Assembly: GCA_021838785.1 (NCBI GenBank)
Contig: JAKCCV010000006.1
Span: 62,001-126,000, forward strand
Direction: 5' to 3'
From: Acidobacteriota bacterium
GTDB taxonomy: Bacteria > Acidobacteriota > Terriglobia > UBA7540
Length of the DNA stretch: 64,000 nucleotides
Both the position numbers and the translations under genes were made by a program. The notes under the pieces are model-generated. The model was not told the DNA's origin and did not search any database. It saw only the letters and a program-made list of their open reading frames with translations. Shown here one piece after another: positions 1 to 64,000 of this stretch. The stretch's first letter is position 1; every line of letters starts with the position of its first letter.

Positions 1-588
1 GGGCTTGACCGAGCTTTGCAGGAGGATTTCGACATCATCGTGCTCGACGTCATGCTGCCCCGCAAAGATGGTTTTGAGGTCTGCCGCACGCTTCGCCGGC
101 GCGGTGTTCACATGCCCATCCTCATGCTGACGGCGCGCGGCCAGGTCGCCGATAAGGTTTCGGGCTTGAAGCTGGGCGCCGACGATTACTTGGCCAAGCC
201 CTTTGAGCCGGCGGAACTGACGGCACGGATTGAGGCGCTGCTCCGTCGCGCCTCCGCCCCACGCGAGGGCAAGCCAGAGGCGACGTTCCGCTTTGGCCCC
301 GTGACGGTGGATTTTCGCCGCACCGAGGTGCGCCGCAATGGCAAGCTGGTGGAAATGTCGGCGCGCGAATTTGAATTATTAACCTATTTCGTCCAGCATC
401 AGGACGCAACCATTAGCCGAGAGCAACTCTTGCAGCAGGTTTGGGGCTACGAGGCTTCCACCCTCACCCGCACGGTGGATGCTCATCTATGGATGCTGCG
501 TCAAAAACTGGAAGAGGATCCCCAAAATCCCCGCTATTTCCTTACGGTTCGCGGACTCGGCTACAAGTTCCTCAGCAAGCCGGAGTGA
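1..588 (+). CDS. OmpR/PhoB-family response regulator, 5' truncated by window edge
   Basis: Transcriptional response regulator of a two-component system, acting in the cytoplasm on DNA after phosphorylation by a histidine kinase. The frame is open at base 1, so the true start lies outside; a TTG at 16 is internal. Visible receiver parts are the phospho-acceptor Asp (codon 16, in VLDVMLPRKDG), the Thr of LMLTARG and the Lys of YLAKPF. A winged-helix DNA-binding domain follows (FELLTYF, RTVDAHLWMLRQKL, TVRGLGYKF), which defines the OmpR/PhoB class. Only about the first 35-40 residues are missing. Its cognate kinase is not in the window. It converges with the acyl-CoA synthetase gene, 14 bases apart. 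Confidence 0.93.
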   Translation, partial: GLDRALQEDFDIIVLDVMLPRKDGFEVCRTLRRRGVHMPILMLTARGQVADKVSGLKLGADDYLAKPFEPAELTARIEALLRRASAPREGKPEATFRFGPVTVDFRRTEVRRNGKLVEMSAREFELLTYFVQHQDATISREQLLQQVWGYEASTLTRTVDAHLWMLRQKLEEDPQNPRYFLTVRGLGYKFLSKPE

Positions 589-602
589 TTCGTCCGCCGC
601 CA

Positions 603-3341
603 TCAAGCCAGATCGAGTTGAGCGTGAAGGACGCCGGCCTGTTCATCTTGCCGCAACGTGAATCCTAATGCCTGCGTGATGCGCCGCATGGCTTCATTTT
701 CCGGCAGCATTTCCGCCGTGATGCGCTTCAGCCCTTCCTGGCGCGCGATTTCGACCAGACGGCGAACCAGCTCCCGGCCCAGACCGAGCCCTTGCAGCGG
801 ATCGGCTACCAGCACGGCAAACTCCGCCTCCCGCGCGTCCCGCCGCCTTAAACGGCCCACGGCAACAATGCCGCCGGGCTCGAGTCCCGCTTGCCGCTCG
901 GCCACCAGCGCCAACTCCCGGTCATAGTCATTAAAGCAGACGCGGACCAGCCGCTCGTGAGCGACGCGCGCGTCGAGGCCAATCATGTGGAAATAGCGCA
1001 AGTAAACGCTTCGCTCGGAGAGCACGGCGTGGAACCGTATCATCAGCGGCTCGTCCTCGGGCCGGATGGGGCGGATCAACAACGTCTCGCCGTTTTTCAA
1101 TGTGAAGGGCGCGGCATATTGTGCGGGATAGGGGCGGATGGCGAGGCGCGGCAACTGATCGTCAGAAATTTCCGGCGGGTGAAGGATGAGGCGCGCATCG
1201 AGAGCCGTTAGCCCTTCCGAGGAGGCTAGAAGCGGGTTGATGTCAATTTCTCGAATCGCGCGTTGCTCAATCACTAAGTTGCTGAAGCGCACCAAAAGTT
1301 CAGCGAGCGCGCCGAGGTCCACAGGCCGCCGGCCTCGAACCCCCTGTAAGGCGCGAAAGATGCGTGTCTGCTCCATCATGCGCTTTGCCAGTGTGGTGTT
1401 GAGCGGGGGCAAGGCCAGAGCGCGGTCCTGAAAGACTTCCACCAACTGCCCGCCGGCGCCAAAAAGCACTACGGGCCCAAATTGCGGGTCGAGATTGGAG
1501 CCGATAATCAGCTCGTACCCCTCTCTATGGACCATCGGCTGCACGGTCACCCCTTGGAAGTGCTCCCGGCCGGCACGGGCCTGGACCGAAGCCTGGATGG
1601 CTCGATAGGCTTCGCGGACGGCTCGCTCATCATGGAGATTCAGCCGCACCCCGCCCACCTCCGTCTTATGGGTGATGGTTTTGGAATACAACTTGACCAC
1701 CACGGGGTAGCCGATGGCTTCCGCCGCCGCGACGGCCGCATCCTCCTCCGGTGCGATCCGCGTTGCAACCGTGGGAATCCCATAGGCGGCCAGGACCTGT
1801 TTGGATTCCACTTCCGTCAAAACGGTGCGGCCGGATTTTCGCGCCGCCGAAATCATTTGAGCTACCTCGGAGCCGGCAGCCATGTCCAAGGCGACACGAA
1901 GTTCCGGCGTCTCGTAGAGACCTCGTAAGTTGTAGCTGTACTGCCACATATATTGAAACACGCGCGCCGCCGTGTCAGGGTAAGGGAAGGTAGGGATTCC
2001 GGCGCGGGTCAAGATGTCCTCGCCGGCCGCCACCTGCGTAGCGCCCATCCAGCTTGCGAGAATCGGCTTACTCTCCAGATGGGCTAGCGGCTTCAGCCGT
2101 TCGGCGGTTTGAGTGGGATCGGTCATCGCCTGCGGCGTGAGAATCGTGAGCAGGCCGTCGGTATTCGGATCCCGCGCAGCAATGGCCACGGCTTGGGAAT
2201 AAAGCTCGGCGGAGGCGTCGCCGAGAACGTCAATGGGATTGCCGTGACTCCACTCGCCGGGCAAAATCTCGTTCAAAGACTGAACGGTTTCGGGCGCCAG
2301 GGGAGCCAATTCACCTCCCTCGGTAATCAGCGCATCGGTGGCCAGCACGCCAGGGCCGCCCGCGTTGGTCAAGATGGTCAAGCGTGGCCCTTTGGGGCGC
2401 GGCTGCTTGGAGAGCACATCGGCCATCGCAAACAGATCGCCAATGCTCCGCACCCGCAACACGCCGCAACGCCGGAAGGCAGCGCTCAGAACATCGTCGC
2501 TACCCGCCAGGCTGCCAGTGTGGGAAGCCGCAGCGCGTGCCGCCGCCTCCGTGCGTCCCGCCTTGATGATGATAATGGGCTTGGAAAGCGCGACCTCGCG
2601 GGCGGCGGAGAGAAAGGCTCGCGCGTCGCCGATGGATTCCATGTAGAGAATGATGCTGCGTGTTGCCGGATCATCACCGAGGTAATCAATCAAATCGCCC
2701 CAGCCGACGTCCGCCATGCCTCCAATCGAGATGAATGCACTAAAGCCAATCATGGCCCGCAAGCTCCAATCAAGCAGAGCGGTCAGCAAAGCGCCGCTTT
2801 GGCTGATAAAGCCGATTGTTCCTGGGCGAGCCATAGCGGCGGCAAAGGTGGCATTGAGCCCCGAGGGCGGACTCATCACTCCAAGACAATTCGGACCGAT
2901 GATGCGGAGGTTGCCGCGCCGCGCTTCGGCCAGCATTTGCCGCTCCAGTTCGGCCCCCACCGACCCTTGTTCCTTGAACCCGGCTGAAATGACAATGGCG
3001 CCCTTCACCCCCGCTTCAACACATTCAGCGACCACGCCCGGCACGGTACGCGCAGGGGTCACAATCACCGCCAGGTCCACCGGCTCAGGCACCTCTTTAA
3101 TTTTCGGGTAGGCTTTCACGCCCAGCACTTGCGAACGCGTGGGATTGACGGGGAAGACCGCGCCGCCAAACGGATGGGCGATCAAATTCCAGAAAAGCGT
3201 ACGCCCCACTCGGCCGCTTTTTTCCGTGGCTCCGATGACGGCGACCGTGCGCGGAGAGAAAAAAACATCCAGCGGATGGCCGCGACCTCGAAATACGTCG
3301 TGCGCGGAGTCGAGAGGCGTAGAGGGTTTTGGCTTTACCAT
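603..3341 (-). CDS. Acyl-CoA synthetase (NDP-forming)/GNAT N-acetyltransferase fusion, Pat-like
   Basis: Predicted 912-aa protein combining an NDP-forming acyl-CoA synthetase module with a C-terminal GNAT domain, the architecture of bacterial protein acetyltransferase Pat/PatZ. Domains in order: CoA-binding Rossmann fold (about 25-150, [13 protein letters not shown]), succinyl-CoA-ligase-like region (150-470) with the motif [11 protein letters not shown] whose H274 matches the phospho-His of active ADP-forming synthetases, ATP-grasp (about 490-710, PVVVKLYS), and GNAT (about 745-912; [19 protein letters not shown] contains the acetyl-CoA loop and the Glu expected to be the general base). The start was set at ATG 3341 with AGAAGG upstream rather than TTG 3347. 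Family members acetylate lysines of enzymes such as acetyl-CoA synthetase. Retained H274 suggests the synthetase half may be active. Confidence 0.9.
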
Positions 3342-3691
3342 GCTCAACCTTCTCTGGCATTCAGGTCAGCGCCACGTTCTAAGCATCAGCATACCACGGG
3401 GCCGTTCGCAGGCTGCTGCGGCCATCACCTTGGCCCGTGATGGCCATCACAGGCTCGGTGGCTTGCAGAGGGGCCCGGGCGTCGCCGCGGCGCGGCGCTT
3501 ATTGCGCGGCTGAAGGTCGGATCCTGTGGGGCAAGTTGGAAATCTTACCTTTGGGTGATGGCCTTGTCATTTAATTGCGCTGCCTTTTGGGCATTGTTTC
3601 GATGGTTTTGTCTGGGTGCCACGGCCGTCGCGCTGGGGATGCGGGAATACGTCACTGGGGCTGCGGAGTTCCGAGCGCGGCGGTGCTTCAC
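3342..3691. other. Intergenic region with no recognised gene
   Basis: About 350 bases between two minus-strand genes. Short frames here have no coding character or family resemblance. It should contain the promoter of the acyl-CoA synthetase gene, but I could not pick a convincing -35/-10 pair and saw no terminator hairpin with a U-tract. Confidence 0.4.
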
Positions 3692-5413
3692 TCAGAGGCG
3701 CCGAAAGACCCCTCGATCGGACCAACGTTTCCAGAAAAGGCCAAAGGTAATCGCCATGGCTAGCAGCCAGAGAGTGGCGGGGAGCCAGTGACGGCCAAAC
3801 AGGTTAGCCGTCGCCGCCACGCTGGCCGTACAGAAGCTGATACCGAGCGCGCACTCAATCAGATCGTTCCAAGTCTCGGCGCGCACGGCACGGCGTTGCT
3901 CGGCCGGAAGTTGGCGAGCAATTTCTCCCCAGAAGCCCGGCGGCTGGCAACGGCGGTAAAATTCAGCCAGCGTCTGGCGTGCTTCCGGAGCGGTCAGCAG
4001 GGTGACGGTCACAATGACCACCCAGCCCAAACCGAACAACAGCAAAAAGCCCTCCCAGAAGGGTTTGTGCGCGAACCCCCACACAAACCAAATGAGGTAA
4101 CTGAGCGGCAAGCCGCCAACCAAGGCTGCAATCTCACCCCAGATGTTTAGCCGCCACCAGAAAAAACGCAGCCAAGCCAGCGGCAGAATGAAAGCAATCA
4201 TCACATTGTTGATAAAGAGGAACCAGGCCATCATTCCCTTGACCAAAAAATGGGCGACTAGGAGCGCGACCATGAGCAAGCCCAGCGTGGCCACGCGCCC
4301 GGCCCACACGTAATGACGGTCACTGGCGTGGGGCTTGATCTGGCGGCGATAAAGGTCGTTAATCAGATAGGAAGCTCCCCAGTTCATTTCCGTGCTCACG
4401 GCGGATTGGTAAGCCGCAAATTCTCCCGCCACCAGAAGACCCTTCAGCCCGGGAAACGCAAACCGATGAACCAGCATGGCCCAGGCACGATCCCCCGGCA
4501 CGCCGTGATCCGGAAAGGCTGCTGCGGCCACGATTCCCAAAAAGATAAAGGGGACCACGCGAACGACCAGCGAGAGAAAAGCGTTAAAAAGCTGACCGAC
4601 CTGAGCGTGAAATTCATTACGGGCCGACATGAATTTTTGGGCGGTGAAACCTTCGCCCGCAGCCGGGGAGGCGGCAAAGAAAAGACCTTGCAGGACCAGC
4701 GCCACCAGGGTGAGGCCAGTAAAGCCATCGCCGGGCGGTGTCGCCTGGAAAAAGGAAGGGGTTTTAATGGCAGCATAAATGTGGCCGAGCCCTCCCAAAC
4801 GGTGAACGACCAGCGGAATGAAGAGCACGTTGGCAATCAAAAAAAAAGCGAATTGAAAAACCTCCGAATACACCGCGCCGAGCAGGCCACCAAGCAAGGT
4901 GTAGATAAGGGTCAGTGAAGCGGCAAAAATAATAATGGAGCTGTTGCGCCAGCCCAAAATGGGCCCGACCGACTTGGTCAGCCAGCCGGTGACGTAGGCC
5001 ATCAGCACCACGGCCCACCCGAAACTAAAATAAACCGCCGCCACGGAACGGAAGATACTCGCGGCGCGGCCGCCGTAACGCACCTCCACAAATTCTGCCG
5101 TCGAGACAATCTTGAGCCGCCGCCAGAACTTGGACCAAATGACGGCCACGAGCGGCATCCAGATCATCCAGGGAATCCACCACCACCAGTTGCCCAGCAG
5201 TCCGCCGGAATAAACCAGCATGGTGAAGGCGGAAGACGAGCCGGCCGACGTGAAGGTGGCGACCGTGGAAAAACCAATCGCCCACCAGGGAAGCGACCGG
5301 CTGCCCACAAAATAGCTCTCCAGGTTTCGGCCGGCCCGACGAGTGAAATAGGCTCCGATGGCGAGCGCCATGAGAGCATAGACCACCATCACGGTCCAAT
5401 CGAGCCAGGTCAT
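3692..5413 (-). CDS. Sodium:solute symporter family protein
   Basis: Predicted 573-aa inner-membrane sodium-coupled transporter of the SSS family. The sequence is almost continuous hydrophobic helices; the N-terminal signature includes YFVGSRSLPWWAIGFSTVATFTSA, split here as YFVGSRSLPWWAIG then FSTVATFTSAG, typical of TM1-TM2 of SSS proteins. About 13-14 helices fit the length, with a longer cytoplasmic tail containing GFWGEIARQLPAEQR. It lies 130 bases downstream of the TonB receptor on the same strand, so it probably moves across the inner membrane what the receptor brings into the periplasm. Substrate cannot be read from sequence; sugars or uronates are the contextual guess. A second SSS gene lies at 17133-18815. 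Confidence 0.9.
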   Translation of the reverse strand: MTWLDWTVMVVYALMALAIGAYFTRRAGRNLESYFVGSRSLPWWAIGFSTVATFTSAGSSSAFTMLVYSGGLLGNWWWWIPWMIWMPLVAVIWSKFWRRLKIVSTAEFVEVRYGGRAASIFRSVAAVYFSFGWAVVLMAYVTGWLTKSVGPILGWRNSSIIIFAASLTLIYTLLGGLLGAVYSEVFQFAFFLIANVLFIPLVVHRLGGLGHIYAAIKTPSFFQATPPGDGFTGLTLVALVLQGLFFAASPAAGEGFTAQKFMSARNEFHAQVGQLFNAFLSLVVRVVPFIFLGIVAAAAFPDHGVPGDRAWAMLVHRFAFPGLKGLLVAGEFAAYQSAVSTEMNWGASYLINDLYRRQIKPHASDRHYVWAGRVATLGLLMVALLVAHFLVKGMMAWFLFINNVMIAFILPLAWLRFFWWRLNIWGEIAALVGGLPLSYLIWFVWGFAHKPFWEGFLLLFGLGWVVIVTVTLLTAPEARQTLAEFYRRCQPPGFWGEIARQLPAEQRRAVRAETWNDLIECALGISFCTASVAATANLFGRHWLPATLWLLAMAITFGLFWKRWSDRGVFRRL

Positions 5414-5482
5414 GCAGGTCGCCTTTTATCTGTTCGTTCTACGCGGAATGAGAATTGTAGCGTGGCCGTCGCCGAGGCGCAC

Positions 5483-5515
5483 GCGAGCGGGCCCCCGCCA
5501 CGTGGGCCCGCTCGC
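5483..5515. terminator. 12-bp perfect inverted repeat between receptor and symporter genes
   Basis: Arms GCGAGCGGGCCC (5483-5494) and GGGCCCGCTCGC (5504-5515) pair perfectly around a 9-base loop. It sits 29 bases past the receptor stop on the minus strand and 70 bases before the symporter start. There is no T-run on either side, so it is not a classical intrinsic terminator; it could stabilise the receptor mRNA 3' end or attenuate read-through into the symporter. Confidence 0.45.
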
Positions 5516-5543
5516 CAAGCTGGGAGAGCTTCACGGCTCCGTT

Positions 5544-8500
5544 TCAGAATGAATACACCAGAGCCATCTGAAGCACGCGCGGGTTCCAAAAGTTCAGCGC
5601 GCCCGCTCCGTTCAGAGGGACCAACGAGCCGAACGAACATGTCCCGCTGGGCCCTGGAATGCAATTGGCTGGACTGCTGCTCAGCACGTTGTTAAAGAAA
5701 TGTTGTCCGGTGTGCGTGCTAGAAAACACATTGAAGATTTCGAGGCGGAACTGCAAATTTTGCCGCTCGGTGATGGGCGTATCCTTGACGAAGGCGATGT
5801 CCGCCTGACGCTGGCCGGGAATGGTCACGATGTTCCGCCCGCTGTTGCCGTAGGTTCCGGCCAGGGGGATGGAGAAGACCGCCGGGTTAATCCATTGCAG
5901 CACGGACTGATGGATTCCGGCAGTCGGACTTCCCTTGATATTGGCTCGGATCCGGTTGCCGAACAGATTGCCGAATTGGTCGGGAATGCGGAAGCAGCAA
6001 TAGACCGTTTCCGGCAAGCCACTGGCAAAGGTTAAAATGCCGCTGGTGTTCCAGCCGCCCAGCAACCAGTTCATCCGGCCAAGAGACCGCGAACGGCCTT
6101 TGCCCCAGGGGAGCTGATAATCGTAGCTTAAGGACAGCCGTTGCGTCTGATTGAAGTCCGCCGGCGCGTAATCGCACTTGAGACAATGAGCATCCTGCAC
6201 GAAGTTGGTGACGTTCGAAAAGGCTGCAATTTCCGAGCTCATATCCATCGCTTTGGACCAGGTGTAATTGGCCATGAAGTCGAGGCCATGCGAAAAGCGC
6301 TCGTCGAGGCGAACCTGCAAAGCGTTGTAATAAGAGCTGAGGATGTTCGCGTTGGCGTAACTGCGGGTGTAGAAGTTGGGAAACGGAGCGCGACGATCAA
6401 TGGGCACAAAGTTGGGATCGGTCAGGCAGGAAGCATTTTTCCCCGTGGCAAATGAGGCGTCCTGCAGGAAGTTGCAGGGGTCGCCGGCCACCGGCGGCGG
6501 GAATGCCTCATTGAATTGCCACTGAATCGGTTCGTGAATGCCGTGCGAGCCGACATAACCGACGTCCAGCATAAGGTTGGGCGTGAAAGCGTATTGCGTG
6601 TCCAAACCCCATTGCTGCGTATAAGGGGTGTGGTTGTTGGGCCATTCCGTTTGGATACCAAAGAGAAACGGCTTGGCCAAAAGACCGGGAAAGGGGTTGC
6701 CCACGACGGGAGGCAACCACAGGCTGTTGAGCGCCAGCGGCGAGGTGTCTTCAAAGCCGGTGGCTTGAGGATAATTCGGATTGGGTGAGTAAAGGTAGAG
6801 CGAGTTGTCGTCGTAGTTAGTGCCGTCGTAAAAACGCATATAGGTGTCATAGAAAATGCCGTAGCCTCCTCGAACCACGAAGCGATCCGTGGGGAAGGGG
6901 CGCCAGGCAAAACCGAAGCGGGGGGCGAAGTCGGCCCAATCCCGCGGCACCAGTTGGTTCGTGATGCAGCACTGCATGTAGGTGGCCTGTTGGGCGGATG
7001 TGAGGGCGGGCGCTTCCTTGTTGACAAAACTGCGGCTTGCCCAAATTAGCCCGCCACCCGGAGTTTTGAGGTTTAACGTGGCGCCGCTGTTGTCAATGCT
7101 GTGAAGCCCGGGCGGAATCTCCCAGCGCAGGCCAAAATCGAGCGTCAAGCGCGGAGTAACGCGGAAATCGTCCTGAGCAAAGAAACTGAGCGCCGTGCCG
7201 CGCAGGTCGTAGATATCACTGGCAATGGGCGCCGGCGCGCCGGTCGAAATGGGATTTCCCAGCAGGAAGTCCGCGAAAGCGTTGCCGGCCGTAGGACCAA
7301 TTTTGCCCGAGGAGGAGGCGCTGGGACTTAGTCCTGTGTAGGCGCCATCAAAGCGCAACACGCCCTCCGCCGTGAATCCGTCGCGGTCAGCCAGTTGAAT
7401 TCTGCGGATGTCGGTCCCCAGGGTAATGGTGTGGCGCCCGTGAATCAGACTGAGCGTATCCGCATACTCAAAAATATTGTCCGTCTGCGTGTAGCCATTG
7501 TTGCCGTTGCCAATGCCGGCGTATCCCTGGGTGGGGCTGACAAGCGGAATGTTGTAAAACGCCGGGGTAGTGGGCGTATTGCTAAAACCCAACTTGGCCG
7601 CCAAATCGGGGCCAAACGCGGTGGCAGCGCCTTCGTGGAAGAACATGCGGTTGTAGCCCACGCGCGCTTCATTGATCATGGTCGGGCTGAGCGAATGGTC
7701 CCAATTCAGGCCAAACAGCCCGCTGTGACTGAAGGCCACAGAACTGTTGACTGGAATAATGGAAGGGGAAGGCTGATTGTCGCGCCAGATAATCATCGAG
7801 TAGGTGAGACGGTCGGCGGAGCTGAAATTGTAGTCTTCCCGCGTGGTGAAGGTGTTGGTGTCAATGCGCGTGGCCGGACTGGCTCCGACGAAGTTCGTGC
7901 ACGGCATCGTGCAGTTGACGTTCGCGGCCGGATAGTAAGACAACAGCTTCTGCGAAATGGAATTCATTTCGTTTGAAGGAATCGTGTTGTTGGGAAATTG
8001 TTTTCGAGTAATCGTCAGCGGGCTGGTGCTGGTGATGACCGTGGTGGAAGGATCATAAATCGGGTAAGGCCAGTCGGAAAAGTTGCCCTGCCGTTCGCTG
8101 GCCGTGGGCACCATCATCGAAATGGCGCTGCCGCTCACGTTGCGCCGCCCCCCTTCATAGTTGGCAAAGAAAAAGGCGCGGTCGTGCCGAATCGGGCCTC
8201 CCAGCGTGGCCCCAAATTGGTTTTGCTGGTTCAGGGGATCGGAGACCGGCAAGTGGGAGTGGTGTAATGCATTCAAATCCACATTCAGCTCATTGCGGGG
8301 TTGGAAAGCGCGGTTCCGCATGAAGTCGTAAATATTGCCGTGAAACCGGTTGGTGCCCGGCTTCAGCGACACGTTCACCTGCGCTGCGCCCTCGCCGTAA
8401 GCCGCCGAATAGAGGCCGTTCTGAAGCTTGAACTCCTGCACGGCGTATTCGGAGGGGATGTTGCTCGGCTTGCTGAAAAACATGTCATTGTCCGTGATGC

Positions 8501-9122
8501 CGTCAATGAGGTAGCTGATGGAAGCCGGGCGCGCGCCATCCACGCTCATTTCCCGATAGGAGTCGTAAAGCCCGTGGAGATCAAACACGCTGGTTTGAAT
8601 GCCGCCCGAGGCCTGCGTCACGCCGGCATTGATAGCGATCAAGCTGGTGAAATCGCGCCCGTTTAAGGGCAAGGCTTGCATCAGCCGACTGGTGACGACG
8701 CCGCCCACGGTAGCATTGCCCGTCTGCACCATTTGGGCACGGCCTAAGACCGTGACGCGCTGCGTCACAGAGCCCACTTGCAGGGTGAAGTCAGCGCTCA
8801 GCGTCTGGTCCACCTGGAGAACCAGGTTGGGGCTGACGGCCGTCTTGAAACCTTTGGCCGAGCAGGTGACCTCGTAGGTGCCGGGCGTCAGGTTCACGAA
8901 AACGTAGTCGCCGGAGCTGGTGGTTGTAAAGCTGCCGGTCACGCCCGTGGCCAGGTTGCGATAGGTTACCTTGGCGCCGGCAATGGCGGCGTGGGAGGTA
9001 TCTCGGACGTAGCCCACAATGGAGCCTTGGGCATTTTGCGCCCGCGCCGCCGGTCCTGAGAGGAGGGCTAGCAACAGCAGGCCGATGCCTGCCCGAATGA
9101 ATTCATGAGCTGCTTTTCGCAT
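5544..9122 (-). CDS. TonB-dependent receptor with carboxypeptidase-regulatory-like domain (Oar-like)
   Basis: Outer-membrane protein of about 1192 aa. Signal peptide (RKAAHEF then a hydrophobic stretch, cleavage near ARAQ), followed by a carboxypeptidase-regulatory-like beta-sandwich (about 32-115: GSIVGYVRDTSHAAIAGAKV), a plug domain with the LPLNGRDFTSL motif, and a C-terminal barrel ending in an aromatic residue (MALVYSF). This is the Oar-like receptor type expanded in Acidobacteriota, presumed to import glycans or peptides using TonB energy. ATG 9122 is preferred over ATG 9128 because AGGAG is 8 bases upstream of 9122 but only 2 from 9128. It is divergent from the IclR gene, with two palindromes in the shared 238-base control region. 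No SusD gene is adjacent. Confidence 0.92.
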   Translation of the reverse strand: MRKAAHEFIRAGIGLLLLALLSGPAARAQNAQGSIVGYVRDTSHAAIAGAKVTYRNLATGVTGSFTTTSSGDYVFVNLTPGTYEVTCSAKGFKTAVSPNLVLQVDQTLSADFTLQVGSVTQRVTVLGRAQMVQTGNATVGGVVTSRLMQALPLNGRDFTSLIAINAGVTQASGGIQTSVFDLHGLYDSYREMSVDGARPASISYLIDGITDNDMFFSKPSNIPSEYAVQEFKLQNGLYSAAYGEGAAQVNVSLKPGTNRFHGNIYDFMRNRAFQPRNELNVDLNALHHSHLPVSDPLNQQNQFGATLGGPIRHDRAFFFANYEGGRRNVSGSAISMMVPTASERQGNFSDWPYPIYDPSTTVITSTSPLTITRKQFPNNTIPSNEMNSISQKLLSYYPAANVNCTMPCTNFVGASPATRIDTNTFTTREDYNFSSADRLTYSMIIWRDNQPSPSIIPVNSSVAFSHSGLFGLNWDHSLSPTMINEARVGYNRMFFHEGAATAFGPDLAAKLGFSNTPTTPAFYNIPLVSPTQGYAGIGNGNNGYTQTDNIFEYADTLSLIHGRHTITLGTDIRRIQLADRDGFTAEGVLRFDGAYTGLSPSASSSGKIGPTAGNAFADFLLGNPISTGAPAPIASDIYDLRGTALSFFAQDDFRVTPRLTLDFGLRWEIPPGLHSIDNSGATLNLKTPGGGLIWASRSFVNKEAPALTSAQQATYMQCCITNQLVPRDWADFAPRFGFAWRPFPTDRFVVRGGYGIFYDTYMRFYDGTNYDDNSLYLYSPNPNYPQATGFEDTSPLALNSLWLPPVVGNPFPGLLAKPFLFGIQTEWPNNHTPYTQQWGLDTQYAFTPNLMLDVGYVGSHGIHEPIQWQFNEAFPPPVAGDPCNFLQDASFATGKNASCLTDPNFVPIDRRAPFPNFYTRSYANANILSSYYNALQVRLDERFSHGLDFMANYTWSKAMDMSSEIAAFSNVTNFVQDAHCLKCDYAPADFNQTQRLSLSYDYQLPWGKGRSRSLGRMNWLLGGWNTSGILTFASGLPETVYCCFRIPDQFGNLFGNRIRANIKGSPTAGIHQSVLQWINPAVFSIPLAGTYGNSGRNIVTIPGQRQADIAFVKDTPITERQNLQFRLEIFNVFSSTHTGQHFFNNVLSSSPANCIPGPSGTCSFGSLVPLNGAGALNFWNPRVLQMALVYSF

Positions 9123-9167
9123 CTTCATATCTCCTGTTCCCAGCAGTTCGCGTCTTCAGCATTCTTT

Positions 9168-9184
9168 GTTCTACGGAGCAGAAC
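9168..9184. promoter_or_regulatory. Imperfect palindrome, candidate IclR-family operator (proximal to receptor)
   Basis: GTTCTACGGAGCAGAAC: outer arms GTTCT/AGAAC match exactly and the pattern resembles the perfect palindrome at 9278. It lies in the 5' leader of the receptor transcript predicted from the minus-strand promoter at 9206-9235. Known IclR-family operators are often GTTC-type palindromes of 15-17 bp; assignment to the adjacent regulator is inference. Confidence 0.5.
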
Positions 9185-9205
9185 TGCTATTTGCCCGACA
9201 TTGTT

Positions 9206-9235
9206 TAGCTATCGCAGAAGGTTCCTCTTTGTCAA
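9206..9235 (-). promoter_or_regulatory. Candidate sigma-70 promoter for the TonB receptor
   Basis: On the minus strand a consensus -35 TTGACA (9235-9230) is followed after 18 bases by a weak -10 TAGCTA (9211-9206). The predicted transcription start would be near 9199, giving a leader of about 75 bases that contains the 9168-9184 palindrome. Confidence 0.45.
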
Positions 9236-9277
9236 GCATAAATCGCAAGACCCATCGGGTGAAGGCTCCGAACCGTG

Positions 9278-9294
9278 GTTCTGCTGAGCAGAAC
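9278..9294. promoter_or_regulatory. Perfect 17-bp palindrome, candidate IclR operator (proximal to regulator gene)
   Basis: GTTCTGCTGAGCAGAAC: two perfect 8-base arms around one central G. It lies between the diverging promoters, about 65-80 bases upstream of the predicted IclR transcription start. Its centre is exactly 110 bases from the centre of the 9168 site, compatible with DNA looping. Confidence 0.6.
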
Positions 9295-9321
9295 AAAAGT
9301 TGGCGTTTTTATGAATTCCAC

Positions 9322-9350
9322 TTTACAACGCAGCCGGAGTCGCGTATAAA
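9322..9350 (+). promoter_or_regulatory. Sigma-70 promoter of the IclR operon
   Basis: TTTACA (9322-9327), a 17-base spacer and TATAAA (9345-9350). The expected transcription start near 9357 is only a few bases before the ATG at 9361, so the message could be leaderless or almost so. Confidence 0.55.
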
Positions 9351-9360
9351 GGCTGGCGGA

Positions 9361-10152
9361 ATGAAGGATCGAAGTTACATTCAGGCGGTCGGCCGAACCA
9401 TGAAGGTGCTGGAGGCCTTCAACCGTCAACCCAGCGCCAATCTAACGGAACTGGCGCAGCGCACGGGGTTGGTGAAAAGCGCCGTGTTTCGTATTCTCCA
9501 CACGCTGAGCGAATTGAAGTATGTGGAGAAGCAGGCGGACGGGCGCTATCGGATTACCGGCCGACTGGGTCAACTGGCCGTCGAGGCGCAGCCGGGCCGC
9601 GACTTGAGCCGCATAGCGGCGCCGCTGATGGCGCCGTTGCTGGCGCGCTTTCAGGAGACGGTGAATTTGGGCGTGCTGGATGAGGGAGAGGTTTTATACG
9701 TCCACGTGCTCGAGAGCCCCCATGCATTTCGGCTGGCGGCTCATGCCGGAATGCGAAGCCCAGTTCACTCGACGGCCCTGGGCAAGTGCCTGCTCTCGGG
9801 TCTTTCGCCCAAAGAATTAGACGACGTCCTCAAGGCGCACCCCCTCCAATCCTTGACGACTCGGACCGTGCGGGATCGTACGGCGCTCGAGCGCGAGTTG
9901 AAGCGAGTGCGGGAGCGCGGCTACGCGATTGACAACGGCGAGGACTCGGAAGGAGCGCGGTGCATTGCGGCGCCAATTTTCCAAGGGGCGGGCCAAGTGG
10001 TGGCGGCCCTCAGCATCTCTGGACCTGCCAGCCGCGTGCATCCGGGCAAGGATCGGGAAATGGCCAAGGCGCTTATGGAGGTGGCACGGCGCATTTCCGC
10101 CATGCTCCGTTACACGGCGAGCGGTGGCATTGAGACCCGTGCAAGGGGGTGA
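9361..10152 (+). CDS. IclR family transcriptional regulator
   Basis: 263-aa DNA-binding regulator. An N-terminal winged helix-turn-helix (about 5-70: YIQAVGRTMKVLEAF, NLTELAQRTGLVKSAVFRIL) is followed by the IclR effector-binding domain (about 80-250: FQETVNLGVLDEGEVLYVHV, HSTALGKCLLSGL, RGYAIDNGEDSEGARCIAAPI). The reading frame is open 195 bases further upstream, but that extension contains the operator and promoter and is not family-like, so ATG 9361 is chosen. It is the first gene of the catabolic operon, 6 bases before the aminotransferase gene. IclR proteins usually sense a small catabolite such as a sugar acid; this one probably controls both the operon and the divergent receptor. Confidence 0.92.
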   Translation: MKDRSYIQAVGRTMKVLEAFNRQPSANLTELAQRTGLVKSAVFRILHTLSELKYVEKQADGRYRITGRLGQLAVEAQPGRDLSRIAAPLMAPLLARFQETVNLGVLDEGEVLYVHVLESPHAFRLAAHAGMRSPVHSTALGKCLLSGLSPKELDDVLKAHPLQSLTTRTVRDRTALERELKRVRERGYAIDNGEDSEGARCIAAPIFQGAGQVVAALSISGPASRVHPGKDREMAKALMEVARRISAMLRYTASGGIETRARG

Positions 10153-10158
10153 GAACTC

Positions 10159-11412
10159 ATGGAGTTGGCATTGCTGGGAGGGCGGCCGGTGCGGGAACGA
10201 CCCTATCCCTCCTGGCCGGACTATGGCGACGAAGAAGCCGAATCCCTGCTGAGCGTGCTGCGCAGCGGCTCGTGGGGAGGGTACAACGAAAAGGTGGAAG
10301 AGTTTGAAGCGGCCTTTGCCAAGCTTCATCAGGTGGCTCACGCGGTTTCCTGCGCGAACGGCACGGTGGCGCTGGAGGTTGTTCTGAGGGCTCTGGGCAT
10401 TGGCGCGGGAGATGAAGTTATCGTGCCGGCCATCACCTTCGTTGCCACCGCCTCAACGGTTCTGCTCTGCCAAGGATGGCCCGTCTTTGCCGACATCCTT
10501 CCCACGACTCTGAATCTATCCCCGGCGGCCGTTGAAGCGGCCGTGACGTCGCGCACTAAAGCTATTGTGGCGGTTCATTTCGGCGGGCAGCCCGCCGACA
10601 TGGACGTGCTGCGGGAGATCGCCCAACGGCACGGCTTGGCGCTGATAGAGGATGCGGCCCACGCCCACGGCGCCGTGTGGCGCAGCACGCCGGTCGGAAA
10701 TTTTGGCCGAGTGGCTACCTTCAGCTTTCAGGCTTTCAAGCTGGTAACGTCGGGCGAGGGGGGCATCATTCTTACGAACTCGCCGGATTTGGCGGAGCGG
10801 GCTTGGAGCTATTGCAATCAAGGGCGGCGCAAGGGCCGCGGCTGGTTTGAGCACTATTCGCTCGGCACCAATTACCGCATGACGGGCTTTCAAGCCGCGT
10901 TGTTGACCGCGCAGCTGGCCAAGCTGCCCGAGCAAACTCGGAGGCGCCAAGCCAACGTCGCGCATCTGCGAAGCCTTTTGCGCGAGTTGCCGGGGTTGCG
11001 GCTCGAGGACGACGACCCCCGCGTCACCTCGCAACCCCATTATCTGGTGACGCTCCGTTATCATCGCGAGCAGTTTGGCGACATCTCGCGGGATCTGTTC
11101 TTGCGCGCGCTCGCGGCCGAGGGCATTCCGGCCCAGCCATCCTATCCTTTTCCTCTCTATCGAAATCCGATGTTTCGTCGGGAAAACCTGCCCGGGTGGG
11201 CGCGGGGCCAAACACCACCTCAACCTTACGAATCCTTATTTTTGCCGGAGAGTGAGCGGCTCTGCGCGGACGGTATCTGGCTTGAGCATCACCTGTTTTT
11301 GGGCGGCTCGCGGGATGTGGAAGATATTGCCGCGGCAGCAAAAAAAATCTCTCAACATGCGGCGAAGTTGCGACCTCACGAGAGATCCCTCAGCGCTCTC
11401 CCTAAGCCATGA
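10159..11412 (+). CDS. DegT/DnrJ/EryC1/StrS family PLP-dependent aminotransferase
   Basis: 417-aa PLP enzyme of the sugar aminotransferase class, normally acting on keto-sugars or keto-cyclitols with Glu or Gln as amino donor. Visible motifs: SGSWGGYNEKVEEFE near the N-terminus, substrate/cofactor loop CANGTVALEVVLRALG (65-80), IEDAAHAHGA with the PLP-binding Asp165, and SFQAFKLVTSGEGG with the Schiff-base Lys194. The end overlaps the next start by 4 bases (ATGA), so the two are translationally coupled. In a catabolic operon with an adjacent Gfo/Idh dehydrogenase, the enzyme could run in the deaminating direction to convert an amino sugar or aminocyclitol to a ketone. AHBA-synthase-like paralogues are an alternative; direction and substrate are inference. 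Confidence 0.9.
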   Translation: MELALLGGRPVRERPYPSWPDYGDEEAESLLSVLRSGSWGGYNEKVEEFEAAFAKLHQVAHAVSCANGTVALEVVLRALGIGAGDEVIVPAITFVATASTVLLCQGWPVFADILPTTLNLSPAAVEAAVTSRTKAIVAVHFGGQPADMDVLREIAQRHGLALIEDAAHAHGAVWRSTPVGNFGRVATFSFQAFKLVTSGEGGIILTNSPDLAERAWSYCNQGRRKGRGWFEHYSLGTNYRMTGFQAALLTAQLAKLPEQTRRRQANVAHLRSLLRELPGLRLEDDDPRVTSQPHYLVTLRYHREQFGDISRDLFLRALAAEGIPAQPSYPFPLYRNPMFRRENLPGWARGQTPPQPYESLFLPESERLCADGIWLEHHLFLGGSRDVEDIAAAAKKISQHAAKLRPHERSLSALPKP

Positions 11413-14400
11413 AAACTCTCTCAATTCTGGTGTTGCTGGGATGGTCTGTGGCATGGGGCCGGGCGTGGGCTTCGGCAATTCGGCCGCCCGAGCCGGCGGC
11501 GAACCTGGCTCCCTGGACCTTTCGTGACAATTTCCGAAACGGTATCCCGGCCTGGATGAGTTATCCCTTGGCGCAGGACGTGGGCTACGACCCGACGCTC
11601 TGGACGCGTGTGCGGCACGGCAAGGCGGCATTGGTGCGACAAGTTCCCGCCGATGGCGAGCGGCGGTTGGAGGTGGGCATTATCAAACCCCTCGGCTTCT
11701 ACGCGAACCAAGCCTCTTTGATTCGACTGACCTATCAGCTCCGAATGGGCGGGCGCGTTGGCCGCGTTCGGCTGATGTTAGCGGCGAAGGACGGTCAGCT
11801 CTTTGCGGCCCCGCTACCCTCGGCCCCGGGCTGGGACCGTGCCATCCTCTCGGGATCCGAGTTGCGACTTCCGGTGGGAGCGCTTGCCATTCAGGCGGTG
11901 GTGGTGGAAGTCGAGGTGCAATCGCCGTTTCCAGGCTCTCTGAACCGCCTGGTGTTGCGCCGATTTGTCGTGCAAGCCGAGCAGCCGCGCCGGTTGCCGG
12001 TGCTTGAGCCGCCTTTGGCGACGCCGGCGGCCGAGGGTTTGCCGGTGGATTTGAAAGTCTTGACGGCGGGCGAGTCGCTTCGGCTTTCTCTCCGCACAGC
12101 AAACGCGGTCCACGTGGCCATTTATCAGCCGGACGGGGAATTGTATCGAAGCGCGGTGATTTCACCTTCAGAAGCCGGCGCGATCGTACGCGGCTCGATG
12201 GCGCTGGCTCGGAGCGCCCCTGGCGGCCTTTGGCGCGCGGAGTTGCAAAGCCTCGGCGCAAGCGCGGAATTTCACTTTGTGGTGGTGAGCCATTGGCCCG
12301 CGCATCCTCGCGTATTGCTCAGGGACCGGCGGTTGGTCGAATTGCGGGGCTTGCTCGGCACCAACGCTTTGCTGAAGGCGCTGGTCGAGCGCGCTCGCCA
12401 GCTCCGCTCAACGCTCGCTTACAGCCCAGCGGCCGGCTCGAACATCGCCCTGCTGCCCCGCATTTCGGTTTTCCCCGGCCTGCCGCAATACTTCGCTTTG
12501 ATGGAGAGCTATAGCGACGCCATCGCTGACAATGCCGTGGAGTATCGTTTGAATGGCAGTCCACAGGCTCTCAGGGCGGCGCGGCGCGCACTGCTGACGG
12601 TCGCCCAGTGGCCAACGTGGACGCCGCCGTGGTTTATTGCCCACGGATTGCACACCTACTATGAAGTAGGGGTTTTCAGCGAGCGCGTCGCCGTGGGTTA
12701 TGACCTGATTGCGCGCGAACTCAGTTTGGCAGACAAGCGCCGCATTTTGGAAGCTTTTTGGAAGAACTCGATTGAACCGGTGGTGGAAGATTATTTCATC
12801 AATAATCGCGTTCCCATTGCGGCCACCAATCACATGGCGAACTCGGTGGGTGGGGCGCTGGCGGCCGTGGTGGCGCTCGAGGGCGACGTTCCAGGCTGGA
12901 ATGCGCGGCTCAACGCCGCCTTGGCCGAACTGACCGTTGCCTATGCTCATTTGCTGCGCGGGCTTTTCCCGGGAGACGGGAGCGAGGCTGAACCCGCCGG
13001 TTATGAGTTGTTCGCCATGAAGGGCATGTCCTATGGGCTGGCGGCCCTGAGCTCTTTGGGGATTCACGTTCCGGGCACGCAAACGATGTTGCAATCCTAT
13101 TGGTGGCCTCGCTACGCCGAGGTCACGCCGAACCTGGTGCTCGATACGGGAGATTTTGGGGGAAAACTGCGGTCGTTAGGCGGCTTTGCCTGGGAAGCCG
13201 AGCACAGCCGAGACCCCTCGCTGCGCGCTTTCTATGACACCGCGGTGGTTCACTCCTTGGCGGCGATTCCCGAGGTTCGTCATACCGGCCGCGGGCTGGA
13301 GAGCGCACCCGGCTTGCTCAATTTGACCTGCTGCTCGCGGCCGGCCGCGCCGGCGCCCCTTCCACCCGCTTCGCGGTTGTTTCCACTGCGCGGTAGCGCC
13401 GTGTTGCGCAGCGGTTGGAAGCCGACCGATACGGTGATCTCAATTCGAGTGGGGCCGTGGTTCAACCACGAGCACCATGACCAAGGAACGTTTCAGGTGG
13501 CGGCCTTCGGTGAAAAGCTGATCAGCGAGGCAGGGTACGCCGACTATTACACGGACCCCCACTATCCGACCTACTTTATGCAGGCCCCTGGTCACAATAC
13601 GATTTTGATAGACGATGACGCCTTCAGCCAGCCGGGTGAAGCCGGCCGTTACTGGAAAGCCCTCGCACATTACCCGCGCTTCACGGCACACCTCTTATCG
13701 CCACGCGTGGACTACTTGAGCGCGGATGTCGCCCCGGCCTACGCGGGCCGGTTGGAACGCTTCCAGCGTCAATTCATTTTTCTGAAACCGAATATCCTCA
13801 TCGTGCAGGATCATGTCCAATCGGCCGAGCCGCACCGTTTTGAATGGCTGTTGCACATCCCGGTGGGCGCGCGAGCCACGATCGAAGGTCCCGAGGCTTT
13901 CATCGAGGCTCAGCGGGCTGAAGCAGTTCTGACGGCCCTGGGCGCAAATACACAGTGGAGGCTCAAGGCTGTGCCGCTGGCTGGGAATAGGTACGGGAAT
14001 CTGGACCGTCAGAAATTGCACCGGCCGCAGGAATTTCGGCTCGGCTCCCCGCTGGGGCCGAAGGCACGTTTCCTGGTCGGCATGGATTTTGAGCTGAGAC
14101 CGGGCGCGTCACGCCCGCTCATTCCCATTCAGCAAAAGAACGCCATCGGCCTTGCGCAAGCTGAGGACCAGGCTCCTTGGAGGCTCATCTTCCGCACATT
14201 GCCGGGCAATTTACGACTCGACGGGGTTTCGAGTAACGGCGAAATTCTGGCGGAGCGGCGCGGGCTGTCGCGAGAGGATGTTTTTGCAACACAGACCACG
14301 TTCCTCCACACCGATCATCACACCGCCCTTAAAGCGAACCCCGCCATCACCGCAGTCTTGAGCCGCTCGCCGAGGCGTGAGAACCTGTCTTTGTTTCTCG

Positions 14401-14549
14401 CGGCGGAAACCGACCTCAAGGTTCGCGTGCCTGGAAAGGCCGTTCGGGTGAAGTTGGATGGTCGGGCTTACCGGGCAGTTCGGAGGGGAGAATATCTGGT
14501 GTTCCGCCAGCTCGCACGAGGAGAACATGAAATCCGCATCACTGACTGA
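11409..14549 (+). CDS. Heparinase II/III family polysaccharide lyase-like protein
   Basis: 1046-aa exported protein. Signal peptide at 1-22 (MKTLSILVLLGWSVAWGRAWA), written here as MKTLSILVLLGW then SVAWGRAWA. Next come a beta-rich N-terminal region (about 30-290), an alpha/alpha toroid (about 300-640, with YFALMESYSDAIADNAVEY and INNRVPIAATNHMAN), and a C-terminal heparinase II/III-like beta-sandwich (about 650-1046) with the conserved NHEHHDQGTFQVAAFGEKL block and GHNTILIDDD. The family eliminates uronic acid-containing chains such as alginate, heparin or chondroitin, producing unsaturated sugars. It is much longer than single-domain members because of the N-terminal sandwich. It overlaps the aminotransferase by 4 bases and the next gene by 23, so it belongs to the operon. 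The polymer cannot be named from sequence. Confidence 0.85.
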   Translation: MKTLSILVLLGWSVAWGRAWASAIRPPEPAANLAPWTFRDNFRNGIPAWMSYPLAQDVGYDPTLWTRVRHGKAALVRQVPADGERRLEVGIIKPLGFYANQASLIRLTYQLRMGGRVGRVRLMLAAKDGQLFAAPLPSAPGWDRAILSGSELRLPVGALAIQAVVVEVEVQSPFPGSLNRLVLRRFVVQAEQPRRLPVLEPPLATPAAEGLPVDLKVLTAGESLRLSLRTANAVHVAIYQPDGELYRSAVISPSEAGAIVRGSMALARSAPGGLWRAELQSLGASAEFHFVVVSHWPAHPRVLLRDRRLVELRGLLGTNALLKALVERARQLRSTLAYSPAAGSNIALLPRISVFPGLPQYFALMESYSDAIADNAVEYRLNGSPQALRAARRALLTVAQWPTWTPPWFIAHGLHTYYEVGVFSERVAVGYDLIARELSLADKRRILEAFWKNSIEPVVEDYFINNRVPIAATNHMANSVGGALAAVVALEGDVPGWNARLNAALAELTVAYAHLLRGLFPGDGSEAEPAGYELFAMKGMSYGLAALSSLGIHVPGTQTMLQSYWWPRYAEVTPNLVLDTGDFGGKLRSLGGFAWEAEHSRDPSLRAFYDTAVVHSLAAIPEVRHTGRGLESAPGLLNLTCCSRPAAPAPLPPASRLFPLRGSAVLRSGWKPTDTVISIRVGPWFNHEHHDQGTFQVAAFGEKLISEAGYADYYTDPHYPTYFMQAPGHNTILIDDDAFSQPGEAGRYWKALAHYPRFTAHLLSPRVDYLSADVAPAYAGRLERFQRQFIFLKPNILIVQDHVQSAEPHRFEWLLHIPVGARATIEGPEAFIEAQRAEAVLTALGANTQWRLKAVPLAGNRYGNLDRQKLHRPQEFRLGSPLGPKARFLVGMDFELRPGASRPLIPIQQKNAIGLAQAEDQAPWRLIFRTLPGNLRLDGVSSNGEILAERRGLSREDVFATQTTFLHTDHHTALKANPAITAVLSRSPRRENLSLFLAAETDLKVRVPGKAVRVKLDGRAYRAVRRGEYLVFRQLARGEHEIRITD

Positions 14550-15294
14550 GCCTTTTATCCTCGAGGTCGCCGATTGGCACATTTTCGACGCCAACGTTCG
14601 CGTCGGCCCTTCCGGCGTTCACGGTGAACTGGCACTGGAAGCAGATGCCTTGCTCTCCGAAATGGACCGATTTGGTATTGAGCGGGCGCTCGTGTCCCAT
14701 TGGACGGCGGAAGAATACGACGCGCACGAAGGTAATCGGCGGCTCGAAGCGATCGGTCAGGATGTCCGGCTGGTTGCGGCGTGGGCGGCGCTGCCGGATA
14801 AGAACTCGCTCGAAGCACTGGCGGCGCTCCATCCGCGGGCGGTGCGCCTGCACTTTGCGGTTCATAAGCATAATTTTTCGCCGGCCGTCTGGTGCTCGGG
14901 CGAGCTTTATGCGTATTTGCAAGATCGCCGAGTGTTGACCTTGGTGGCGCTGGAGGATATCGGCTGGAATGCGCTGGTTGAGGTATTGAGGAACTTTCCC
15001 CGGCTGCGGATGGTTTTGCTCGAAACCGGTTACCGGGCGGATCGCTATCTTTTTCCGCTTTTGCAGCGATTTCCGAATCTCTATTTTGACACCTCTACCT
15101 ACGTGGCTCACCGGCAGCTTGAAAGTTTTGTGGAGCGGTTCGGTTCCGAGCGTGTGGTGCTGGGCAGCCGTCTGCCGCTTTATACGCCGGGGGCCGCGTT
15201 GGCCGTGCTGGCAACGGCCCGCATCCAGGATGCCGACCGTCTCAACATCGCCGGTCAAAATCTGGGCCGGCTGCTCGACGGGGGCTTGGGATGA
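14527..15294 (+). CDS. Amidohydrolase-fold protein lacking metal ligands (probable pseudoenzyme)
   Basis: 255-aa protein with the overall pattern of the amidohydrolase-2 family. ATG 14527 is preceded by GAGGAGA and lies 23 bases inside the end of the lyase gene. Compared with its neighbour at 15291, every catalytic ligand seems lost: the N-terminal HxH is replaced by FDANVRVG, the mid-strand His by LVALED, the HxG motif by LLETGY, and the C-terminal FGSD by LGSR. The fold landmarks (LYFDTSTYVAHRQ, then VVLGSRLP) are still recognisable. It ends in a 4-base overlap with the intact amidohydrolase, so the two are made together. A structural or allosteric partner role is my inference; a divergent enzyme with different chemistry is possible. 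Confidence 0.75.
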   Translation: MKSASLTEPFILEVADWHIFDANVRVGPSGVHGELALEADALLSEMDRFGIERALVSHWTAEEYDAHEGNRRLEAIGQDVRLVAAWAALPDKNSLEALAALHPRAVRLHFAVHKHNFSPAVWCSGELYAYLQDRRVLTLVALEDIGWNALVEVLRNFPRLRMVLLETGYRADRYLFPLLQRFPNLYFDTSTYVAHRQLESFVERFGSERVVLGSRLPLYTPGAALAVLATARIQDADRLNIAGQNLGRLLDGGLG

Positions 15295-16058
15295 GATCTA
15301 CCATCCCCATTGCGGATTGCCACGGACATCTGGGCGTTCACCCTGACTTTCCCGCCTACAAGTTCGCCTTGCCGGAGATGGTCGGCGTGATGGATCATTT
15401 GAACATCCAGATTCTTGCCATCACCTCCACACGCGCCTGCTACACCGATTGTCCGGCCGGAAACGCCGAGGTCGCGGAGGCCCTTCAACAATATCCCGAC
15501 CGCTTCCGTGGGTATGTGACGGTCAATCCGCAGCCGGAGGGACAGGCGTTGGCGGAACTGGAACGCTGGAAGCATTTTCATCAGCCGCCGCTCATCAAGC
15601 TCCACCCGGCGCTGCATCAATACCCGATACATGGCCCCGGTTATCGCCCGGTATGGGATTACGCCCACCAGACAGGCGCGGTGGTGCTCGTGCATACGTG
15701 GGATTCCGACGCACTGTGCTCGCCGTTGCTGTTGTTGGGGCCGGCGCGGGAGTTTCCGCGGGCACGCATTATTATCGGCCACTCCGGGGTGACCTGGCGG
15801 GGTTACCATCAGGCGCTCGAGGTGGCAAGCCAAGCGGAAAATACGTTTCTTGACCTGACCGGCTCGCAGAGCCATCGGACGATTTTGGAAAAGATGGTAG
15901 CTCTGGTCGGCGCGGAGCGGATTCTCTTCGGTTCGGACCTACCTTATCTGGAGGCGGCCGTAACGTTGGGACGAGTGATGACGGCCCGCGTCTCCGACGC
16001 CGCCAAGGAAGCAATCCTGCGGACCAACTTCCTTCGGCTGCTGAGGGAAGGGAATTGA
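15291..16058 (+). CDS. Amidohydrolase family protein (amidohydrolase-2 type)
   Basis: 255-aa metal-dependent hydrolase or decarboxylase of the TIM-barrel amidohydrolase superfamily. The expected ligands are present: CHGHLG (HxH) at about residue 10, LIKLHPALHQYP, LVHTWD, IIIGHSG and the terminal ILFGSDLP carrying the catalytic Asp. Members act on lactones, amides or carboxylates of small ring compounds; in sugar operons they are often lactonases or act on keto-acid intermediates. The start overlaps the preceding gene's stop (ATGA), and the Gfo/Idh gene follows 29 bases later with its own GGAGG. The precise reaction is unknown. Confidence 0.87.
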   Translation: MRSTIPIADCHGHLGVHPDFPAYKFALPEMVGVMDHLNIQILAITSTRACYTDCPAGNAEVAEALQQYPDRFRGYVTVNPQPEGQALAELERWKHFHQPPLIKLHPALHQYPIHGPGYRPVWDYAHQTGAVVLVHTWDSDALCSPLLLLGPAREFPRARIIIGHSGVTWRGYHQALEVASQAENTFLDLTGSQSHRTILEKMVALVGAERILFGSDLPYLEAAVTLGRVMTARVSDAAKEAILRTNFLRLLREGN

Positions 16059-16087
16059 GCGTTGGGCCAAGGCCCACGGAGGAGGAT

Positions 16088-17146
16088 ATGGATCGAGTAC
16101 GGCTCGGCATCATTGGGCTCGGAATTATGGGCGAGCTTTACGCCAAGATTTATTCGGCGCATCCGTTGGCGGAAGTGGCGGCAGTCTGCTCGCTGAAACA
16201 GGCGCGGGTGGACGAGATTTGCGCGCGCTTCGCCGTCCCCTACGGCACCACGGATTACCGCCAGATGCTCCGAACGGTGGACCTCGACGCGGTGGTGGTG
16301 GCGACGCCCGACAACCTTCATTACGAGCCCGCCCGCGCCGTGCTCGAGGCCGGTCGCCATCTGCTGGTCGAAAAGCCCTTCACAACTCGGCTGGAGGAAG
16401 CCGATCAACTGCTGCGGTTGGCAGCGCAGGCGAACAAGAAGGTTCAGGTGGCCTTCAATCACCGCTGGCTGGCAGCCTATCAGCAAGCCAAATCCACGCT
16501 AGCCTCTGGAAAAATCGGCCAGCCGCTGGCCGCTTATGCGCGCAAAAACGATACCCTCTTTGTTCCCACCGAGTACATCGCCTGGGCCGGCCAAACCACG
16601 TCCGCTTGGTTTTTATCCTCGCACGACATTGATTTGGTGCGCTGGTTCTTTGAACAAGAACCGCTGGAAGCGCGGGCGTGGGGGCGCAAGGAGGTTCTGA
16701 AGGCGCGCGGCATTGACACCTACGACGTCATCCAGGCGCAGGTGCGGTTCGCCTCCGGGGCGATTGCCACGTTCGAGTCGGCTTGGATTTATCCCAACAC
16801 CTTTCCTTCCATTGTGGACTCTTTTGTGGAGGTTTTGGGGTCGAGCGGCCACATCCACATGGATCGCAAATATGAATCCATCGAGGTGAGCACGGCGACC
16901 TCGTTTACCTACCCCAAAGGCTTTCTGAATTGCGAGATTTTTGGCCGCGTGCGCGGCGCTTTTCCTTTCTGTCTGGAAGATTTTCTCTATTCGATTCTCG
17001 AAGACCGCCCGCCCCAGGTGACGGCCTTGGATGGCCGACAAGTGACCGCCGTCCTCGAAGCCATTCACCGATCGCTTGAAACCGGCCACACGGAGCCGGT
17101 GGCCCCCTTGCCAGCGGACATGGCCACCCCTTATGCGCGGAAGTGA
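16088..17146 (+). CDS. Gfo/Idh/MocA family NAD(P)-dependent oxidoreductase
   Basis: 352-aa sugar or cyclitol dehydrogenase. The N-terminal Rossmann fold carries LGIIGLGIMGELYAKIY (GxGxxG variant), then VVATPDNLHYEPA and the family hallmark HLLVEKPF with the EKP Lys. A C-terminal alpha/beta domain follows (FNHRWLAAYQQA, SHDIDLVRWFFEQ with the HDxxL-type Asp/His pair). ATG 16088 is used because GGAGG precedes it directly; a GTG at 16055 gives an unlikely extension. These enzymes oxidise or reduce a secondary hydroxyl of sugars, sugar acids or inositols. Paired with the DegT aminotransferase, the likely couple is hydroxyl/ketone/amine interconversion on one ring carbon. The next gene starts 14 bases before its stop. 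Confidence 0.92.
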   Translation: MDRVRLGIIGLGIMGELYAKIYSAHPLAEVAAVCSLKQARVDEICARFAVPYGTTDYRQMLRTVDLDAVVVATPDNLHYEPARAVLEAGRHLLVEKPFTTRLEEADQLLRLAAQANKKVQVAFNHRWLAAYQQAKSTLASGKIGQPLAAYARKNDTLFVPTEYIAWAGQTTSAWFLSSHDIDLVRWFFEQEPLEARAWGRKEVLKARGIDTYDVIQAQVRFASGAIATFESAWIYPNTFPSIVDSFVEVLGSSGHIHMDRKYESIEVSTATSFTYPKGFLNCEIFGRVRGAFPFCLEDFLYSILEDRPPQVTALDGRQVTAVLEAIHRSLETGHTEPVAPLPADMATPYARK

Positions 17147-18815
17147 TCTAACAGTTCTCCTGGCCTACGGAGCCACCATGGTGGCGGTGGGTCTGGCTTG
17201 CGCGCGCGGCATGAAGTCGCTCGACCTTTATTTTGCGGGCGGCAAACAATTGTCATGGTGGATGGGCGGTGTCTCTTTTGTCATGTCGTATGTGAGCGCG
17301 CTTTCGATTGTGGTTTACGCCGGTCTCGGCTACCAATATGGCTTGGTCGCACTGACGTTGTATTGGACGACCGTGCCAGCCACGCTCCTGATTACGGTGC
17401 TGCTCGCCCGACGCTGGCGGCGAGCCGGTATCATTACGCCCGTCGAATTTCTGGAGGCCCGATTCTCTCCTGCCGTCCGCCAAGTGTTCGCGTGGTCGGG
17501 GGTGCCGCTGAAGCTGATTGACGACGGCCTGAAAATCGTGGCCATCGGCATTTTTGTTTCCATGGGACTGCACATTTCGCCTGCCCGGGCCATGGTGGCC
17601 GTCGGCTTGATTGCGCTCGTGTACACGATGCTGGGAGGGTTATGGGCCGTGGTCATCGCCGATTTTGCGCAATTCGTTTTGGTCGGGACCGCCGTCGCCT
17701 TGCTGTTGCCCCTGACGCTCGACCGCGCCGGCGGATGGCGGCACTTCCTGCTTTCCGCTCCGCCGGGCTTTTTGCGCCCCGTGAATGGACCTTTTCACTG
17801 GGGCTATGTGGGCGCTTTCCTTGTGCTGAGCGGCTTGTCTTTGTCCGGGAATTGGTCTCTGATTCAGAAATTTTACTCGGCGCGAAGCGACACCGAATCA
17901 CGACGGGTCGGTTGGCTGGCGAGCGCGATCTTTTTTCTCCTGCCGCCGGCATGGATTTTAACGGGGATGTTCGCCCGCGTGTTCATTTCGCCGCGCGGCC
18001 TGGACCCGCAGACGATTTACGCTCGTGTCGGCTTGATGTTGCTTCCGCCGGGAATGTTTGGTTTGATGGTGGCGGCGTTGTTTGCCGCCACCATGTCGGT
18101 GCTCTCATCCGGCTACAACGTGACCGCGGCAGTGCTGACGGTGGATATTCATCAACGGTGGATTCACCCGAAGGCCAGCCAGCGAGAGTTGATGGTCGTG
18201 GGGCGCGTGGTCACCGTGCTCGCGGCCGCCGCGGCGCTCGCCATCGGCCTGGCCGTTACCTATTTCCATTGGACGATTTTTAATGCCATGGTCACGGCCT
18301 TCGGTTTCTTTCTGCCGCCGACGGTATTGCCGGTGCTGGGCGGTTTGCTGAGCGAACGGCTTTCGGCGGCTGGGGCGCTGGCGGGCTTTTTGATCGGTAT
18401 TGCGGTGGGGCTTGTTTTCCTCATCTACCAATGGGTGGTTCCACCCGCTCACCCGGCCTCATACCAAGCCCTCAGCATTGTCGTGCCGGCATTGATTACG
18501 GCCTTGGTATTGGTGCTCGCGGCGCGGCGTTTTCCCTCGCGCGGAGAAGAACAACAACGGGCGGGAGACTTCTGGGCCCGCTTGCATCGAACCGCACTCC
18601 AATCGCCCCGCTCGACCACGCATCCGGCTCCCATTGCGGGTGTTGTAATCCTGGTGATGGGGTTGGTGTTGGTCGTTTTAGGTTGGGTGGTTGTCCGTCA
18701 GCCGCTCGCCTGGCTGACGCCCGCGACAGGAGCTTTCTTCGCGGCCATTGGCGCGGGCATGATCGTGGGCCCGCGAAAGCACGGAAAATCCAACTCGACA
18801 CTCCCCTCCGCATGA
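17133..18815 (+). CDS. Sodium:solute symporter family protein
   Basis: 560-aa inner-membrane SSS transporter with about 13 helices. Signature segments are KSLDLYFAGGKQLSWWMGG and GLSLSGNWSLIQKFYSARSD, both family landmarks. The start is set at ATG 17133, overlapping the dehydrogenase gene by 14 bases; the longer reading frame adds an Arg/Pro-rich stretch that is not a natural TM1 leader. Its operon position indicates it imports the monomer or oligomer processed by the surrounding enzymes. It is only distantly similar to the SSS protein at 3692-5413, suggesting different substrates or different import steps. Confidence 0.9.
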   Translation: MRGSDLTVLLAYGATMVAVGLACARGMKSLDLYFAGGKQLSWWMGGVSFVMSYVSALSIVVYAGLGYQYGLVALTLYWTTVPATLLITVLLARRWRRAGIITPVEFLEARFSPAVRQVFAWSGVPLKLIDDGLKIVAIGIFVSMGLHISPARAMVAVGLIALVYTMLGGLWAVVIADFAQFVLVGTAVALLLPLTLDRAGGWRHFLLSAPPGFLRPVNGPFHWGYVGAFLVLSGLSLSGNWSLIQKFYSARSDTESRRVGWLASAIFFLLPPAWILTGMFARVFISPRGLDPQTIYARVGLMLLPPGMFGLMVAALFAATMSVLSSGYNVTAAVLTVDIHQRWIHPKASQRELMVVGRVVTVLAAAAALAIGLAVTYFHWTIFNAMVTAFGFFLPPTVLPVLGGLLSERLSAAGALAGFLIGIAVGLVFLIYQWVVPPAHPASYQALSIVVPALITALVLVLAARRFPSRGEEQQRAGDFWARLHRTALQSPRSTTHPAPIAGVVILVMGLVLVVLGWVVVRQPLAWLTPATGAFFAAIGAGMIVGPRKHGKSNSTLPSA

Positions 18816-19804
18816 GCCTTGGTCGCCAACCCTGCTCGATCCGCTTGGTAGTGGTCGTTGATGGCGGCGCCACGCGGACACGGGCTTGCGTGGCCGACCT
18901 TGACGGCCAAATTTACGGGCAAGGCGAAGCGGGGCCGGGAAATGCCTTTGCCGTCGGCTTGAAAGTCGCAGCGGACAATTTGCGACTGGCTGCGCGGGGC
19001 GCGATTCGTGCCAGCTCCATTGCCCCTTCTGACATCCGAGTGGCGGTGGCCGGCCTTGCCAGCGTTGGCGGTCTGGGTGAAGACGCTGCGCCTTTCTCCG
19101 AGCAGCTTCGCCGGCTGTTGCCGAAAGCTCGCATCAGTCTCTGCGGCGACATGCGCATTGCGCTGGAAGGGGCCTTGGCGGGAGAGCCGGGCGTGGTGAT
19201 TGTCAGTGGTACAGGCTCGGTAGTCTTTGGCCGCAATGAGCAGGGAACTGCGGTGAAGGTCGGCGGCTGGGGAGCTTGGATGGGTGATGAAGGCAGCGCG
19301 CAATGGATAGGACGGGAAGGTCTGCGGCGCGCCGCACATGCCGTGGACGGCACGGGCCCGCCGACCGAACTCGTGCGTGCCATCGAGCGCCACTATCGCG
19401 TTCGATCGTTTGGCCGTATCGTGCCACTGATTTATCGTGCCCCTTCCCCCGCAAGCTTGGGCCAACTGGCGCCCCGGGTGGCAGCATGCGCGCGGCAAGG
19501 CGATCGCGTGGCGCAGCAGATTCTGCGCCAAGCCGGAGAAATGTTGGCTTTGCAGGCCGCAAGCGCCGTGCGGCGTCTGCAATTGACAAGGCCGCGGGTG
19601 AGCTATCAAGGCTCGGTCCTGCGCGGCGAAGCGCGAGTGCGGCGCGCCTTGAAACGGTCTCTCCGCCGGTTGGTTCCGGGCGCACAATTCGTTGCGCCCT
19701 GCCTCCCACCGATGGGCGGCGCCTGGCTGATGGCCGCAAAACTCGTCGGGATTGTTCCTAACCAAGCGGCGCTCCGAGTTTTCCGCCGCCACTACCATGA
19801 CTGA
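18812..19804 (+). CDS. BadF/BadG/BcrA/BcrD ATPase-type kinase (N-acetylglucosamine kinase-like)
   Basis: 330-aa ASKHA-fold ATPase. Motifs: phosphate-1 loop VVDGGATRTRAC, GDMRIALEGA, phosphate-2 VIVSGTGSVVFGR, then GGWGAWMGDEGSAQWIGREGLR, which is the GlcNAc-kinase-like signature, and a C-terminal adenosine-type loop PPMGGAWLMA. In this family the substrate is usually an amino sugar such as GlcNAc or GlcN. It overlaps the symporter stop by 4 bases and the next gene by 8, so it is part of the operon. A kinase of this type supports an amino sugar substrate for the locus. The iron-sulfur ATPase activators in the same superfamily are excluded by the lack of the activator cysteines. Confidence 0.87.
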   Translation: MSLGRQPCSIRLVVVVDGGATRTRACVADLDGQIYGQGEAGPGNAFAVGLKVAADNLRLAARGAIRASSIAPSDIRVAVAGLASVGGLGEDAAPFSEQLRRLLPKARISLCGDMRIALEGALAGEPGVVIVSGTGSVVFGRNEQGTAVKVGGWGAWMGDEGSAQWIGREGLRRAAHAVDGTGPPTELVRAIERHYRVRSFGRIVPLIYRAPSPASLGQLAPRVAACARQGDRVAQQILRQAGEMLALQAASAVRRLQLTRPRVSYQGSVLRGEARVRRALKRSLRRLVPGAQFVAPCLPPMGGAWLMAAKLVGIVPNQAALRVFRRHYHD

Positions 19805-21005
19805 ATTGCGGGTTGGCTGGGCCAAAACGGAAATCACGCCGCCGCTCGGATATCCGATGGCCGGCTATGTTCGTCGGCAGGGTCCTGCCACTGGCGTGCT
19901 GGACCCGCTTTTTGCGCGAGCGTTCGTGCTTCGCTCCGGCTCCGTAACTGCCGTGCTGGTCATTGCCGACCTGCTGCTTATTTCCAACCGTTGGGCTCGA
20001 GAACTGCGCGTCAGCATCGCCCAAAAACTGAAGATTCCCCGGCGAAACGTCATTGTCGCCGCGACGCATACGCATTCGGGGCCTTGGGTGGACACTTCTC
20101 CGTTTGACTTTGTAGCGCCGGGCCCGCGGCCGCGCGGTTCCTATCTCCGCGAGCTTAATCGAAAGATACTTGGTGTTGCTCTCGCCGCCAGGGAGCGCGC
20201 TGCTCCTGTTGAGTTGAGCTTTGCTCGAACCTGGATTACGGGTGTTGCTTCAGATCGCAACCACCCCCAACGTCATTGCGCCCAGCCTTTCTTCCAGTTT
20301 CGATTCAGGGGCGCGACGGGAGATGCCCTTTTCGGGGTGTATGGGTGCCATTCCACCGTGCTCGGGTATTCCAACCGGCTCTTTTCGGGTGATCTTTTGG
20401 GCGGCGTCGCGCGGCATCTTGAGGGCGCGTATTCTTTCGCGGCGGTCAGCGTGGGCGCGGCCGCCAACATCAGCACTCGCTTCACCCGACGGAGTCAGAC
20501 GGCGCCCGAGGTTGAACGGCTTGCGAGCCTTATAGCGCGTCAGGCGCTTGCGGCACGCTTTCGGTCCGAGCCCTCAAACGTGCTCGGAATAAGCGAAAAG
20601 AAGGTTCGCCTTCCCTTGAAAAATCTATTGGGCAATTTTTCGCTCCGCCGCTCCGCGCGCCTGCCGCAGCGACTGCGGGAAGCGGCTGAAGAGGCGGAGC
20701 ATAATCTCCGGCAGTTACGCAGCTCATCGGAGTTTCGGCGAGGTGTTACCTCGGTGGCGGTGACGCAGATAGATTTTGGAAGCTTCGGCTTACTCGCTTG
20801 CCCGACCGAAATCAGCTTCGAGAGTGGCGAGCGCCTTTGGAGAGACGCCAAAGTGATTCCTTGGTGCTGTGCCAACGGCTACTGGGGTTACTTGCCTGCC
20901 CGCCACGCCTCAAGCGAGGACTATGAGGTTATTTCGTCTCCTTTTTCACCGATGGCCGAGCCGGTTTTGCGCGAAGCGGTCTTGACCATGAGGCCGTTCC
21001 ACTAG
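19797..21005 (+). CDS. Neutral/alkaline non-lysosomal ceramidase N-terminal domain-like protein
   Basis: 402-aa protein resembling the N-terminal catalytic domain of neutral ceramidases. Clear motifs are GWAKTEITPPLGYPMAGY at the start and VAATHTHSGPWV, whose His residues are zinc ligands in the family. True neutral ceramidases are about 650-750 aa with a signal peptide and a C-terminal Ig-like domain; both are missing here, so the protein is a short, probably cytoplasmic or unexported version of unknown amidase or hydrolase activity. Such short members recur near sugar genes in several environmental phyla (general recollection, not checked). Its last 77 bases overlap the convergent gene at 20929. 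Confidence 0.8.
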   Translation: MTELRVGWAKTEITPPLGYPMAGYVRRQGPATGVLDPLFARAFVLRSGSVTAVLVIADLLLISNRWARELRVSIAQKLKIPRRNVIVAATHTHSGPWVDTSPFDFVAPGPRPRGSYLRELNRKILGVALAARERAAPVELSFARTWITGVASDRNHPQRHCAQPFFQFRFRGATGDALFGVYGCHSTVLGYSNRLFSGDLLGGVARHLEGAYSFAAVSVGAAANISTRFTRRSQTAPEVERLASLIARQALAARFRSEPSNVLGISEKKVRLPLKNLLGNFSLRRSARLPQRLREAAEEAEHNLRQLRSSSEFRRGVTSVAVTQIDFGSFGLLACPTEISFESGERLWRDAKVIPWCCANGYWGYLPARHASSEDYEVISSPFSPMAEPVLREAVLTMRPFH

Positions 21006-21954
21006 GAATCCTTCGGGGTTTGGGTGAGGCGAAGGCCGTCGGATCGAGAGCCTCTCCGCATTTACCCGCCAGGGCTTCGGAGCCGCCCGCGTTATAGCTT
21101 TTGGCGATTTGGAGCAGCGGGTCATTCGGGTCCAACGAAAGCTCCCAGATCACCACGCCGTCGGAATATCGGCAAGCATTCTGCATCGAGCCCATGAAGG
21201 CGCGAACCGTCGGTTCGCCTTCTTGGTGCCAGGAGGTGGGGGCAGCATAAACGCCGGCATAGACCGGAAATCGCTTGCCGACAACGGCTCGGGCATTTTT
21301 CAGAAAAGAAGCCAGGCCAAGACCGCGCTCCAGGTTCATCCACCAGAACCACACACCATCCACCGCGCCTTGGAGATAAGCCGCGGTCCTGTTGTCCAAG
21401 TCATAAACCGTAGGCACAAAGAGAAAGCGCGGATTGATTCGTTGCTTGGCTTGATAGAGTTCAAGCAAATAAGCCCGGGTGAACAGCTTTCGGTTAAAAC
21501 CGACCAGCATATCGTCAATGTTCAAGCCGCGCAGATATGGGTAGCGGAGGGAAAGCGTCGCCAAAACCTGAAACCATTTGAGGTAATCGGTGTCGTAGGG
21601 GTGAGAATCACCGCCTTCGGTCGGCGGTATCAGGATCGCCCACACGTCAATCTGAGCCGCCTGGGCAGCTTGCAGAAATTTCTGGAAATTCGTCCAGTCG
21701 GTGGGCGGCTGCGCTCCAATGGGCAACGCAGCGCAACGGAAATGGAAATCGCGGAGCAAAAGGATGGTTTCGGAAACATTCAAGGCGTGGTCGCGGGTTT
21801 CGATGGGATGGAACCAGGCGCACGGCGACGATCCCAAAGCATGCCACACCTTGACAGTTGCGCCGCCGGCCGTGGCGGGTTGAGCGGCAGCATTCCGCGA
21901 AATCCATCCCAGACACGCTCCCATAGCCAGTGCGACGACGAAGAGCCTCAGCAT
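20929..21954 (-). CDS. Secreted hypothetical protein, barrel-like glycosidase-type sequence
   Basis: 341-aa protein with a signal peptide (MLRLFVVALAMGACLGW, cleavage near NAAA). Alternating hydrophobic strands and conserved-looking blocks (RGLNIDDMLVGFNR, VDGVWFWWMNLE, PVYAGVYAA, DGVVIWELSLDP) suggest a TIM barrel of the kind seen in glycoside hydrolases, with two acidic residues in NIDDM as possible catalytic groups. I cannot assign it to a numbered GH family. The C-terminal 30 residues are basic, Pro/Ser-rich and probably disordered. It follows the SIS-domain gene by 12 bases, so they form a two-gene operon, and it converges on and overlaps the ceramidase-like gene. Confidence 0.7.
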   Translation of the reverse strand: MLRLFVVALAMGACLGWISRNAAAQPATAGGATVKVWHALGSSPCAWFHPIETRDHALNVSETILLLRDFHFRCAALPIGAQPPTDWTNFQKFLQAAQAAQIDVWAILIPPTEGGDSHPYDTDYLKWFQVLATLSLRYPYLRGLNIDDMLVGFNRKLFTRAYLLELYQAKQRINPRFLFVPTVYDLDNRTAAYLQGAVDGVWFWWMNLERGLGLASFLKNARAVVGKRFPVYAGVYAAPTSWHQEGEPTVRAFMGSMQNACRYSDGVVIWELSLDPNDPLLQIAKSYNAGGSEALAGKCGEALDPTAFASPKPRRIPSGTASWSRPLRAKPARPSVKKETK

Positions 21955-21966
21955 GGTTTGAATCTC

Positions 21967-22746
21967 CTACGATTTCGTCGGCGTTTCAGCCGCGCTCGAA
22001 CGATAGAAGCGGATACGTTCCCGATAGGGAGCGAGAAGCCGTTCGAGGTTTTGGATTTCGCCTTGATTGACGTTGGCGCTGACGAAAACGGCGGGAGGTT
22101 TTTTGCGCTCGGCCAGCCGGCGCGCTGCATCTATAAAACTTGCATGGAGCAGGGCAGCGCCCACAATGGTGGAGAGCGGGCCCATCGGCGCCTCGATGCC
22201 AGGCACGCGGATGGCGGCATCTCCCACCGGGCAGCGGTTGTCGAGCACGGCGTCAGCAACCTCGAACAAGCGAAGGCCGCTCGGATGACGCGAGGCCGCG
22301 GCTCGCGATTGTTCGAGATTGGTTAAAGCGACCACCTTCATGGTGGCGCCCTTCATTCGAAGCGCCATTTCCACCGGCAGCGCATTGCGTCCGGAATTTG
22401 AAATGACGCAACCTGCGTCGCCGGATTGGAAGTTCGCCTGACGGACCAACTCCTCGGCGGCCGTAATGCTCCGCTCGAAGGTTGTGCTCTCGATGGCCCC
22501 GCGCTCGAAACCCAGCCGGGGGTCAAGAATCGGATTCACAGCCACCAAGCCACCCGCCCGATAAAAAACTTCCTGAGCTAATAAGCCCGAGTGTCCTGTG
22601 CCGAAGGCGTGAATGATGCCGCCGCGCTCTAAGGCCTCGGCCCATAGTGCGCCGACCGTGGCAATTTCTTCACGGCGGATCCGCTCGAGCGTTACGGGCA
22701 ATATGGCGAGGTACGCTGAAACGGGATCGTCGGGTAGCGAGGTCAT
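21967..22746 (-). CDS. SIS domain phosphosugar-binding protein (UPF0309-like)
   Basis: 259-aa cytoplasmic protein with one SIS domain, which binds phosphorylated sugars. Key segments: IIHAFGTGHSGLLAQEVFYRAGG near the N-terminus (given as IIHAFGTGHSGLLAQ and VFYRAGG), GCVISNSGRNALPVEMALRMK and KVVALTNLEQS, as in the UPF0309 group of isomerase-like proteins. Members are thought to isomerise amino-sugar phosphates or act as N-acetylmuramate-phosphate-type etherases; the catalytic detail is not visible. It is the first gene of a minus-strand pair. With the neighbouring BadF-type kinase, it fits phosphorylation followed by isomerisation of an amino sugar. Confidence 0.85.
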   Translation of the reverse strand: MTSLPDDPVSAYLAILPVTLERIRREEIATVGALWAEALERGGIIHAFGTGHSGLLAQEVFYRAGGLVAVNPILDPRLGFERGAIESTTFERSITAAEELVRQANFQSGDAGCVISNSGRNALPVEMALRMKGATMKVVALTNLEQSRAAASRHPSGLRLFEVADAVLDNRCPVGDAAIRVPGIEAPMGPLSTIVGAALLHASFIDAARRLAERKKPPAVFVSANVNQGEIQNLERLLAPYRERIRFYRSSAAETPTKS

Positions 22747-22818
22747 ATTCGAGAAGATGAGGATAGTTCATGTCACGCGAAGGTTCAACAGAGATTTGAC
22801 CCATTCCGGTACGTTCCC

Positions 22819-22871
22819 TTTCACCGAAAAGTCTTTTCCTATATACTCGCGTGCCGGGTGTTTCAACGAAA
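22819..22871 (+). promoter_or_regulatory. Candidate promoter with paired TTTCAnCGAAA sites upstream of the sugar porter
   Basis: TTTCAC (22819-22824) and TATACT (22842-22847) are 17 bases apart and form a plausible plus-strand promoter. Two near-identical elements, TTTCACCGAAA (22819-22829) and TTTCAACGAAA (22861-22871), start 42 bases apart, which is four helical turns. One covers the -35 box and the other lies just past the predicted start near 22854. This arrangement is typical of repressor control; the regulator is unknown. The leader to the porter would be about 300 bases. Confidence 0.4.
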
Positions 22872-23152
22872 GTTTTTCTGACATGAAGCTACGGACGCTC
22901 AGGGCGCCAAGATGAGAGTCGGAGGGATGGATGGGCGGATCGAAGTTCGCAGCTTCGACGTCAACCTGGAAATCGGAAGCGAGCGCGCCCCAAGAAATCT
23001 ACGGCGCGCCGACGCCTTGTCAGCTTTCGGTCGAGAGGTCGGTCGTCCGATGAGTTTCCGTGCTCGCGTTGGGGCGGTGGGATCGCCCATCGGTGGCCGG
23101 CGGTGGGCCCAGGGCGGTCACGCATAAATTAGAGGAACAAGTCCAAACTTCT

Positions 23153-24940
23153 GTGGCAGCCAAACTCAAACCGGCAACCTATAACCGCTATTTGAAATTC
23201 GTGGCGGGGCTCGGCGGCCTGCTCTACGGCATTGACGTTGGGATTATCGCCGGGGCTTTGCCTTACTTGGAAGCGACCTCCGGGCTGAACGCCGGGCAGA
23301 TTTCATTCGTCGTCGCGGCGGTGCTCTTGGGCACCGTGATTTCCACCCTGTTTGCCGGCCTCCTGGCAGACCGGATGGGGCGCAAGCGGCTGATGATTCT
23401 CAGTGGAGCGCTCTTCGCCGTCAGCATTCCGGTCATTGCCCTTTCGCACAGCTATGAGGCGCTGATCCTGGGACGATTGTGCCAAGGAATCAGTGCCGGC
23501 CTGATCGGCGTGGTGGTGCCGTTGTATCTGGCTGAGTGTCTGTCGCCGGAGGACCGAGGCCAGGGCACGGCCATGTTCCAATGGCTGCTCACCGTCGGGA
23601 TCGTGGCGGCGGCCGCCGTCGGCATGTATTTCAGTCTGCGAGTGGAGGAAGTTGCCAAGCTCGGTAATCCCGTCTTGCTGTTCGCGTACAAGGACCACGC
23701 CTGGCGCAGCATCTTCTGGGTTTCCCTGCCCCCTGGCCTGCTCTTCGTGCTGGGCAGCTTGGCGGTGGGGGAATCGCCGCGCTGGTTGTTTCGCCGGGGC
23801 CAAAAGCAACTCGCCCTGGAGTCGCTCCTGCGATCGCGTCCGCCCGAAAAGGCGCAGCTTGAACTGGAGGAAATGGAAAATACTCAGGCCGCGGAAAAGG
23901 CGGCGGCGGCGGGAAGGCGCGCGGCCGAGTCCTTGCTGCAACGGAAATATGTCCTACCGTTCCTCATCGCCTGCTTGATTCTCGCCCTGAACCAGACGAC
24001 GGGCATCAATTCGATTATCGGCTACAACACAGCCATCCTGATTCAGAGCGGCTTGTCGGACGTGCAAGCCCACTGGGGTTACATTCTCTTTACCGTTGTT
24101 CAGGCGCTCGCCACCGTCGTTGGCGTGCTGTTGGTGGATCGGAAAGGGCGCAAATTTCTGCTCTCGCTGGGCACAGCGGGCGTCGTGGCGTCGTTGCTCG
24201 CCACAGCCTACTTGTTCCATCGCGTCGAACACTATCGCGTGGATGTGCGCCAGTCCGTCCAAGCGATGGTCAACGGCCAATCAAGTCTGGAATTGCACTT
24301 CACTCCGGCGCTGGAGCGGCAGTGGGTGACGGAGGCGGGCCACTCGAATCTGGCCGGAGAGCCCGCCACACTGACCATCATCTATGCCTACGGCGATTTT
24401 AGCGCCGTGACCCCGGCGGCGCTTTCGAATGCACCCCTGGCGGCGCCGGTCCAAATGAGCCGCTCGAATTGCGTCCCAGCCAATAAAGTGCTGGCTTTCT
24501 TTTCAGACCCTTTGGGTGATCTCGAGCAGGCCCGGACGGCTCCGCTGCGCATCGAGCACGCCCTGATTACGCCGTTGCCCACCCGCAAAAATGGCTGGCT
24601 GGTGGCTCTTACCCTGTTTGCTTTTGTCGCCTTCTATGCGTTGGGGCCGGGGATCTGCGTTTGGCTGGCCCTGTCGGAACTGATGCCGACCCGCATTCGC
24701 TCTAACGGCATGAGCATCGCCTTGGTAATCAACGAGGCCGTAGCGACGTTCCTGGCGGCGATATTCCTCCCCACCGTGGGTCGCTACGGGTACACGACGA
24801 TGTTCCTGCTTTTCGCCGGCTTCACGGTCCTTTACTTTGTCACGGTGACATTCTTCCTGCCGGAGACGAAGGGCAAGACGCTCGAAGAGATCGAAAGCTA
24901 TTTCTCCCAAGCGAAGGGCGGTCCTGCCGCCGCAAGCTGA
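23153..24940 (+). CDS. MFS sugar porter family transporter with large insertion
   Basis: 595-aa (from GTG 23153) inner-membrane major facilitator of the sugar porter family. Signature motifs: GGLLYGIDVGIIAGALPY in TM1, LLADRMGRKRLM (motif A, TM2-TM3), GRLCQGISAGLIGVVVPLYLAE (PESPRWL-type motif appears as GESPRWLFRRGQ), NQTTGINSIIGYNTAI in TM7, DRKGRKFLL and PETKGKTLEEIE at the end. Sugar porters are usually 450-500 aa; the excess is a hydrophilic segment of about 125 residues between TM9 and TM10. Start is uncertain: GTG 23060 is also in frame, while 23153 leaves a normal short N-terminus. It probably imports a monosaccharide for the surrounding catabolic genes. Confidence 0.88.
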   Translation: MAAKLKPATYNRYLKFVAGLGGLLYGIDVGIIAGALPYLEATSGLNAGQISFVVAAVLLGTVISTLFAGLLADRMGRKRLMILSGALFAVSIPVIALSHSYEALILGRLCQGISAGLIGVVVPLYLAECLSPEDRGQGTAMFQWLLTVGIVAAAAVGMYFSLRVEEVAKLGNPVLLFAYKDHAWRSIFWVSLPPGLLFVLGSLAVGESPRWLFRRGQKQLALESLLRSRPPEKAQLELEEMENTQAAEKAAAAGRRAAESLLQRKYVLPFLIACLILALNQTTGINSIIGYNTAILIQSGLSDVQAHWGYILFTVVQALATVVGVLLVDRKGRKFLLSLGTAGVVASLLATAYLFHRVEHYRVDVRQSVQAMVNGQSSLELHFTPALERQWVTEAGHSNLAGEPATLTIIYAYGDFSAVTPAALSNAPLAAPVQMSRSNCVPANKVLAFFSDPLGDLEQARTAPLRIEHALITPLPTRKNGWLVALTLFAFVAFYALGPGICVWLALSELMPTRIRSNGMSIALVINEAVATFLAAIFLPTVGRYGYTTMFLLFAGFTVLYFVTVTFFLPETKGKTLEEIESYFSQAKGGPAAAS

Positions 24941-25066
24941 ACGGACTTCGATAACACCGCCAGTTATTTCATCCCGTTCCTGAGCGGGAGTTGGTTGGAA
25001 GTGCTCCCCATTTCTGATCCACATCGAACACGAATTCGTAAATTGAGTGGCACTGCCGTCTTCTAA

Positions 25067-25351
25067 TCCGTTAGATTGGGGGCGCTGGAATTTCCCTTCT
25101 GCGGCTGGCCGCGGATGACGCGAGAGCTAAAGCAGCGTGGCTGGGCGGTGAATCACAGGCGCGTGTAGCGGCTGGGGCGTCTGGACAATCTGCTCTGTCT
25201 GCGGAAGCGGAAGTTCGTGGTGGCGATAGACATCCATTACGGCCTCACGATTTATCCCAATCTGGCGCGCGGGATGACGCTCACGGGCCTGAAACAGCAC
25301 TGGGTGGCGGATCTCACCCACATCCGCCTAGTGGAAGCGGGCTTTATAGCG
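25067..25351 (+). pseudogene. IS3-family transposase (OrfB-type) remnant
   Basis: Reading the plus strand in the frame of 25100 gives a decayed but clear match to the central part of IS3-type OrfB: GALEFPFCGWPRMTREL, RGWAVNHRRV, an in-frame amber codon (25166-25168), DNLLCLRKRKFV, LTIYPNLARGM, and HWVADLTHIRLVEAGF carrying the first Asp of the DDE triad. Both ends are missing: no OrfA, no rest of the catalytic core and no terminal inverted repeats. It fills most of the 441-base gap between the sugar porter and nadA and marks an old insertion or recombination site at the edge of the sugar locus. Confidence 0.8.
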
Positions 25352-25381
25352 GGAACGAACCGTTTCCGATAGAATAAGAGT

Positions 25382-26476
25382 ATGGAAACAGCGATTGCAT
25401 TGCCGGTTCTGGAGAATTACATCGAACTTTCTGACTGCGAGCTCGACGACCGCATCGCGCGCGCCAAGGCGACGCTCGGAGCGCGGCTGGTCATTCTCGG
25501 GCATCACTACCAACGTGACGAGGTGGTGAAATTTGCCGATTACCGCGGCGATTCACTCAAACTGTCGCAACTGGCGGCCAACCGAACAGAAGCGGACTAC
25601 ATTGTCTTCTGCGGCGTGCATTTCATGGCGGAAGCGGCCGACATTTTGCGCGCCGAACACCAAGTCGTCATCCTCCCCGACATGAATGCTGGCTGCTCCA
25701 TGGCGGATATGGCGGAGCTCGAGCAGGTTGAGGTGGCGTGGGAGCAACTGAGCCGCGTGACGCCGGCGACAATGGTTCCGGTGACGTATATCAACTCCAC
25801 CGCGGCGATCAAGGCATTTGTGGGACGGCGGGGCGGCGCCGTCTGCACCTCCTCGAACGCCCGCAAGGTGATGGAATGGGCCTTCACCCAAGGCGAAAAG
25901 GGACTGTTTTTGCCGGACGAGCACCTGGGACGAAACACCGGCTATCGGATGGGGATTCCGCTTGAACAGATGGTCGTGTGGGATCCTCACCAGGAACTCG
26001 GCGGCCTGACGGAGCAGGAGATTCGCTCCGCAAAAATGATTCTATGGAAGGGCCACTGCTCCGTCCACCAGCGCTTCCTGCCGCAGCACGTGGAGAAGGT
26101 TCGTCAAACGTACCCGGGGATTCGGGTCATTGCCCACCCGGAGTGCCGCTGGGATGTCTGCCAATTGGCCGACGAAGTGGGTTCGACCGAATTCATTATT
26201 CGGCGAGTGAGCGAATCGCCGCCTGGCAGCCAGTGGGCCGTGGCCACCGAGATTCACCTGGTGAACCGCCTGGCGCAGGAGTATCCCGACCGGCGCGTAA
26301 TCTCGCTCGATGATTGTGGTTGCCTGTGCAGCACCATGTATCGGATTTCTCCCCAGCATCTCTGTTGGACCCTGGAAAGTCTGGTCGCGGGGCATGTGGT
26401 CAACCGCGTTCAGGTGGACAGCGAAACACGCCATTGGGCGCGCCAGGCGCTCGACCGAATGCTTGCCGTCCGCTAG
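25382..26476 (+). CDS. nadA: Quinolinate synthase NadA
   Basis: 364-aa iron-sulfur enzyme that condenses iminoaspartate with dihydroxyacetone phosphate to give quinolinate in de novo NAD synthesis. Signature motifs: ILGHHYQRDEVVKFADYRGD near residue 40, ILPDMNAGCSMADM with Cys105 as a cluster ligand, YINSTAAIKAFVG, VCTSSNA, HPECRWDVC and the C-terminal CGCLCSTM region providing the remaining cluster cysteine. Length is normal for the long bacterial form. nadB and nadC are not in the window. A hairpin with a T-run follows the stop, and the gene begins just after the transposase remnant. Confidence 0.95.
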   Translation: METAIALPVLENYIELSDCELDDRIARAKATLGARLVILGHHYQRDEVVKFADYRGDSLKLSQLAANRTEADYIVFCGVHFMAEAADILRAEHQVVILPDMNAGCSMADMAELEQVEVAWEQLSRVTPATMVPVTYINSTAAIKAFVGRRGGAVCTSSNARKVMEWAFTQGEKGLFLPDEHLGRNTGYRMGIPLEQMVVWDPHQELGGLTEQEIRSAKMILWKGHCSVHQRFLPQHVEKVRQTYPGIRVIAHPECRWDVCQLADEVGSTEFIIRRVSESPPGSQWAVATEIHLVNRLAQEYPDRRVISLDDCGCLCSTMYRISPQHLCWTLESLVAGHVVNRVQVDSETRHWARQALDRMLAVR

Positions 26477-26492
26477 CGCGCCGGAAAGCCCC

Positions 26493-26518
26493 AGGCGGCG
26501 TCACTGCGGCGCCTTTTT
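26493..26518 (+). terminator. Likely intrinsic terminator of nadA
   Basis: AGGCG/CGCCT arms with an inner CG/CG pair (one G-G mismatch) around the loop TCACTG, followed by TTTTT (26514-26518). It lies 17 bases past the nadA stop and just before the SDR gene. Confidence 0.5.
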
Positions 26519-26536
26519 GAACTTCGGAAATTGCCG

Positions 26537-27295
26537 ATGAGCGACCAGCGACTGATGGGCAAGGTAGCCGTCATTACGGGAGCCAGCCGGGGACTTGGCA
26601 AGGCCATCGCCCTCGCCCTGGGAGATGCCGGAGCTTCGCTCGCCCTTGTGGCCCGCGACGTTGTGAAATTGAACGAGGTGGCCGCAGAGGTGAAACGCGC
26701 GGGGGGTCAGGCCCAAGCGTTTCAAACCGACGTTACCCAGGAAAGTCAGGTCCGCAAGCTTGAGCAGGACGTGTTGGCGGCTTTTGGGAAAATCCACATT
26801 TTGATCAACAACGCCGGCATGAACATTCGTAAGCCGCTCGCGGATTTTACGCTGGCGGAATGGCGCCGCGTTCAGGACACCAACCTGACGAGCGCCTTCT
26901 TGATGTGCCGGTCTTTCGTGCCCCACCTCAAGGGGCAAGGCTACGGGCGCATCATCAATGTGGCGTCCATGATGAGCCGCATTTCGCTGCCGGGCCGCGC
27001 CGCCTATTCAGCAAGCAAAGCGGGAATGGTTGGCTTGACCCGCGCGCTGGCGTTGGAGTTGGCCGGCGACGGTATCACGGTCAACGCCATCAGCCCCGGC
27101 CCCTTCGCTACGGAGATGAACGCAGAGCTGCTGAACCATCCGGAAGTCCATCAGCAATTTACTTCCAGGATTCCTCTGGGGCGTTGGGGTCGGGTGGAAG
27201 AGGTTGGCCAACTGGCGCTTTACTTATGCTCGGAGACGGCAGGGTTCATTACCGGAACTGAGATTCTGATTGACGGCGGCTGGACGGCGCAATAA
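26537..27295 (+). CDS. SDR family oxidoreductase (FabG/gluconate dehydrogenase-like)
   Basis: 252-aa classical short-chain dehydrogenase. Cofactor motif VAVITGASRGLGKAIA, HILINNAGMN, the catalytic Ser region INVASMMSRIS, active-site YSASKAG (Tyr-xxx-Lys), and a C-terminal GxxxxxxIDGGWTAQ end. NAD(P)H-dependent oxidation or reduction of a carbonyl or hydroxyl is certain at class level; the substrate is not. Sequence style resembles 2-deoxy-gluconate or gluconate 5-dehydrogenases more than the FabG of fatty acid synthesis, and no acyl carrier protein genes are near. ATG 26537 is preferred to TTG 26531. Confidence 0.9.
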   Translation: MSDQRLMGKVAVITGASRGLGKAIALALGDAGASLALVARDVVKLNEVAAEVKRAGGQAQAFQTDVTQESQVRKLEQDVLAAFGKIHILINNAGMNIRKPLADFTLAEWRRVQDTNLTSAFLMCRSFVPHLKGQGYGRIINVASMMSRISLPGRAAYSASKAGMVGLTRALALELAGDGITVNAISPGPFATEMNAELLNHPEVHQQFTSRIPLGRWGRVEEVGQLALYLCSETAGFITGTEILIDGGWTAQ

Positions 27296-27450
27296 CCCTT
27301 CGGGGACCCATCTAGCGACGCGCCCGAACCGGGAAAAGCCTTATCGCCCACGGCACCAGAGACGGCCGGCGCGTCGCGGCCGGACCGCTCCGAGACCACC
27401 GATGAGGAAACTAGCCGGCGAGGCGATACAAAGCGAATCAAAGGTCAAGC

Positions 27451-27891
27451 ATGGGAACAAAACACTTTAGCCGCCACGAGGCCGAAGAACTCTTGCCGAA
27501 GATCGAGGCATTTCTGGTGGAGGCCCAAGATCAGAAGAAGAAACTGGAGGCGCTGCGCGAAGAGCTGGCAATCGCCGCGGCGCGCGTCATGGCCTTGGGA
27601 GGCTCGATTCCGCCCTTTGCGGAGCTGGCTAAAAAGAAGGAGACCTCGGAGCGGGTTGCCGCGGAAATTGCAGAACGGATTGCTACAATCCAACAGACCG
27701 GCTGTATCGTCAAGGATTTAGAGGAAGGGCTGGTGGATTTTCCAAGCATCATCGAAGGGCAAGAAGCCTTCCTCTGCTGGAAGCTCGGTGAAAAGCGTAT
27801 CGGCTGGTGGCATGGGTTGGAGGAAGGTTTCGCGGGGCGGAAACCTCTCGATGAAACTTCTGCGGACGAGCCGCCGCGCCGAGTTCAATAG
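27451..27891 (+). CDS. DUF2203 domain-containing protein
   Basis: 146-aa cytoplasmic protein matching DUF2203. The N-terminal half is a predicted coiled coil (HFSRHEAEELLPKIEAFL, then Glu/Lys-rich helices to about residue 95). The C-terminal part holds the family signature GCIVKDLEEGLVDFPSIIEG, FLCWKLGEKRIGWWHGL and GFAGRKPL. Function is unknown; members occur across Acidobacteriota, Actinobacteria and Firmicutes as lone genes. It lies between the SDR and thiC genes with its own AAGGT ribosome site, and no partner is evident. Confidence 0.88.
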   Translation: MGTKHFSRHEAEELLPKIEAFLVEAQDQKKKLEALREELAIAAARVMALGGSIPPFAELAKKKETSERVAAEIAERIATIQQTGCIVKDLEEGLVDFPSIIEGQEAFLCWKLGEKRIGWWHGLEEGFAGRKPLDETSADEPPRRVQ

Positions 27892-28005
27892 GCCAAGAAA
27901 AATTCAGGGGCACGATGGCTCGGGCCATGCTTCGCCCGGCCACCACGAGGCAAAACGGCGGGCCGGCAAAATCGCTGCGTTGCGCGTCATCCACCGTGGC
28001 GTTAA

Positions 28006-29457
<1,452 letters not shown>

Positions 29458-29518
29458 CCGTCAGACTCATCGCCCTCATCATCAGCCGGTTCATGCTCCT
29501 CGGTCGTCCCGAGCTTCC

Positions 29519-31813
29519 TCAAGAACCCGAAGAGCCACCTGTCAAAGCCGCGTGCGCCGTCGCCGAGCTTGCCGTTGGCATAATGGCCAACGGGACGCGC
29601 GCGAAGGCTACTTGATTGGCAACCGGATCCATCACGTTCACCTGCATCCAATAGCGGCCGGGGGGGAACTTGTTGAGGGAAATTTTTTCAAAGTACGTCG
29701 TGACGCCGCCGGGTGAGGACTCATGCTGGGCCGGGTAAGGGCCGGCCTCGGAAATCTGCATGCCGTTGCGGAAAAAAACCACGGCCATCGAGGGTGGGGG
29801 GCCAGCGGGTGCGCGTGGAGTGCTCTTGTGCGCGGGCACGGGCCGGCTCCGGTAGGATTGGAAATAGATGTAAAGATTTTGGTTGGTTCTGAAGACGCGG
29901 GTGACGCTTGGCAGAACTGCTTGCGCCCCCACGGTCAGTGGCGTCTGCTGAAGCATCCCGGCTCCCGGAGCCATCATGAACCAGGGGCCGCGCGGGCCAC
30001 GCTTCACCTCCAGGCTCGACTTTTTTGACAATTCGTTCGACAGCACCACCGAGCTTAACTCCAGCCCGTTCCTGGTCACCGGGGGAAGCACAAGCGCCTT
30101 CTCGAAGGTTCCCACCTTGCCGGTAAGATTCTCTCTCGCCACAACCTTGATGGTGTAAGTTCCCGGCGGCAAGACCATCGCGCCTTCGTAGAGAATGTTT
30201 CCTTTGAGGACGCGCTGGTAGGTGGACGGATTCAGCTTGACGGAAAGGGTATCGCGCAGCGCGCCGGCGATCTTGCCGTTGGCCGTGGTGGCGCGCCAGG
30301 CAAAATCAAATTCGGTTCGATGAATGGCCGAGTGCCGGCGAAAAGGAACCGCCGAGCCGGGAATTTTTGCGGCCAGAACCACCCAATAATGACCATCCGG
30401 CTGAAGAAAGTAAGGCGTCTCTACGGCGAGCGGCAGGTCGAGAATCGGCACAGGGGAATTCATGGCCTCTTCCAATTCCACTTCCTTCTGCTCGCTCGAA
30501 GAGCGCGCGAAGCTGACCGGAGCGTAATAACCCGGCCGCGCTTCCACCTTCAGTCCGGGTTCTCCCGTCACCACGACGCGAATCCGGCGATATTTCCCGT
30601 CGGCTTTGGTGTTAGAGGGCGAATAGCCCAATAAATAGTAGGTCGAGTTGACTTTTTGCACGTACTGAAACACGGGCGCGAAATGGTTCAAGTCGGTGAA
30701 CATCCGCCCACCCGTGTCGGTGGCCAGGGTCGAGAGGGTTTCACGGCTGTTGTGGAGCGAACTCAACTGTGAGGAGACGGCGTCCGCCGTGTAGATTGCG
30801 GTTCCCGAGGGGCTGGCCGCCGAGGCGCCTCCCCCGGGCGGCAACGCCATCAAGCCGCGGGCGTCGAGCGTGTAAAAGGAAACGTCCGAGCGATTCGCCG
30901 AATCAATCGTCGCTTGCAGCTGGGCTTCGTTGTCCACCCCGGTCTGCTCAATGCCGCTCGAAAAATGAATCACCGATTTGCGGCCCGGTACCGACCGGAG
31001 CATCTGCGCCAGCGATTGGAGCGCCGCCAGCTTTTCATCCGTGTTGAAGATGTTGAATTCGGTCTCGTCCGGAGTAAAGGCGTCTCCGGTATCTTGGGTC
31101 ACAATCGTGTTGCCAAAGGAATCCGTCCCGCCCGCTTCGCCGACCGAACCATTGGACGCGAGCTGTGCCGATTGCCCGATGGCAATGCTTTTCAAAGCCT
31201 TCTCCAGCGCCTGGGGGTCGTTGGTGAAATCCTGGAGCACCCGCAAATCGCTTGAATAAGTTACCACCGCCACCAAATCCGCTGGGGTCATCTGGTGTTT
31301 GATAAAGTTCTGCGCGGAATGGAGCGCCCGCAAAAGATCCGGAATTTGCAACGAGGTGAGGTCAAAAAACAGAACGAGCAGCCGATGGTTCTGAACCAGC
31401 TTTTTATAGTCAGCCTGCGGCGTGGTGGGCGGCAAAGCCCCCAAATTGATTACGGCGGGCTTGGTCTTGGTTCCGTTCTCTTGGGCAAGCTGTTGGATGT
31501 TCTCCACATCGAACGAATTGATTTTTTGGAGCACCCCGTCTTCGTAAACCTTGAAGTCGCTTGCTTTCAGGTTGGTGACGGGGCGGCCCTTGCGGTCCGT
31601 CACCCGCGCGTCCACCAACACTTCATTGGAAGTCACTTTCAGCGTGTAAGGCTGAGCAAGATTCTGATAGCCGATGACGGCGCGCGGACGGGCAGGCTTT
31701 TGCGCTGCCGCCCTCGGCATCCAGCCGAGGAGCAATAGCGCGCCCGCCGCCAGCGTCGCGCGAAGGGCAGCGGAACGTGACGGGCTTCTTCGTCGAGTGT
31801 CAGGGTGCCGCAT
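29519..31813 (-). CDS. Secreted VWFA-related domain protein (Acidobacteria type)
   Basis: 764-aa exported protein. Signal peptide (basic start, hydrophobic ATLAAGALLLLGWMP, cleavage near RAAAQ), then a short beta-domain VLVDARVTDRKGRPVTNLKA/DFKVYEDGVLQKI, which is the family hallmark, and a von Willebrand A-like domain (about 125-415: RLLVLFFDLTS, KSVIHFSSGIEQTG, FYTLDARGL, YYLLGYSPSN). The MIDAS DxSxS is replaced by DLTS. A beta-rich C-terminal region follows, ending VPLAIMPT. ATG 31813 has GAGG 7 bases upstream. It starts 8 bases after the receptor stop, so the two form an operon. The role of these proteins is not established; protein-protein interaction at the cell envelope is the family-level guess. 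Confidence 0.88.
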   Translation of the reverse strand: MRHPDTRRRSPSRSAALRATLAAGALLLLGWMPRAAAQKPARPRAVIGYQNLAQPYTLKVTSNEVLVDARVTDRKGRPVTNLKASDFKVYEDGVLQKINSFDVENIQQLAQENGTKTKPAVINLGALPPTTPQADYKKLVQNHRLLVLFFDLTSLQIPDLLRALHSAQNFIKHQMTPADLVAVVTYSSDLRVLQDFTNDPQALEKALKSIAIGQSAQLASNGSVGEAGGTDSFGNTIVTQDTGDAFTPDETEFNIFNTDEKLAALQSLAQMLRSVPGRKSVIHFSSGIEQTGVDNEAQLQATIDSANRSDVSFYTLDARGLMALPPGGGASAASPSGTAIYTADAVSSQLSSLHNSRETLSTLATDTGGRMFTDLNHFAPVFQYVQKVNSTYYLLGYSPSNTKADGKYRRIRVVVTGEPGLKVEARPGYYAPVSFARSSSEQKEVELEEAMNSPVPILDLPLAVETPYFLQPDGHYWVVLAAKIPGSAVPFRRHSAIHRTEFDFAWRATTANGKIAGALRDTLSVKLNPSTYQRVLKGNILYEGAMVLPPGTYTIKVVARENLTGKVGTFEKALVLPPVTRNGLELSSVVLSNELSKKSSLEVKRGPRGPWFMMAPGAGMLQQTPLTVGAQAVLPSVTRVFRTNQNLYIYFQSYRSRPVPAHKSTPRAPAGPPPSMAVVFFRNGMQISEAGPYPAQHESSPGGVTTYFEKISLNKFPPGRYWMQVNVMDPVANQVAFARVPLAIMPTASSATAHAALTGGSSGS

Positions 31814-31821
31814 CTCCGTCC

Positions 31822-34800
31822 TCAAAACATAAATCTTAAGGAAAGGGTCATGGTTCGCATGGAGCCCACTCCCGTCACTCGTCCAAAGGTATTGCTGTTC
31901 AGGGTGGTCGCCAGGCTCGTGTAATTCACAATGTTGAACGTATTGCTCGTCGCCAGTTGCAAAGCCATCCTCATGTTTTTCTCACGCGAAATCGTCAGGA
32001 TTCGATTGAGGGCCATATTGAAAACGAGTGACGGCGGCCCCGGAATCGTATTCCGCCCGGCATTGCCAAACTGGCCCGCCGGAGGAAGCGTGAAGGCGTC
32101 CGTGTTGAAGTAATGCAGCGTTGTTTGCTCGGCCGAGGGCAAGGTAACACTCTGGCCAGTGGCATTGGCGCGCAGCCCGCCGAACGGCGCCAGCCCATTG
32201 ACGTTGTTGCTGGCATTGCCGGCGATAAACGCGGTGTAGGGCAAGCCGGAACTGAAGGACGTCATGTCGCTGATGGCCCAATTGGAAAGCACGCGCGCCA
32301 GCTTGCCTCCGTGATTCAAGAAAGGCTCCCGGTCGCCAAACGGCAACTGATAACGGGCGAAGGCTCGCACACTGTGAGTTGGGTTGAAGCCGGAAAGCGC
32401 CCACTCCGCCCGCAGGTCAAACGGGTTTTGCACGGGCGGCAGCGGACTGACGGCGGCGTTGATGGCGGAACCGCCGCCCAGTCCGCCAGGCCCACCCAGA
32501 ATAAAAAAGCCGCGCGCGCTGGCGGTTCCACCGACGCTGGAGGCATCGTCTTCAGCTTTCGAGTAGGTGTAATTCAAGAAGAAGGAGAAATTGTGGCGCG
32601 AGAAATGCCTCAAACTCACCCGCAGCCCGTTGTAGAGGGACGTGGCTCCGCCCGTGTCGTATTCAAACGGCAGAGCATTCTTCGTCAACGTTGGGCCGGC
32701 CCCCGGCACGGCGATGTTGGGCGCCAGCAGCAAATTGAGGTGCGTTCCGCGCGTCCCGATGTACGCCACCGACAAAATGTACGTTGGGCTGAGATCCTGC
32801 TCCAGCATCAAATTCCAGGTTTGCGCGTACGGCGTATGGAAATTGGGGTCCACAGCAAAGGTGTTTCTGGCCGTGGTGGAACTGACGGCCGGGAAACCGT
32901 GTTGGAGCGTCAGCGTCCGCAAAGGATTGGTGACCAGGGTGCTGGTGGTGGCAAAGGGCGCCTGGTTCACCAGGTCGTGCACCACGCTTCCATAGATGGA
33001 CTCGTCGTAAAAGATGCCGTAACCGGCGCGCACCACCAAGCTGTGCGAGAGCCAGGGACGAAAGGCCAGACCCACGCGCGGGGCCAGGTTGTCCCATTGA
33101 CCTCGCAACAGCGAAGCGGGCAAATTGCCCGGATTCTGGCCCGTCACCACGCCGACACTCGTGAAGCCTGGACCGATGGCCAAGTCGGACAAATGGCCGT
33201 ATTTCTCCGTGAACGGGGCTGCGTATTCCCATCGTCCGCCCAAATCGAGCGTCAAGTGATTGGAGACCCTCCAATCGTCGTTGCCATAGACATCGAAGCG
33301 CGTTGAACGCAGGTAGTTGGCCGGAATGCCAAATCGCTCCGAGGTGGTCTGCGGGAGGCCGAGCAGAAAGTCCGCAAGATCGTACCCCGTGCCGGCCACC
33401 GGCGTGCCTTGCGGCGTAAAATTGCTTGTGCTGTAACCCGTGAACGAAAAACTGCCTTCGGCATCCGGGTCCGTCAGCGTATTGACCTGAACCTTGGCCA
33501 GATCGCCGCCGAGGTGCAGGTTGTGATTTCCGACGTTGTGGAAAATCGAATCGGAAAACCGCAGCGTCTGATTGCGAGTGAGCGAAGGCGTGGCGTCTGC
33601 CAAGCCGCTGAAGTTGGTAAAGCCGATATTGGGCAAACCCCAGTCCATCGGATTTTGGGAAACCCCTGCGATTCCCAGCTCGCCCGCGATGTTCTGATTG
33701 AAGGCAAAGGGGTTGGTGACAAAACTTCGCATCCGGTTGAAGTTCACGCCCAGGGTATTCACCGTCTTCGGACCGAAGTTGTGCGTTTCCGTCAGGCTGG
33801 CGTTTTGCATTCGCGTCGTGGTCGTGGAGGTGATATCGGGATAGCCCGTAACGCCGTCGGTGTGCGAGGAATTGTAGAAATACATGAACGCCAAATTGTC
33901 TTTATTCGAGATTTCATGGTCCACGCGACCCATAAACACCTGACGCGACGAGGGCAGCGACAACTGCACGTGGTAGTTCTGCACCTCGCCCGGCAAATTG
34001 GGCAGCGGAATGTGCTTGAGTAACCCAATCGCCGCTTTGTTCAACATGGAAGGCGGAATGATGTTGCTCGGGAACGGCGTTCGCGGGCCCGGCGCGGAGG
34101 AGGGCTGGTAAATCACGGGCATCATCCCGGCATCGGGGCCGGCCGCGATGGTGGTGCCCGAAAAATTGCCTTGCCGCTCCGCCGCTGTCGGCACGGATGC
34201 CAGCAGGTTATCAGGGCTGGTGCCGCGCAGGATATCAAAATGGAAGAAGAAGCTGGTGGTATTGCTTCCGTTATAAATCTTCGGAATCACGAGCGGCCCG
34301 CCCAAGGACACCCCAAGCAGCTCTTGATAAGACGAGGGTTGGGCCTGGGACGGCGTATTGAGCGGATAAGGACGCGCATCGAAAGCTGAGTTGGTGTAAC
34401 TGTCAAAAAAGTTTCCGCGCAGCCGGTTAATCTGCGCCCGTCGTGGTCCGCCAAAGAACATCACTACGCCGGGCCCGCCGCGGAAGGGCACGCCCATCGG
34501 GCCGCCCGGCCTTCCGCCGAATCGGAACATCATGCGGCCGCCTCGTTGCATGGGCGGAGCGGTGGCATCCACGGTGTTGCCTGCCAACAAGAAAGAATTG
34601 CTCGATCCGGCGGCGCCCGCCTCGTCGCCGGTGATCGGGCTTCCAGTCTGGGTCTCAGCCTCGGCGCCACCCGTCCCCCCGGAAAACCGCAGCCCGCCGG
34701 TCGCCGATCCTTCGCCGCCCGCCTCGCTCAGAATGGCGTTGAGCTCGGCTTCGTTTTGTTGGCTGAGGCCAGCGGTCGGAGAGAATGGCGACTGGCCGCG

Positions 34801-35289
34801 GCCTTTGACCGCGAACTGCCCCGACGGGCGGGCGGAGGCAGGAGGGCCTTTTTGCCCTGGCCGACCCACCGCCGCCCGGCCCCGCCCTCGTCGTAAATTG
34901 CCAAACATCACCGGGCCGCCGCCCACCGCCAGCGTCAGCGTGGCGTTGGCGGTCGCGGAGACGCCTGGTTTAACCATTACCGGCCCGAGCAGCGCCGGCC
35001 GAAACCCCACCAACATTACGACAACCCGGTACGGCCCCGGCGGCACGTTCCTGAAAACGTAACGCCCCGTCCCATCGGACCACGTTTCGATGCGGGCCCG
35101 CGTCTGCACATTGAACAAGATGACCCGGGCTCCCGGAACGGCAACGCCATTCGGCCCAACAACCTTTCCGATGACCGTTCCGCCTGCAATGCGGGGCACG
35201 GTTTGGCCGACCGCCGACAGAGGAATCCCGGTCACCGCCAAGGTCAGCGCACAAATTGCCAAAGCACCGAGAAATGTGCCGCGCCTCAT
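31822..35289 (-). CDS. TonB-dependent receptor-like protein with Gly-rich segment in place of a normal plug
   Basis: About 1155 aa with a signal peptide (MRRGTFLGALAICALTLAVTG) given as MRRGTFLGALAIC then ALTLAVTG, a carboxypeptidase-regulatory-like domain (about 30-125: GTVIGKVVGPNGVAVPGARV), then roughly 200 residues rich in Gly, Arg, Ala and Pro (about 130-330; GNLRRGRGRAAVGR, MFRFGGRPGGPMGVPFRGG), and a barrel starting near LRGNFFDSYTNSAFDARPYP and ending SLRFMF. The LPLNGR-type plug motif found in the other two receptors is not visible. ATG 35289 with AGAGG upstream is preferred to the longer start. It forms an operon with the downstream VWFA gene and is divergent from the VWFA pair at 35615. 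Confidence 0.85.
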   Translation of the reverse strand: MRRGTFLGALAICALTLAVTGIPLSAVGQTVPRIAGGTVIGKVVGPNGVAVPGARVILFNVQTRARIETWSDGTGRYVFRNVPPGPYRVVVMLVGFRPALLGPVMVKPGVSATANATLTLAVGGGPVMFGNLRRGRGRAAVGRPGQKGPPASARPSGQFAVKGRGQSPFSPTAGLSQQNEAELNAILSEAGGEGSATGGLRFSGGTGGAEAETQTGSPITGDEAGAAGSSNSFLLAGNTVDATAPPMQRGGRMMFRFGGRPGGPMGVPFRGGPGVVMFFGGPRRAQINRLRGNFFDSYTNSAFDARPYPLNTPSQAQPSSYQELLGVSLGGPLVIPKIYNGSNTTSFFFHFDILRGTSPDNLLASVPTAAERQGNFSGTTIAAGPDAGMMPVIYQPSSAPGPRTPFPSNIIPPSMLNKAAIGLLKHIPLPNLPGEVQNYHVQLSLPSSRQVFMGRVDHEISNKDNLAFMYFYNSSHTDGVTGYPDITSTTTTRMQNASLTETHNFGPKTVNTLGVNFNRMRSFVTNPFAFNQNIAGELGIAGVSQNPMDWGLPNIGFTNFSGLADATPSLTRNQTLRFSDSIFHNVGNHNLHLGGDLAKVQVNTLTDPDAEGSFSFTGYSTSNFTPQGTPVAGTGYDLADFLLGLPQTTSERFGIPANYLRSTRFDVYGNDDWRVSNHLTLDLGGRWEYAAPFTEKYGHLSDLAIGPGFTSVGVVTGQNPGNLPASLLRGQWDNLAPRVGLAFRPWLSHSLVVRAGYGIFYDESIYGSVVHDLVNQAPFATTSTLVTNPLRTLTLQHGFPAVSSTTARNTFAVDPNFHTPYAQTWNLMLEQDLSPTYILSVAYIGTRGTHLNLLLAPNIAVPGAGPTLTKNALPFEYDTGGATSLYNGLRVSLRHFSRHNFSFFLNYTYSKAEDDASSVGGTASARGFFILGGPGGLGGGSAINAAVSPLPPVQNPFDLRAEWALSGFNPTHSVRAFARYQLPFGDREPFLNHGGKLARVLSNWAISDMTSFSSGLPYTAFIAGNASNNVNGLAPFGGLRANATGQSVTLPSAEQTTLHYFNTDAFTLPPAGQFGNAGRNTIPGPPSLVFNMALNRILTISREKNMRMALQLATSNTFNIVNYTSLATTLNSNTFGRVTGVGSMRTMTLSLRFMF

Positions 35290-35477
35290 CGTTCCAACCT
35301 CTTGGCCCAAGACCCGACCCAATCCATCAACCGAGGAAGCCGCGCCGATGGCGGGCTCCGCACCTACAGGATGCCTCTAACAGGTCGCACGGCGCGCAAA
35401 ATCTATGTAAAACCATCTAAGAGATGTGTACCGGCATTGAGGGTCGGCTGCGGTTCGGCTCGCCATTTTGTTCCCAC

Positions 35478-35489
35478 GGCAACGTTGCC
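35478..35489. promoter_or_regulatory. Perfect 12-bp palindrome in the divergent VWFA/receptor control region
   Basis: GGCAACGTTGCC, ending 7 bases before the -35 box of the plus-strand promoter. Its position suits an activator or repressor site shared by the divergent operons. The binding protein is unknown. Confidence 0.35.
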
Positions 35490-35496
35490 AACAGCG

Positions 35497-35525
35497 TTGA
35501 CTTACGAGGCTTGTGGGCGGATACT
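35497..35525 (+). promoter_or_regulatory. Sigma-70 promoter of the tandem VWFA genes
   Basis: TTGACT (35497-35502), 17-base spacer, GATACT (35520-35525). The transcription start is expected near 35532, giving an 83-base leader to ATG 35615. The rest of the 325-base divergent region shows no other recognisable signal. Confidence 0.55.
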
Positions 35526-35614
35526 GGCCCCAATCCGCTTAGATGGCGAAGCGCGTCTGCATCCGCTGCCGCCGAGAGATGTACATTCCGCGCGCAGGCG
35601 CAGAGGTCACCATC

Positions 35615-37417
35615 ATGGATACTTGCCAGAAGCGACGCCTGCTGTGCCCCTTGGATAACGGCGGGCGTGCCGCGCCGCGGGCCAGCGCTATGTTGCTTTG
35701 CATGGCGCTCGCGGCGAGCGCGGCCATCGCCAAGCAGCGTCCTCTTCAGCCTGCTAAAACTGCGTCGCCTAAGCCTCAGATTGTGACTCGTCCGGCTCCC
35801 CTCCCCTTCAGTTTTCAAGTTGAACGAAATCTCGTGCTGGTGCGTGTGGTCGTCCGCGACAAACAGGGACATGTGGTGGAGAATCTCCGGAAGGGCGATT
35901 TCCGGCTGTTTGATAATGGAAAGCTGCAGCAAATCCTGCAATTTTCCGTCAAGCGGCACTCGGCCCGACCGGCCGCGTCCGCCTCAGCTCAAAAGCCGGC
36001 GGTCCGCCCGGAGACGGCGTTGGCCCCTTGGAGGCCAGCGCATTTTTTGGCGCTTTACTTTGACGACGTTCATATGCACGCGGGGAGCATCATGCGGGTT
36101 CGGCTTGCGGTGGATCACTACCTCGCCTCGACGCTCGCGCCGAGCGACCGCGTGGGATTGTTCACGGCTTCGGGCCGCGACTCCATTGGCTTCACGCAGA
36201 ACGTTCACCGCGTCGAGGCGGCGCTAGCTCGGATGACGCCGCAAAGCATCGTGCCGGTTCAATACAATCCGTGCCCGCGCATCTATCAATATCAAGCCTA
36301 CCTCATCGTTGACCGGCGTGATTCCAATGCATTGGAAGAAGCAACCCAGGAAGCCCTGCTCTGCCGTTACGGTGGCGACACACGATTCCTCAACCAAGCG
36401 GCTAATGACGCCAAAGCCGCGGCCTTCACCGTGCTCAACAACAGCCAAACGCAGGCCGACTACTCGCTGCGCGGCCTAGGCGAGCTGGTGCGGCGCATGA
36501 GTGCGCTGCCCGGCCAGAGAACCATTGCCTTGATTTCCCCCGGTTTTCTAATCCAAGCGCTACGGTTCCAGCTTGAGAGCATTGTGGATCAGGCGCTGCG
36601 CTCGAATATCACCATCAACACTCTCGACAGCCGCGGCCTCGCCACCGAAGTGCCATTCGATAACGTCAGCCAACAAACGATTATCATCCCCAATCGCCCC
36701 GATCTCATGGGTCAGAAGGCCATCATCAAGTTGAATGAATTCTCCTACGAAGCCGACGTGATGCGCGACCTCGCGCGCGGCACCGGAGGAGTCTATTTCC
36801 ACAATAACAACGACTTGGCCGAAGGCTTCCGCGAGGTCAGCTCGATGGCTCCTACCTATTACCTGCTGGCTTTCTCTCCCAACGACCTTAAGCCCAACGG
36901 CAGCTTCCACAGGATTAAAGTTCGTATCCGCAACGGAAAGGATCTGCTCATTGAGGCGCGGCGCGGTTACTTCGCTCCGCGTCGTCCGCAAAATACGACC
37001 CAAGCTGCCAACGCCCAAATCCGCCAGGCCGTTTTCTCCCCTGCGGAGATCCTTCAGCTTCCAATAGAGGTTCACACGCAGTTTTTCAAATCCGACCCCC
37101 TGTCGGCTCGCCTGGCCGTCTTGACGCACCTGGACCTACAACCACTCAACTTTATCCAAAAGGACGGCAGAAATTGGAACAAGCTGGCCTTTGTCACCGC
37201 GGTTTTTGACCGCAACGGGCGATGCGTGGCGGCGAAAGAGAAACTTGTCACCTTGCGATTGCTCGACGGTGTGCTCGGCCAACTGCGGCAATCGGGAATC
37301 ACCGTGCGCAGCACGTTTAACGTTCCGCCGGGCTCTTACGTGGTCCGGCAGGTGGTCCGTGACGAAGACGCCGGAGAAATTTCCGGCGTCAATCGGACCA
37401 TCCGAATTCCGTATTGA
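35615..37417 (+). CDS. Secreted VWFA-related domain protein (Acidobacteria type)
   Basis: 600-aa exported protein. ATG 35615 is chosen because GAGGT lies 7 bases upstream and the resulting signal peptide is normal (basic start, ASAMLLCMALAASAAIA core); ATG 35543 would be almost at the transcription start and lacks a ribosome site. The family hallmark VERNLVLVRVVVRDKQGHVV/NLRKGDFRLFDNGKLQQI is followed by the VWA-like domain (about 140-440: HFLALYFDDVHMHAG, RTIALISPGFL, NTLDSRGL, TYYLLAFSPND) and a C-terminal beta-domain. It is followed 22 bases later by a second gene of the same family, so it probably arose by tandem duplication. Confidence 0.87.
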   Translation: MDTCQKRRLLCPLDNGGRAAPRASAMLLCMALAASAAIAKQRPLQPAKTASPKPQIVTRPAPLPFSFQVERNLVLVRVVVRDKQGHVVENLRKGDFRLFDNGKLQQILQFSVKRHSARPAASASAQKPAVRPETALAPWRPAHFLALYFDDVHMHAGSIMRVRLAVDHYLASTLAPSDRVGLFTASGRDSIGFTQNVHRVEAALARMTPQSIVPVQYNPCPRIYQYQAYLIVDRRDSNALEEATQEALLCRYGGDTRFLNQAANDAKAAAFTVLNNSQTQADYSLRGLGELVRRMSALPGQRTIALISPGFLIQALRFQLESIVDQALRSNITINTLDSRGLATEVPFDNVSQQTIIIPNRPDLMGQKAIIKLNEFSYEADVMRDLARGTGGVYFHNNNDLAEGFREVSSMAPTYYLLAFSPNDLKPNGSFHRIKVRIRNGKDLLIEARRGYFAPRRPQNTTQAANAQIRQAVFSPAEILQLPIEVHTQFFKSDPLSARLAVLTHLDLQPLNFIQKDGRNWNKLAFVTAVFDRNGRCVAAKEKLVTLRLLDGVLGQLRQSGITVRSTFNVPPGSYVVRQVVRDEDAGEISGVNRTIRIPY

Positions 37418-37439
37418 TGATGGGGAAAGGAGCAACGCC

Positions 37440-39794
37440 ATGTGTCCAACTCAAAGATGGATAGCCGTTCTGGCGACTGTCAGCCTTGCGACCGCGTGCG
37501 CCACACTCGCCTTAATCGCAGCCACATCCGCCAAGAAATCCCCCGGCCCGGCTTCCACCGAAATCTTGAAAACGGAGTCCAATCTCGTGCTGGTGGACGC
37601 CATCGTCACGGACAAAAAGGGGCACTACGTAAACAATCTCACCGAAAAGGATTTTCGAGTTTACGACGACGGCAAATTGCAAACCCTGACGAGTTTTTCC
37701 GAAGCCTCGGCCACTGCCGCCTCGGGCGCGCGGCGCTACGTGGTGCTTTTTTTCGACGATTCCACCATTGCCACTTCCGATCAACTGCTGGTGCGGCGGG
37801 CTGCGGCCCAGTTTGTCCAGCGCGAAAGCTCGCCCCATCGGCTCATGGCGGTGGTGGATTTTGCTGGGGTTCTTCACATCGAGCAGAACTTCACCAACAA
37901 CGCCGCGTTGCTGGCGCATGCCGTGCGAAACGTTCAATTCTCCGGTTTTGCGCCTAATGTTAACGCCTCCCAGCCGAATCTCGCGTCGCTCGCCGGGCCT
38001 CGCGGAATGCTCGGGCCCTCGCTCCAGCAAGTTAGTAACGACTTTGCGGCTCGAACCGTATTGCTGAGCATTCGCAGCCTCTGTTTAACGCTGGCGGCCG
38101 TTGCTGGGCGCAAGGCCCTCATTCTGTTTTCGGCAGGATTCCCCTTAAACTCAGAGCGCGAAGCCGAGCTGAGCGCCACCATTGATGCCGCCAACAAGGC
38201 GAACGTCGCCATTTATCCCGTGGATGTGCGTGGTCTCACCAACCTTCCTGCCAATCCCTTTCCAAACGTTAATCCAACGCCGGGCTTTCCTCCCGGCGCC
38301 CGACTCGAACCGCCCCCATTTCCGCACGAGCCGTTCTTGCTGGCCGACCTGAGCCCGGTGGCGTTTGCGGCGGGGCAGCGGGGCTCCGGGGCAGGGTCTC
38401 CCGCCCCGAGTGGTCCAAGCGGCGGCCGCGGCGGAGCACCCAGCCCCGGCGGATCAGGAACGGGCACCGGTCCGGGGACGGGAAACGTGGGAACAGGCGG
38501 GACGACCGGCTCGACCGGCGGATTGGGCCGTGGCAATCCCGGCTCAGTGCCGGGCTTCGGCGGGCGGGGCGGGGGAATGCCCGGCAACGGCAACTTCAAC
38601 TCCCCCGGTTTCTACAACAACAATATGAATCAAATGCCGCCCATTATTCCGCCGATGATTCAGTCCATGGCCACCAATCAGCAGGTGCTCTACGCGCTGG
38701 CTGAAGGCACCGGCGGCTTCGCGATTACCAACACCAGCGATTTCCTCTCGGGCTTGATGAGAATTTCCAAGGACCTCAATCACTATTACGTGCTCGGCTA
38801 CGTGCCGCCAAACCGCATTCACGACGGGAGCTATCACCGGATTCGCGTCAAAGTGGACCGCCGAGGACTCACGGTGCGAGCGCGCAACGGCTACTATGAC
38901 ACCAAAAGTCCGGACATGCTGGCGGGAAAACCCGAGGGGCAACTTCTCCAAGCCCTCGCTTCCAGCCCCAAGCCCGGAACCATTTTCGCTGCTATGACCG
39001 ATCCTTATTTCTACACGGCGCCCGGCGTGGCGCGCGTGAACGTCTCACTTCAGATTCCGGCCAAGCCGCTTCATTTTCGCAAGGAAAAAGGCCGGTTCCA
39101 CTACGAGGTGAACGTTTTAGGCCTGGCCTATCGCGCGGGCGGAGCGGTGGCAGCTCGCTTCAGCGACACGGATGAGGGCAGCCTCGATAAGCAGCAAGAG
39201 AAGCAGCTCCTCAAAGGCGCATTCCATTACCAAAATTCTTTTGATATCGCGCCCGGAGCCTATAAATTGGTGGTCGTGCTGAGCACCGGCAGAAAGCAAT
39301 TCGCCAAGTGCGAATCGTCTCTGCTGGTTCGGCCTTACAGCGGAAATCAGTTTGCTATCAGCGCCATCGCCCTCAGCCATACGTTCCGTCCCATCTCCGA
39401 GTTGACAGCCAGCCTGGACGAAGAACTCATCAACGAACGCATGCCGCTGGTCTCGCGCGGCATCGAAGTCACCCCCTCGGCCAGCAACCGCTTTAACCCG
39501 AAGGAGGAGGTCGGATTTTACGTCGAGGTTTACGACCCGGATTTACAAACCATCCTTCCGCCGGAAGTTGGCGTCCTCTACACTATCTACAACCGGAAGA
39601 GCGGCCAACTGGCGTACTCATCCGACACCATTCCGGTCAATGTTTTCGCAGAGCCGGGCAATCCCATCATTCCCTCGCTCATCCGGCTGCAAACCCGGGA
39701 GCTTCCGCCCGGCAGCTACCGGCTGGACGTGCAGGCCAGGGATTCTGATGGCCATATCAGCCCCGTCGAGAAAGCGCGCTTCAGCATCGAATGA
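37440..39794 (+). CDS. Secreted VWFA-related domain protein with Gly/Pro-rich linker
   Basis: 784-aa exported protein with a signal peptide (MCPTQRWIAVLATVSLAT, then ACATLALIAATSA). It has the hallmark ESNLVLVDAIVTDKKGHYV/NLTEKDFRVYDDGKLQTL and a VWA-like domain (RYVVLFFDDSTIATS, KALILFSAGFPL, IYPVDVRGL). The domain is interrupted at about residues 315-400 by a low-complexity Gly/Pro/Ser/Asn segment (GPSGGRGGAPSPGGSG, NFNSPGFYNNN) before LAEGTGGFAITNTSDF and YVLGYVPPNRIHDGSY. A beta-rich C-terminal region of about 300 residues follows. ATG 37440 has AAGGAG 8 bases upstream. It overlaps mutY by 4 bases. Confidence 0.87.
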   Translation: MCPTQRWIAVLATVSLATACATLALIAATSAKKSPGPASTEILKTESNLVLVDAIVTDKKGHYVNNLTEKDFRVYDDGKLQTLTSFSEASATAASGARRYVVLFFDDSTIATSDQLLVRRAAAQFVQRESSPHRLMAVVDFAGVLHIEQNFTNNAALLAHAVRNVQFSGFAPNVNASQPNLASLAGPRGMLGPSLQQVSNDFAARTVLLSIRSLCLTLAAVAGRKALILFSAGFPLNSEREAELSATIDAANKANVAIYPVDVRGLTNLPANPFPNVNPTPGFPPGARLEPPPFPHEPFLLADLSPVAFAAGQRGSGAGSPAPSGPSGGRGGAPSPGGSGTGTGPGTGNVGTGGTTGSTGGLGRGNPGSVPGFGGRGGGMPGNGNFNSPGFYNNNMNQMPPIIPPMIQSMATNQQVLYALAEGTGGFAITNTSDFLSGLMRISKDLNHYYVLGYVPPNRIHDGSYHRIRVKVDRRGLTVRARNGYYDTKSPDMLAGKPEGQLLQALASSPKPGTIFAAMTDPYFYTAPGVARVNVSLQIPAKPLHFRKEKGRFHYEVNVLGLAYRAGGAVAARFSDTDEGSLDKQQEKQLLKGAFHYQNSFDIAPGAYKLVVVLSTGRKQFAKCESSLLVRPYSGNQFAISAIALSHTFRPISELTASLDEELINERMPLVSRGIEVTPSASNRFNPKEEVGFYVEVYDPDLQTILPPEVGVLYTIYNRKSGQLAYSSDTIPVNVFAEPGNPIIPSLIRLQTRELPPGSYRLDVQARDSDGHISPVEKARFSIE

Positions 39795-40957
39795 TCGCCT
39801 CGCACGACGGACGACCGCCTCGGAAGCCCCTATCGCCACGGGCGAAGGCTCTTTCTTCTCGACAAGTGAAGGCCATGCGGCGCAGTCTGCTTCGCTGGTT
39901 TCGGAAAAACGCCCGGCCTTTACCCTGGCGCGAGTCAAATGACTTTTACCACGTTTGGCTTTCAGAAATCATGCTGCAACAGACTCAGGTAGAGACGGTC
40001 ATTCCTTATTTCCGCCGGTTTATCCGCGCCTTCCCCAACCTTCAAGCGCTCGCGGAGGCTCCGCTTGAGCAGGTTCTCGAGCATTGGTCGGGTCTCGGCT
40101 ACTACCGCCGCGCGCGTCATCTGCACCAGGCGGCGCAAATCATCGTGGCAGAGTGGGGTGGACAGTTTCCGAGGGATTGGAAGTCAGTTCGAGCCTTACC
40201 CGGCGTCGGTGACTACACGGCGCGAGCTATCCTGAGCATCGCCGACAATCAGCCTTACGCCGTCCTGGAGGGTAACGTGGCCCGCGTGATGGCGCGCCTG
40301 CTGGCGCTTCGGGGAAACATTCGCCGCGCGCATTTTCGCCAGACCGTCGAGCGGCAAGCCCAAGCTTTGCTCTCTCGGTGGCACCCGGGCGAATTCAATC
40401 AGGCTGTCATGGAAATCGGGCAGACGCTTTGCCGTTTGCGTGAGCCCCGATGCCCGCAATGCCCTTTGCGGCGCTGGTGCCGCGCTCGGCGGCTCGGCCA
40501 GGCTGAGGCGTTCCCCGAGCCGTCGCCCCGCCGCCCGACCGTGAGACGCCACTTGGCTCTCGCCATCATCCCGCAGGACGGTCGCCTCCTCGTGGTGAAG
40601 GGACTCGACGAAGGCTTGACGCCGGACCTCTGGAACTTCCCTTCGGCGTTCGGCTCCTCGCCCCAGCAAGCTCTCCGCGCCCTTCGCCGGAAGATCGGTT
40701 CTGTAACCAACGCCCGGCTTCCTTTGTCTCAACCCGTGGCCGAGTTTCGCCACAACATCACTTACCGATCCATTAGGGCTCGGGTGTATCTGGCGAAGGC
40801 CGAGGTGCGTTCTCCTGCGCGCCGCGCATCTCAACATGACGCTGCCGCCGACACTCGCTGGCTCACTCTGGATCAGCTTCGCCGCGCCGCGCTCGCTCAG
40901 GTGGCCCGCAAAGCCATCCAATGCCTTCGAGATTCGCCCGCCACGAACCTTGCCTAA
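39791..40957 (+). CDS. mutY: Adenine DNA glycosylase MutY
   Basis: 388-aa base-excision repair enzyme that removes adenine mispaired with 8-oxoguanine. Motifs: LPWRESNDFYHVWLSEIMLQQTQV given as LPWRESNDFYHVW and SEIMLQQTQV with the catalytic Glu, helix-hairpin-helix LPGVGDYTARAILSIAD followed by AVLEGNVARV with the catalytic-loop region, and the iron-sulfur ligands in CRLREPRCPQCPLRRWC (Cx6Cx2Cx5C). A NUDIX-like 8-oxoG recognition domain follows (about 235-370). The start ATG overlaps the upstream VWFA stop (ATGA), an odd partner for a repair gene. The stop is back-to-back with the convergent CxC-protein gene (TAA immediately followed by TTA). Confidence 0.94.
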   Translation: MIASHDGRPPRKPLSPRAKALSSRQVKAMRRSLLRWFRKNARPLPWRESNDFYHVWLSEIMLQQTQVETVIPYFRRFIRAFPNLQALAEAPLEQVLEHWSGLGYYRRARHLHQAAQIIVAEWGGQFPRDWKSVRALPGVGDYTARAILSIADNQPYAVLEGNVARVMARLLALRGNIRRAHFRQTVERQAQALLSRWHPGEFNQAVMEIGQTLCRLREPRCPQCPLRRWCRARRLGQAEAFPEPSPRRPTVRRHLALAIIPQDGRLLVVKGLDEGLTPDLWNFPSAFGSSPQQALRALRRKIGSVTNARLPLSQPVAEFRHNITYRSIRARVYLAKAEVRSPARRASQHDAAADTRWLTLDQLRRAALAQVARKAIQCLRDSPATNLA

Positions 40958-41263
40958 TTACATCTTCATTTTGGCTGACCCGCCCCGCAGGGCTTTGCGG
41001 TTGGCGCGAGCCCACGCGCTATCTCTGCGCACGGCCTTCATCTCCGGAGACTTCATTCCGCAAGCGCAATGCCCCTCCATGTTGGCTTCTGTCTTGCAGG
41101 GACACGATTTCGTCTTCATGCAACTGCACACATAAACCGTCCGGCTGTTCATCTTCATCTCTTTCGCCGGGCGGCCCTTGGCGGCGGCACTAAAGCTGAA
41201 GGGTAAAATCAGCGCGGCGGCAAGCACCAGCACAGCGGTGGTCATTCTTTTGCTCATCCTCAT
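40958..41263 (-). CDS. Small exported protein with three CxC motifs, mer-operon linked
   Basis: 101-aa protein not recognised as a named family. ATG 41263 follows an excellent AAGGAGA site. The signal peptide is MRMSKRMTTAVLVLAAALIL with cleavage near SAAA-KG, so the mature part should be periplasmic. The mature 73 residues contain six cysteines in three CxC pairs: C46-x-C48, C54-x-C56 and C66-x-C68 (VCSCMKTKSCPCK and HCACGMKSPEM), with several Met, Lys and one His. The spacing suggests a metallothionein-like or metal-chaperone site. It lies 83 bases downstream of merA on the same strand, with no terminator seen between, and probably belongs to the mercury operon. Metal binding is inference. 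Confidence 0.75.
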   Translation of the reverse strand: MRMSKRMTTAVLVLAAALILPFSFSAAAKGRPAKEMKMNSRTVYVCSCMKTKSCPCKTEANMEGHCACGMKSPEMKAVRRDSAWARANRKALRGGSAKMKM

Positions 41264-41346
41264 CACTATCTCCTTCTCATGGGATTTTGATTTCACGCAT
41301 GGCTTCTGTCTGTTCGATGGTGAGCGTTCGGGCAGCGCACAGAAAT

Positions 41347-42768
41347 TCACGCCGCGCAGCAACTCAACTTGGTCACATCCTTCTGGAAAGAGATGGCGGC
41401 TATCTTGAACGCCTCGGCCATCGTGGGATAAACGAAGACCGTCCGAATCACGTCGCCCACCGTCATCTTGCTCTGAATCGCCAGGACTCCCAGGTGGATC
41501 AAGTCGGGAGCTTCCGGCCCAAGGATATGAACGCCCAGAATGGTGTAATCTTTCGCATCCACGACCATCTTGACGAGCCCGCGCGTGTCGCGAATGGCGC
41601 CGGCTTTGGGCACATGCTCAAAGGGGACGACGGTGGTCAGTACTTTCCTGCCACTCGCCCGCGCCACGCTCTCCTTCATGCCCACGCCGGCTACTCCGGG
41701 ATCGGTGAAGATGGCGTGCGGCACGGCGTCAAATGTCATTTTGTGGTGCGCCTTCAAGAGGGCGTTTTCCGCCGCCAAGCCGCCTTCATAAGCCGCCACC
41801 GTGACCAGCATCATCTGACCTGTCACATCCCCCGCCGCCCAAACGTGCCCCAGGTTCGTGCGAAGTTCTTCGTCCACCGCGATGGCGCCGTGCCCACTGC
41901 GCGTCACCCCGATCTTTTCCAGACCTAAATCGTCAGTGTTCGGCCGCAGCCCCGTCGCCACCAAAAGTTCGTCGCAGGAAAACTCTGTCGGCTTGCCGTC
42001 AATCTCCGCCAACACTTTCTTCAGCGTCAAGTGATTCTCAACCTTGCGAACCGAAGCGCCGGTATGGATCTCAATGCCTTCCTCCGAAAGGTACTTCTTC
42101 AACGCTTCGGAGATTTCCGGCTCTTCCATGGGGGCGATGCGCGGCAAAGCTTCGAGGATCGTCACCTTGGTCCCGAATCGCGCGTACATCTGCCCAATTT
42201 CAAGCCCGATGGCCCCGCCGCCAATGATGACCATTCGAGCGGGCAGCTTGTTCAAGTCGAGCGATTCCTTGTAAGTGATATATCCGCTCTCCTTGAGGCC
42301 AGGGATCGAAGGCGCCACCGGTGAAGCGCCTGTGGCAATAATGAAGTGCTCGGCACTCACCTGCTTGCCGTCAACCTTGACGCTGTGATCATCCACAAAC
42401 CGGGCGCGATGCGGAATGTATTGAATCGCGGGAAAAGCCTGAAGCACATCCAGATATTTCTGCTTGCGCATCTCCGCGACCAAGGCGTCCTTTTGCGCGA
42501 TGACTTCGTGAAAGTTGATCCCCTCCGAGCCACGCGGCAACCCTGGGAAAGAATTGCGCCTGTAAAGGTGGTAACGCTCGGCGGCGTAAAGAAGATTCTT
42601 GGTGGGCAGGCAGCCTCGGTTCAAGCACGTGCCGCCGATGACGCCGCTCTCGGCCACGCCCACCTTCGCGCCGGACTCCGCCGCGCGAATCGCCGCCGCA
42701 AAGGCGGCCGACCCTCCGCCAATCACCATCAGATCCAAATCCCGTTTCGAGCCGCTGAATAATGACAT
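41347..42768 (-). CDS. merA: Mercuric reductase MerA (short form)
   Basis: 473-aa FAD/NAD(P)H disulfide oxidoreductase expected to reduce Hg(II) to Hg(0) in the cytoplasm. FAD motif LMVIGGGSAAFAAAIRA, redox-active GGTCLNRGCLPTKN (CxxxxC), NAD-binding MVIIGGGAIGLEIGQMYARF, and a second FAD motif VWAAGDVTG. The C-terminus KDVTKLSCCAA carries the vicinal Cys pair diagnostic of MerA among related reductases. The N-terminal HMA domain of Tn-type MerA is absent, as in many chromosomal versions. AAGGAG sits just upstream of ATG 42768. It follows merTP by 48 bases. Confidence 0.93.
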   Translation of the reverse strand: MSLFSGSKRDLDLMVIGGGSAAFAAAIRAAESGAKVGVAESGVIGGTCLNRGCLPTKNLLYAAERYHLYRRNSFPGLPRGSEGINFHEVIAQKDALVAEMRKQKYLDVLQAFPAIQYIPHRARFVDDHSVKVDGKQVSAEHFIIATGASPVAPSIPGLKESGYITYKESLDLNKLPARMVIIGGGAIGLEIGQMYARFGTKVTILEALPRIAPMEEPEISEALKKYLSEEGIEIHTGASVRKVENHLTLKKVLAEIDGKPTEFSCDELLVATGLRPNTDDLGLEKIGVTRSGHGAIAVDEELRTNLGHVWAAGDVTGQMMLVTVAAYEGGLAAENALLKAHHKMTFDAVPHAIFTDPGVAGVGMKESVARASGRKVLTTVVPFEHVPKAGAIRDTRGLVKMVVDAKDYTILGVHILGPEAPDLIHLGVLAIQSKMTVGDVIRTVFVYPTMAEAFKIAAISFQKDVTKLSCCAA

Positions 42769-42816
42769 TTCACTCCTTCCACCTCGGCGTGGCAGCGTTG
42801 GTGGTCTCTCGCGCGA

Positions 42817-43389
42817 TTACGGCTTCGGCAGGCTGGCCTTGTAGCCGGTGGAATTGATAGCCGCCACCAGTTGCTCCGGCTTCACCTGATGAGGATCGTA
42901 GTTCACGCTGACCTGCCCGTGAGTGACGTCCACGTTGACCTGATGCACACCCGCAAGCTGATGCAGGCGCGCCTTGATCGGCAGCGCGCACATGGCGCAG
43001 TCCATTCCTGAAACCGGCAGCGTGATAGTCTTTAGCGATGCGGTCGTGACCGCCGGAGTCGCCGCGACGCTCGCCTGCCGCGCTACCAGCGGATAAACGC
43101 TGAAGCCTAAGACCACGACGATTAGGCCCGTGGCGAAGGCCAGAATAGCCCGGGTCGTTCCCTCATGGCGCATTTGCGCCGCGAGAGCGTGCAGCTTCCG
43201 TTTCTCCCGCCCGTATTGCCACCAAGCGGCCGCCACGCCAACCACGCCGAGGCCGATAAACCACCAGTGGTAAGCGGAGAAAAAGCCTCCGGCGAATCCA
43301 AACACCCCGAACACCGCCAGCAGCGCCGGTCCCACACAGCAGACCGACCCCAGCAGCGCCGAAATTAAACCTAAGTTTTTCGATTGCAT
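42817..43389 (-). CDS. MerT-MerP fusion (mercuric ion transporter with HMA domain)
   Basis: 190-aa inner-membrane protein. The N-terminal half resembles MerT: TM1 contains the Cys-Cys pair (C17-C18 in LLGSVCCVGPALLAVFG), then TM2 (HWWFIGLGVVGVAAAWW) and TM3 (AILAFATGLIVVVLGFSVYPL). The C-terminal half is a heavy-metal-associated domain (about 120-187) with GMDCAMCALPIK as the metal site, equivalent to periplasmic MerP. Fusions of this kind pass Hg(II) from the HMA domain to the membrane cysteines and on to MerA. ATG 43389 is preferred over 43410 because AAGGAGGA precedes it. Confidence 0.88.
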   Translation of the reverse strand: MQSKNLGLISALLGSVCCVGPALLAVFGVFGFAGGFFSAYHWWFIGLGVVGVAAAWWQYGREKRKLHALAAQMRHEGTTRAILAFATGLIVVVLGFSVYPLVARQASVAATPAVTTASLKTITLPVSGMDCAMCALPIKARLHQLAGVHQVNVDVTHGQVSVNYDPHQVKPEQLVAAINSTGYKASLPKP

Positions 43390-43489
43390 CGTTTCCTCCT
43401 TATTGTCCATGGGCGATTGACGCCTTATGCCCGAACCTCAACCGCGCGTCGCTCCTCGGAAGTCGCCCCGGGAACAGCGCGGACATCGG

Positions 43490-43831
43490 CTAGCGATTTG
43501 CGGCACGAACGTCATGGCCATTGCGAGCCTCTTGGATTGCTTGCTCCAGCAGTTCGCGCGGCGGTACGCCCGCCAGCCGGTTCCCCTGCCGATACACCCG
43601 GCACTTCAACCCGTAGTCGGTGCTCGAACGCGCTGCGGGATCAATATCCTCTCCATTCACCCGAATCGTGGGCGAGCCGAGGAACCGCGACCGCAGGGCT
43701 TCTTCCTCCGTTCGTATGTCCCGCAACTCGACCTCAGCCGCGATGTTGGCGGTGCGAGTGACTTCCTCGATTTGCTTGAGGGCGCCTTGGTAGTTTGGGC
43801 AATCCGAAAAATACAAGAGTTCAATTTTCAT
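43490..43831 (-). CDS. Thioredoxin-fold small protein of mer operons
   Basis: 113-aa cytoplasmic protein starting immediately after the merR stop, with its ribosome site inside the end of merR. The first strand and loop IELLYFSDCPNYQGAL is thioredoxin-like with a single Cys (DCPN), and a second Cys occurs in GLKCRVYRQGN; SPTIRVNGEDIDP is the cis-Pro region. Such proteins sit in many mer loci and are sometimes labelled thioredoxin family or mis-labelled as alkylmercury lyase. MerB is ruled out because its catalytic Cys-Cys-Asp arrangement and length are absent. A thiol carrier role for Hg is inference. Confidence 0.78.
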   Translation of the reverse strand: MKIELLYFSDCPNYQGALKQIEEVTRTANIAAEVELRDIRTEEEALRSRFLGSPTIRVNGEDIDPAARSSTDYGLKCRVYRQGNRLAGVPPRELLEQAIQEARNGHDVRAANR

Positions 43832-44272
43832 TTAATCCTCCTCATTTCCATTCCTTCGACCCAGCTCTTCAAGCACCGGGCAAGACCTTTCGGCGCGGCC
43901 AGGGTTTCGCCGAAGATCCCGGTTGCACTTGCGAAGCGCCGCTTGGAGTTCCTGTTCCAGTTGTTCAAGCTCGGAGAGCTTGGCGCGCACGGCTCGGAGC
44001 TTTTGAGCCAGCAGGTCGCGCACGTGAGAGCATCCGGGCGAATTCGTGCGACGCAAGACCAACAGGTCTCGGATTTCCGACAGCGAAAATCCGAGATTTT
44101 GCGCTTCACGGATAAACCTCAAGTCACGAACCGTGTCCGGACCGAATAGCCGGAAACCGCCCTCACTGCGCACGGGCGGCCTCAACAATCCCTGCCGCTC
44201 ATAAAAGCGAATGGCGTGGATGCCCAGCCCGGTTCGCTCGGCCACTTTCCCGATTTGCCATCCCTGAGTCAT
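43832..44272 (-). CDS. merR: MerR family metalloregulator, mercury-type
   Basis: 146-aa regulator. Winged helix at the N-terminus (IGKVAERTGLGIHAIRFYERQGLL), coiled-coil dimer helix (about 85-115), and a metal-binding tail. Cysteines at 81 (NSPGCSH), 116 (LRKCNRD) and 131 (ERSCPVLEEL) correspond to the Cys82/Cys117/Cys126 triad of Tn501 MerR, but the loop between the last two is 14 residues rather than 8. ATG 44272 is preceded by AAGGAGG; the GTG at 44290 lies too close to the promoter. It is first in its own operon, so it controls itself and the downstream genes from the 44295-44326 promoter. Confidence 0.9.
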   Translation of the reverse strand: MTQGWQIGKVAERTGLGIHAIRFYERQGLLRPPVRSEGGFRLFGPDTVRDLRFIREAQNLGFSLSEIRDLLVLRRTNSPGCSHVRDLLAQKLRAVRAKLSELEQLEQELQAALRKCNRDLRRNPGRAERSCPVLEELGRRNGNEED

Positions 44273-44294
44273 TGCGCCTCCTTCGCACACTTAT

Positions 44295-44326
44295 ATGATG
44301 CACTCTAGATATAACTCTAGAGTCAA
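44295..44326 (-). promoter_or_regulatory. MerR-family promoter/operator with 20-bp spacer
   Basis: On the minus strand: -35 TTGACT (44326-44321), a 20-base spacer, -10 CATCAT (44300-44295). The spacer is filled by a perfect dyad, ACTCTAGA (44302-44309 complement arm) and TCTAGAGT (44316-44323), separated by 6 bases. The over-long spacer and 8-6-8 dyad match the geometry of mer and znt promoters, which MerR-type activators untwist when metal binds. The predicted start is about 16 bases before the merR ATG. Confidence 0.8.
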
Positions 44327-44678
44327 GGATTTTTTTGAAGGAATCAAGAGGCTTCGCCGGCCGATTGCCGGGGGGGCTCGTAAGCTATTGAGGCGAAAGA
44401 TGTTATGTCTTTGGGGAAATTGCCTGCGCAGAAGCTTTGGTCAAGCTTTCAAGGCGGTTCTGGGTGCCGGGAAGCACGACGCGGAGCGGCAACGGCAAGG
44501 CCGGGACAGATGGGCCCGCGCCTCGGTGCGCGTTGGACCCTCCTCCAATCCAATCCCTTTGGCTCAGCGACGCGGACAAGCTCAAACGCGAATTTTGCCG
44601 ACGACGACCAATTCGGCCGGCCTTCGTGCGGGCATCTCGCGTGCCGCTCATAGGCCGGCCGCTGCTGCAGGATGGAGC
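44327..44678. other. Intergenic region with no recognised gene
   Basis: About 350 bases between the mer promoter and the end of the GH28 gene. Several short frames overlap here on both strands but none shows a family motif or a ribosome site. The AT-rich start (44325-44340) belongs to the upstream part of the mer promoter. No terminator hairpin with T-run was seen for the GH28 gene. Confidence 0.4.
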
Positions 44679-46421
44679 CTAAAGCGACTTGGACGTCACC
44701 TGCTCAAGCGTCGTCTCGGGCACGGACTTGCAGAAGTGAGCGCTGAAATCCTCCACGTTGTGCAACTCGAAAACCGGCACGCCCGGAGCGTGCTGGGCGC
44801 TCACGCGGAAGAAGTCGGCCCCTTTCACATCGTCCAAAATGAAGGGTGGACGCTCATCGGTTTTTTCGTACTTGATCTCGATTTCGCTCATCTCCAAGCC
44901 CTGAATGTGACGCAAGAAGAAGCCGTAGGAGGGCGTTGTGCCAAACATCGTGGGCTCGGGATAGTGGTCCGCTTTTTCGGGCAGGTGGATGGCTGCGTCT
45001 TCCTTCGTTCCGCCGCCTTGGTGCAGGATGTAGATCCCACTCAGTCGGACATCCTCAATGTCGTGACCGGGAATGCCGGTGAGGATAGAGGCGTAGCGGC
45101 CCGCTGCGTTCGACACCTCGAGGTTACTAATGTTCACGCGGCGCAGTTTGCCGACCGGCGTGCTGGGCGGACTGTGTCTCTGGTAACGAGGAGCGTTCAT
45201 CCGGCTGCCCAGGCGCATGAAGATCGGCGCCACGTGAACGTCGCGCATGGTCACATTTGTGATGGAGATATCTTCCACGTGCGCTCCGTCCACCGTTTCG
45301 AGCGCCAGCCCCATGGTATATTCGAAAACGCAGTTGGTGATGGTGACGTTTTTGAAGCCTCCGTAGGACTCCGTGCCGAACTTGAAGCGGCCGTTGCGCG
45401 GAACGCGGAAATGGCGGCCGTGATAGGTAACGCCGGCGGTGGGAGGGTAGAGTTTCCACGTTCCATCGTACACGGAGCCGACTTCGTAGCCGCCGGTCAC
45501 AAAGCAGTTGCTGATGGTCAGGTTTTTGGTCGGTCGCGGGTAGCCCAGCGCGTCCGAACTTTTCGGGCAAATGCCGTCGTCAAACGGATCGTTCACCGTG
45601 CAATTTGTAACCCGTGTGTTCCAGCAGCAGTCCAGGTCCATGCCGTCGCGCTCGGTGTCAATCAGCAGGTTGTCAATCGTCAGATTGTCCACGCCCGTAG
45701 CGAGAATGCCGAAGTGCCCGCCGTGCAGGATTGAAAAATCGCGCAAAATGACGTTGTGGCAATTTTTGAGGGCGATGCACTTGTCACCCTGTCCGGCAAT
45801 CGGAATGCGCTGCACGGATTGCGTTCGGCGCTCCATGGGGTACTTGAACGGCAACAGAGTGTGTCCCATGGGGTGCATGCCGATTCCCGTGCCTCGCAGC
45901 AGGCCTTTGCCGTAAATCAGGCCCGGCCCGAGGATGGCGACGTTCTCAAGGCCGACCCCCCAAATGAGGGCGTTGTGCCAGTGCCGGTGGCCGAAATCCT
46001 CGTAATGATTGCCGGGGCCCGGCTCCGGCGGGTCGTAGCCAGGGCCGCCCGGCGGCGGCGTTGCCCCCAGAATGGTCGCCCCCGCGTCGAGGTAAAGGGT
46101 GACGTTGCTTTTAAGCCGAATCGAAAAGCACAAATACGTTCCGGTCGGCACGAGGACGGTGCCGCCGCCCGCCGCCGCGGCCGCCTCGATCGCCTTATTG
46201 ATGGCGGGCGTGTCAAGATGCTTGCCGTCGCCCGTCGCTCCAAAGAATCGAACGTTATAGACGTTCGGATGTCCGCCCAGGGGGGCGGGCAGGTTCTGCG
46301 CCGCAGCAGCCTCGCGTCCAGGCAAGAGCCAACTCGCGGCTCCCCACGCCGCCCCGATGCCAACCATTTTCCCGAGCATTTTTCGCTTACCCTTATCAAA
46401 ACCGACTGACTGATCCTGCAT
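44679..46421 (-). CDS. Glycoside hydrolase family 28-like (polygalacturonase/rhamnogalacturonase) protein
   Basis: 580-aa right-handed beta-helix enzyme. N-terminal signal-like segment (KRKMLGKMVGIGAAWGAASW, then LLPGREAAAA), a pectate-lyase-3-type start (VYNVRFFGATGDGKHLDTPAINKA, split as VYNVRFFGATGDGK and LDTPAINKA), AGGGTVLVPTGTYLCFSIRL, and repeated helix turns. The GH28 acidic centre appears as TVNDPFDDGICPKSSD, with Asp pairs, preceded by DTERDGMDLD. A GxG-His element is in LHGGHFGILATG. The family cleaves galacturonan or rhamnogalacturonan backbones. It is transcribed in the same direction as the SDR and rhamnonate-dehydratase-like genes upstream, 158 bases apart. Confidence 0.85.
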   Translation of the reverse strand: MQDQSVGFDKGKRKMLGKMVGIGAAWGAASWLLPGREAAAAQNLPAPLGGHPNVYNVRFFGATGDGKHLDTPAINKAIEAAAAAGGGTVLVPTGTYLCFSIRLKSNVTLYLDAGATILGATPPPGGPGYDPPEPGPGNHYEDFGHRHWHNALIWGVGLENVAILGPGLIYGKGLLRGTGIGMHPMGHTLLPFKYPMERRTQSVQRIPIAGQGDKCIALKNCHNVILRDFSILHGGHFGILATGVDNLTIDNLLIDTERDGMDLDCCWNTRVTNCTVNDPFDDGICPKSSDALGYPRPTKNLTISNCFVTGGYEVGSVYDGTWKLYPPTAGVTYHGRHFRVPRNGRFKFGTESYGGFKNVTITNCVFEYTMGLALETVDGAHVEDISITNVTMRDVHVAPIFMRLGSRMNAPRYQRHSPPSTPVGKLRRVNISNLEVSNAAGRYASILTGIPGHDIEDVRLSGIYILHQGGGTKEDAAIHLPEKADHYPEPTMFGTTPSYGFFLRHIQGLEMSEIEIKYEKTDERPPFILDDVKGADFFRVSAQHAPGVPVFELHNVEDFSAHFCKSVPETTLEQVTSKSL

Positions 46422-46458
46422 GGCAAGTCCTCCGCATCAATAAAGTTTCAGCCCTCAC

Positions 46459-46475
46459 GGTTCTTCCATGGAACC
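46459..46475. promoter_or_regulatory. Palindromic element upstream of the GH28 gene
   Basis: GGTTCTTCCATGGAACC has GGTTC/GAACC outer arms and an internal TTCCATGGAA palindrome. It lies 38-54 bases before the GH28 start, where an operator is expected, and shares GTTC/GAAC ends with the sites at 9168 and 9278 but with shorter spacing. Confidence 0.3.
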
Positions 46476-46579
46476 GATACCACGCCTTCTTAAAAAGGAG
46501 GCTAGTTTATCACGTCTCTCAGTAACCTTGAACGCCAAATGAGCAGCCCGTCATCAAGCCAGACAAGGAACGGTGGTCC

Positions 46580-47332
46580 TTAGTACGTGGCCCGGCCGCC
46601 GGAAATGTCGTAGCACTGGCCGGTGGTAAACGATGCCTCTTTAGAAACCAAAAAGTGGACGAGGGCTGCCACTTCTTCCACCGTCCCTAAACGCCCCATG
46701 GGAATTCGGCTCACCATGTAATCGCGGGTGGCGGGCGGGATGTTGTCGAGAATCGGGGTCTGAATAACCGCAGGCGAAATGCTGTTCACCGTGAGGTCGC
46801 CCTTGCCCGCGACTTCTTTCGCCAGGGCTTTCGTGAGGCAGATTACCGCCGCCTTCGTGCTCGAATACGGGATCAGGGTTGGATTGCCCTCTTTCCCGGC
46901 AATCGAAGCCACATTGACGATCCGCCCGTAACGCCGCTCCATCATCTGTCGGATGACGCTGCGGCACATCAGAAACACGCCTTTCAAGTTCACCGCATAA
47001 ACCTGATCGAGGTCCTCTTCGCTCAGCTCCCAAAGAGGCGCAGCGCGGCCGGCAATGCCCGCGTTGTTGACCAAGATGTCCACCGGACCGAGTTCCCGTC
47101 GAACCTGTTCCACGGCATTTTCAACCGACGCTGCGTTGGAAACGTCGCAATGGACAGCCAGGCCCGCGATGGCCTCGGCCACGCTCCGTGCGTTTTGTTC
47201 ATTCATATCCAGCGCGGCGACGCGCGCCCCGGCAGCCGCCAGTCTTTCGGCAATGGCCCTGCCGATTCCCTGGCCGGCGCCGGTCACCACGGCGACCTGT
47301 CCCTCTAAGATGAAAAAACCTTTTGCTTCCAT
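46580..47332 (-). CDS. SDR family oxidoreductase, probable sugar-acid dehydrogenase
   Basis: 250-aa classical SDR. VAVVTGAGQGIGRAIAERLA cofactor motif, DILVNNAGIAG, VNVASIAGKEG, catalytic YSSTKAA, and the end GQCYDISGGRATY. ATG 47332 follows GGAG and removes a 26-residue low-quality extension. It is 61 bases downstream of the rhamnonate-dehydratase-like gene on the same strand. In the non-phosphorylating L-rhamnose pathway the dehydratase product 2-keto-3-deoxy-L-rhamnonate is oxidised by an SDR, so this is the contextual prediction. No hydrolase for the last step was seen nearby. Confidence 0.87.
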   Translation of the reverse strand: MEAKGFFILEGQVAVVTGAGQGIGRAIAERLAAAGARVAALDMNEQNARSVAEAIAGLAVHCDVSNAASVENAVEQVRRELGPVDILVNNAGIAGRAAPLWELSEEDLDQVYAVNLKGVFLMCRSVIRQMMERRYGRIVNVASIAGKEGNPTLIPYSSTKAAVICLTKALAKEVAGKGDLTVNSISPAVIQTPILDNIPPATRDYMVSRIPMGRLGTVEEVAALVHFLVSKEASFTTGQCYDISGGRATY

Positions 47333-47393
47333 GACACCGCTCCCAAGTCGGTTTATGCAGCCCTTAGCTCTCCCAGAACCCCTCGAGGAAGGC

Positions 47394-48566
47394 TCATTCG
47401 ATGACGTCAAAACCCTTCAGCCGCTCTTCATCTACCGAAATTCCGAGCCCCGGGAGGTTCTCGTCCAGCTCGATGGAGCCCTCATGCGGAACCGGCTCGC
47501 CCTTGAAGATGTACCAAAACAACTCATTGCCGACTTCCACGTCCACCGGCGGAAAGAATTCCGCCATGGGCGAGTTATAACTCGACATCACCAGATGATA
47601 GTTGTGCATTTGTCCGGCGTGCGGTACGACCGGGATTTCATGCGCCTCGGCCAAGGCCTGGACTTTCCGCGCCTGCGTGAGGCCGCCGACGCGGTTCGTG
47701 TCGAACTGAATCACGTCCACGGCCTTCGCGTCGAGCAGTTGCCGAAAACCGTAGATCGTGAACTCATGTTCGCCGCCGGCAATCGGAACCCTGTTCATCG
47801 CTCGTAGCTCGGCGTAGCCGGCGATGTCATCGGGAATCACGGGTTCCTCTAACCACCGCAAACCGTAGGGTTCAAGCCGCGGGATCATTCTTCGCGCGTA
47901 GTCGAGCGTCCAACCCATGTAAGCGTCGGCCATCAAATCCACTTCAGGGCCAATGGTCTCCCGAACGGTTCGCGCCAACTCAACATTGCGCTCCATGCCC
48001 GCCGCGCCGTCCGCCGGCCCCCAACCGAATCGAAGTTTCATGGCTTTGAATCCGTCCGCTTTGTATTGCAGAGCCTCTTTTCGGAGCGACTCCAACGGTT
48101 GGCTGTAGAGGCGGCTGGCGTAAACAGGAATGCGCTTTTTGGTTTTGCCACCCAGCAGCCGAAACACCGGCTGTTGGAGCGCCTTTCCCATCAAATCCCA
48201 CAGCGCGATATCCACCGCGCTGATGGCCGCCATCCCAACGCCTTTCCGCCCAAAGGCCATCGTTTTGCGGTACATGTGCTGCCACAGCTTCTCGACGTCC
48301 AAGGGATGGCTGCCGAGCAGAACGTCCTTCAGATAGAGATCAATAATTTGTTTGGCCACCCGTGGCGCGAGCGCGGCATTGCCTATGCCGACAGAGCCAT
48401 CGTCCGCGGCAATCTCGACCAGCAGCCAACTGTGGAAGCGGTAGGAACCCATGGGGTCGGAGGGCCCGTCGAGCAAATCCATGGGGCTGGTACAAAAATG
48501 CGAGGCCGGAGCGACGCGCTCGCCGCGCCACTCCACCACTCGAGTTCGAACTTCGGTTATTTTCAT
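47394..48566 (-). CDS. Enolase-superfamily sugar-acid dehydratase, L-rhamnonate dehydratase-like
   Basis: 390-aa mandelate racemase/muconate lactonizing family protein with a capping domain (1-125) and a TIM barrel. Metal ligands are visible in VDLMADAYMGW (Asp), RWLEEPVIP (Glu) and GGEHEFT (Glu). The catalytic His is in VVPHAGQMHNYH, at the position of the VPHGSS His of rhamnonate dehydratase. The segment GFKAMKLRFGWGPADGAAGM resembles the KMPxHWGPxDGDAG loop of RhmD rather than the KxK of racemases. Dehydration of L-rhamnonate or a related 6-deoxy sugar acid is likely. GGGAGG precedes ATG 48566. It heads a probable operon with the SDR and perhaps the GH28 gene. Confidence 0.87.
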   Translation of the reverse strand: MKITEVRTRVVEWRGERVAPASHFCTSPMDLLDGPSDPMGSYRFHSWLLVEIAADDGSVGIGNAALAPRVAKQIIDLYLKDVLLGSHPLDVEKLWQHMYRKTMAFGRKGVGMAAISAVDIALWDLMGKALQQPVFRLLGGKTKKRIPVYASRLYSQPLESLRKEALQYKADGFKAMKLRFGWGPADGAAGMERNVELARTVRETIGPEVDLMADAYMGWTLDYARRMIPRLEPYGLRWLEEPVIPDDIAGYAELRAMNRVPIAGGEHEFTIYGFRQLLDAKAVDVIQFDTNRVGGLTQARKVQALAEAHEIPVVPHAGQMHNYHLVMSSYNSPMAEFFPPVDVEVGNELFWYIFKGEPVPHEGSIELDENLPGLGISVDEERLKGFDVIE

Positions 48567-48933
48567 CGGCCTCCCTTTCCGCAGAGAAGGCGCGCGTTGC
48601 CGGACTGCGATGGACTGCCGACCGAAGCGCCTAAAGCCATGCCGCCTGGCGGACGATAGATATATTGGACGAGGCTCGGGTTGGGCGCAAGCTCCCTGGG
48701 GCGTGACTTACGCCTGAAAGCGATGGCCGCAATAATCTCCGCACCTGCAAGGAGCCGAATTTAGCCGCACTTTTTCAGCTTAGGATTGATGCGCGCGTAA
48801 AGGTTTTGGACTCTGACCTGATCGGGGAATTCGTCAAGGGAATGGGAGGATTCGGCGGAGTGGTCAGGCGGCCGCCTCGCCGCGCATCCTTGAGTCCAAG
48901 CCCAGGCAATCCCATCCTCCAGGGAGTTTCAGC
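48567..48933. other. Intergenic region between divergent genes, no recognised gene
   Basis: 367 bases separating the minus-strand dehydratase and the plus-strand kinase. It must hold both promoters. I saw no riboswitch-like core, tRNA, palindrome of note or coding frame with a ribosome site. Confidence 0.4.
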
Positions 48934-51627
48934 ATGCCGAGCGAATTCGGCCTTTCCCAAAGTTTACGGCGAGCGCTGATTGTCGTTGACAGTACAGCCG
49001 ACGCGGAGCTGATGATCAACGTATTGAAGCGTGCCGGCTATCCGTTGTCGTTCACGGTCGCGGCTGAGCCGGAAACGTTCCGCGCGCACGCCCTCAATGG
49101 CGAATGCGACTTTGTTCTTTCCGAGCACCGCCTGCGGGCATGGACCGGCTTCGAGGCCTTGAAGCTTCTGCAAGAGACCAAAAGAGACATTCCCTTTATC
49201 GTCGTGACCGAAGCTTCGGACGTCGAGGTGGCGGTTGAGTACCTCAAGGCCGGAGCCGCTGACTACGTCCAGAAGCGCTGGCTCGACCGCCTGCCGTCAG
49301 CCGTGGGGCAGGCCCTGCGCGAAAGAGGCCATGGCCACGTGACCAATCGCCGCGACTTGGTTCTGCCCGGCCAACGCCAATGGGAACTCACTTTTGACTC
49401 GGTTCCGGACCCCATCGTCCTGCTGGATCAGGATATGCGCGTTCGCCGGGCGAACCGAGCCGCTGTCGAAACCTTCCAGTGGAACTTGGGTGAAATCATC
49501 GGCCGCCCCTGCTACCAAGCCATTCACGGACAGAACGAGCCCTGCGTTGGCTGCCCTCATACCGATGCGCGCGAAACCGGCCAGGCCCGCCGCGCAGACC
49601 TTCTGGACACGCGGTTGAATAAGATATTTGACACGGTCTGTACTCCGCTTTGTGATTCCGAAGACCGGCTTTCAGGATTTGTATTAGCCATGCATGACGT
49701 GACGGAACGCCGGCGCGCTGAGGAGTTGCTACGGGATTCAGAAGCGCAATATCGCCTCTTGTTTGAGAGCAATCCTCACTCGATGTGGGTGTTCGACCGG
49801 GAGACGCTGGCCTTTCTCGCCGTCAACGATGCCGCCGTTGCCCACTACGGATACACCCGCGAAGAGTTCCTTCGAATGACCCTCCAGGACATTCGACCCC
49901 CGGAGGATATTGGGCGGCTGCTCGATTATCTGGCGAAGAGCGGTCCGGGGATCCAAATGGCCGGGGAATGGCGGCACCGGCGCAAAGACGGAGCGATCCT
50001 CAACGTCATGGTCACCATCCATCCCATCACCTTCGTCGGCAAAAGCGCACTGCTGGAATTAGCGGAAGACATTACCGAGCGCAAGCGCGCCGAGGAACAG
50101 ATCCGGAAGCTATCCCAGGCGGTGGAGCAGAGCCCGGTGTCGATCCTGATTGTGGATCGGCGCGGCAACATCGAATATGTGAATCCCAAGTTCACGGCGA
50201 GTACTGGCTACACGCTTGATGAAGTGCGTGGCCGGAACCCTCGAATTCTAAGGTCCGGGGAAACCCAACCCGAGGTTTACCGCGAACTCTGGGAAACGAT
50301 TACCACGGGAGGCGAGTGGCGGGGCGAGTTTCACAACCGAAAGAAGGACGGAACCTTGTTCTTGGCGCGGGCCTCCATTTCCCCGATCCGTGACGAGTCG
50401 GGAACCATTACCCATTTCCTCGGCGTGGAAGAAGACATCACCGCTCAAAGGCTCCTGGAGGAGCAGTTGCGCCGCGCTCAGAAGATGGAAGCCGTCGGCC
50501 GGCTGGCTGCCGGCATTGCCCACGACTTCAATAACCTATTGACGGTGATTTCCGGGCGCAGCAGCCTTTTGCTGGAGCAACTGGAGCCAGGGAGTAAACC
50601 CCACGGTTCGGCGGAAGCCATTCTCAAGGCGGCGGAGCGCGCGACAGGGCTGACGAGACAACTTTTGGCCTTCAGTCGCCAGCAGATTCTTCAACCTCGC
50701 ATTCTGGATCTGAACCCCGTCGTCTTGAACATGACGAAGCTGTTGCGGCCACTCATCGGAGAAAACATTGAGCTGGTAACCTCTTGCTGTCACGACTTAG
50801 GCCGTATCCAAGCCGACCCCTCCCAGATTGAACAGGTCATCCTGAACTTGGCCGTCAACGCGCGCGACGCTATGCCCAACGGCGGGCGGCTGACCATCGA
50901 AACCGCGAACGTAACGCTTACTCCCGACTACGCGGAAACCCGTTTTCAGCTCGTTCCCGGCCCTTACGTTTTGCTCGCCGTGAGCGATACGGGAATTGGC
51001 ATGGACGAAAGCGTGCGCGCCCATATCTTTGAGCCTTTCTTCACGACCAAGGCCCAAGGTAAAGGCACGGGCCTCGGGCTGGCCACCGTTTACGGGATTG
51101 TCAAACAGAGCGGAGGATACATCTGGGTTTATAGCGAACCCGGGCAGGGGACCACTTTCAAGGTTTATCTGCCGCGCGTTGACGAGGTTTCCCCCGCCGG
51201 CCCGTCGGCGACCGCTCTGGGCCCGGACTCCCTTCACGGCACTGAGACCATTTTGGTGGTCGAAGATGAAGCGCCGCTCCGCGCCATGGTCGTGGACATT
51301 CTGAAGTCCTGCGGCTACCGCGTTCTCGAGGCCCACGATGGCGCAAGAGCCGTGGAAATCGCTTCAACACTGAACGCGCCGATTCATCTTCTCCTCACCG
51401 ATTTGGTGATGCCGGGCCTCAGCGGGCGCGAAGTGGCGGCGCGTCTTTTGGCTCTTCATCCCCACATCAAGATTCTGTTGATCTCCGGCTATACCGATGA
51501 CGTTGCGTTTCGGCAGGGTTTGACGGACGGCCAGACAGATTTTCTGCAAAAACCTTTTTCTCCGCAAAGTCTCAGCCGCAAGGTCCGGGAATTATTGGAC
51601 AAGTCGCAAGCCGCAGTGCCCTCCTAA
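48934..51627 (+). CDS. Hybrid PAS sensor histidine kinase with N-terminal pseudo-receiver and C-terminal receiver
   Basis: 897-aa cytoplasmic signalling protein with no membrane helices. Order: receiver-like domain (about 10-125) in which the phospho-acceptor Asp is Glu64 (VLSEHRL) while Thr92 and Lys114 are kept; PAS 1 (about 145-265) with C193, C204 and C207 in [10 protein letters not shown] and [12 protein letters not shown] 2 (270-385); PAS 3 (390-510); HisKA with H530 ([17 protein letters not shown]); HATPase ([47 protein letters not shown]); and a C-terminal receiver with Asp823 ([13 protein letters not shown]) and a normal Lys. AGGGAG precedes the ATG. No response regulator gene is adjacent, so the output partner is elsewhere. 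Confidence 0.93.
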
Positions 51628-51734
51628 GCGGCGAAACGGGCACCGGTAAGACGACTCTCCTGAATGCCCTTGCGAATTACATTATTTTACGGCAGACGGC
51701 GAATGAACTGGTGGCTGGGGCAGCGTGGCGATGA
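51618..51734 (+). pseudogene. Fragment of a VirB11/CpaF-like secretion ATPase (Walker A fossil)
   Basis: In the frame of 51627 the sequence reads [21 protein letters not shown], a complete Walker A block in the style of VirB11/CpaF-type ATPases, then decays and stops at 51732-51734. Only about 25 residues look conserved and nothing on either side continues the domain. It begins exactly at the stop of the histidine kinase gene, which suggests a deletion or insertion junction. No start codon or ribosome site is present, so it is not an expressed gene. Confidence 0.4.
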
Positions 51735-52088
51735 GGATCAAGAAAGAAAAACACGGCAAAAAAGAAAGAACCGAAGGCCTGTGGAAACTGACGCCTCGGA
51801 TGGCTCCCACCAGGCGGGACCCCCCGAGGCTCAGGGCGCTCGGCTCTTTCACAGTCCCCACAGTCCCGAGGGCGGGTATAGACATATAACTTTATTCAGG
51901 CAGCTGTCCACCGTAAGAAGCCCGGTTTTCTGTCCTAACCATGGGGAGCACTTCCTCAGTCTGTGGAAGAGTCACAAGGCAGCACGATGGTCAAACTTGA
52001 GGAGTTAATGTTCCCAAATGTTCCCACTTTGGGTCGGGCGACGGGCGGAGGGTCTAAGCTAGTTAATTGACAGCCAAAAAGGTTAGGT
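51735..52088. other. Intergenic region with no recognised gene
   Basis: About 350 bases between the ATPase fragment and tRNA-Gln. A purine-rich stretch (51740-51785) and a repeated GTTCCCA-type motif near 52010-52030 are visible; no coding frame, inverted repeat or integrase trace was recognised. Confidence 0.35.
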
Positions 52089-52162
52089 TGGCTGGGAGGC
52101 AGGGATTCGAACCCCGATACGCAGATCCAGAGTCTGCAGTCCTACCGTTAGACGACCTCCCA
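52089..52162 (-). tRNA. tRNA-Gln (anticodon CUG)
   Basis: The minus strand folds into a complete cloverleaf of 74 bases including an encoded CCA. The acceptor stem TGGGAGG pairs with CCTCCCA, the discriminator is G, the anticodon arm is GCAGA-CTCTGGA-TCTGC with anticodon CTG, and the T-arm is CGGGG-TTCGAAT-CCCTG. This decodes CAG (Gln). Confidence 0.93.
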
Positions 52163-52228
52163 GTGCATCTTTATCTTCTACCAGTTTAGGTGGGATTCTT
52201 GCAACCTAAAACCCTGGCGGGTTCCGGC

Positions 52229-53530
52229 TCAGGCCGCGACCCCGCACCACTGGCAGACGAACTGCAACTGGGTCTTGGCGGCTGCTATCACCGAATCGAT
52301 TTCCAGGTACTCGTCAGCGGCGTGCGTGTTGCCTCCCCGTGCACCCCACAGGACTGCCGGCGTGCCAAACGCCTGATGGAACACGTACATGTCGCAGGGA
52401 GCTTCAAAGCCTTGGATGAGCGGCTCCTTGCCGAGCACCTTGCTCGCGCACTCTGCAAGCTCTTTAATCAACCGCTCGCTTCTTGAAATTGCAGAGCCGG
52501 GTAGCCAGCGAATCGGAAATTCGACTTTCGGTCTGGAGGGAAAGAGTTCGGGAGAGGCCTTCATGATTCCCTCAAACCATTCATGAAACTCCCGTTCGAT
52601 TTCCTCCTGCTTTTCCCCCGGCATCATCTGCCAGTACATCTCGATCTGACAGGTTTCGGGAATGGTGATCGGCTCCTTCATGCCCCACGGTCCTGTGTTC
52701 AGCTTGGTGATGGAAACGGGCACCGGGTCCACGGAGTCAGCATAAGATTCATGGATCGGGGCCTTCTTACGGCGCTGTTCCGCAAAGTTCTGCATTTCCA
52801 CCAGGAAATAGCGGAGGGGGGCGACCACTCCGACCGGGAACTTTCCTTCCGGCAGCACGCCTCCGGTGGAACTCAGGGTAATATGGGCGGTGCGGCCACC
52901 GCGCTGGGCCGGACAAATCCGCAGAAACGAGGGTTCCGTGATGATGGCGGCATCGGCATTATAGCCCTTGAGTCGTCCGGCCAGCGTGCCGTTCACCCCT
53001 CCAAACTCCTCGTCGCAGACCGCCTCAATGATCAGATCACCTTGAAGTTCGAGTCCCAGCTCGCGCAGCGCCTCTGCCATAAAAATATTGGTGGCCACAC
53101 CGCCTTTCATGTCATTCGAGCCGCGGCCATAGAGCCGATTGCCTTCCACCGCGCCGCCAAACGGATCGCGCGTCCACGGCTGCGTTCCGCGAGGCACCGT
53201 ATCAATGTGGCCTGAGAGCACTAGCGAACGCCCTCCGCCTCGGCCCTTGCGGCGCGCATCCACGTTTGGACGATGGCTGTACTCTCGGCCCGGATAGAAA
53301 AGTGGGTGTTCTTTCAGTCCCAGCACATCGTCGAGATAATAGAGCTCTGTATCCAACCCCTGAGCGCTCAGAAACTCCGCCACATGCCGCTGGCAGGCCT
53401 CTTCGTTTCCGACGGGCGGCGTGTTTTCCGATGGGATCCGAACCAGGTCCCTTATGATTTCAATCAGCCGGTCACGATGACTGTCCACGTAAGAGGAAAG
53501 TTGCTTTCGAAGCTCAGCCTTGAGAGGCAT
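52229..53530 (-). CDS. M20 family metallopeptidase (ArgE/DapE/CPG2-like deacylase)
   Basis: 433-aa zinc-dependent cytoplasmic peptidase or deacylase. Motifs: LVLSGHIDTVP (first metal His-Asp), GRGSNDMKGGVATNIF (bridging Asp), EAVCDEEFGGVNG (catalytic and metal Glu pair), and GGNTHAADEYLEID with the last His. The dimerisation domain lies between about residues 190 and 330. Substrates in the family range from N-acetylornithine to succinyl-diaminopimelate and dipeptides; the DapE/ArgE split cannot be decided here. ATG 53530 with AAGGAAA upstream is preferred to the start at 53572. It ends 67 bases before the tRNA gene and is read in the same direction. Confidence 0.92.
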   Translation of the reverse strand: MPLKAELRKQLSSYVDSHRDRLIEIIRDLVRIPSENTPPVGNEEACQRHVAEFLSAQGLDTELYYLDDVLGLKEHPLFYPGREYSHRPNVDARRKGRGGGRSLVLSGHIDTVPRGTQPWTRDPFGGAVEGNRLYGRGSNDMKGGVATNIFMAEALRELGLELQGDLIIEAVCDEEFGGVNGTLAGRLKGYNADAAIITEPSFLRICPAQRGGRTAHITLSSTGGVLPEGKFPVGVVAPLRYFLVEMQNFAEQRRKKAPIHESYADSVDPVPVSITKLNTGPWGMKEPITIPETCQIEMYWQMMPGEKQEEIEREFHEWFEGIMKASPELFPSRPKVEFPIRWLPGSAISRSERLIKELAECASKVLGKEPLIQGFEAPCDMYVFHQAFGTPAVLWGARGGNTHAADEYLEIDSVIAAAKTQLQFVCQWCGVAA

Positions 53531-54548
53531 AAGAATTTTCCTTTCTATTGACAGGTGGTTGTAAAGGCTCACGCCAGACGGCCATCACGAGCGGTGGGGC
53601 CGTCTGCTCTCTCAGCGATTCCATCACTGGGTAAACCGTCTGTTTATCAGTGTCCTGGTGTCTTCCCATTGGAACGTTTCCGTTCTTGGATGCAGGCCGT
53701 GAGCCTCCGCGTAGCCGTTCCGTACGGCCTGCGCCTGTTCGTACCATTTTCCAAGCGGCAGAATCGCTTCCCGGTACACCAGGTAGCTCATGCCGACCGT
53801 CCGCATCGGCAGGTGGTCTTTCAGGTCATCAATCGCGGACAGATAGTGCCGCCCGTTCGCCTCGGCCACCGGCGGATGCCGTCGTTTGTACCACGTCTCC
53901 ATCACATTATGCAGCGCCACCTCCCGCTGGTCCCGTATCTGCTCCACAATATCCGACGCCCGGTCCAGCACCGCCGCGCCTGTCACGGCACGCGCAGGGT
54001 GCTCAGCGCTTTGCCGCTCGGGCTCCTCTTCCAGCCGATGGACGTTGGGCCACCCTTGCCCACCGCCGGTTTATAAAGCTTCTCGCCTGCCGCGCCGCTG
54101 GTCAAGGCATCACTCGCCTGACCACCTTCTCACCCTGAACCAGATGGAAGGTAACTCGCTTTTGGCGGGCGACGCGGCGGCGTTAAATTTCCGGCAGGCG
54201 CTGGCGATAGATGGCGCGGCAGGGATGCTCGCCGCCCCGCGGCCCACTTCGTTCCTCGTCCTCTTACCGAAAGAATTCAACTCCGCAGGGATGCGATGTG
54301 CCCTTCTAATTTCGGCTATAGCGGGTAGGGTGGCAAATGGATTTACGTGGCTTCCGTGGCGCGGCCCTGCGGCGCGCGTTCGGAGACGGGGCGGACGCCC
54401 GTGCCACGCTCGCCAGCTCCGAAGGCCTTTCAAGAGCATCGCGCCAGAGCGTCGTTGACTCTCGTTGGGGCGGAGCGTAGGATGCAAGCAATAGGTGGGG
54501 GAGTATGAGAGCAGCTTTCGGCGCGGTTGCCCGCCGAGCGAAGGATAA
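53531..54548. other. Gene-poor kilobase between M20 peptidase and Ser/Thr kinase genes
   Basis: The only coding-like feature is the frame at 53624-53986 described separately. 53987-54548 shows overlapping short frames on both strands without motifs or ribosome sites, and looks like decayed sequence. The kinase promoter must lie near its right end; no clear boxes were picked. Confidence 0.4.
53624..53986 (-). CDS. Unrecognised ORF, possibly a gene remnant
   Basis: 120 aa from a GTG; the frame stays open for about 90 more bases upstream to a stop near 54073, without an ATG. The sequence has globular composition with helices and aromatic residues (HNVMETWYKRRHPPVAEANG, SYLVYREAILPLGKWYEQA) and is unlike the low-complexity shadows common in this GC-rich DNA. 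I do not recognise the family. The absence of a good start and the decayed surroundings suggest the 3' end of a broken gene. Confidence 0.3.
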   Translation of the reverse strand: MTGAAVLDRASDIVEQIRDQREVALHNVMETWYKRRHPPVAEANGRHYLSAIDDLKDHLPMRTVGMSYLVYREAILPLGKWYEQAQAVRNGYAEAHGLHPRTETFQWEDTRTLINRRFTQ

Positions 54549-57233
54549 GTGCTAAATCCAGGAACTCAACTCGGGCCATATGGAATTCTCTCGCCGCTGG
54601 GCGCGGGCGGGATGGGGGAAGTATATCGCGCGCGCGATCCAAGGCTTGAGCGCGACGTAGCCATCAAGGTTCTGCCCGCAGCGTACTCCAACGATCCCGA
54701 GCGCTTGCGGCGCTTCGAGCAGGAGGCGCGAGCGGCCGGCGCCCTGAACCATCCAAACATTCTCAGCGTCTATGATTTTGGCACGCATGATGGCGCGCCC
54801 TACGTCGTTTCAGAGCTGCTGGAAGGCGAGACGTTGCGGGAGCGGCTGCGCGCCAGCGGCCCTTCGACCCCGCCCGAACCGAAGGTTAAAACGCCTTCGG
54901 GCGTAGCCCCGACGGACCGTCCCGGGCCCGCGCAGCAAGCGCTCCCGGCGCGCAAAGCCGTGGAAATCGCGCTTCAGGTGGCGCACGGCCTGGCCGCCGC
55001 GCACGACAAGGGCATCATCCACCGCGATCTGAAGCCGGAAAACATCTTCATCACTCGCGACGGGCGGGCCAAGATTCTCGACTTTGGCTTGGCCAAACTG
55101 CTGCCGCTGGACGCCATGTTTGGCAGCGAGACGACCTTGACCAGCCCGCCCACCGCGATGGAGGTGGCGCAGGGCACGGCGCCCGGCGCGGTGATGGGCA
55201 CAGTAGGCTACATGGCGCCCGAGCAGGTGCGCGGCCAGGCCACCGACGCCCGCTCGGACCTGTTCGCCTTCGGCTCCGTTCTCTACGAAATGCTCACCGG
55301 CCGCCGCGCCTTCCACGGCGGCTCGAATGTGGACACGCTGAACGCCATCCTACACGAAGACCCGCCGGACCTGACTGCCTTAAAGCCGGAGCTCTCTCCG
55401 GCGCTCGATCGGATCGTCGCGCACTGCCTCGAAAAGAGCCCCGAACAGCGCTATCGCTCCGCGCACGACCTGGCCTTCGACCTTGGACTCGTTTCGACAA
55501 CTTCGGCGCGGGGGGCGAGCGGCCCAACCCCGACTGTGGCGGAAACCCGTCGCTGGCTGAGCGTCGCGCGGCTGGTGGCCGGCGCGGTGGTGCTCGCGGC
55601 GCTCGCGCTAGCGTACCTCGCGGGGACGCGGCTCGCCGGAAAAGCAGCCTCTTCGATTCCCACGTTTCAGCAGCTCACTTTCCGTCGCGGGCCGATTTTC
55701 GCCGCGCGCTTTGCGCCCGACGGCAAGACCGTAGTCTATGCCGCCGCCTGGGACGGGCATCCCGTCGAGCTTTACACGGCCAGCCTCGGCTCGCCCGGGT
55801 GGCGCTCGCTCAACTTGCCCGGCGCAAATCTGCTGGCCGTTTCCTCAAAGGGCGAGCTGGCGGTGTGCCTGAACGGCAGACTGCTGGGTCACGATTTTTA
55901 TCGGGGAACCTTGGCGCGCGTGCCGCTGGCCGGAGGCGCGCCGCGCGAAATCCTGAACAATGTCGAGTGGGCCGACTGGTCACCCGATGGCTCAAAGCTC
56001 GCCGTCGTTCACGTGGTCGGCGGCGAGCGGCAACTGGAATATCCCATTGGCAAGGTCCTGTACCGGACCAGCGGTTGGATCAGCCACATTCGCTTTTCGC
56101 CCCAGGGTGACAAAATCGCCTTCTTTGACCACCCCGTGTGGCCCGATGACCGCGGGTCGGTGGACGTGATGGACCTTCAAGGGAAGAAAACCGTTCTTTC
56201 AACCGGCTGGGAAAGCGAAGAGGGCCTAGCGTGGTCGCCCTCCGGCAAAGAGGTTTGGTTTACAGCGGCGAAATCAGGCTTTAACTGGGAACTTTATGCG
56301 GCATCGCTCCATGGCAAGCTGCGTCTGGTGGCGAGCGTCCCAGGGATGATGCTTCGGGATATTTTACCAGATGGAACGGTCCTTCTGACCCGCGACACTG
56401 ACCGGCTCGGCATCATGGGGCTTGCGCCCGGCGCGACCAACGAACGCGACCTTTCCTGGCTCGACGCTTCCCTTGCGTACGATATCTCTCCCGACGGCAA
56501 GACGCTATTGTTCAGCGAGGACAGCGAAGGTACGGGGCCGCTCTACGCCGCCTGCATCCGCAAGATGGACGGTTCCTCGCCTCCCGTGCGCTTGGGTGAA
56601 GGCACCGCGCAGTCGCTTTCGCCGGACGGCCAGTGGGCGCTGTCCATCATCCCAAGCTCGCCGGAGCAATTGGTCATGCTGCCCACCGGCGTGGGCAGCG
56701 AAAAAGTCTTGCCGCCGGGGCCGCTCGTTCATTACTTCGACGCGCGATGGTTTCCTGATGGCCGACATATTCTCGTGGTCGGCCGCGCGGCGGGGGAGAG
56801 TTATCGCTGCTACGTTCAGGACACAAGCGGCGGCGAGCCAAAGCCGATCACCCCGGAAGGCATTCTCGGATGGCTGCTCTCGCCCGACGGCAAGGAAGTG
56901 TTGGTCAGCGATCCGCAGAGGAAATTCTGGCTCTATCCGGTTGCGGGCGGCAAGCCGCAGCCCGTGGCAGGTATCGGGCCCAAGGAAGTCCCCGTTCAGT
57001 GGAGCGCGGACGGTCGGTCGCTCTACCTAGCGCGGTATAACAGCTTGAGCGCGAACATCTATCGGTTCGAGCTTGCCACGGGCAAACAGCAGCTCTGGAA
57101 AAAGCTTGCTCCCGCCAACCGGACGGGCTTGGTCGCCGTTGAACCTGTTGTTGTAACGCCCACCGGCAACGCGTACGCCTATACTTACGAAACCGTGCTT
57201 TCCGACCTCTACTTGGTCAAAGGGCTGAAGTAA
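54549..57233 (+). CDS. Serine/threonine protein kinase with C-terminal WD40/TolB-like beta-propeller
   Basis: 894-aa bitopic membrane kinase. The Hanks-type domain (about 9-320) has [13 protein letters not shown] (Gly loop), VAIKVLP with Lys40, HRDLKPEN with catalytic Asp160, DFGLAKL with Asp178, and [15 protein letters not shown] single transmembrane helix (about 344-364, [17 protein letters not shown]) is followed by a beta-propeller of PDKTLAVY-like blades ([41 protein letters not shown]), which is probably extracytoplasmic. This design is common in Acidobacteriota. GTG 54549 follows AAGGA. A Pro-rich insert (about 97-132) splits the kinase N-lobe and C-lobe. The ligand and target are unknown. 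Confidence 0.93.
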
Positions 57234-57373
57234 GACGCGACCGTCGCTTGGCTTTCGCCCCGCAGGAAACCCTCCAGGCGCAGGCGACCCGCGTTGGCGC
57301 TGATTCCAAAAGAGCACATCAGCGCCAGAGAGAAGTGGCGAGGCGCTCGGTTTTCTTGGATAATTCCCAAGCT

Positions 57374-58051
57374 GTGAATCGAGGTTATGCCATTGCCGTG
57401 TTTGCGCGGGCACCGGTGGCGGGGCGGGCCAAGACGCGATTGATTCCGTTGCTCGGAGCCCGACGGGCAGCAAAACTGCAAGGCGCGCTGCTCGAGGATA
57501 CGCTGAACAAGCTACATGGCCTTCGCGGCCGGCTTTATTTGTTTCTGGCAGGAAGCGCCGTGCCGGACCATGCCATCCCTCGGCAGTTTGTGTTGCGGCA
57601 ACAGCAAGGGCGGGAGCTCGGAGAGCGGCTTGACCGCGCCTTCCACGATCTTCTTAAAAAACATTCCGGCGCCGTCGTCATCGGCACAGATTCGCCTTCG
57701 CTCGGACGGCAGCAATTGCGCCTGGCATTGAATGAACTGAAGACCACCGAGGCGGTGCTGGGACCGTGCCCCGATGGAGGGTTTTACCTCATCGCTCTGC
57801 GGCGTCGCTCGTCGGGACTGTTCGACGGGGTTCGGTGGGGCAGCCGTTTTGCCTTTGCCGACATGCGGCAGCGATTGCTTCAGGCAGGATTTTCTTGCTC
57901 CGTCCTCGAAGGCTGCGCGGACGTGGATCGGCCGGAAGACTTCCGAGAGTTGGCGATAGCGCTTGAGCGCCACCCCGCACTGCGGCATCGCTCGCCGGCG
58001 GTGTGGAGGTTTTGCCGGACGTGGCTGCGCGGGTGCCGTCCTGCCAGATGA
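57374..58051 (+). CDS. TIGR04282/DUF2064 glycosyltransferase-like protein
   Basis: 225-aa cytoplasmic protein of the nucleotide-diphospho-sugar transferase fold. Motifs: IAVFARAPVAGRAKTRLIPLLG at the start (given as IAVFARAPVAG and KTRLIPLLG), VVIGTDSPSLGRQQLRLAL, VLGPCPDGGFYLIAL and the end CADVDRPEDFREL. These are the hallmarks of the family annotated as TIGR04282 arsenosugar biosynthesis glycosyltransferase. GTG 57374 gives the normal length; the TTG at 57248 adds 42 residues of poor quality. No radical SAM or arsenite methyltransferase gene lies nearby, so an arsenosugar role is unsupported here. It follows the Ser/Thr kinase gene on the same strand by 140 bases. Confidence 0.85.
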   Translation: MNRGYAIAVFARAPVAGRAKTRLIPLLGARRAAKLQGALLEDTLNKLHGLRGRLYLFLAGSAVPDHAIPRQFVLRQQQGRELGERLDRAFHDLLKKHSGAVVIGTDSPSLGRQQLRLALNELKTTEAVLGPCPDGGFYLIALRRRSSGLFDGVRWGSRFAFADMRQRLLQAGFSCSVLEGCADVDRPEDFRELAIALERHPALRHRSPAVWRFCRTWLRGCRPAR

Positions 58052-58176
58052 TAGCTGCGGGCCGAAGCGCTCCCCACGATTGCCGCGCCGAGGCTCTTCG
58101 ACCCCGGTAGCCAGTAATGGAGCCGCTTGCTGCGGGTGTCGGTCGGAGCGAGCCGAAGAAAGGCGCTTGCAGCCGG

Positions 58177-60654
58177 TTAGTTCGCGGCCGGCTGGTAGCG
58201 GCGGTTGTGGCGAAGATGGAATGCGGTTTCGACGGGGCCTTGAACGTTGACGGTAAAACCCTCTTCTGCGGAGATTCCATCTATGCCCGTTACGGTGAGC
58301 CTGCCGGTGACAACCGCCGGGCGAGTAAAGGCGTGCCAGACATCAGGACCCTCCGCCGTAGTGCCGTCCCCGAAGTTCCAGCGATAAGTGAGCGCCGGGA
58401 CGCTGTTGGGGGCCACAACGGCGCGCAAAGGGATGGCGAAACCGGTTCGGGCGGTCAGAGGGGCTTCAACGCGCACCGTCGGGGCCGCGGGCGGCACCGA
58501 GGTATCCACCACCTTAATCAGCCTGACGGAGCGTGGTGGCACGGGTCCGAGCTCGAGAGTGTCACCTTGGAGCGCGACCGGGTGGTGCCCGTTGAGAACG
58601 TCATAGGCCACATAGGGGCGGTCTGCCGGAAGGCCCAACTGAGTGAGGGAAAGTTGATGCGAGCGCGGTTGCTCGGTCCAGTTAAAGACGGCCACCATCG
58701 CTTGGCGTGCGTCTTCGCGCAAGAAATAAATGGAGGGCATCTCGTCCTGCCGGGAAAAGGTCATCAAGTCCACCGGGATGGCGGCCCGTCCGAGTCTCAC
58801 CATGTCCAGCAGGTCGCGGTTTTTCACCAAGGCCAATCGGTTTGGTGAAGCGGCCAAGGTCGGCAGATCGTCGCCAATCTCATACATGCCTCCGGCGAGC
58901 GCGGCCAACACAATCTGAACCTGGGCTTCATTGAAGGTCAGACCTTTTTTGGATTCGTGCCAGCTCTGCTGAGGTTCGACCTCCTTGGACACGCTGAACG
59001 CATCCGGATCGCTGACAAAGAAGTTTCGGTCCATGTAGAAGCGGGCCGCGATGTTGGGGTCGGCGTCCTTACTGGCTTGGAAAGAATGGCCGGTGTCCGG
59101 AGCGATGCGACCTTCATTCACGAAGCCCACCGGCGCGAGCATGAAGCTCCCATCTTTATCGAGCAAGACGTGGGGACCGACAGCCTGCCGGATGATTCTG
59201 AGCCCAATGCGCTGGGCCTCCAAGGCCGTGGTGTGAGGGCGATAATAATATCCTTCAATGGCGGCCGAATCCATGAAGTCGAGCTTGATGTAACGCACCC
59301 CCCACTCGCGCGTCAAAACTCGGTACGTCTTGCGGAGATAGGCCTGGGCTCCAGGATTGGTCGTATCCAACACGTAGAGCGCGTCCTCGTGGCGATGCAC
59401 GTAGCCGATCATAATGGGCTGCCCGTGGGCATCACGGACGAGCCAGTCTTTATGGTGCTCGTAAACCCAAGAGCGCTCGGAAACTTCAAACGGCGCCGTC
59501 CACACCGCCAGCCGCAGTCCGAGCTGCGTGATTCGGTAACCGAGGCTGCGTATTCCGTCGGGAAACTGCGTTGCGTTGGGTGTGAGGTACTCGCCGCGGG
59601 CGTAATCCCAGCCTTCATCAATGTGGCAATAGTTATAGCCCAGTAACTTGAGATGTTGAGCCAGCCAGTGGGCGTTGGTCAGCACCTCGCCCGCATTAAC
59701 GCCGGCGTAAAAGGCCGTCCAACTCCACCATCCCATGGGAGCGGGGGAGGAAACCCGGGCGTGGTCATATTGGCGCACGGCGGCTCCGTAAGCCTCCAGT
59801 TGAGCGTGGTAATGCGGCCCAGCGGCAAACAACAACCGTTCGGAACTCAACTCTTTGCCGGGCGCCACCGGAAGGCTCAGTTGAATCTGCTGCGCAGGAG
59901 CGATCTGGTCCCGGTGGATTTCGGCCTCCGTCGTGCCCGTCGAATCCACCGTCAGAGAACCGATGGTCGCTGAGCCGGCCGCCGGCGCAACCTTCAGATG
60001 CAGCGCGGTCATCCATCGCCGCTCCGTGAGCGCCGCCAACAGCAAGCTCTGACGGCTCGCGAGGTTGTAAATCAGCCCGTCGCGCACCCCAAAGTACGTT
60101 CCATTCGGCGCCCGAGCAAGCCCGCCAATTCGAATCGTGGGGTCTTCGCTCGGGCTCTCAAACATCACTCGGTCGGCGCTTTCAGGCCCACCCAGATTGA
60201 CTCGAGGGCTGCCTATGGCGTCCACCGGGCGCAGCGCCTCGACGGAAATCGTTTGGGAAGTATGGTTGACCACCTTAACCTCAATAGTTCCATAGGATCG
60301 GTGATTGTACAGGCGCAGAATACCGACGAGGTCGGGCTCCGAGCCAAGCCCGCTGAAGGTGACCGTCTCTTGCTGGCCCGGTCCGAGCGCGTCTTCAAAA
60401 GTCGCCTCGGTTATTTCGTGATGCGGATAATCGGAGGAAAGAATCCACCGGTGGTTCACTTCGGCGCCCAGGCGCGAGACGAGCACCGGCTGGGGAAGGC
60501 CGCGGGCCAGAACTTTATACGCTCCATCGCGCGACCTCACTTGAACCGTCAGTTGTTGATTGTGAAGCGACGTGTTCGGCGAGGCTGCCGCCGCTAAAGC
60601 TGCCGACACCATTATGGCGCCCAGAGGCACGAACTTCCTGTACTTTTTATGCAC
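58177..60654 (-). CDS. Alpha-galactosidase-like (GH27/GH36 clan) enzyme with C-terminal PKD domain
   Basis: 825-aa exported glycosidase. GTG 60654 (GGGAGG 5-10 bases upstream) gives a signal peptide with VPLGAIMVSAALAAAAS. A beta-rich N-terminal domain (about 30-290) leads into a TIM barrel: MGWWSWTAFYAGVNAGEV, NYCHIDEGWDYARGEY, LAVWTAPF, and VRYIKLDFMD in which Asp459 is the predicted nucleophile of the clan. EGRIAPDTGHSFQ may carry the acid/base. A C-terminal Greek-key sandwich follows, then a PKD domain (about 735-815, YRWNFGDGTTAEGPDVWHAFTRP, split as YRWNFGDGTTAEG and VWHAFTRP). It probably releases alpha-linked galactose or related residues in the periplasm or outside. The TonB receptor gene lies 81 bases upstream on the same strand. 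Confidence 0.87.
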   Translation of the reverse strand: MHKKYRKFVPLGAIMVSAALAAAASPNTSLHNQQLTVQVRSRDGAYKVLARGLPQPVLVSRLGAEVNHRWILSSDYPHHEITEATFEDALGPGQQETVTFSGLGSEPDLVGILRLYNHRSYGTIEVKVVNHTSQTISVEALRPVDAIGSPRVNLGGPESADRVMFESPSEDPTIRIGGLARAPNGTYFGVRDGLIYNLASRQSLLLAALTERRWMTALHLKVAPAAGSATIGSLTVDSTGTTEAEIHRDQIAPAQQIQLSLPVAPGKELSSERLLFAAGPHYHAQLEAYGAAVRQYDHARVSSPAPMGWWSWTAFYAGVNAGEVLTNAHWLAQHLKLLGYNYCHIDEGWDYARGEYLTPNATQFPDGIRSLGYRITQLGLRLAVWTAPFEVSERSWVYEHHKDWLVRDAHGQPIMIGYVHRHEDALYVLDTTNPGAQAYLRKTYRVLTREWGVRYIKLDFMDSAAIEGYYYRPHTTALEAQRIGLRIIRQAVGPHVLLDKDGSFMLAPVGFVNEGRIAPDTGHSFQASKDADPNIAARFYMDRNFFVSDPDAFSVSKEVEPQQSWHESKKGLTFNEAQVQIVLAALAGGMYEIGDDLPTLAASPNRLALVKNRDLLDMVRLGRAAIPVDLMTFSRQDEMPSIYFLREDARQAMVAVFNWTEQPRSHQLSLTQLGLPADRPYVAYDVLNGHHPVALQGDTLELGPVPPRSVRLIKVVDTSVPPAAPTVRVEAPLTARTGFAIPLRAVVAPNSVPALTYRWNFGDGTTAEGPDVWHAFTRPAVVTGRLTVTGIDGISAEEGFTVNVQGPVETAFHLRHNRRYQPAAN

Positions 60655-60735
60655 GCAAACCTCCCCTCTCTCCTGACGCCAGCGCCGAATCCTCGTCGTC
60701 GCCCGCGCCCTCTGAAGCAAATCCTCCAGGGATTC

Positions 60736-63700
60736 TCAGAATAACAATTTGAGCGCAAACTGCATGATGCGTGGGTCCGTTGAAGTATAGAGAATCTGCC
60801 CAAAGGTTTGGATCCCGGGGGCTTCGTCACTCACAAAGTCATCCGGCTGTCCCCAGTTCACATTGTTGAAGGCATTGAAAGCCTCGGCGCGGAATTGCAA
60901 CGTGTAGCGCTCGCCGATCTTTGTGTCCTTCATCAGAGCAATGTCGGTGTCGAACAGGCCGGGGCCGACCAGAATGTTCTTCCCGGTATTGCCAAACGTT
61001 CCCGGAGCGTTTGGCTGAAATGCGTTGATGTTGAAGTACTCCTGAATCAACGCGGCATGGGAACGATTGGGACTCATCCTCGCTTGGGCGATGGTGAAGC
61101 CGGGAACAAAGTCCGCGCGGTCGGCATAATCTCCCGAGAGAGAATTGTCGCATCCGCACATAATGCTGAAAGGAAAGCCGCTGCGCCAGGTCACGATGGG
61201 GGCCACGCGCCAGCCGTTCAGGAATTTGCTTGCCGCACCGGTCAGGTTGAGGTGAGGAATCTGCCAGATGCCTGAAAACTTAATAGCGTTCGGAACGTTG
61301 GTCGTCGCCGGCCCGTAGTTGACGTTGCGATTGAACGGGTCCGTCTGATAGTAGCTCTCATTGCTGGTGGATTCGGAAAAGTCATTCAAGGCTTTGGACC
61401 ACGTGTAATTGGCAAGGAAGGAGAGCCCGTAGCTCATTCGCTTCTCCAAGCTCAACTGAAGCGAATTGTAGTTGGAATTGTAGCCGGAATCCATCATCCC
61501 GATGGGGCCAAAGTTGGGATAGCGTCGGTTGCCGCCCAACGCATAAAGCCCGGGGTTAATGTCCGGCATGGGCTCCTGGTCGGAGGTTGCAAACAGGTGG
61601 GTGCCCTTGTTTCCAAAATAGGCCGCCGTGACCAGCCAATTTTTCCCAATCTCCCGCTCCAAGGTCATGTTCCATATGGTGATTTCCGGAATCTTGAAGC
61701 CGAGCGGGAAGAAATAGGCGAGGGTTGCCGGCAGCGTGAAGGAGACATTGGAGGGCGGAACCTTGGGCCCAAACTGCGCCGGAAACGGATTCGCGATTCC
61801 GGCGCTGCCGAAAGGATCTGCAAAGTTCACTTGATAGAGGTTAAAAACGGGGGCAAAAGGCGCAACCCCCATGTCATCCTGGTAGGCGAGGGTTTCCGGA
61901 GGTTGATAATAATAGCCCGCTCCGCCGCGCAGACTCGTCTTGCCGTCCTTCGTGAGACGGTAGGCGAAGCCGATACGCGGGGCAAACAGGCCCAGATGGC
62001 TGTAATACGAACCCTGCGGGCATCCCGGGTCACCGGCAAACAAGAGTCCCTGGGGCGCGTTGGGGAAGCGGGTGGATTGCTTTCCCGGCTCGAAGCACGG
62101 CAGTCGCCCGTTGTTGGTCGTATAAGGAATTTCAGGATTCCACCTCAGGCCACCACTTAACGTGAGCCGTGGAGTGGCGCGCCAGTCATCTTGCAGGAAG
62201 GCCGACCAGTTGTAGCCGGTGACCGTTCCGTAGATTCCGCCTCCCTGAGTGAAGTCGGGGACACCCAACATGAAGTCGGCCAAATTGTCGCCGGAATAGC
62301 TCCCCTCGAAGAAAAATTGCCCGCCTTGCAAATACTGATTGGAGATGGGCGCATCGACGCGCAGCATCTCGCCGCCGAAAGTGAGCTGCTGGCGGCCTTT
62401 CAGTAGCGTCACCACTTCGCGCAACGTCTGGTCGCCCCGGTTGTACGCTCCCACATTCGCGGAAGCGACGGTAAAATAACCGTTGACCGCGATATAAAGC
62501 TGCGGCGAAGGCGACGGCGCGATGTTGACGCCCAATTGGTTGGCAGAAAATGGCGCCGAGGCAATGTAGCCACCGACCTGCTGGTTCCAGCCAAACCAAG
62601 TGTTGAAAAGAAGATTGGCCGATTGCGTGTAGGAATCATTCAGCGCAACGGTTTGCACCCGCACCTGGTTGGCGTTGGCATTGAGCGTCAGGATGTTGTT
62701 ATTCACCATCGGCGTGGCGGGTTCCGTGAATTTGGTGTAGAAATAGCGCCCGCTGAGATGGTTCTTGCCGCGATAAAAATCTATCTTGCCAAGAAACTGG
62801 TTTTCGTTACTATCCGTTGCCGCTCCCAGGTAGTTAAGTTCGGTGCCGCCGGCGTTCGGTAAAGGCACATATTTCAGGAGATTCAACGCAGGTGTTGAGA
62901 GGTCGGCTGTCGGAATCTTATTGTAAGGAAAGGGGTTGCCCGTACTGGGATCCGTAAGCTGGACGCCGCCGTTCGCTAGCGCGGCGGGCGTGCACATGCC
63001 GGAAGAATCGTAGGACGAACAGTAGGAAGAGAAATCTCCCTGCCGCTCAGCGGCCGTCGGAACGAAGGCAATCTGCCCGTTCGGCGCGGTGCGTGTGCGC
63101 GTCCCCTGGTAGCTGCCGAAGAAAAAGAGCTCGTCTTTCTTGATGGGTCCGCCGAGCGTTCCACCGAACTGATTTTGCTTCAACGTATCCCTGGCCGGAG
63201 CAAAGAAGTTGCGCGCATCGAAGATGTAATTTCGGACAAAATCAAAGAGATCGCCATGAAACTGATTCGTTCCGGACTTGGTGACGATGTTGACGACGCC
63301 GCTGATGGCATTGCCATACTCGGCGCTCATGTTCCCAGTTTGAACGTTGAACTCTTGAATGGCGTCGGGATTCGGAAAAGGGAGGTTGGTATTCATGTAA
63401 GTGTCGTTGTTGTCCGTACCGTCCAATTGGTAGCTGACGCCGTTCGGCCCGCCTCCGTTGACGTTGGCATACTGTTCCCCGGGATAGGCGCCGCCCTCAC
63501 AACCCACGCCGCAATATTGGTCGGTCACGTTGTTGGCCCCGGGAATCAGAAAGACGAGGCTTTGAGCCTCGCGCCCGTTTAACGGCAAGTCCACGATGCT
63601 CTGCTGGTTCACCAACTGCCCGACCGTGGCTGAGCGGGTTGTGACCAGCGGCGCCCCAGCGGTCACGGTGACTCGTTGGGTGACGGAGCCGACCCGCAGC

Positions 63701-64000
63701 ACCACCGCCTGACTCGCAGCCTCGTTCACGGTGAGCACAATGCCGGATTGGGCATAGGTCTGAAAGCCCGCCTTGGTGACGGTCAGCTTGTAGGTGCCGA
63801 CCGGCAGGGCAGGGAAGAGATATCTGCCGGAGGGGCCGCTGGTCACGCTTTGTGAAACGCCCGTGGCGGTGTTCTGCGTCGTCACCGTCGCCCCAGGGAC
63901 CGCCGCGCCCGAAGGATCGGTAACTGTCCCTCCCAAGCTTGCGGTCGTGAACTGCGCTGCGGCTGGGACTGCGCTAAGCAGCACCACGGACAGACTCACC
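60736..64000 (-). CDS. TonB-dependent receptor with carboxypeptidase-regulatory-like domain, 5' end at window edge
   Basis: At least 1087 aa of an Oar-like outer-membrane receptor. The visible N-terminus is the hydrophobic part and cleavage site of a signal peptide (SLSVVLLSAVPAAAQF) without its basic start, so the gene very probably begins outside the window. A carboxypeptidase-regulatory-like domain (ASLGGTVTDPSGAAVPGATV), a plug with LPLNGREAQSLVFLIPG, TDNNDTYMN and KSGTNQFHGDLFDFVRN, and a barrel ending MQFALKLLF follow. It shares its plug motif with the receptor at 5544. With the downstream alpha-galactosidase-like gene it forms a likely import-and-digest pair for a galactose-containing glycan. 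Confidence 0.92.
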   Translation of the reverse strand, partial: VSLSVVLLSAVPAAAQFTTASLGGTVTDPSGAAVPGATVTTQNTATGVSQSVTSGPSGRYLFPALPVGTYKLTVTKAGFQTYAQSGIVLTVNEAASQAVVLRVGSVTQRVTVTAGAPLVTTRSATVGQLVNQQSIVDLPLNGREAQSLVFLIPGANNVTDQYCGVGCEGGAYPGEQYANVNGGGPNGVSYQLDGTDNNDTYMNTNLPFPNPDAIQEFNVQTGNMSAEYGNAISGVVNIVTKSGTNQFHGDLFDFVRNYIFDARNFFAPARDTLKQNQFGGTLGGPIKKDELFFFGSYQGTRTRTAPNGQIAFVPTAAERQGDFSSYCSSYDSSGMCTPAALANGGVQLTDPSTGNPFPYNKIPTADLSTPALNLLKYVPLPNAGGTELNYLGAATDSNENQFLGKIDFYRGKNHLSGRYFYTKFTEPATPMVNNNILTLNANANQVRVQTVALNDSYTQSANLLFNTWFGWNQQVGGYIASAPFSANQLGVNIAPSPSPQLYIAVNGYFTVASANVGAYNRGDQTLREVVTLLKGRQQLTFGGEMLRVDAPISNQYLQGGQFFFEGSYSGDNLADFMLGVPDFTQGGGIYGTVTGYNWSAFLQDDWRATPRLTLSGGLRWNPEIPYTTNNGRLPCFEPGKQSTRFPNAPQGLLFAGDPGCPQGSYYSHLGLFAPRIGFAYRLTKDGKTSLRGGAGYYYQPPETLAYQDDMGVAPFAPVFNLYQVNFADPFGSAGIANPFPAQFGPKVPPSNVSFTLPATLAYFFPLGFKIPEITIWNMTLEREIGKNWLVTAAYFGNKGTHLFATSDQEPMPDINPGLYALGGNRRYPNFGPIGMMDSGYNSNYNSLQLSLEKRMSYGLSFLANYTWSKALNDFSESTSNESYYQTDPFNRNVNYGPATTNVPNAIKFSGIWQIPHLNLTGAASKFLNGWRVAPIVTWRSGFPFSIMCGCDNSLSGDYADRADFVPGFTIAQARMSPNRSHAALIQEYFNINAFQPNAPGTFGNTGKNILVGPGLFDTDIALMKDTKIGERYTLQFRAEAFNAFNNVNWGQPDDFVSDEAPGIQTFGQILYTSTDPRIMQFALKLLF

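Follow-up and report, generated by a model that had tools for sequence, protein, structure and literature searches.

We conclude that cxc, which occupies positions 40958 to 41263 on the minus strand of the window (the whole 64,000-nucleotide stretch of acidobacterial DNA that was analysed), is a real, unnamed gene that is accessory to one acidobacterial lineage of mer operons. Translation of this open reading frame gives a product of 101 aa, MRMSKRMTTAVLVLAAALILPFSFSAAAKGRPAKEMKMNSRTVYVCSCMKTKSCPCKTEANMEGHCACGMKSPEMKAVRRDSAWARANRKALRGGSAKMKM followed by the stop codon, with three CxC pairs formed by Cys 46, 48, 54, 56, 66 and 68; the spacing C-x-C-x5-C-x-C-x9-C-x-C that the initial annotation had given is right. 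The N terminus consists of a basic n-region, a long hydrophobic stretch and A-A-A before K-G, with no lipobox Cys, and it agrees with the signal peptide claimed earlier, as judged from the sequence itself and from the hydrophobic N termini of homologues. This stretch is the only hydrophobic one in the product and contains no Cys, and we predict that the protein is exported. If cleaved after AAA, the mature protein would have 73 aa and a net charge of about +13, and its 6 Cys, 8 Met and 11 Lys bear out the richness in Met and Lys noted previously. The ribosome-binding site, AAGGAG at 41270 to 41275 (minus strand), lies 6 nt upstream of the ATG, in line with the strong site that had been described, and is identical in G002, a genome of the same genus. 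Between the window gene and that of G002, dN/dS in the core is about 0.11, estimated from only nine substitutions, a value that points to purifying selection on the core. Because dN/dS is this low and the arrangement is preserved in 34 distinct homologous cores, the cxc pattern exceeds what chance would produce.

The locus is a mer operon; it has a true merA, a MerR-family regulator and a dyad promoter with a long spacer. Most of what is known of mer operons comes from Proteobacteria, Actinobacteria and Firmicutes. All five genes lie on one strand in the order merR, DF (thioredoxin-like), merTP, merA and cxc, so that cxc is the last. The mercuric reductase gene merA (41347 to 42768, minus strand) scored 536.3 bits against the TIGR02053 cut-off of 454.45; as claimed, cxc follows it on the same strand, at the operon end. 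The reductase has the redox site GTCLNRGC and a C-terminal CC, and a profile search found no HMA match that would represent an N-terminal HMA (NmerA) domain. Upstream of merA, the merTP-like gene (42817 to 43410, minus strand) encodes a fusion of a MerT-like membrane part with a C-terminal HMA (MerP-like) domain; it scored 59 bits with PF00403, was subthreshold with PF02411, and reached 98 bits with NF033556, under the cut-off of 180. The merR-like gene (43832 to 44272, minus strand) matched PF09278 and PF13411 and scored 103 bits with TIGR02051, under the cut-off of 150.85. As both genes score under the NCBI equivalog cut-offs, the names merTP and merR rest on family matches and context. Between them lies a gene for the Cys form of a thioredoxin-like, DF-family (seleno)protein homologue (43490 to 43831, minus strand; NF049942, 120.7 bits against a cut-off of 70); a relative also occurs after merR in the mer loci of two other genomes, G741 and G671. 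No free MerP gene was found in the window operon, where the sole HMA domain is that of the MerTP fusion. The operon is bounded by a convergent mutY gene (39791 to 40957, plus strand; TIGR01084, 304.6 bits), whose stop codon abuts that of cxc.

The MerR-type promoter/operator, read from the sequence at 44295 to 44326 (minus strand) 5' of merR, consists of TTGACT at 44326 to 44321, a 20-bp spacer and a −10-like CATCAT at 44300 to 44295, with the dyad ACTCTAGAGTTATATCTAGAGT at 44323 to 44302. The same layout precedes merR in G012 and G003. Given the promoter position and the alignment with the G003 start, the likely start of merR is the ATG at 44272 and not the listed GTG at 44290, which is too close to the −10 element. 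The initial annotation had held that a separate, metal-independent promoter in the merA-cxc gap (41264 to 41346, minus strand) would count against its reading. A consensus scan of this 83-bp gap, which is mostly conserved in G002, found no promoter-like site and no minus-strand terminator; this is weak evidence, because the same scan over the whole operon region returned zero promoters and thus also overlooked the long-spacer mer promoter, which falls outside its spacing rule. We infer that cxc sits behind a single MerR-type promoter and hence predict that it is co-induced with the operon by Hg(II).

Searches of Pfam and NCBIfam with the cxc product gave no family match. Searches of PDB sequences with full, core and repeat profiles found no relatives, a single-sequence search of the PDB gave chance matches only, and there was no match in a plasmid collection; literature searches turned up no account of a protein of this kind. 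The product belongs to an unnamed family of Terriglobia (Acidobacteriota). Homologues occur in 14 of 39 genomes from the window's GTDB family, and 23 of 399 genomes sampled from its class have them. The named genome set held 30 homologous loci, 26 of them from Acidobacteriota and four encoding more distant Desulfuromonadales/Geobacter proteins. Six Cys and the C-terminal motif (M/L)(K/Q)xV-x5-WAxxNRxxL are shared by 34 distinct cores, which were collected with a pattern that itself required these Cys and motif residues; in alignments A2 and A6 the six Cys and W, A, N and R were invariant among intact members. An AlphaFold2 model of the product (mean pLDDT 62.7, core about 66 to 82) has two strands and a helix, and a Foldseek search with it found no PDB neighbour. 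The predicted C-terminal helix, residues 83 to 99 of this low-to-moderate-confidence model, carries the conserved WAxxNR. The window's own genome has a second cxc copy (L031, contig C36) beside response-regulator-like genes and not beside metal genes. A frameshifted and probably dead CxC gene occurs in G013 (C321:873-1117; L047), which has an intact copy elsewhere.

The initial annotation had proposed that homologues and their neighbourhoods be searched, and the outcome bore out its reading only in part. Most of the family lies away from metal genes, which is the outcome that the annotation itself had named as refuting: merA adjoins only three of the 34 distinct cores, and a regulator of the MocR type (GntR plus aminotransferase domains) is the gene most often found nearby, lying no more than 360 bp from the core, in most cases divergently, at 16 of 30 non-mer loci. 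A DoxX-like membrane protein is encoded near nine of these 30 loci, and none of the 30 has a true mer gene. From the MocR-type context and the lack of true mer genes at these loci we conclude that this is not a mercury family, and since most members lie away from metal genes, mercury alone does not explain the conservation of the Cys. The mercury link held for one clade. Copies of cxc adjacent to mer genes were found in the window genome, in G002 (89% identical to the window protein), in G012, a member of a different genus (66%), and in decayed form in G003. In a tree of full-length proteins these copies form one clade (support 95/94, or 97/97 when the decayed copy is left out), which has a Met-rich linker and tail of its own, and the non-mer paralogues that these genomes carry fall outside it; a tree of the 53-column core did not resolve the clade (AU p 0.10).

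The presence of cxc in mer loci coincides with that of merA within the GTDB family, where MerA scored above its cut-off in three of 39 genomes (G000, G002 and G012), which are precisely the genomes in which a mer-linked cxc is intact. The class sample contained 11 genomes with MerA above the cut-off, and in the remaining eight the mer loci are different and contain no cxc. Therefore mer function in general does not require cxc, which is not a standard component of mer operons; its mer association is a single evolutionary capture seen in two genera. In G012 the mer island comprises merR, DF, merTP, merA, merB (PF03243), a gene for an unnamed exported protein, cxc, a gene for a free HMA protein resembling MerP and one more merA, so that cxc remained in the island despite the separation of merA from cxc by merB and another gene. 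In G003 the same locus, on contig C20 (L036:4181-5889) and flanked on that contig by mutY on one side and by polygalacturonase-like and SDR genes on the other, is a decaying mer operon. Here merR and DF were kept, merTP is gone, and merA is reduced to two fragments (aa 162 to 195 and 324 to 350); in cxc two residues are missing, one of them the first Cys, and a frameshift affects the tail, while the non-mer paralogue of the same genome is intact. This draft genome thus offers one natural case in which cxc lost constraint along with merA. The mutY gene of a further genome, G001, is on a 3.9-kb contig without mer genes, cxc or the other flank of the locus.

The earlier statement that the product is not a named Mer protein agrees with our searches, in which there was no match to MerC, MerE, MerF, MerH, MerP, MerT or other profiles. 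In addition, it has no transmembrane helices with a vicinal Cys pair as expected of the MerC/E/F/H/T transporters, and neither an HMA match nor a GMTCxxC motif as in MerP, with which it shares the properties of a soluble exported protein encoded in a mer operon. Bacterial metallothioneins (PF02069 and MymT, NF052418) are likewise small, with several CxC pairs and likely thiolate metal binding; in contrast to them, the cxc product looks exported and has only 6 Cys in about 73 residues. It matched neither profile up to E = 1, and its relatives gave insignificant matches only (E about 0.1 to 9). A 2021 survey of mer genes recorded MerA in only seven Acidobacteria genomes and did not mention metallothioneins (PMC8261052). 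With HMBD (PF19335) the product shares a YxC...PGxCxxCG-like frame, but HMBD carries CPM(H/D)P and CxxCGM where cxc has three CxC pairs; there was no profile match, and the direct profile comparison (3.5%) was not significant. Profile comparison, the scores of which are inflated by Cys-rich profiles, aligned Geobacter-type repeats weakly with HMBD (38%) and matched the cxc core to multi-CxC exported proteins with 97.6% probability over 29 columns. The Geobacter repeats hint at an origin from HMBD, but the direct comparison does not bear it out. The multi-CxC proteins (L078 to L081 and L083 to L087), which are unnamed, exported, built of two or three CxC/CxC/CxC repeats and found in Geobacter/Desulfuromonadales and other Acidobacteriota, have the exported layout and the YVCxC..C-x-C..GKC-x-CG unit in common with cxc; unlike cxc they are repetitive, have two residues fewer between the first two CxC pairs, and lack a conserved WAxxNR helix. 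No neighbouring gene of the Geobacter-type loci was recognised as a mer gene.

The explanation that we favour, and hold with moderate confidence, is that cxc encodes a recruited exported thiolate protein that would bind or buffer Hg(II) for MerTP and MerA. One branch of the Terriglobia family would have been captured as the last gene of a mer operon and would be induced with it from the promoter ahead of merR; outside the cytoplasm, where we expect the product to reside, probably in the periplasm, its three CxC pairs would probably bind Hg(II) as thiolates, and the bound Hg(II) would be buffered away from other envelope thiols yet still be exchangeable for MerTP, to which it may be handed over for import to MerA and reduction. 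Two-thiolate coordination is preferred by Hg(II), which travels through MerP, MerT and MerA on paired Cys. An operon without a free MerP and a MerA without an HMA domain leave room for a soluble exported thiol protein. The CxC Cys could, in the oxidising periplasm, be disulfide-bonded instead of metal-loaded, and the searches of Pfam, NCBIfam, the PDB and Foldseek matched the product to no known metal-binding family. A serious alternative, although one that we think rather doubtful, is that the product has a general role in the envelope, as a thiol protein or a Zn/Cu-binding protein acting in storage, redox or stress, and is co-expressed with mer without being specific for mercury, the mer copy doing the same job as its non-mer paralogues. 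The near identity of the core in mer and non-mer copies, the prevalence of MocR-type and DoxX-like contexts, and a Met-rich mature part that would suit Cu(I) as well all fit this alternative, but it does not account for a separate mer clade with its own linker and tail or for decay where merA was lost and the paralogue stayed intact.

Two further readings appear improbable to us. According to one, the product is a dedicated Hg(II) chaperone that replaces free MerP and docks through its C-terminal helix on MerTP or another membrane partner, as the conserved WAxxNR helix and the lack of a free merP in the window operon might suggest; however, non-mer members without MerTP nearby show equal conservation of the helix, and cxc coexists with a free MerP-like HMA protein in G012. 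According to the other, about as unlikely, cxc is a passenger, an ordinary paralogue that landed by chance between merA and mutY and was kept by operon inertia. A single capture and the many mer loci of the class without cxc are what a passenger would leave, but the low dN/dS of the core, the retention of cxc in a rearranged mer island of another genus and its decay together with merA argue against this reading. Bufferins (BufA precursors with MNIO) are exported Cys proteins too, some of them near DoxX-like proteins, and the signal peptide, an EGKCxCG-like motif and, for part of the family, the DoxX-like neighbours are reminiscent of bufferin operons, a likeness that serves as a lead. That the cxc product is a bufferin-like RiPP precursor with Cys modified by an MNIO (DUF692) enzyme is nevertheless highly improbable, and we rejected membership in this class, because G012 (97% complete) has two cxc genes but no MNIO (PF05114); the one MNIO of the window's own genome sits on another contig.

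Returning to the recruited thiolate protein, we suggest tentatively that the triple-CxC domain with its own helix may constitute a new exported mercury-binding class, whose accessory Mer branch would replace free MerP and NmerA as a soluble thiol carrier. Were this true, some mer systems would, through this additional exported thiol protein, have an extracytoplasmic buffer for Hg(II). Beyond the mer loci, the family with its MocR-type context and six invariant Cys is a clear target for the study of envelope thiol or metal functions in Terriglobia. A cluster of a MocR-type regulator, a CxC gene and a gene for a DoxX-like membrane protein recurs in this class (L057, L061, L065, L069, L070, L073, L074 and others). 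An unnamed exported protein of about 130 aa, with no Pfam match, also recurs in or beside Terriglobia mer loci (L162:2940-3341, L164:2511-2900 and L033:4838-5230); the L162 and L164 proteins share the motif FC(S/G)HMKTGQLCPGNA...YNKAVxxAQKQFL, and that of L033 is, by eye, a diverged relative.
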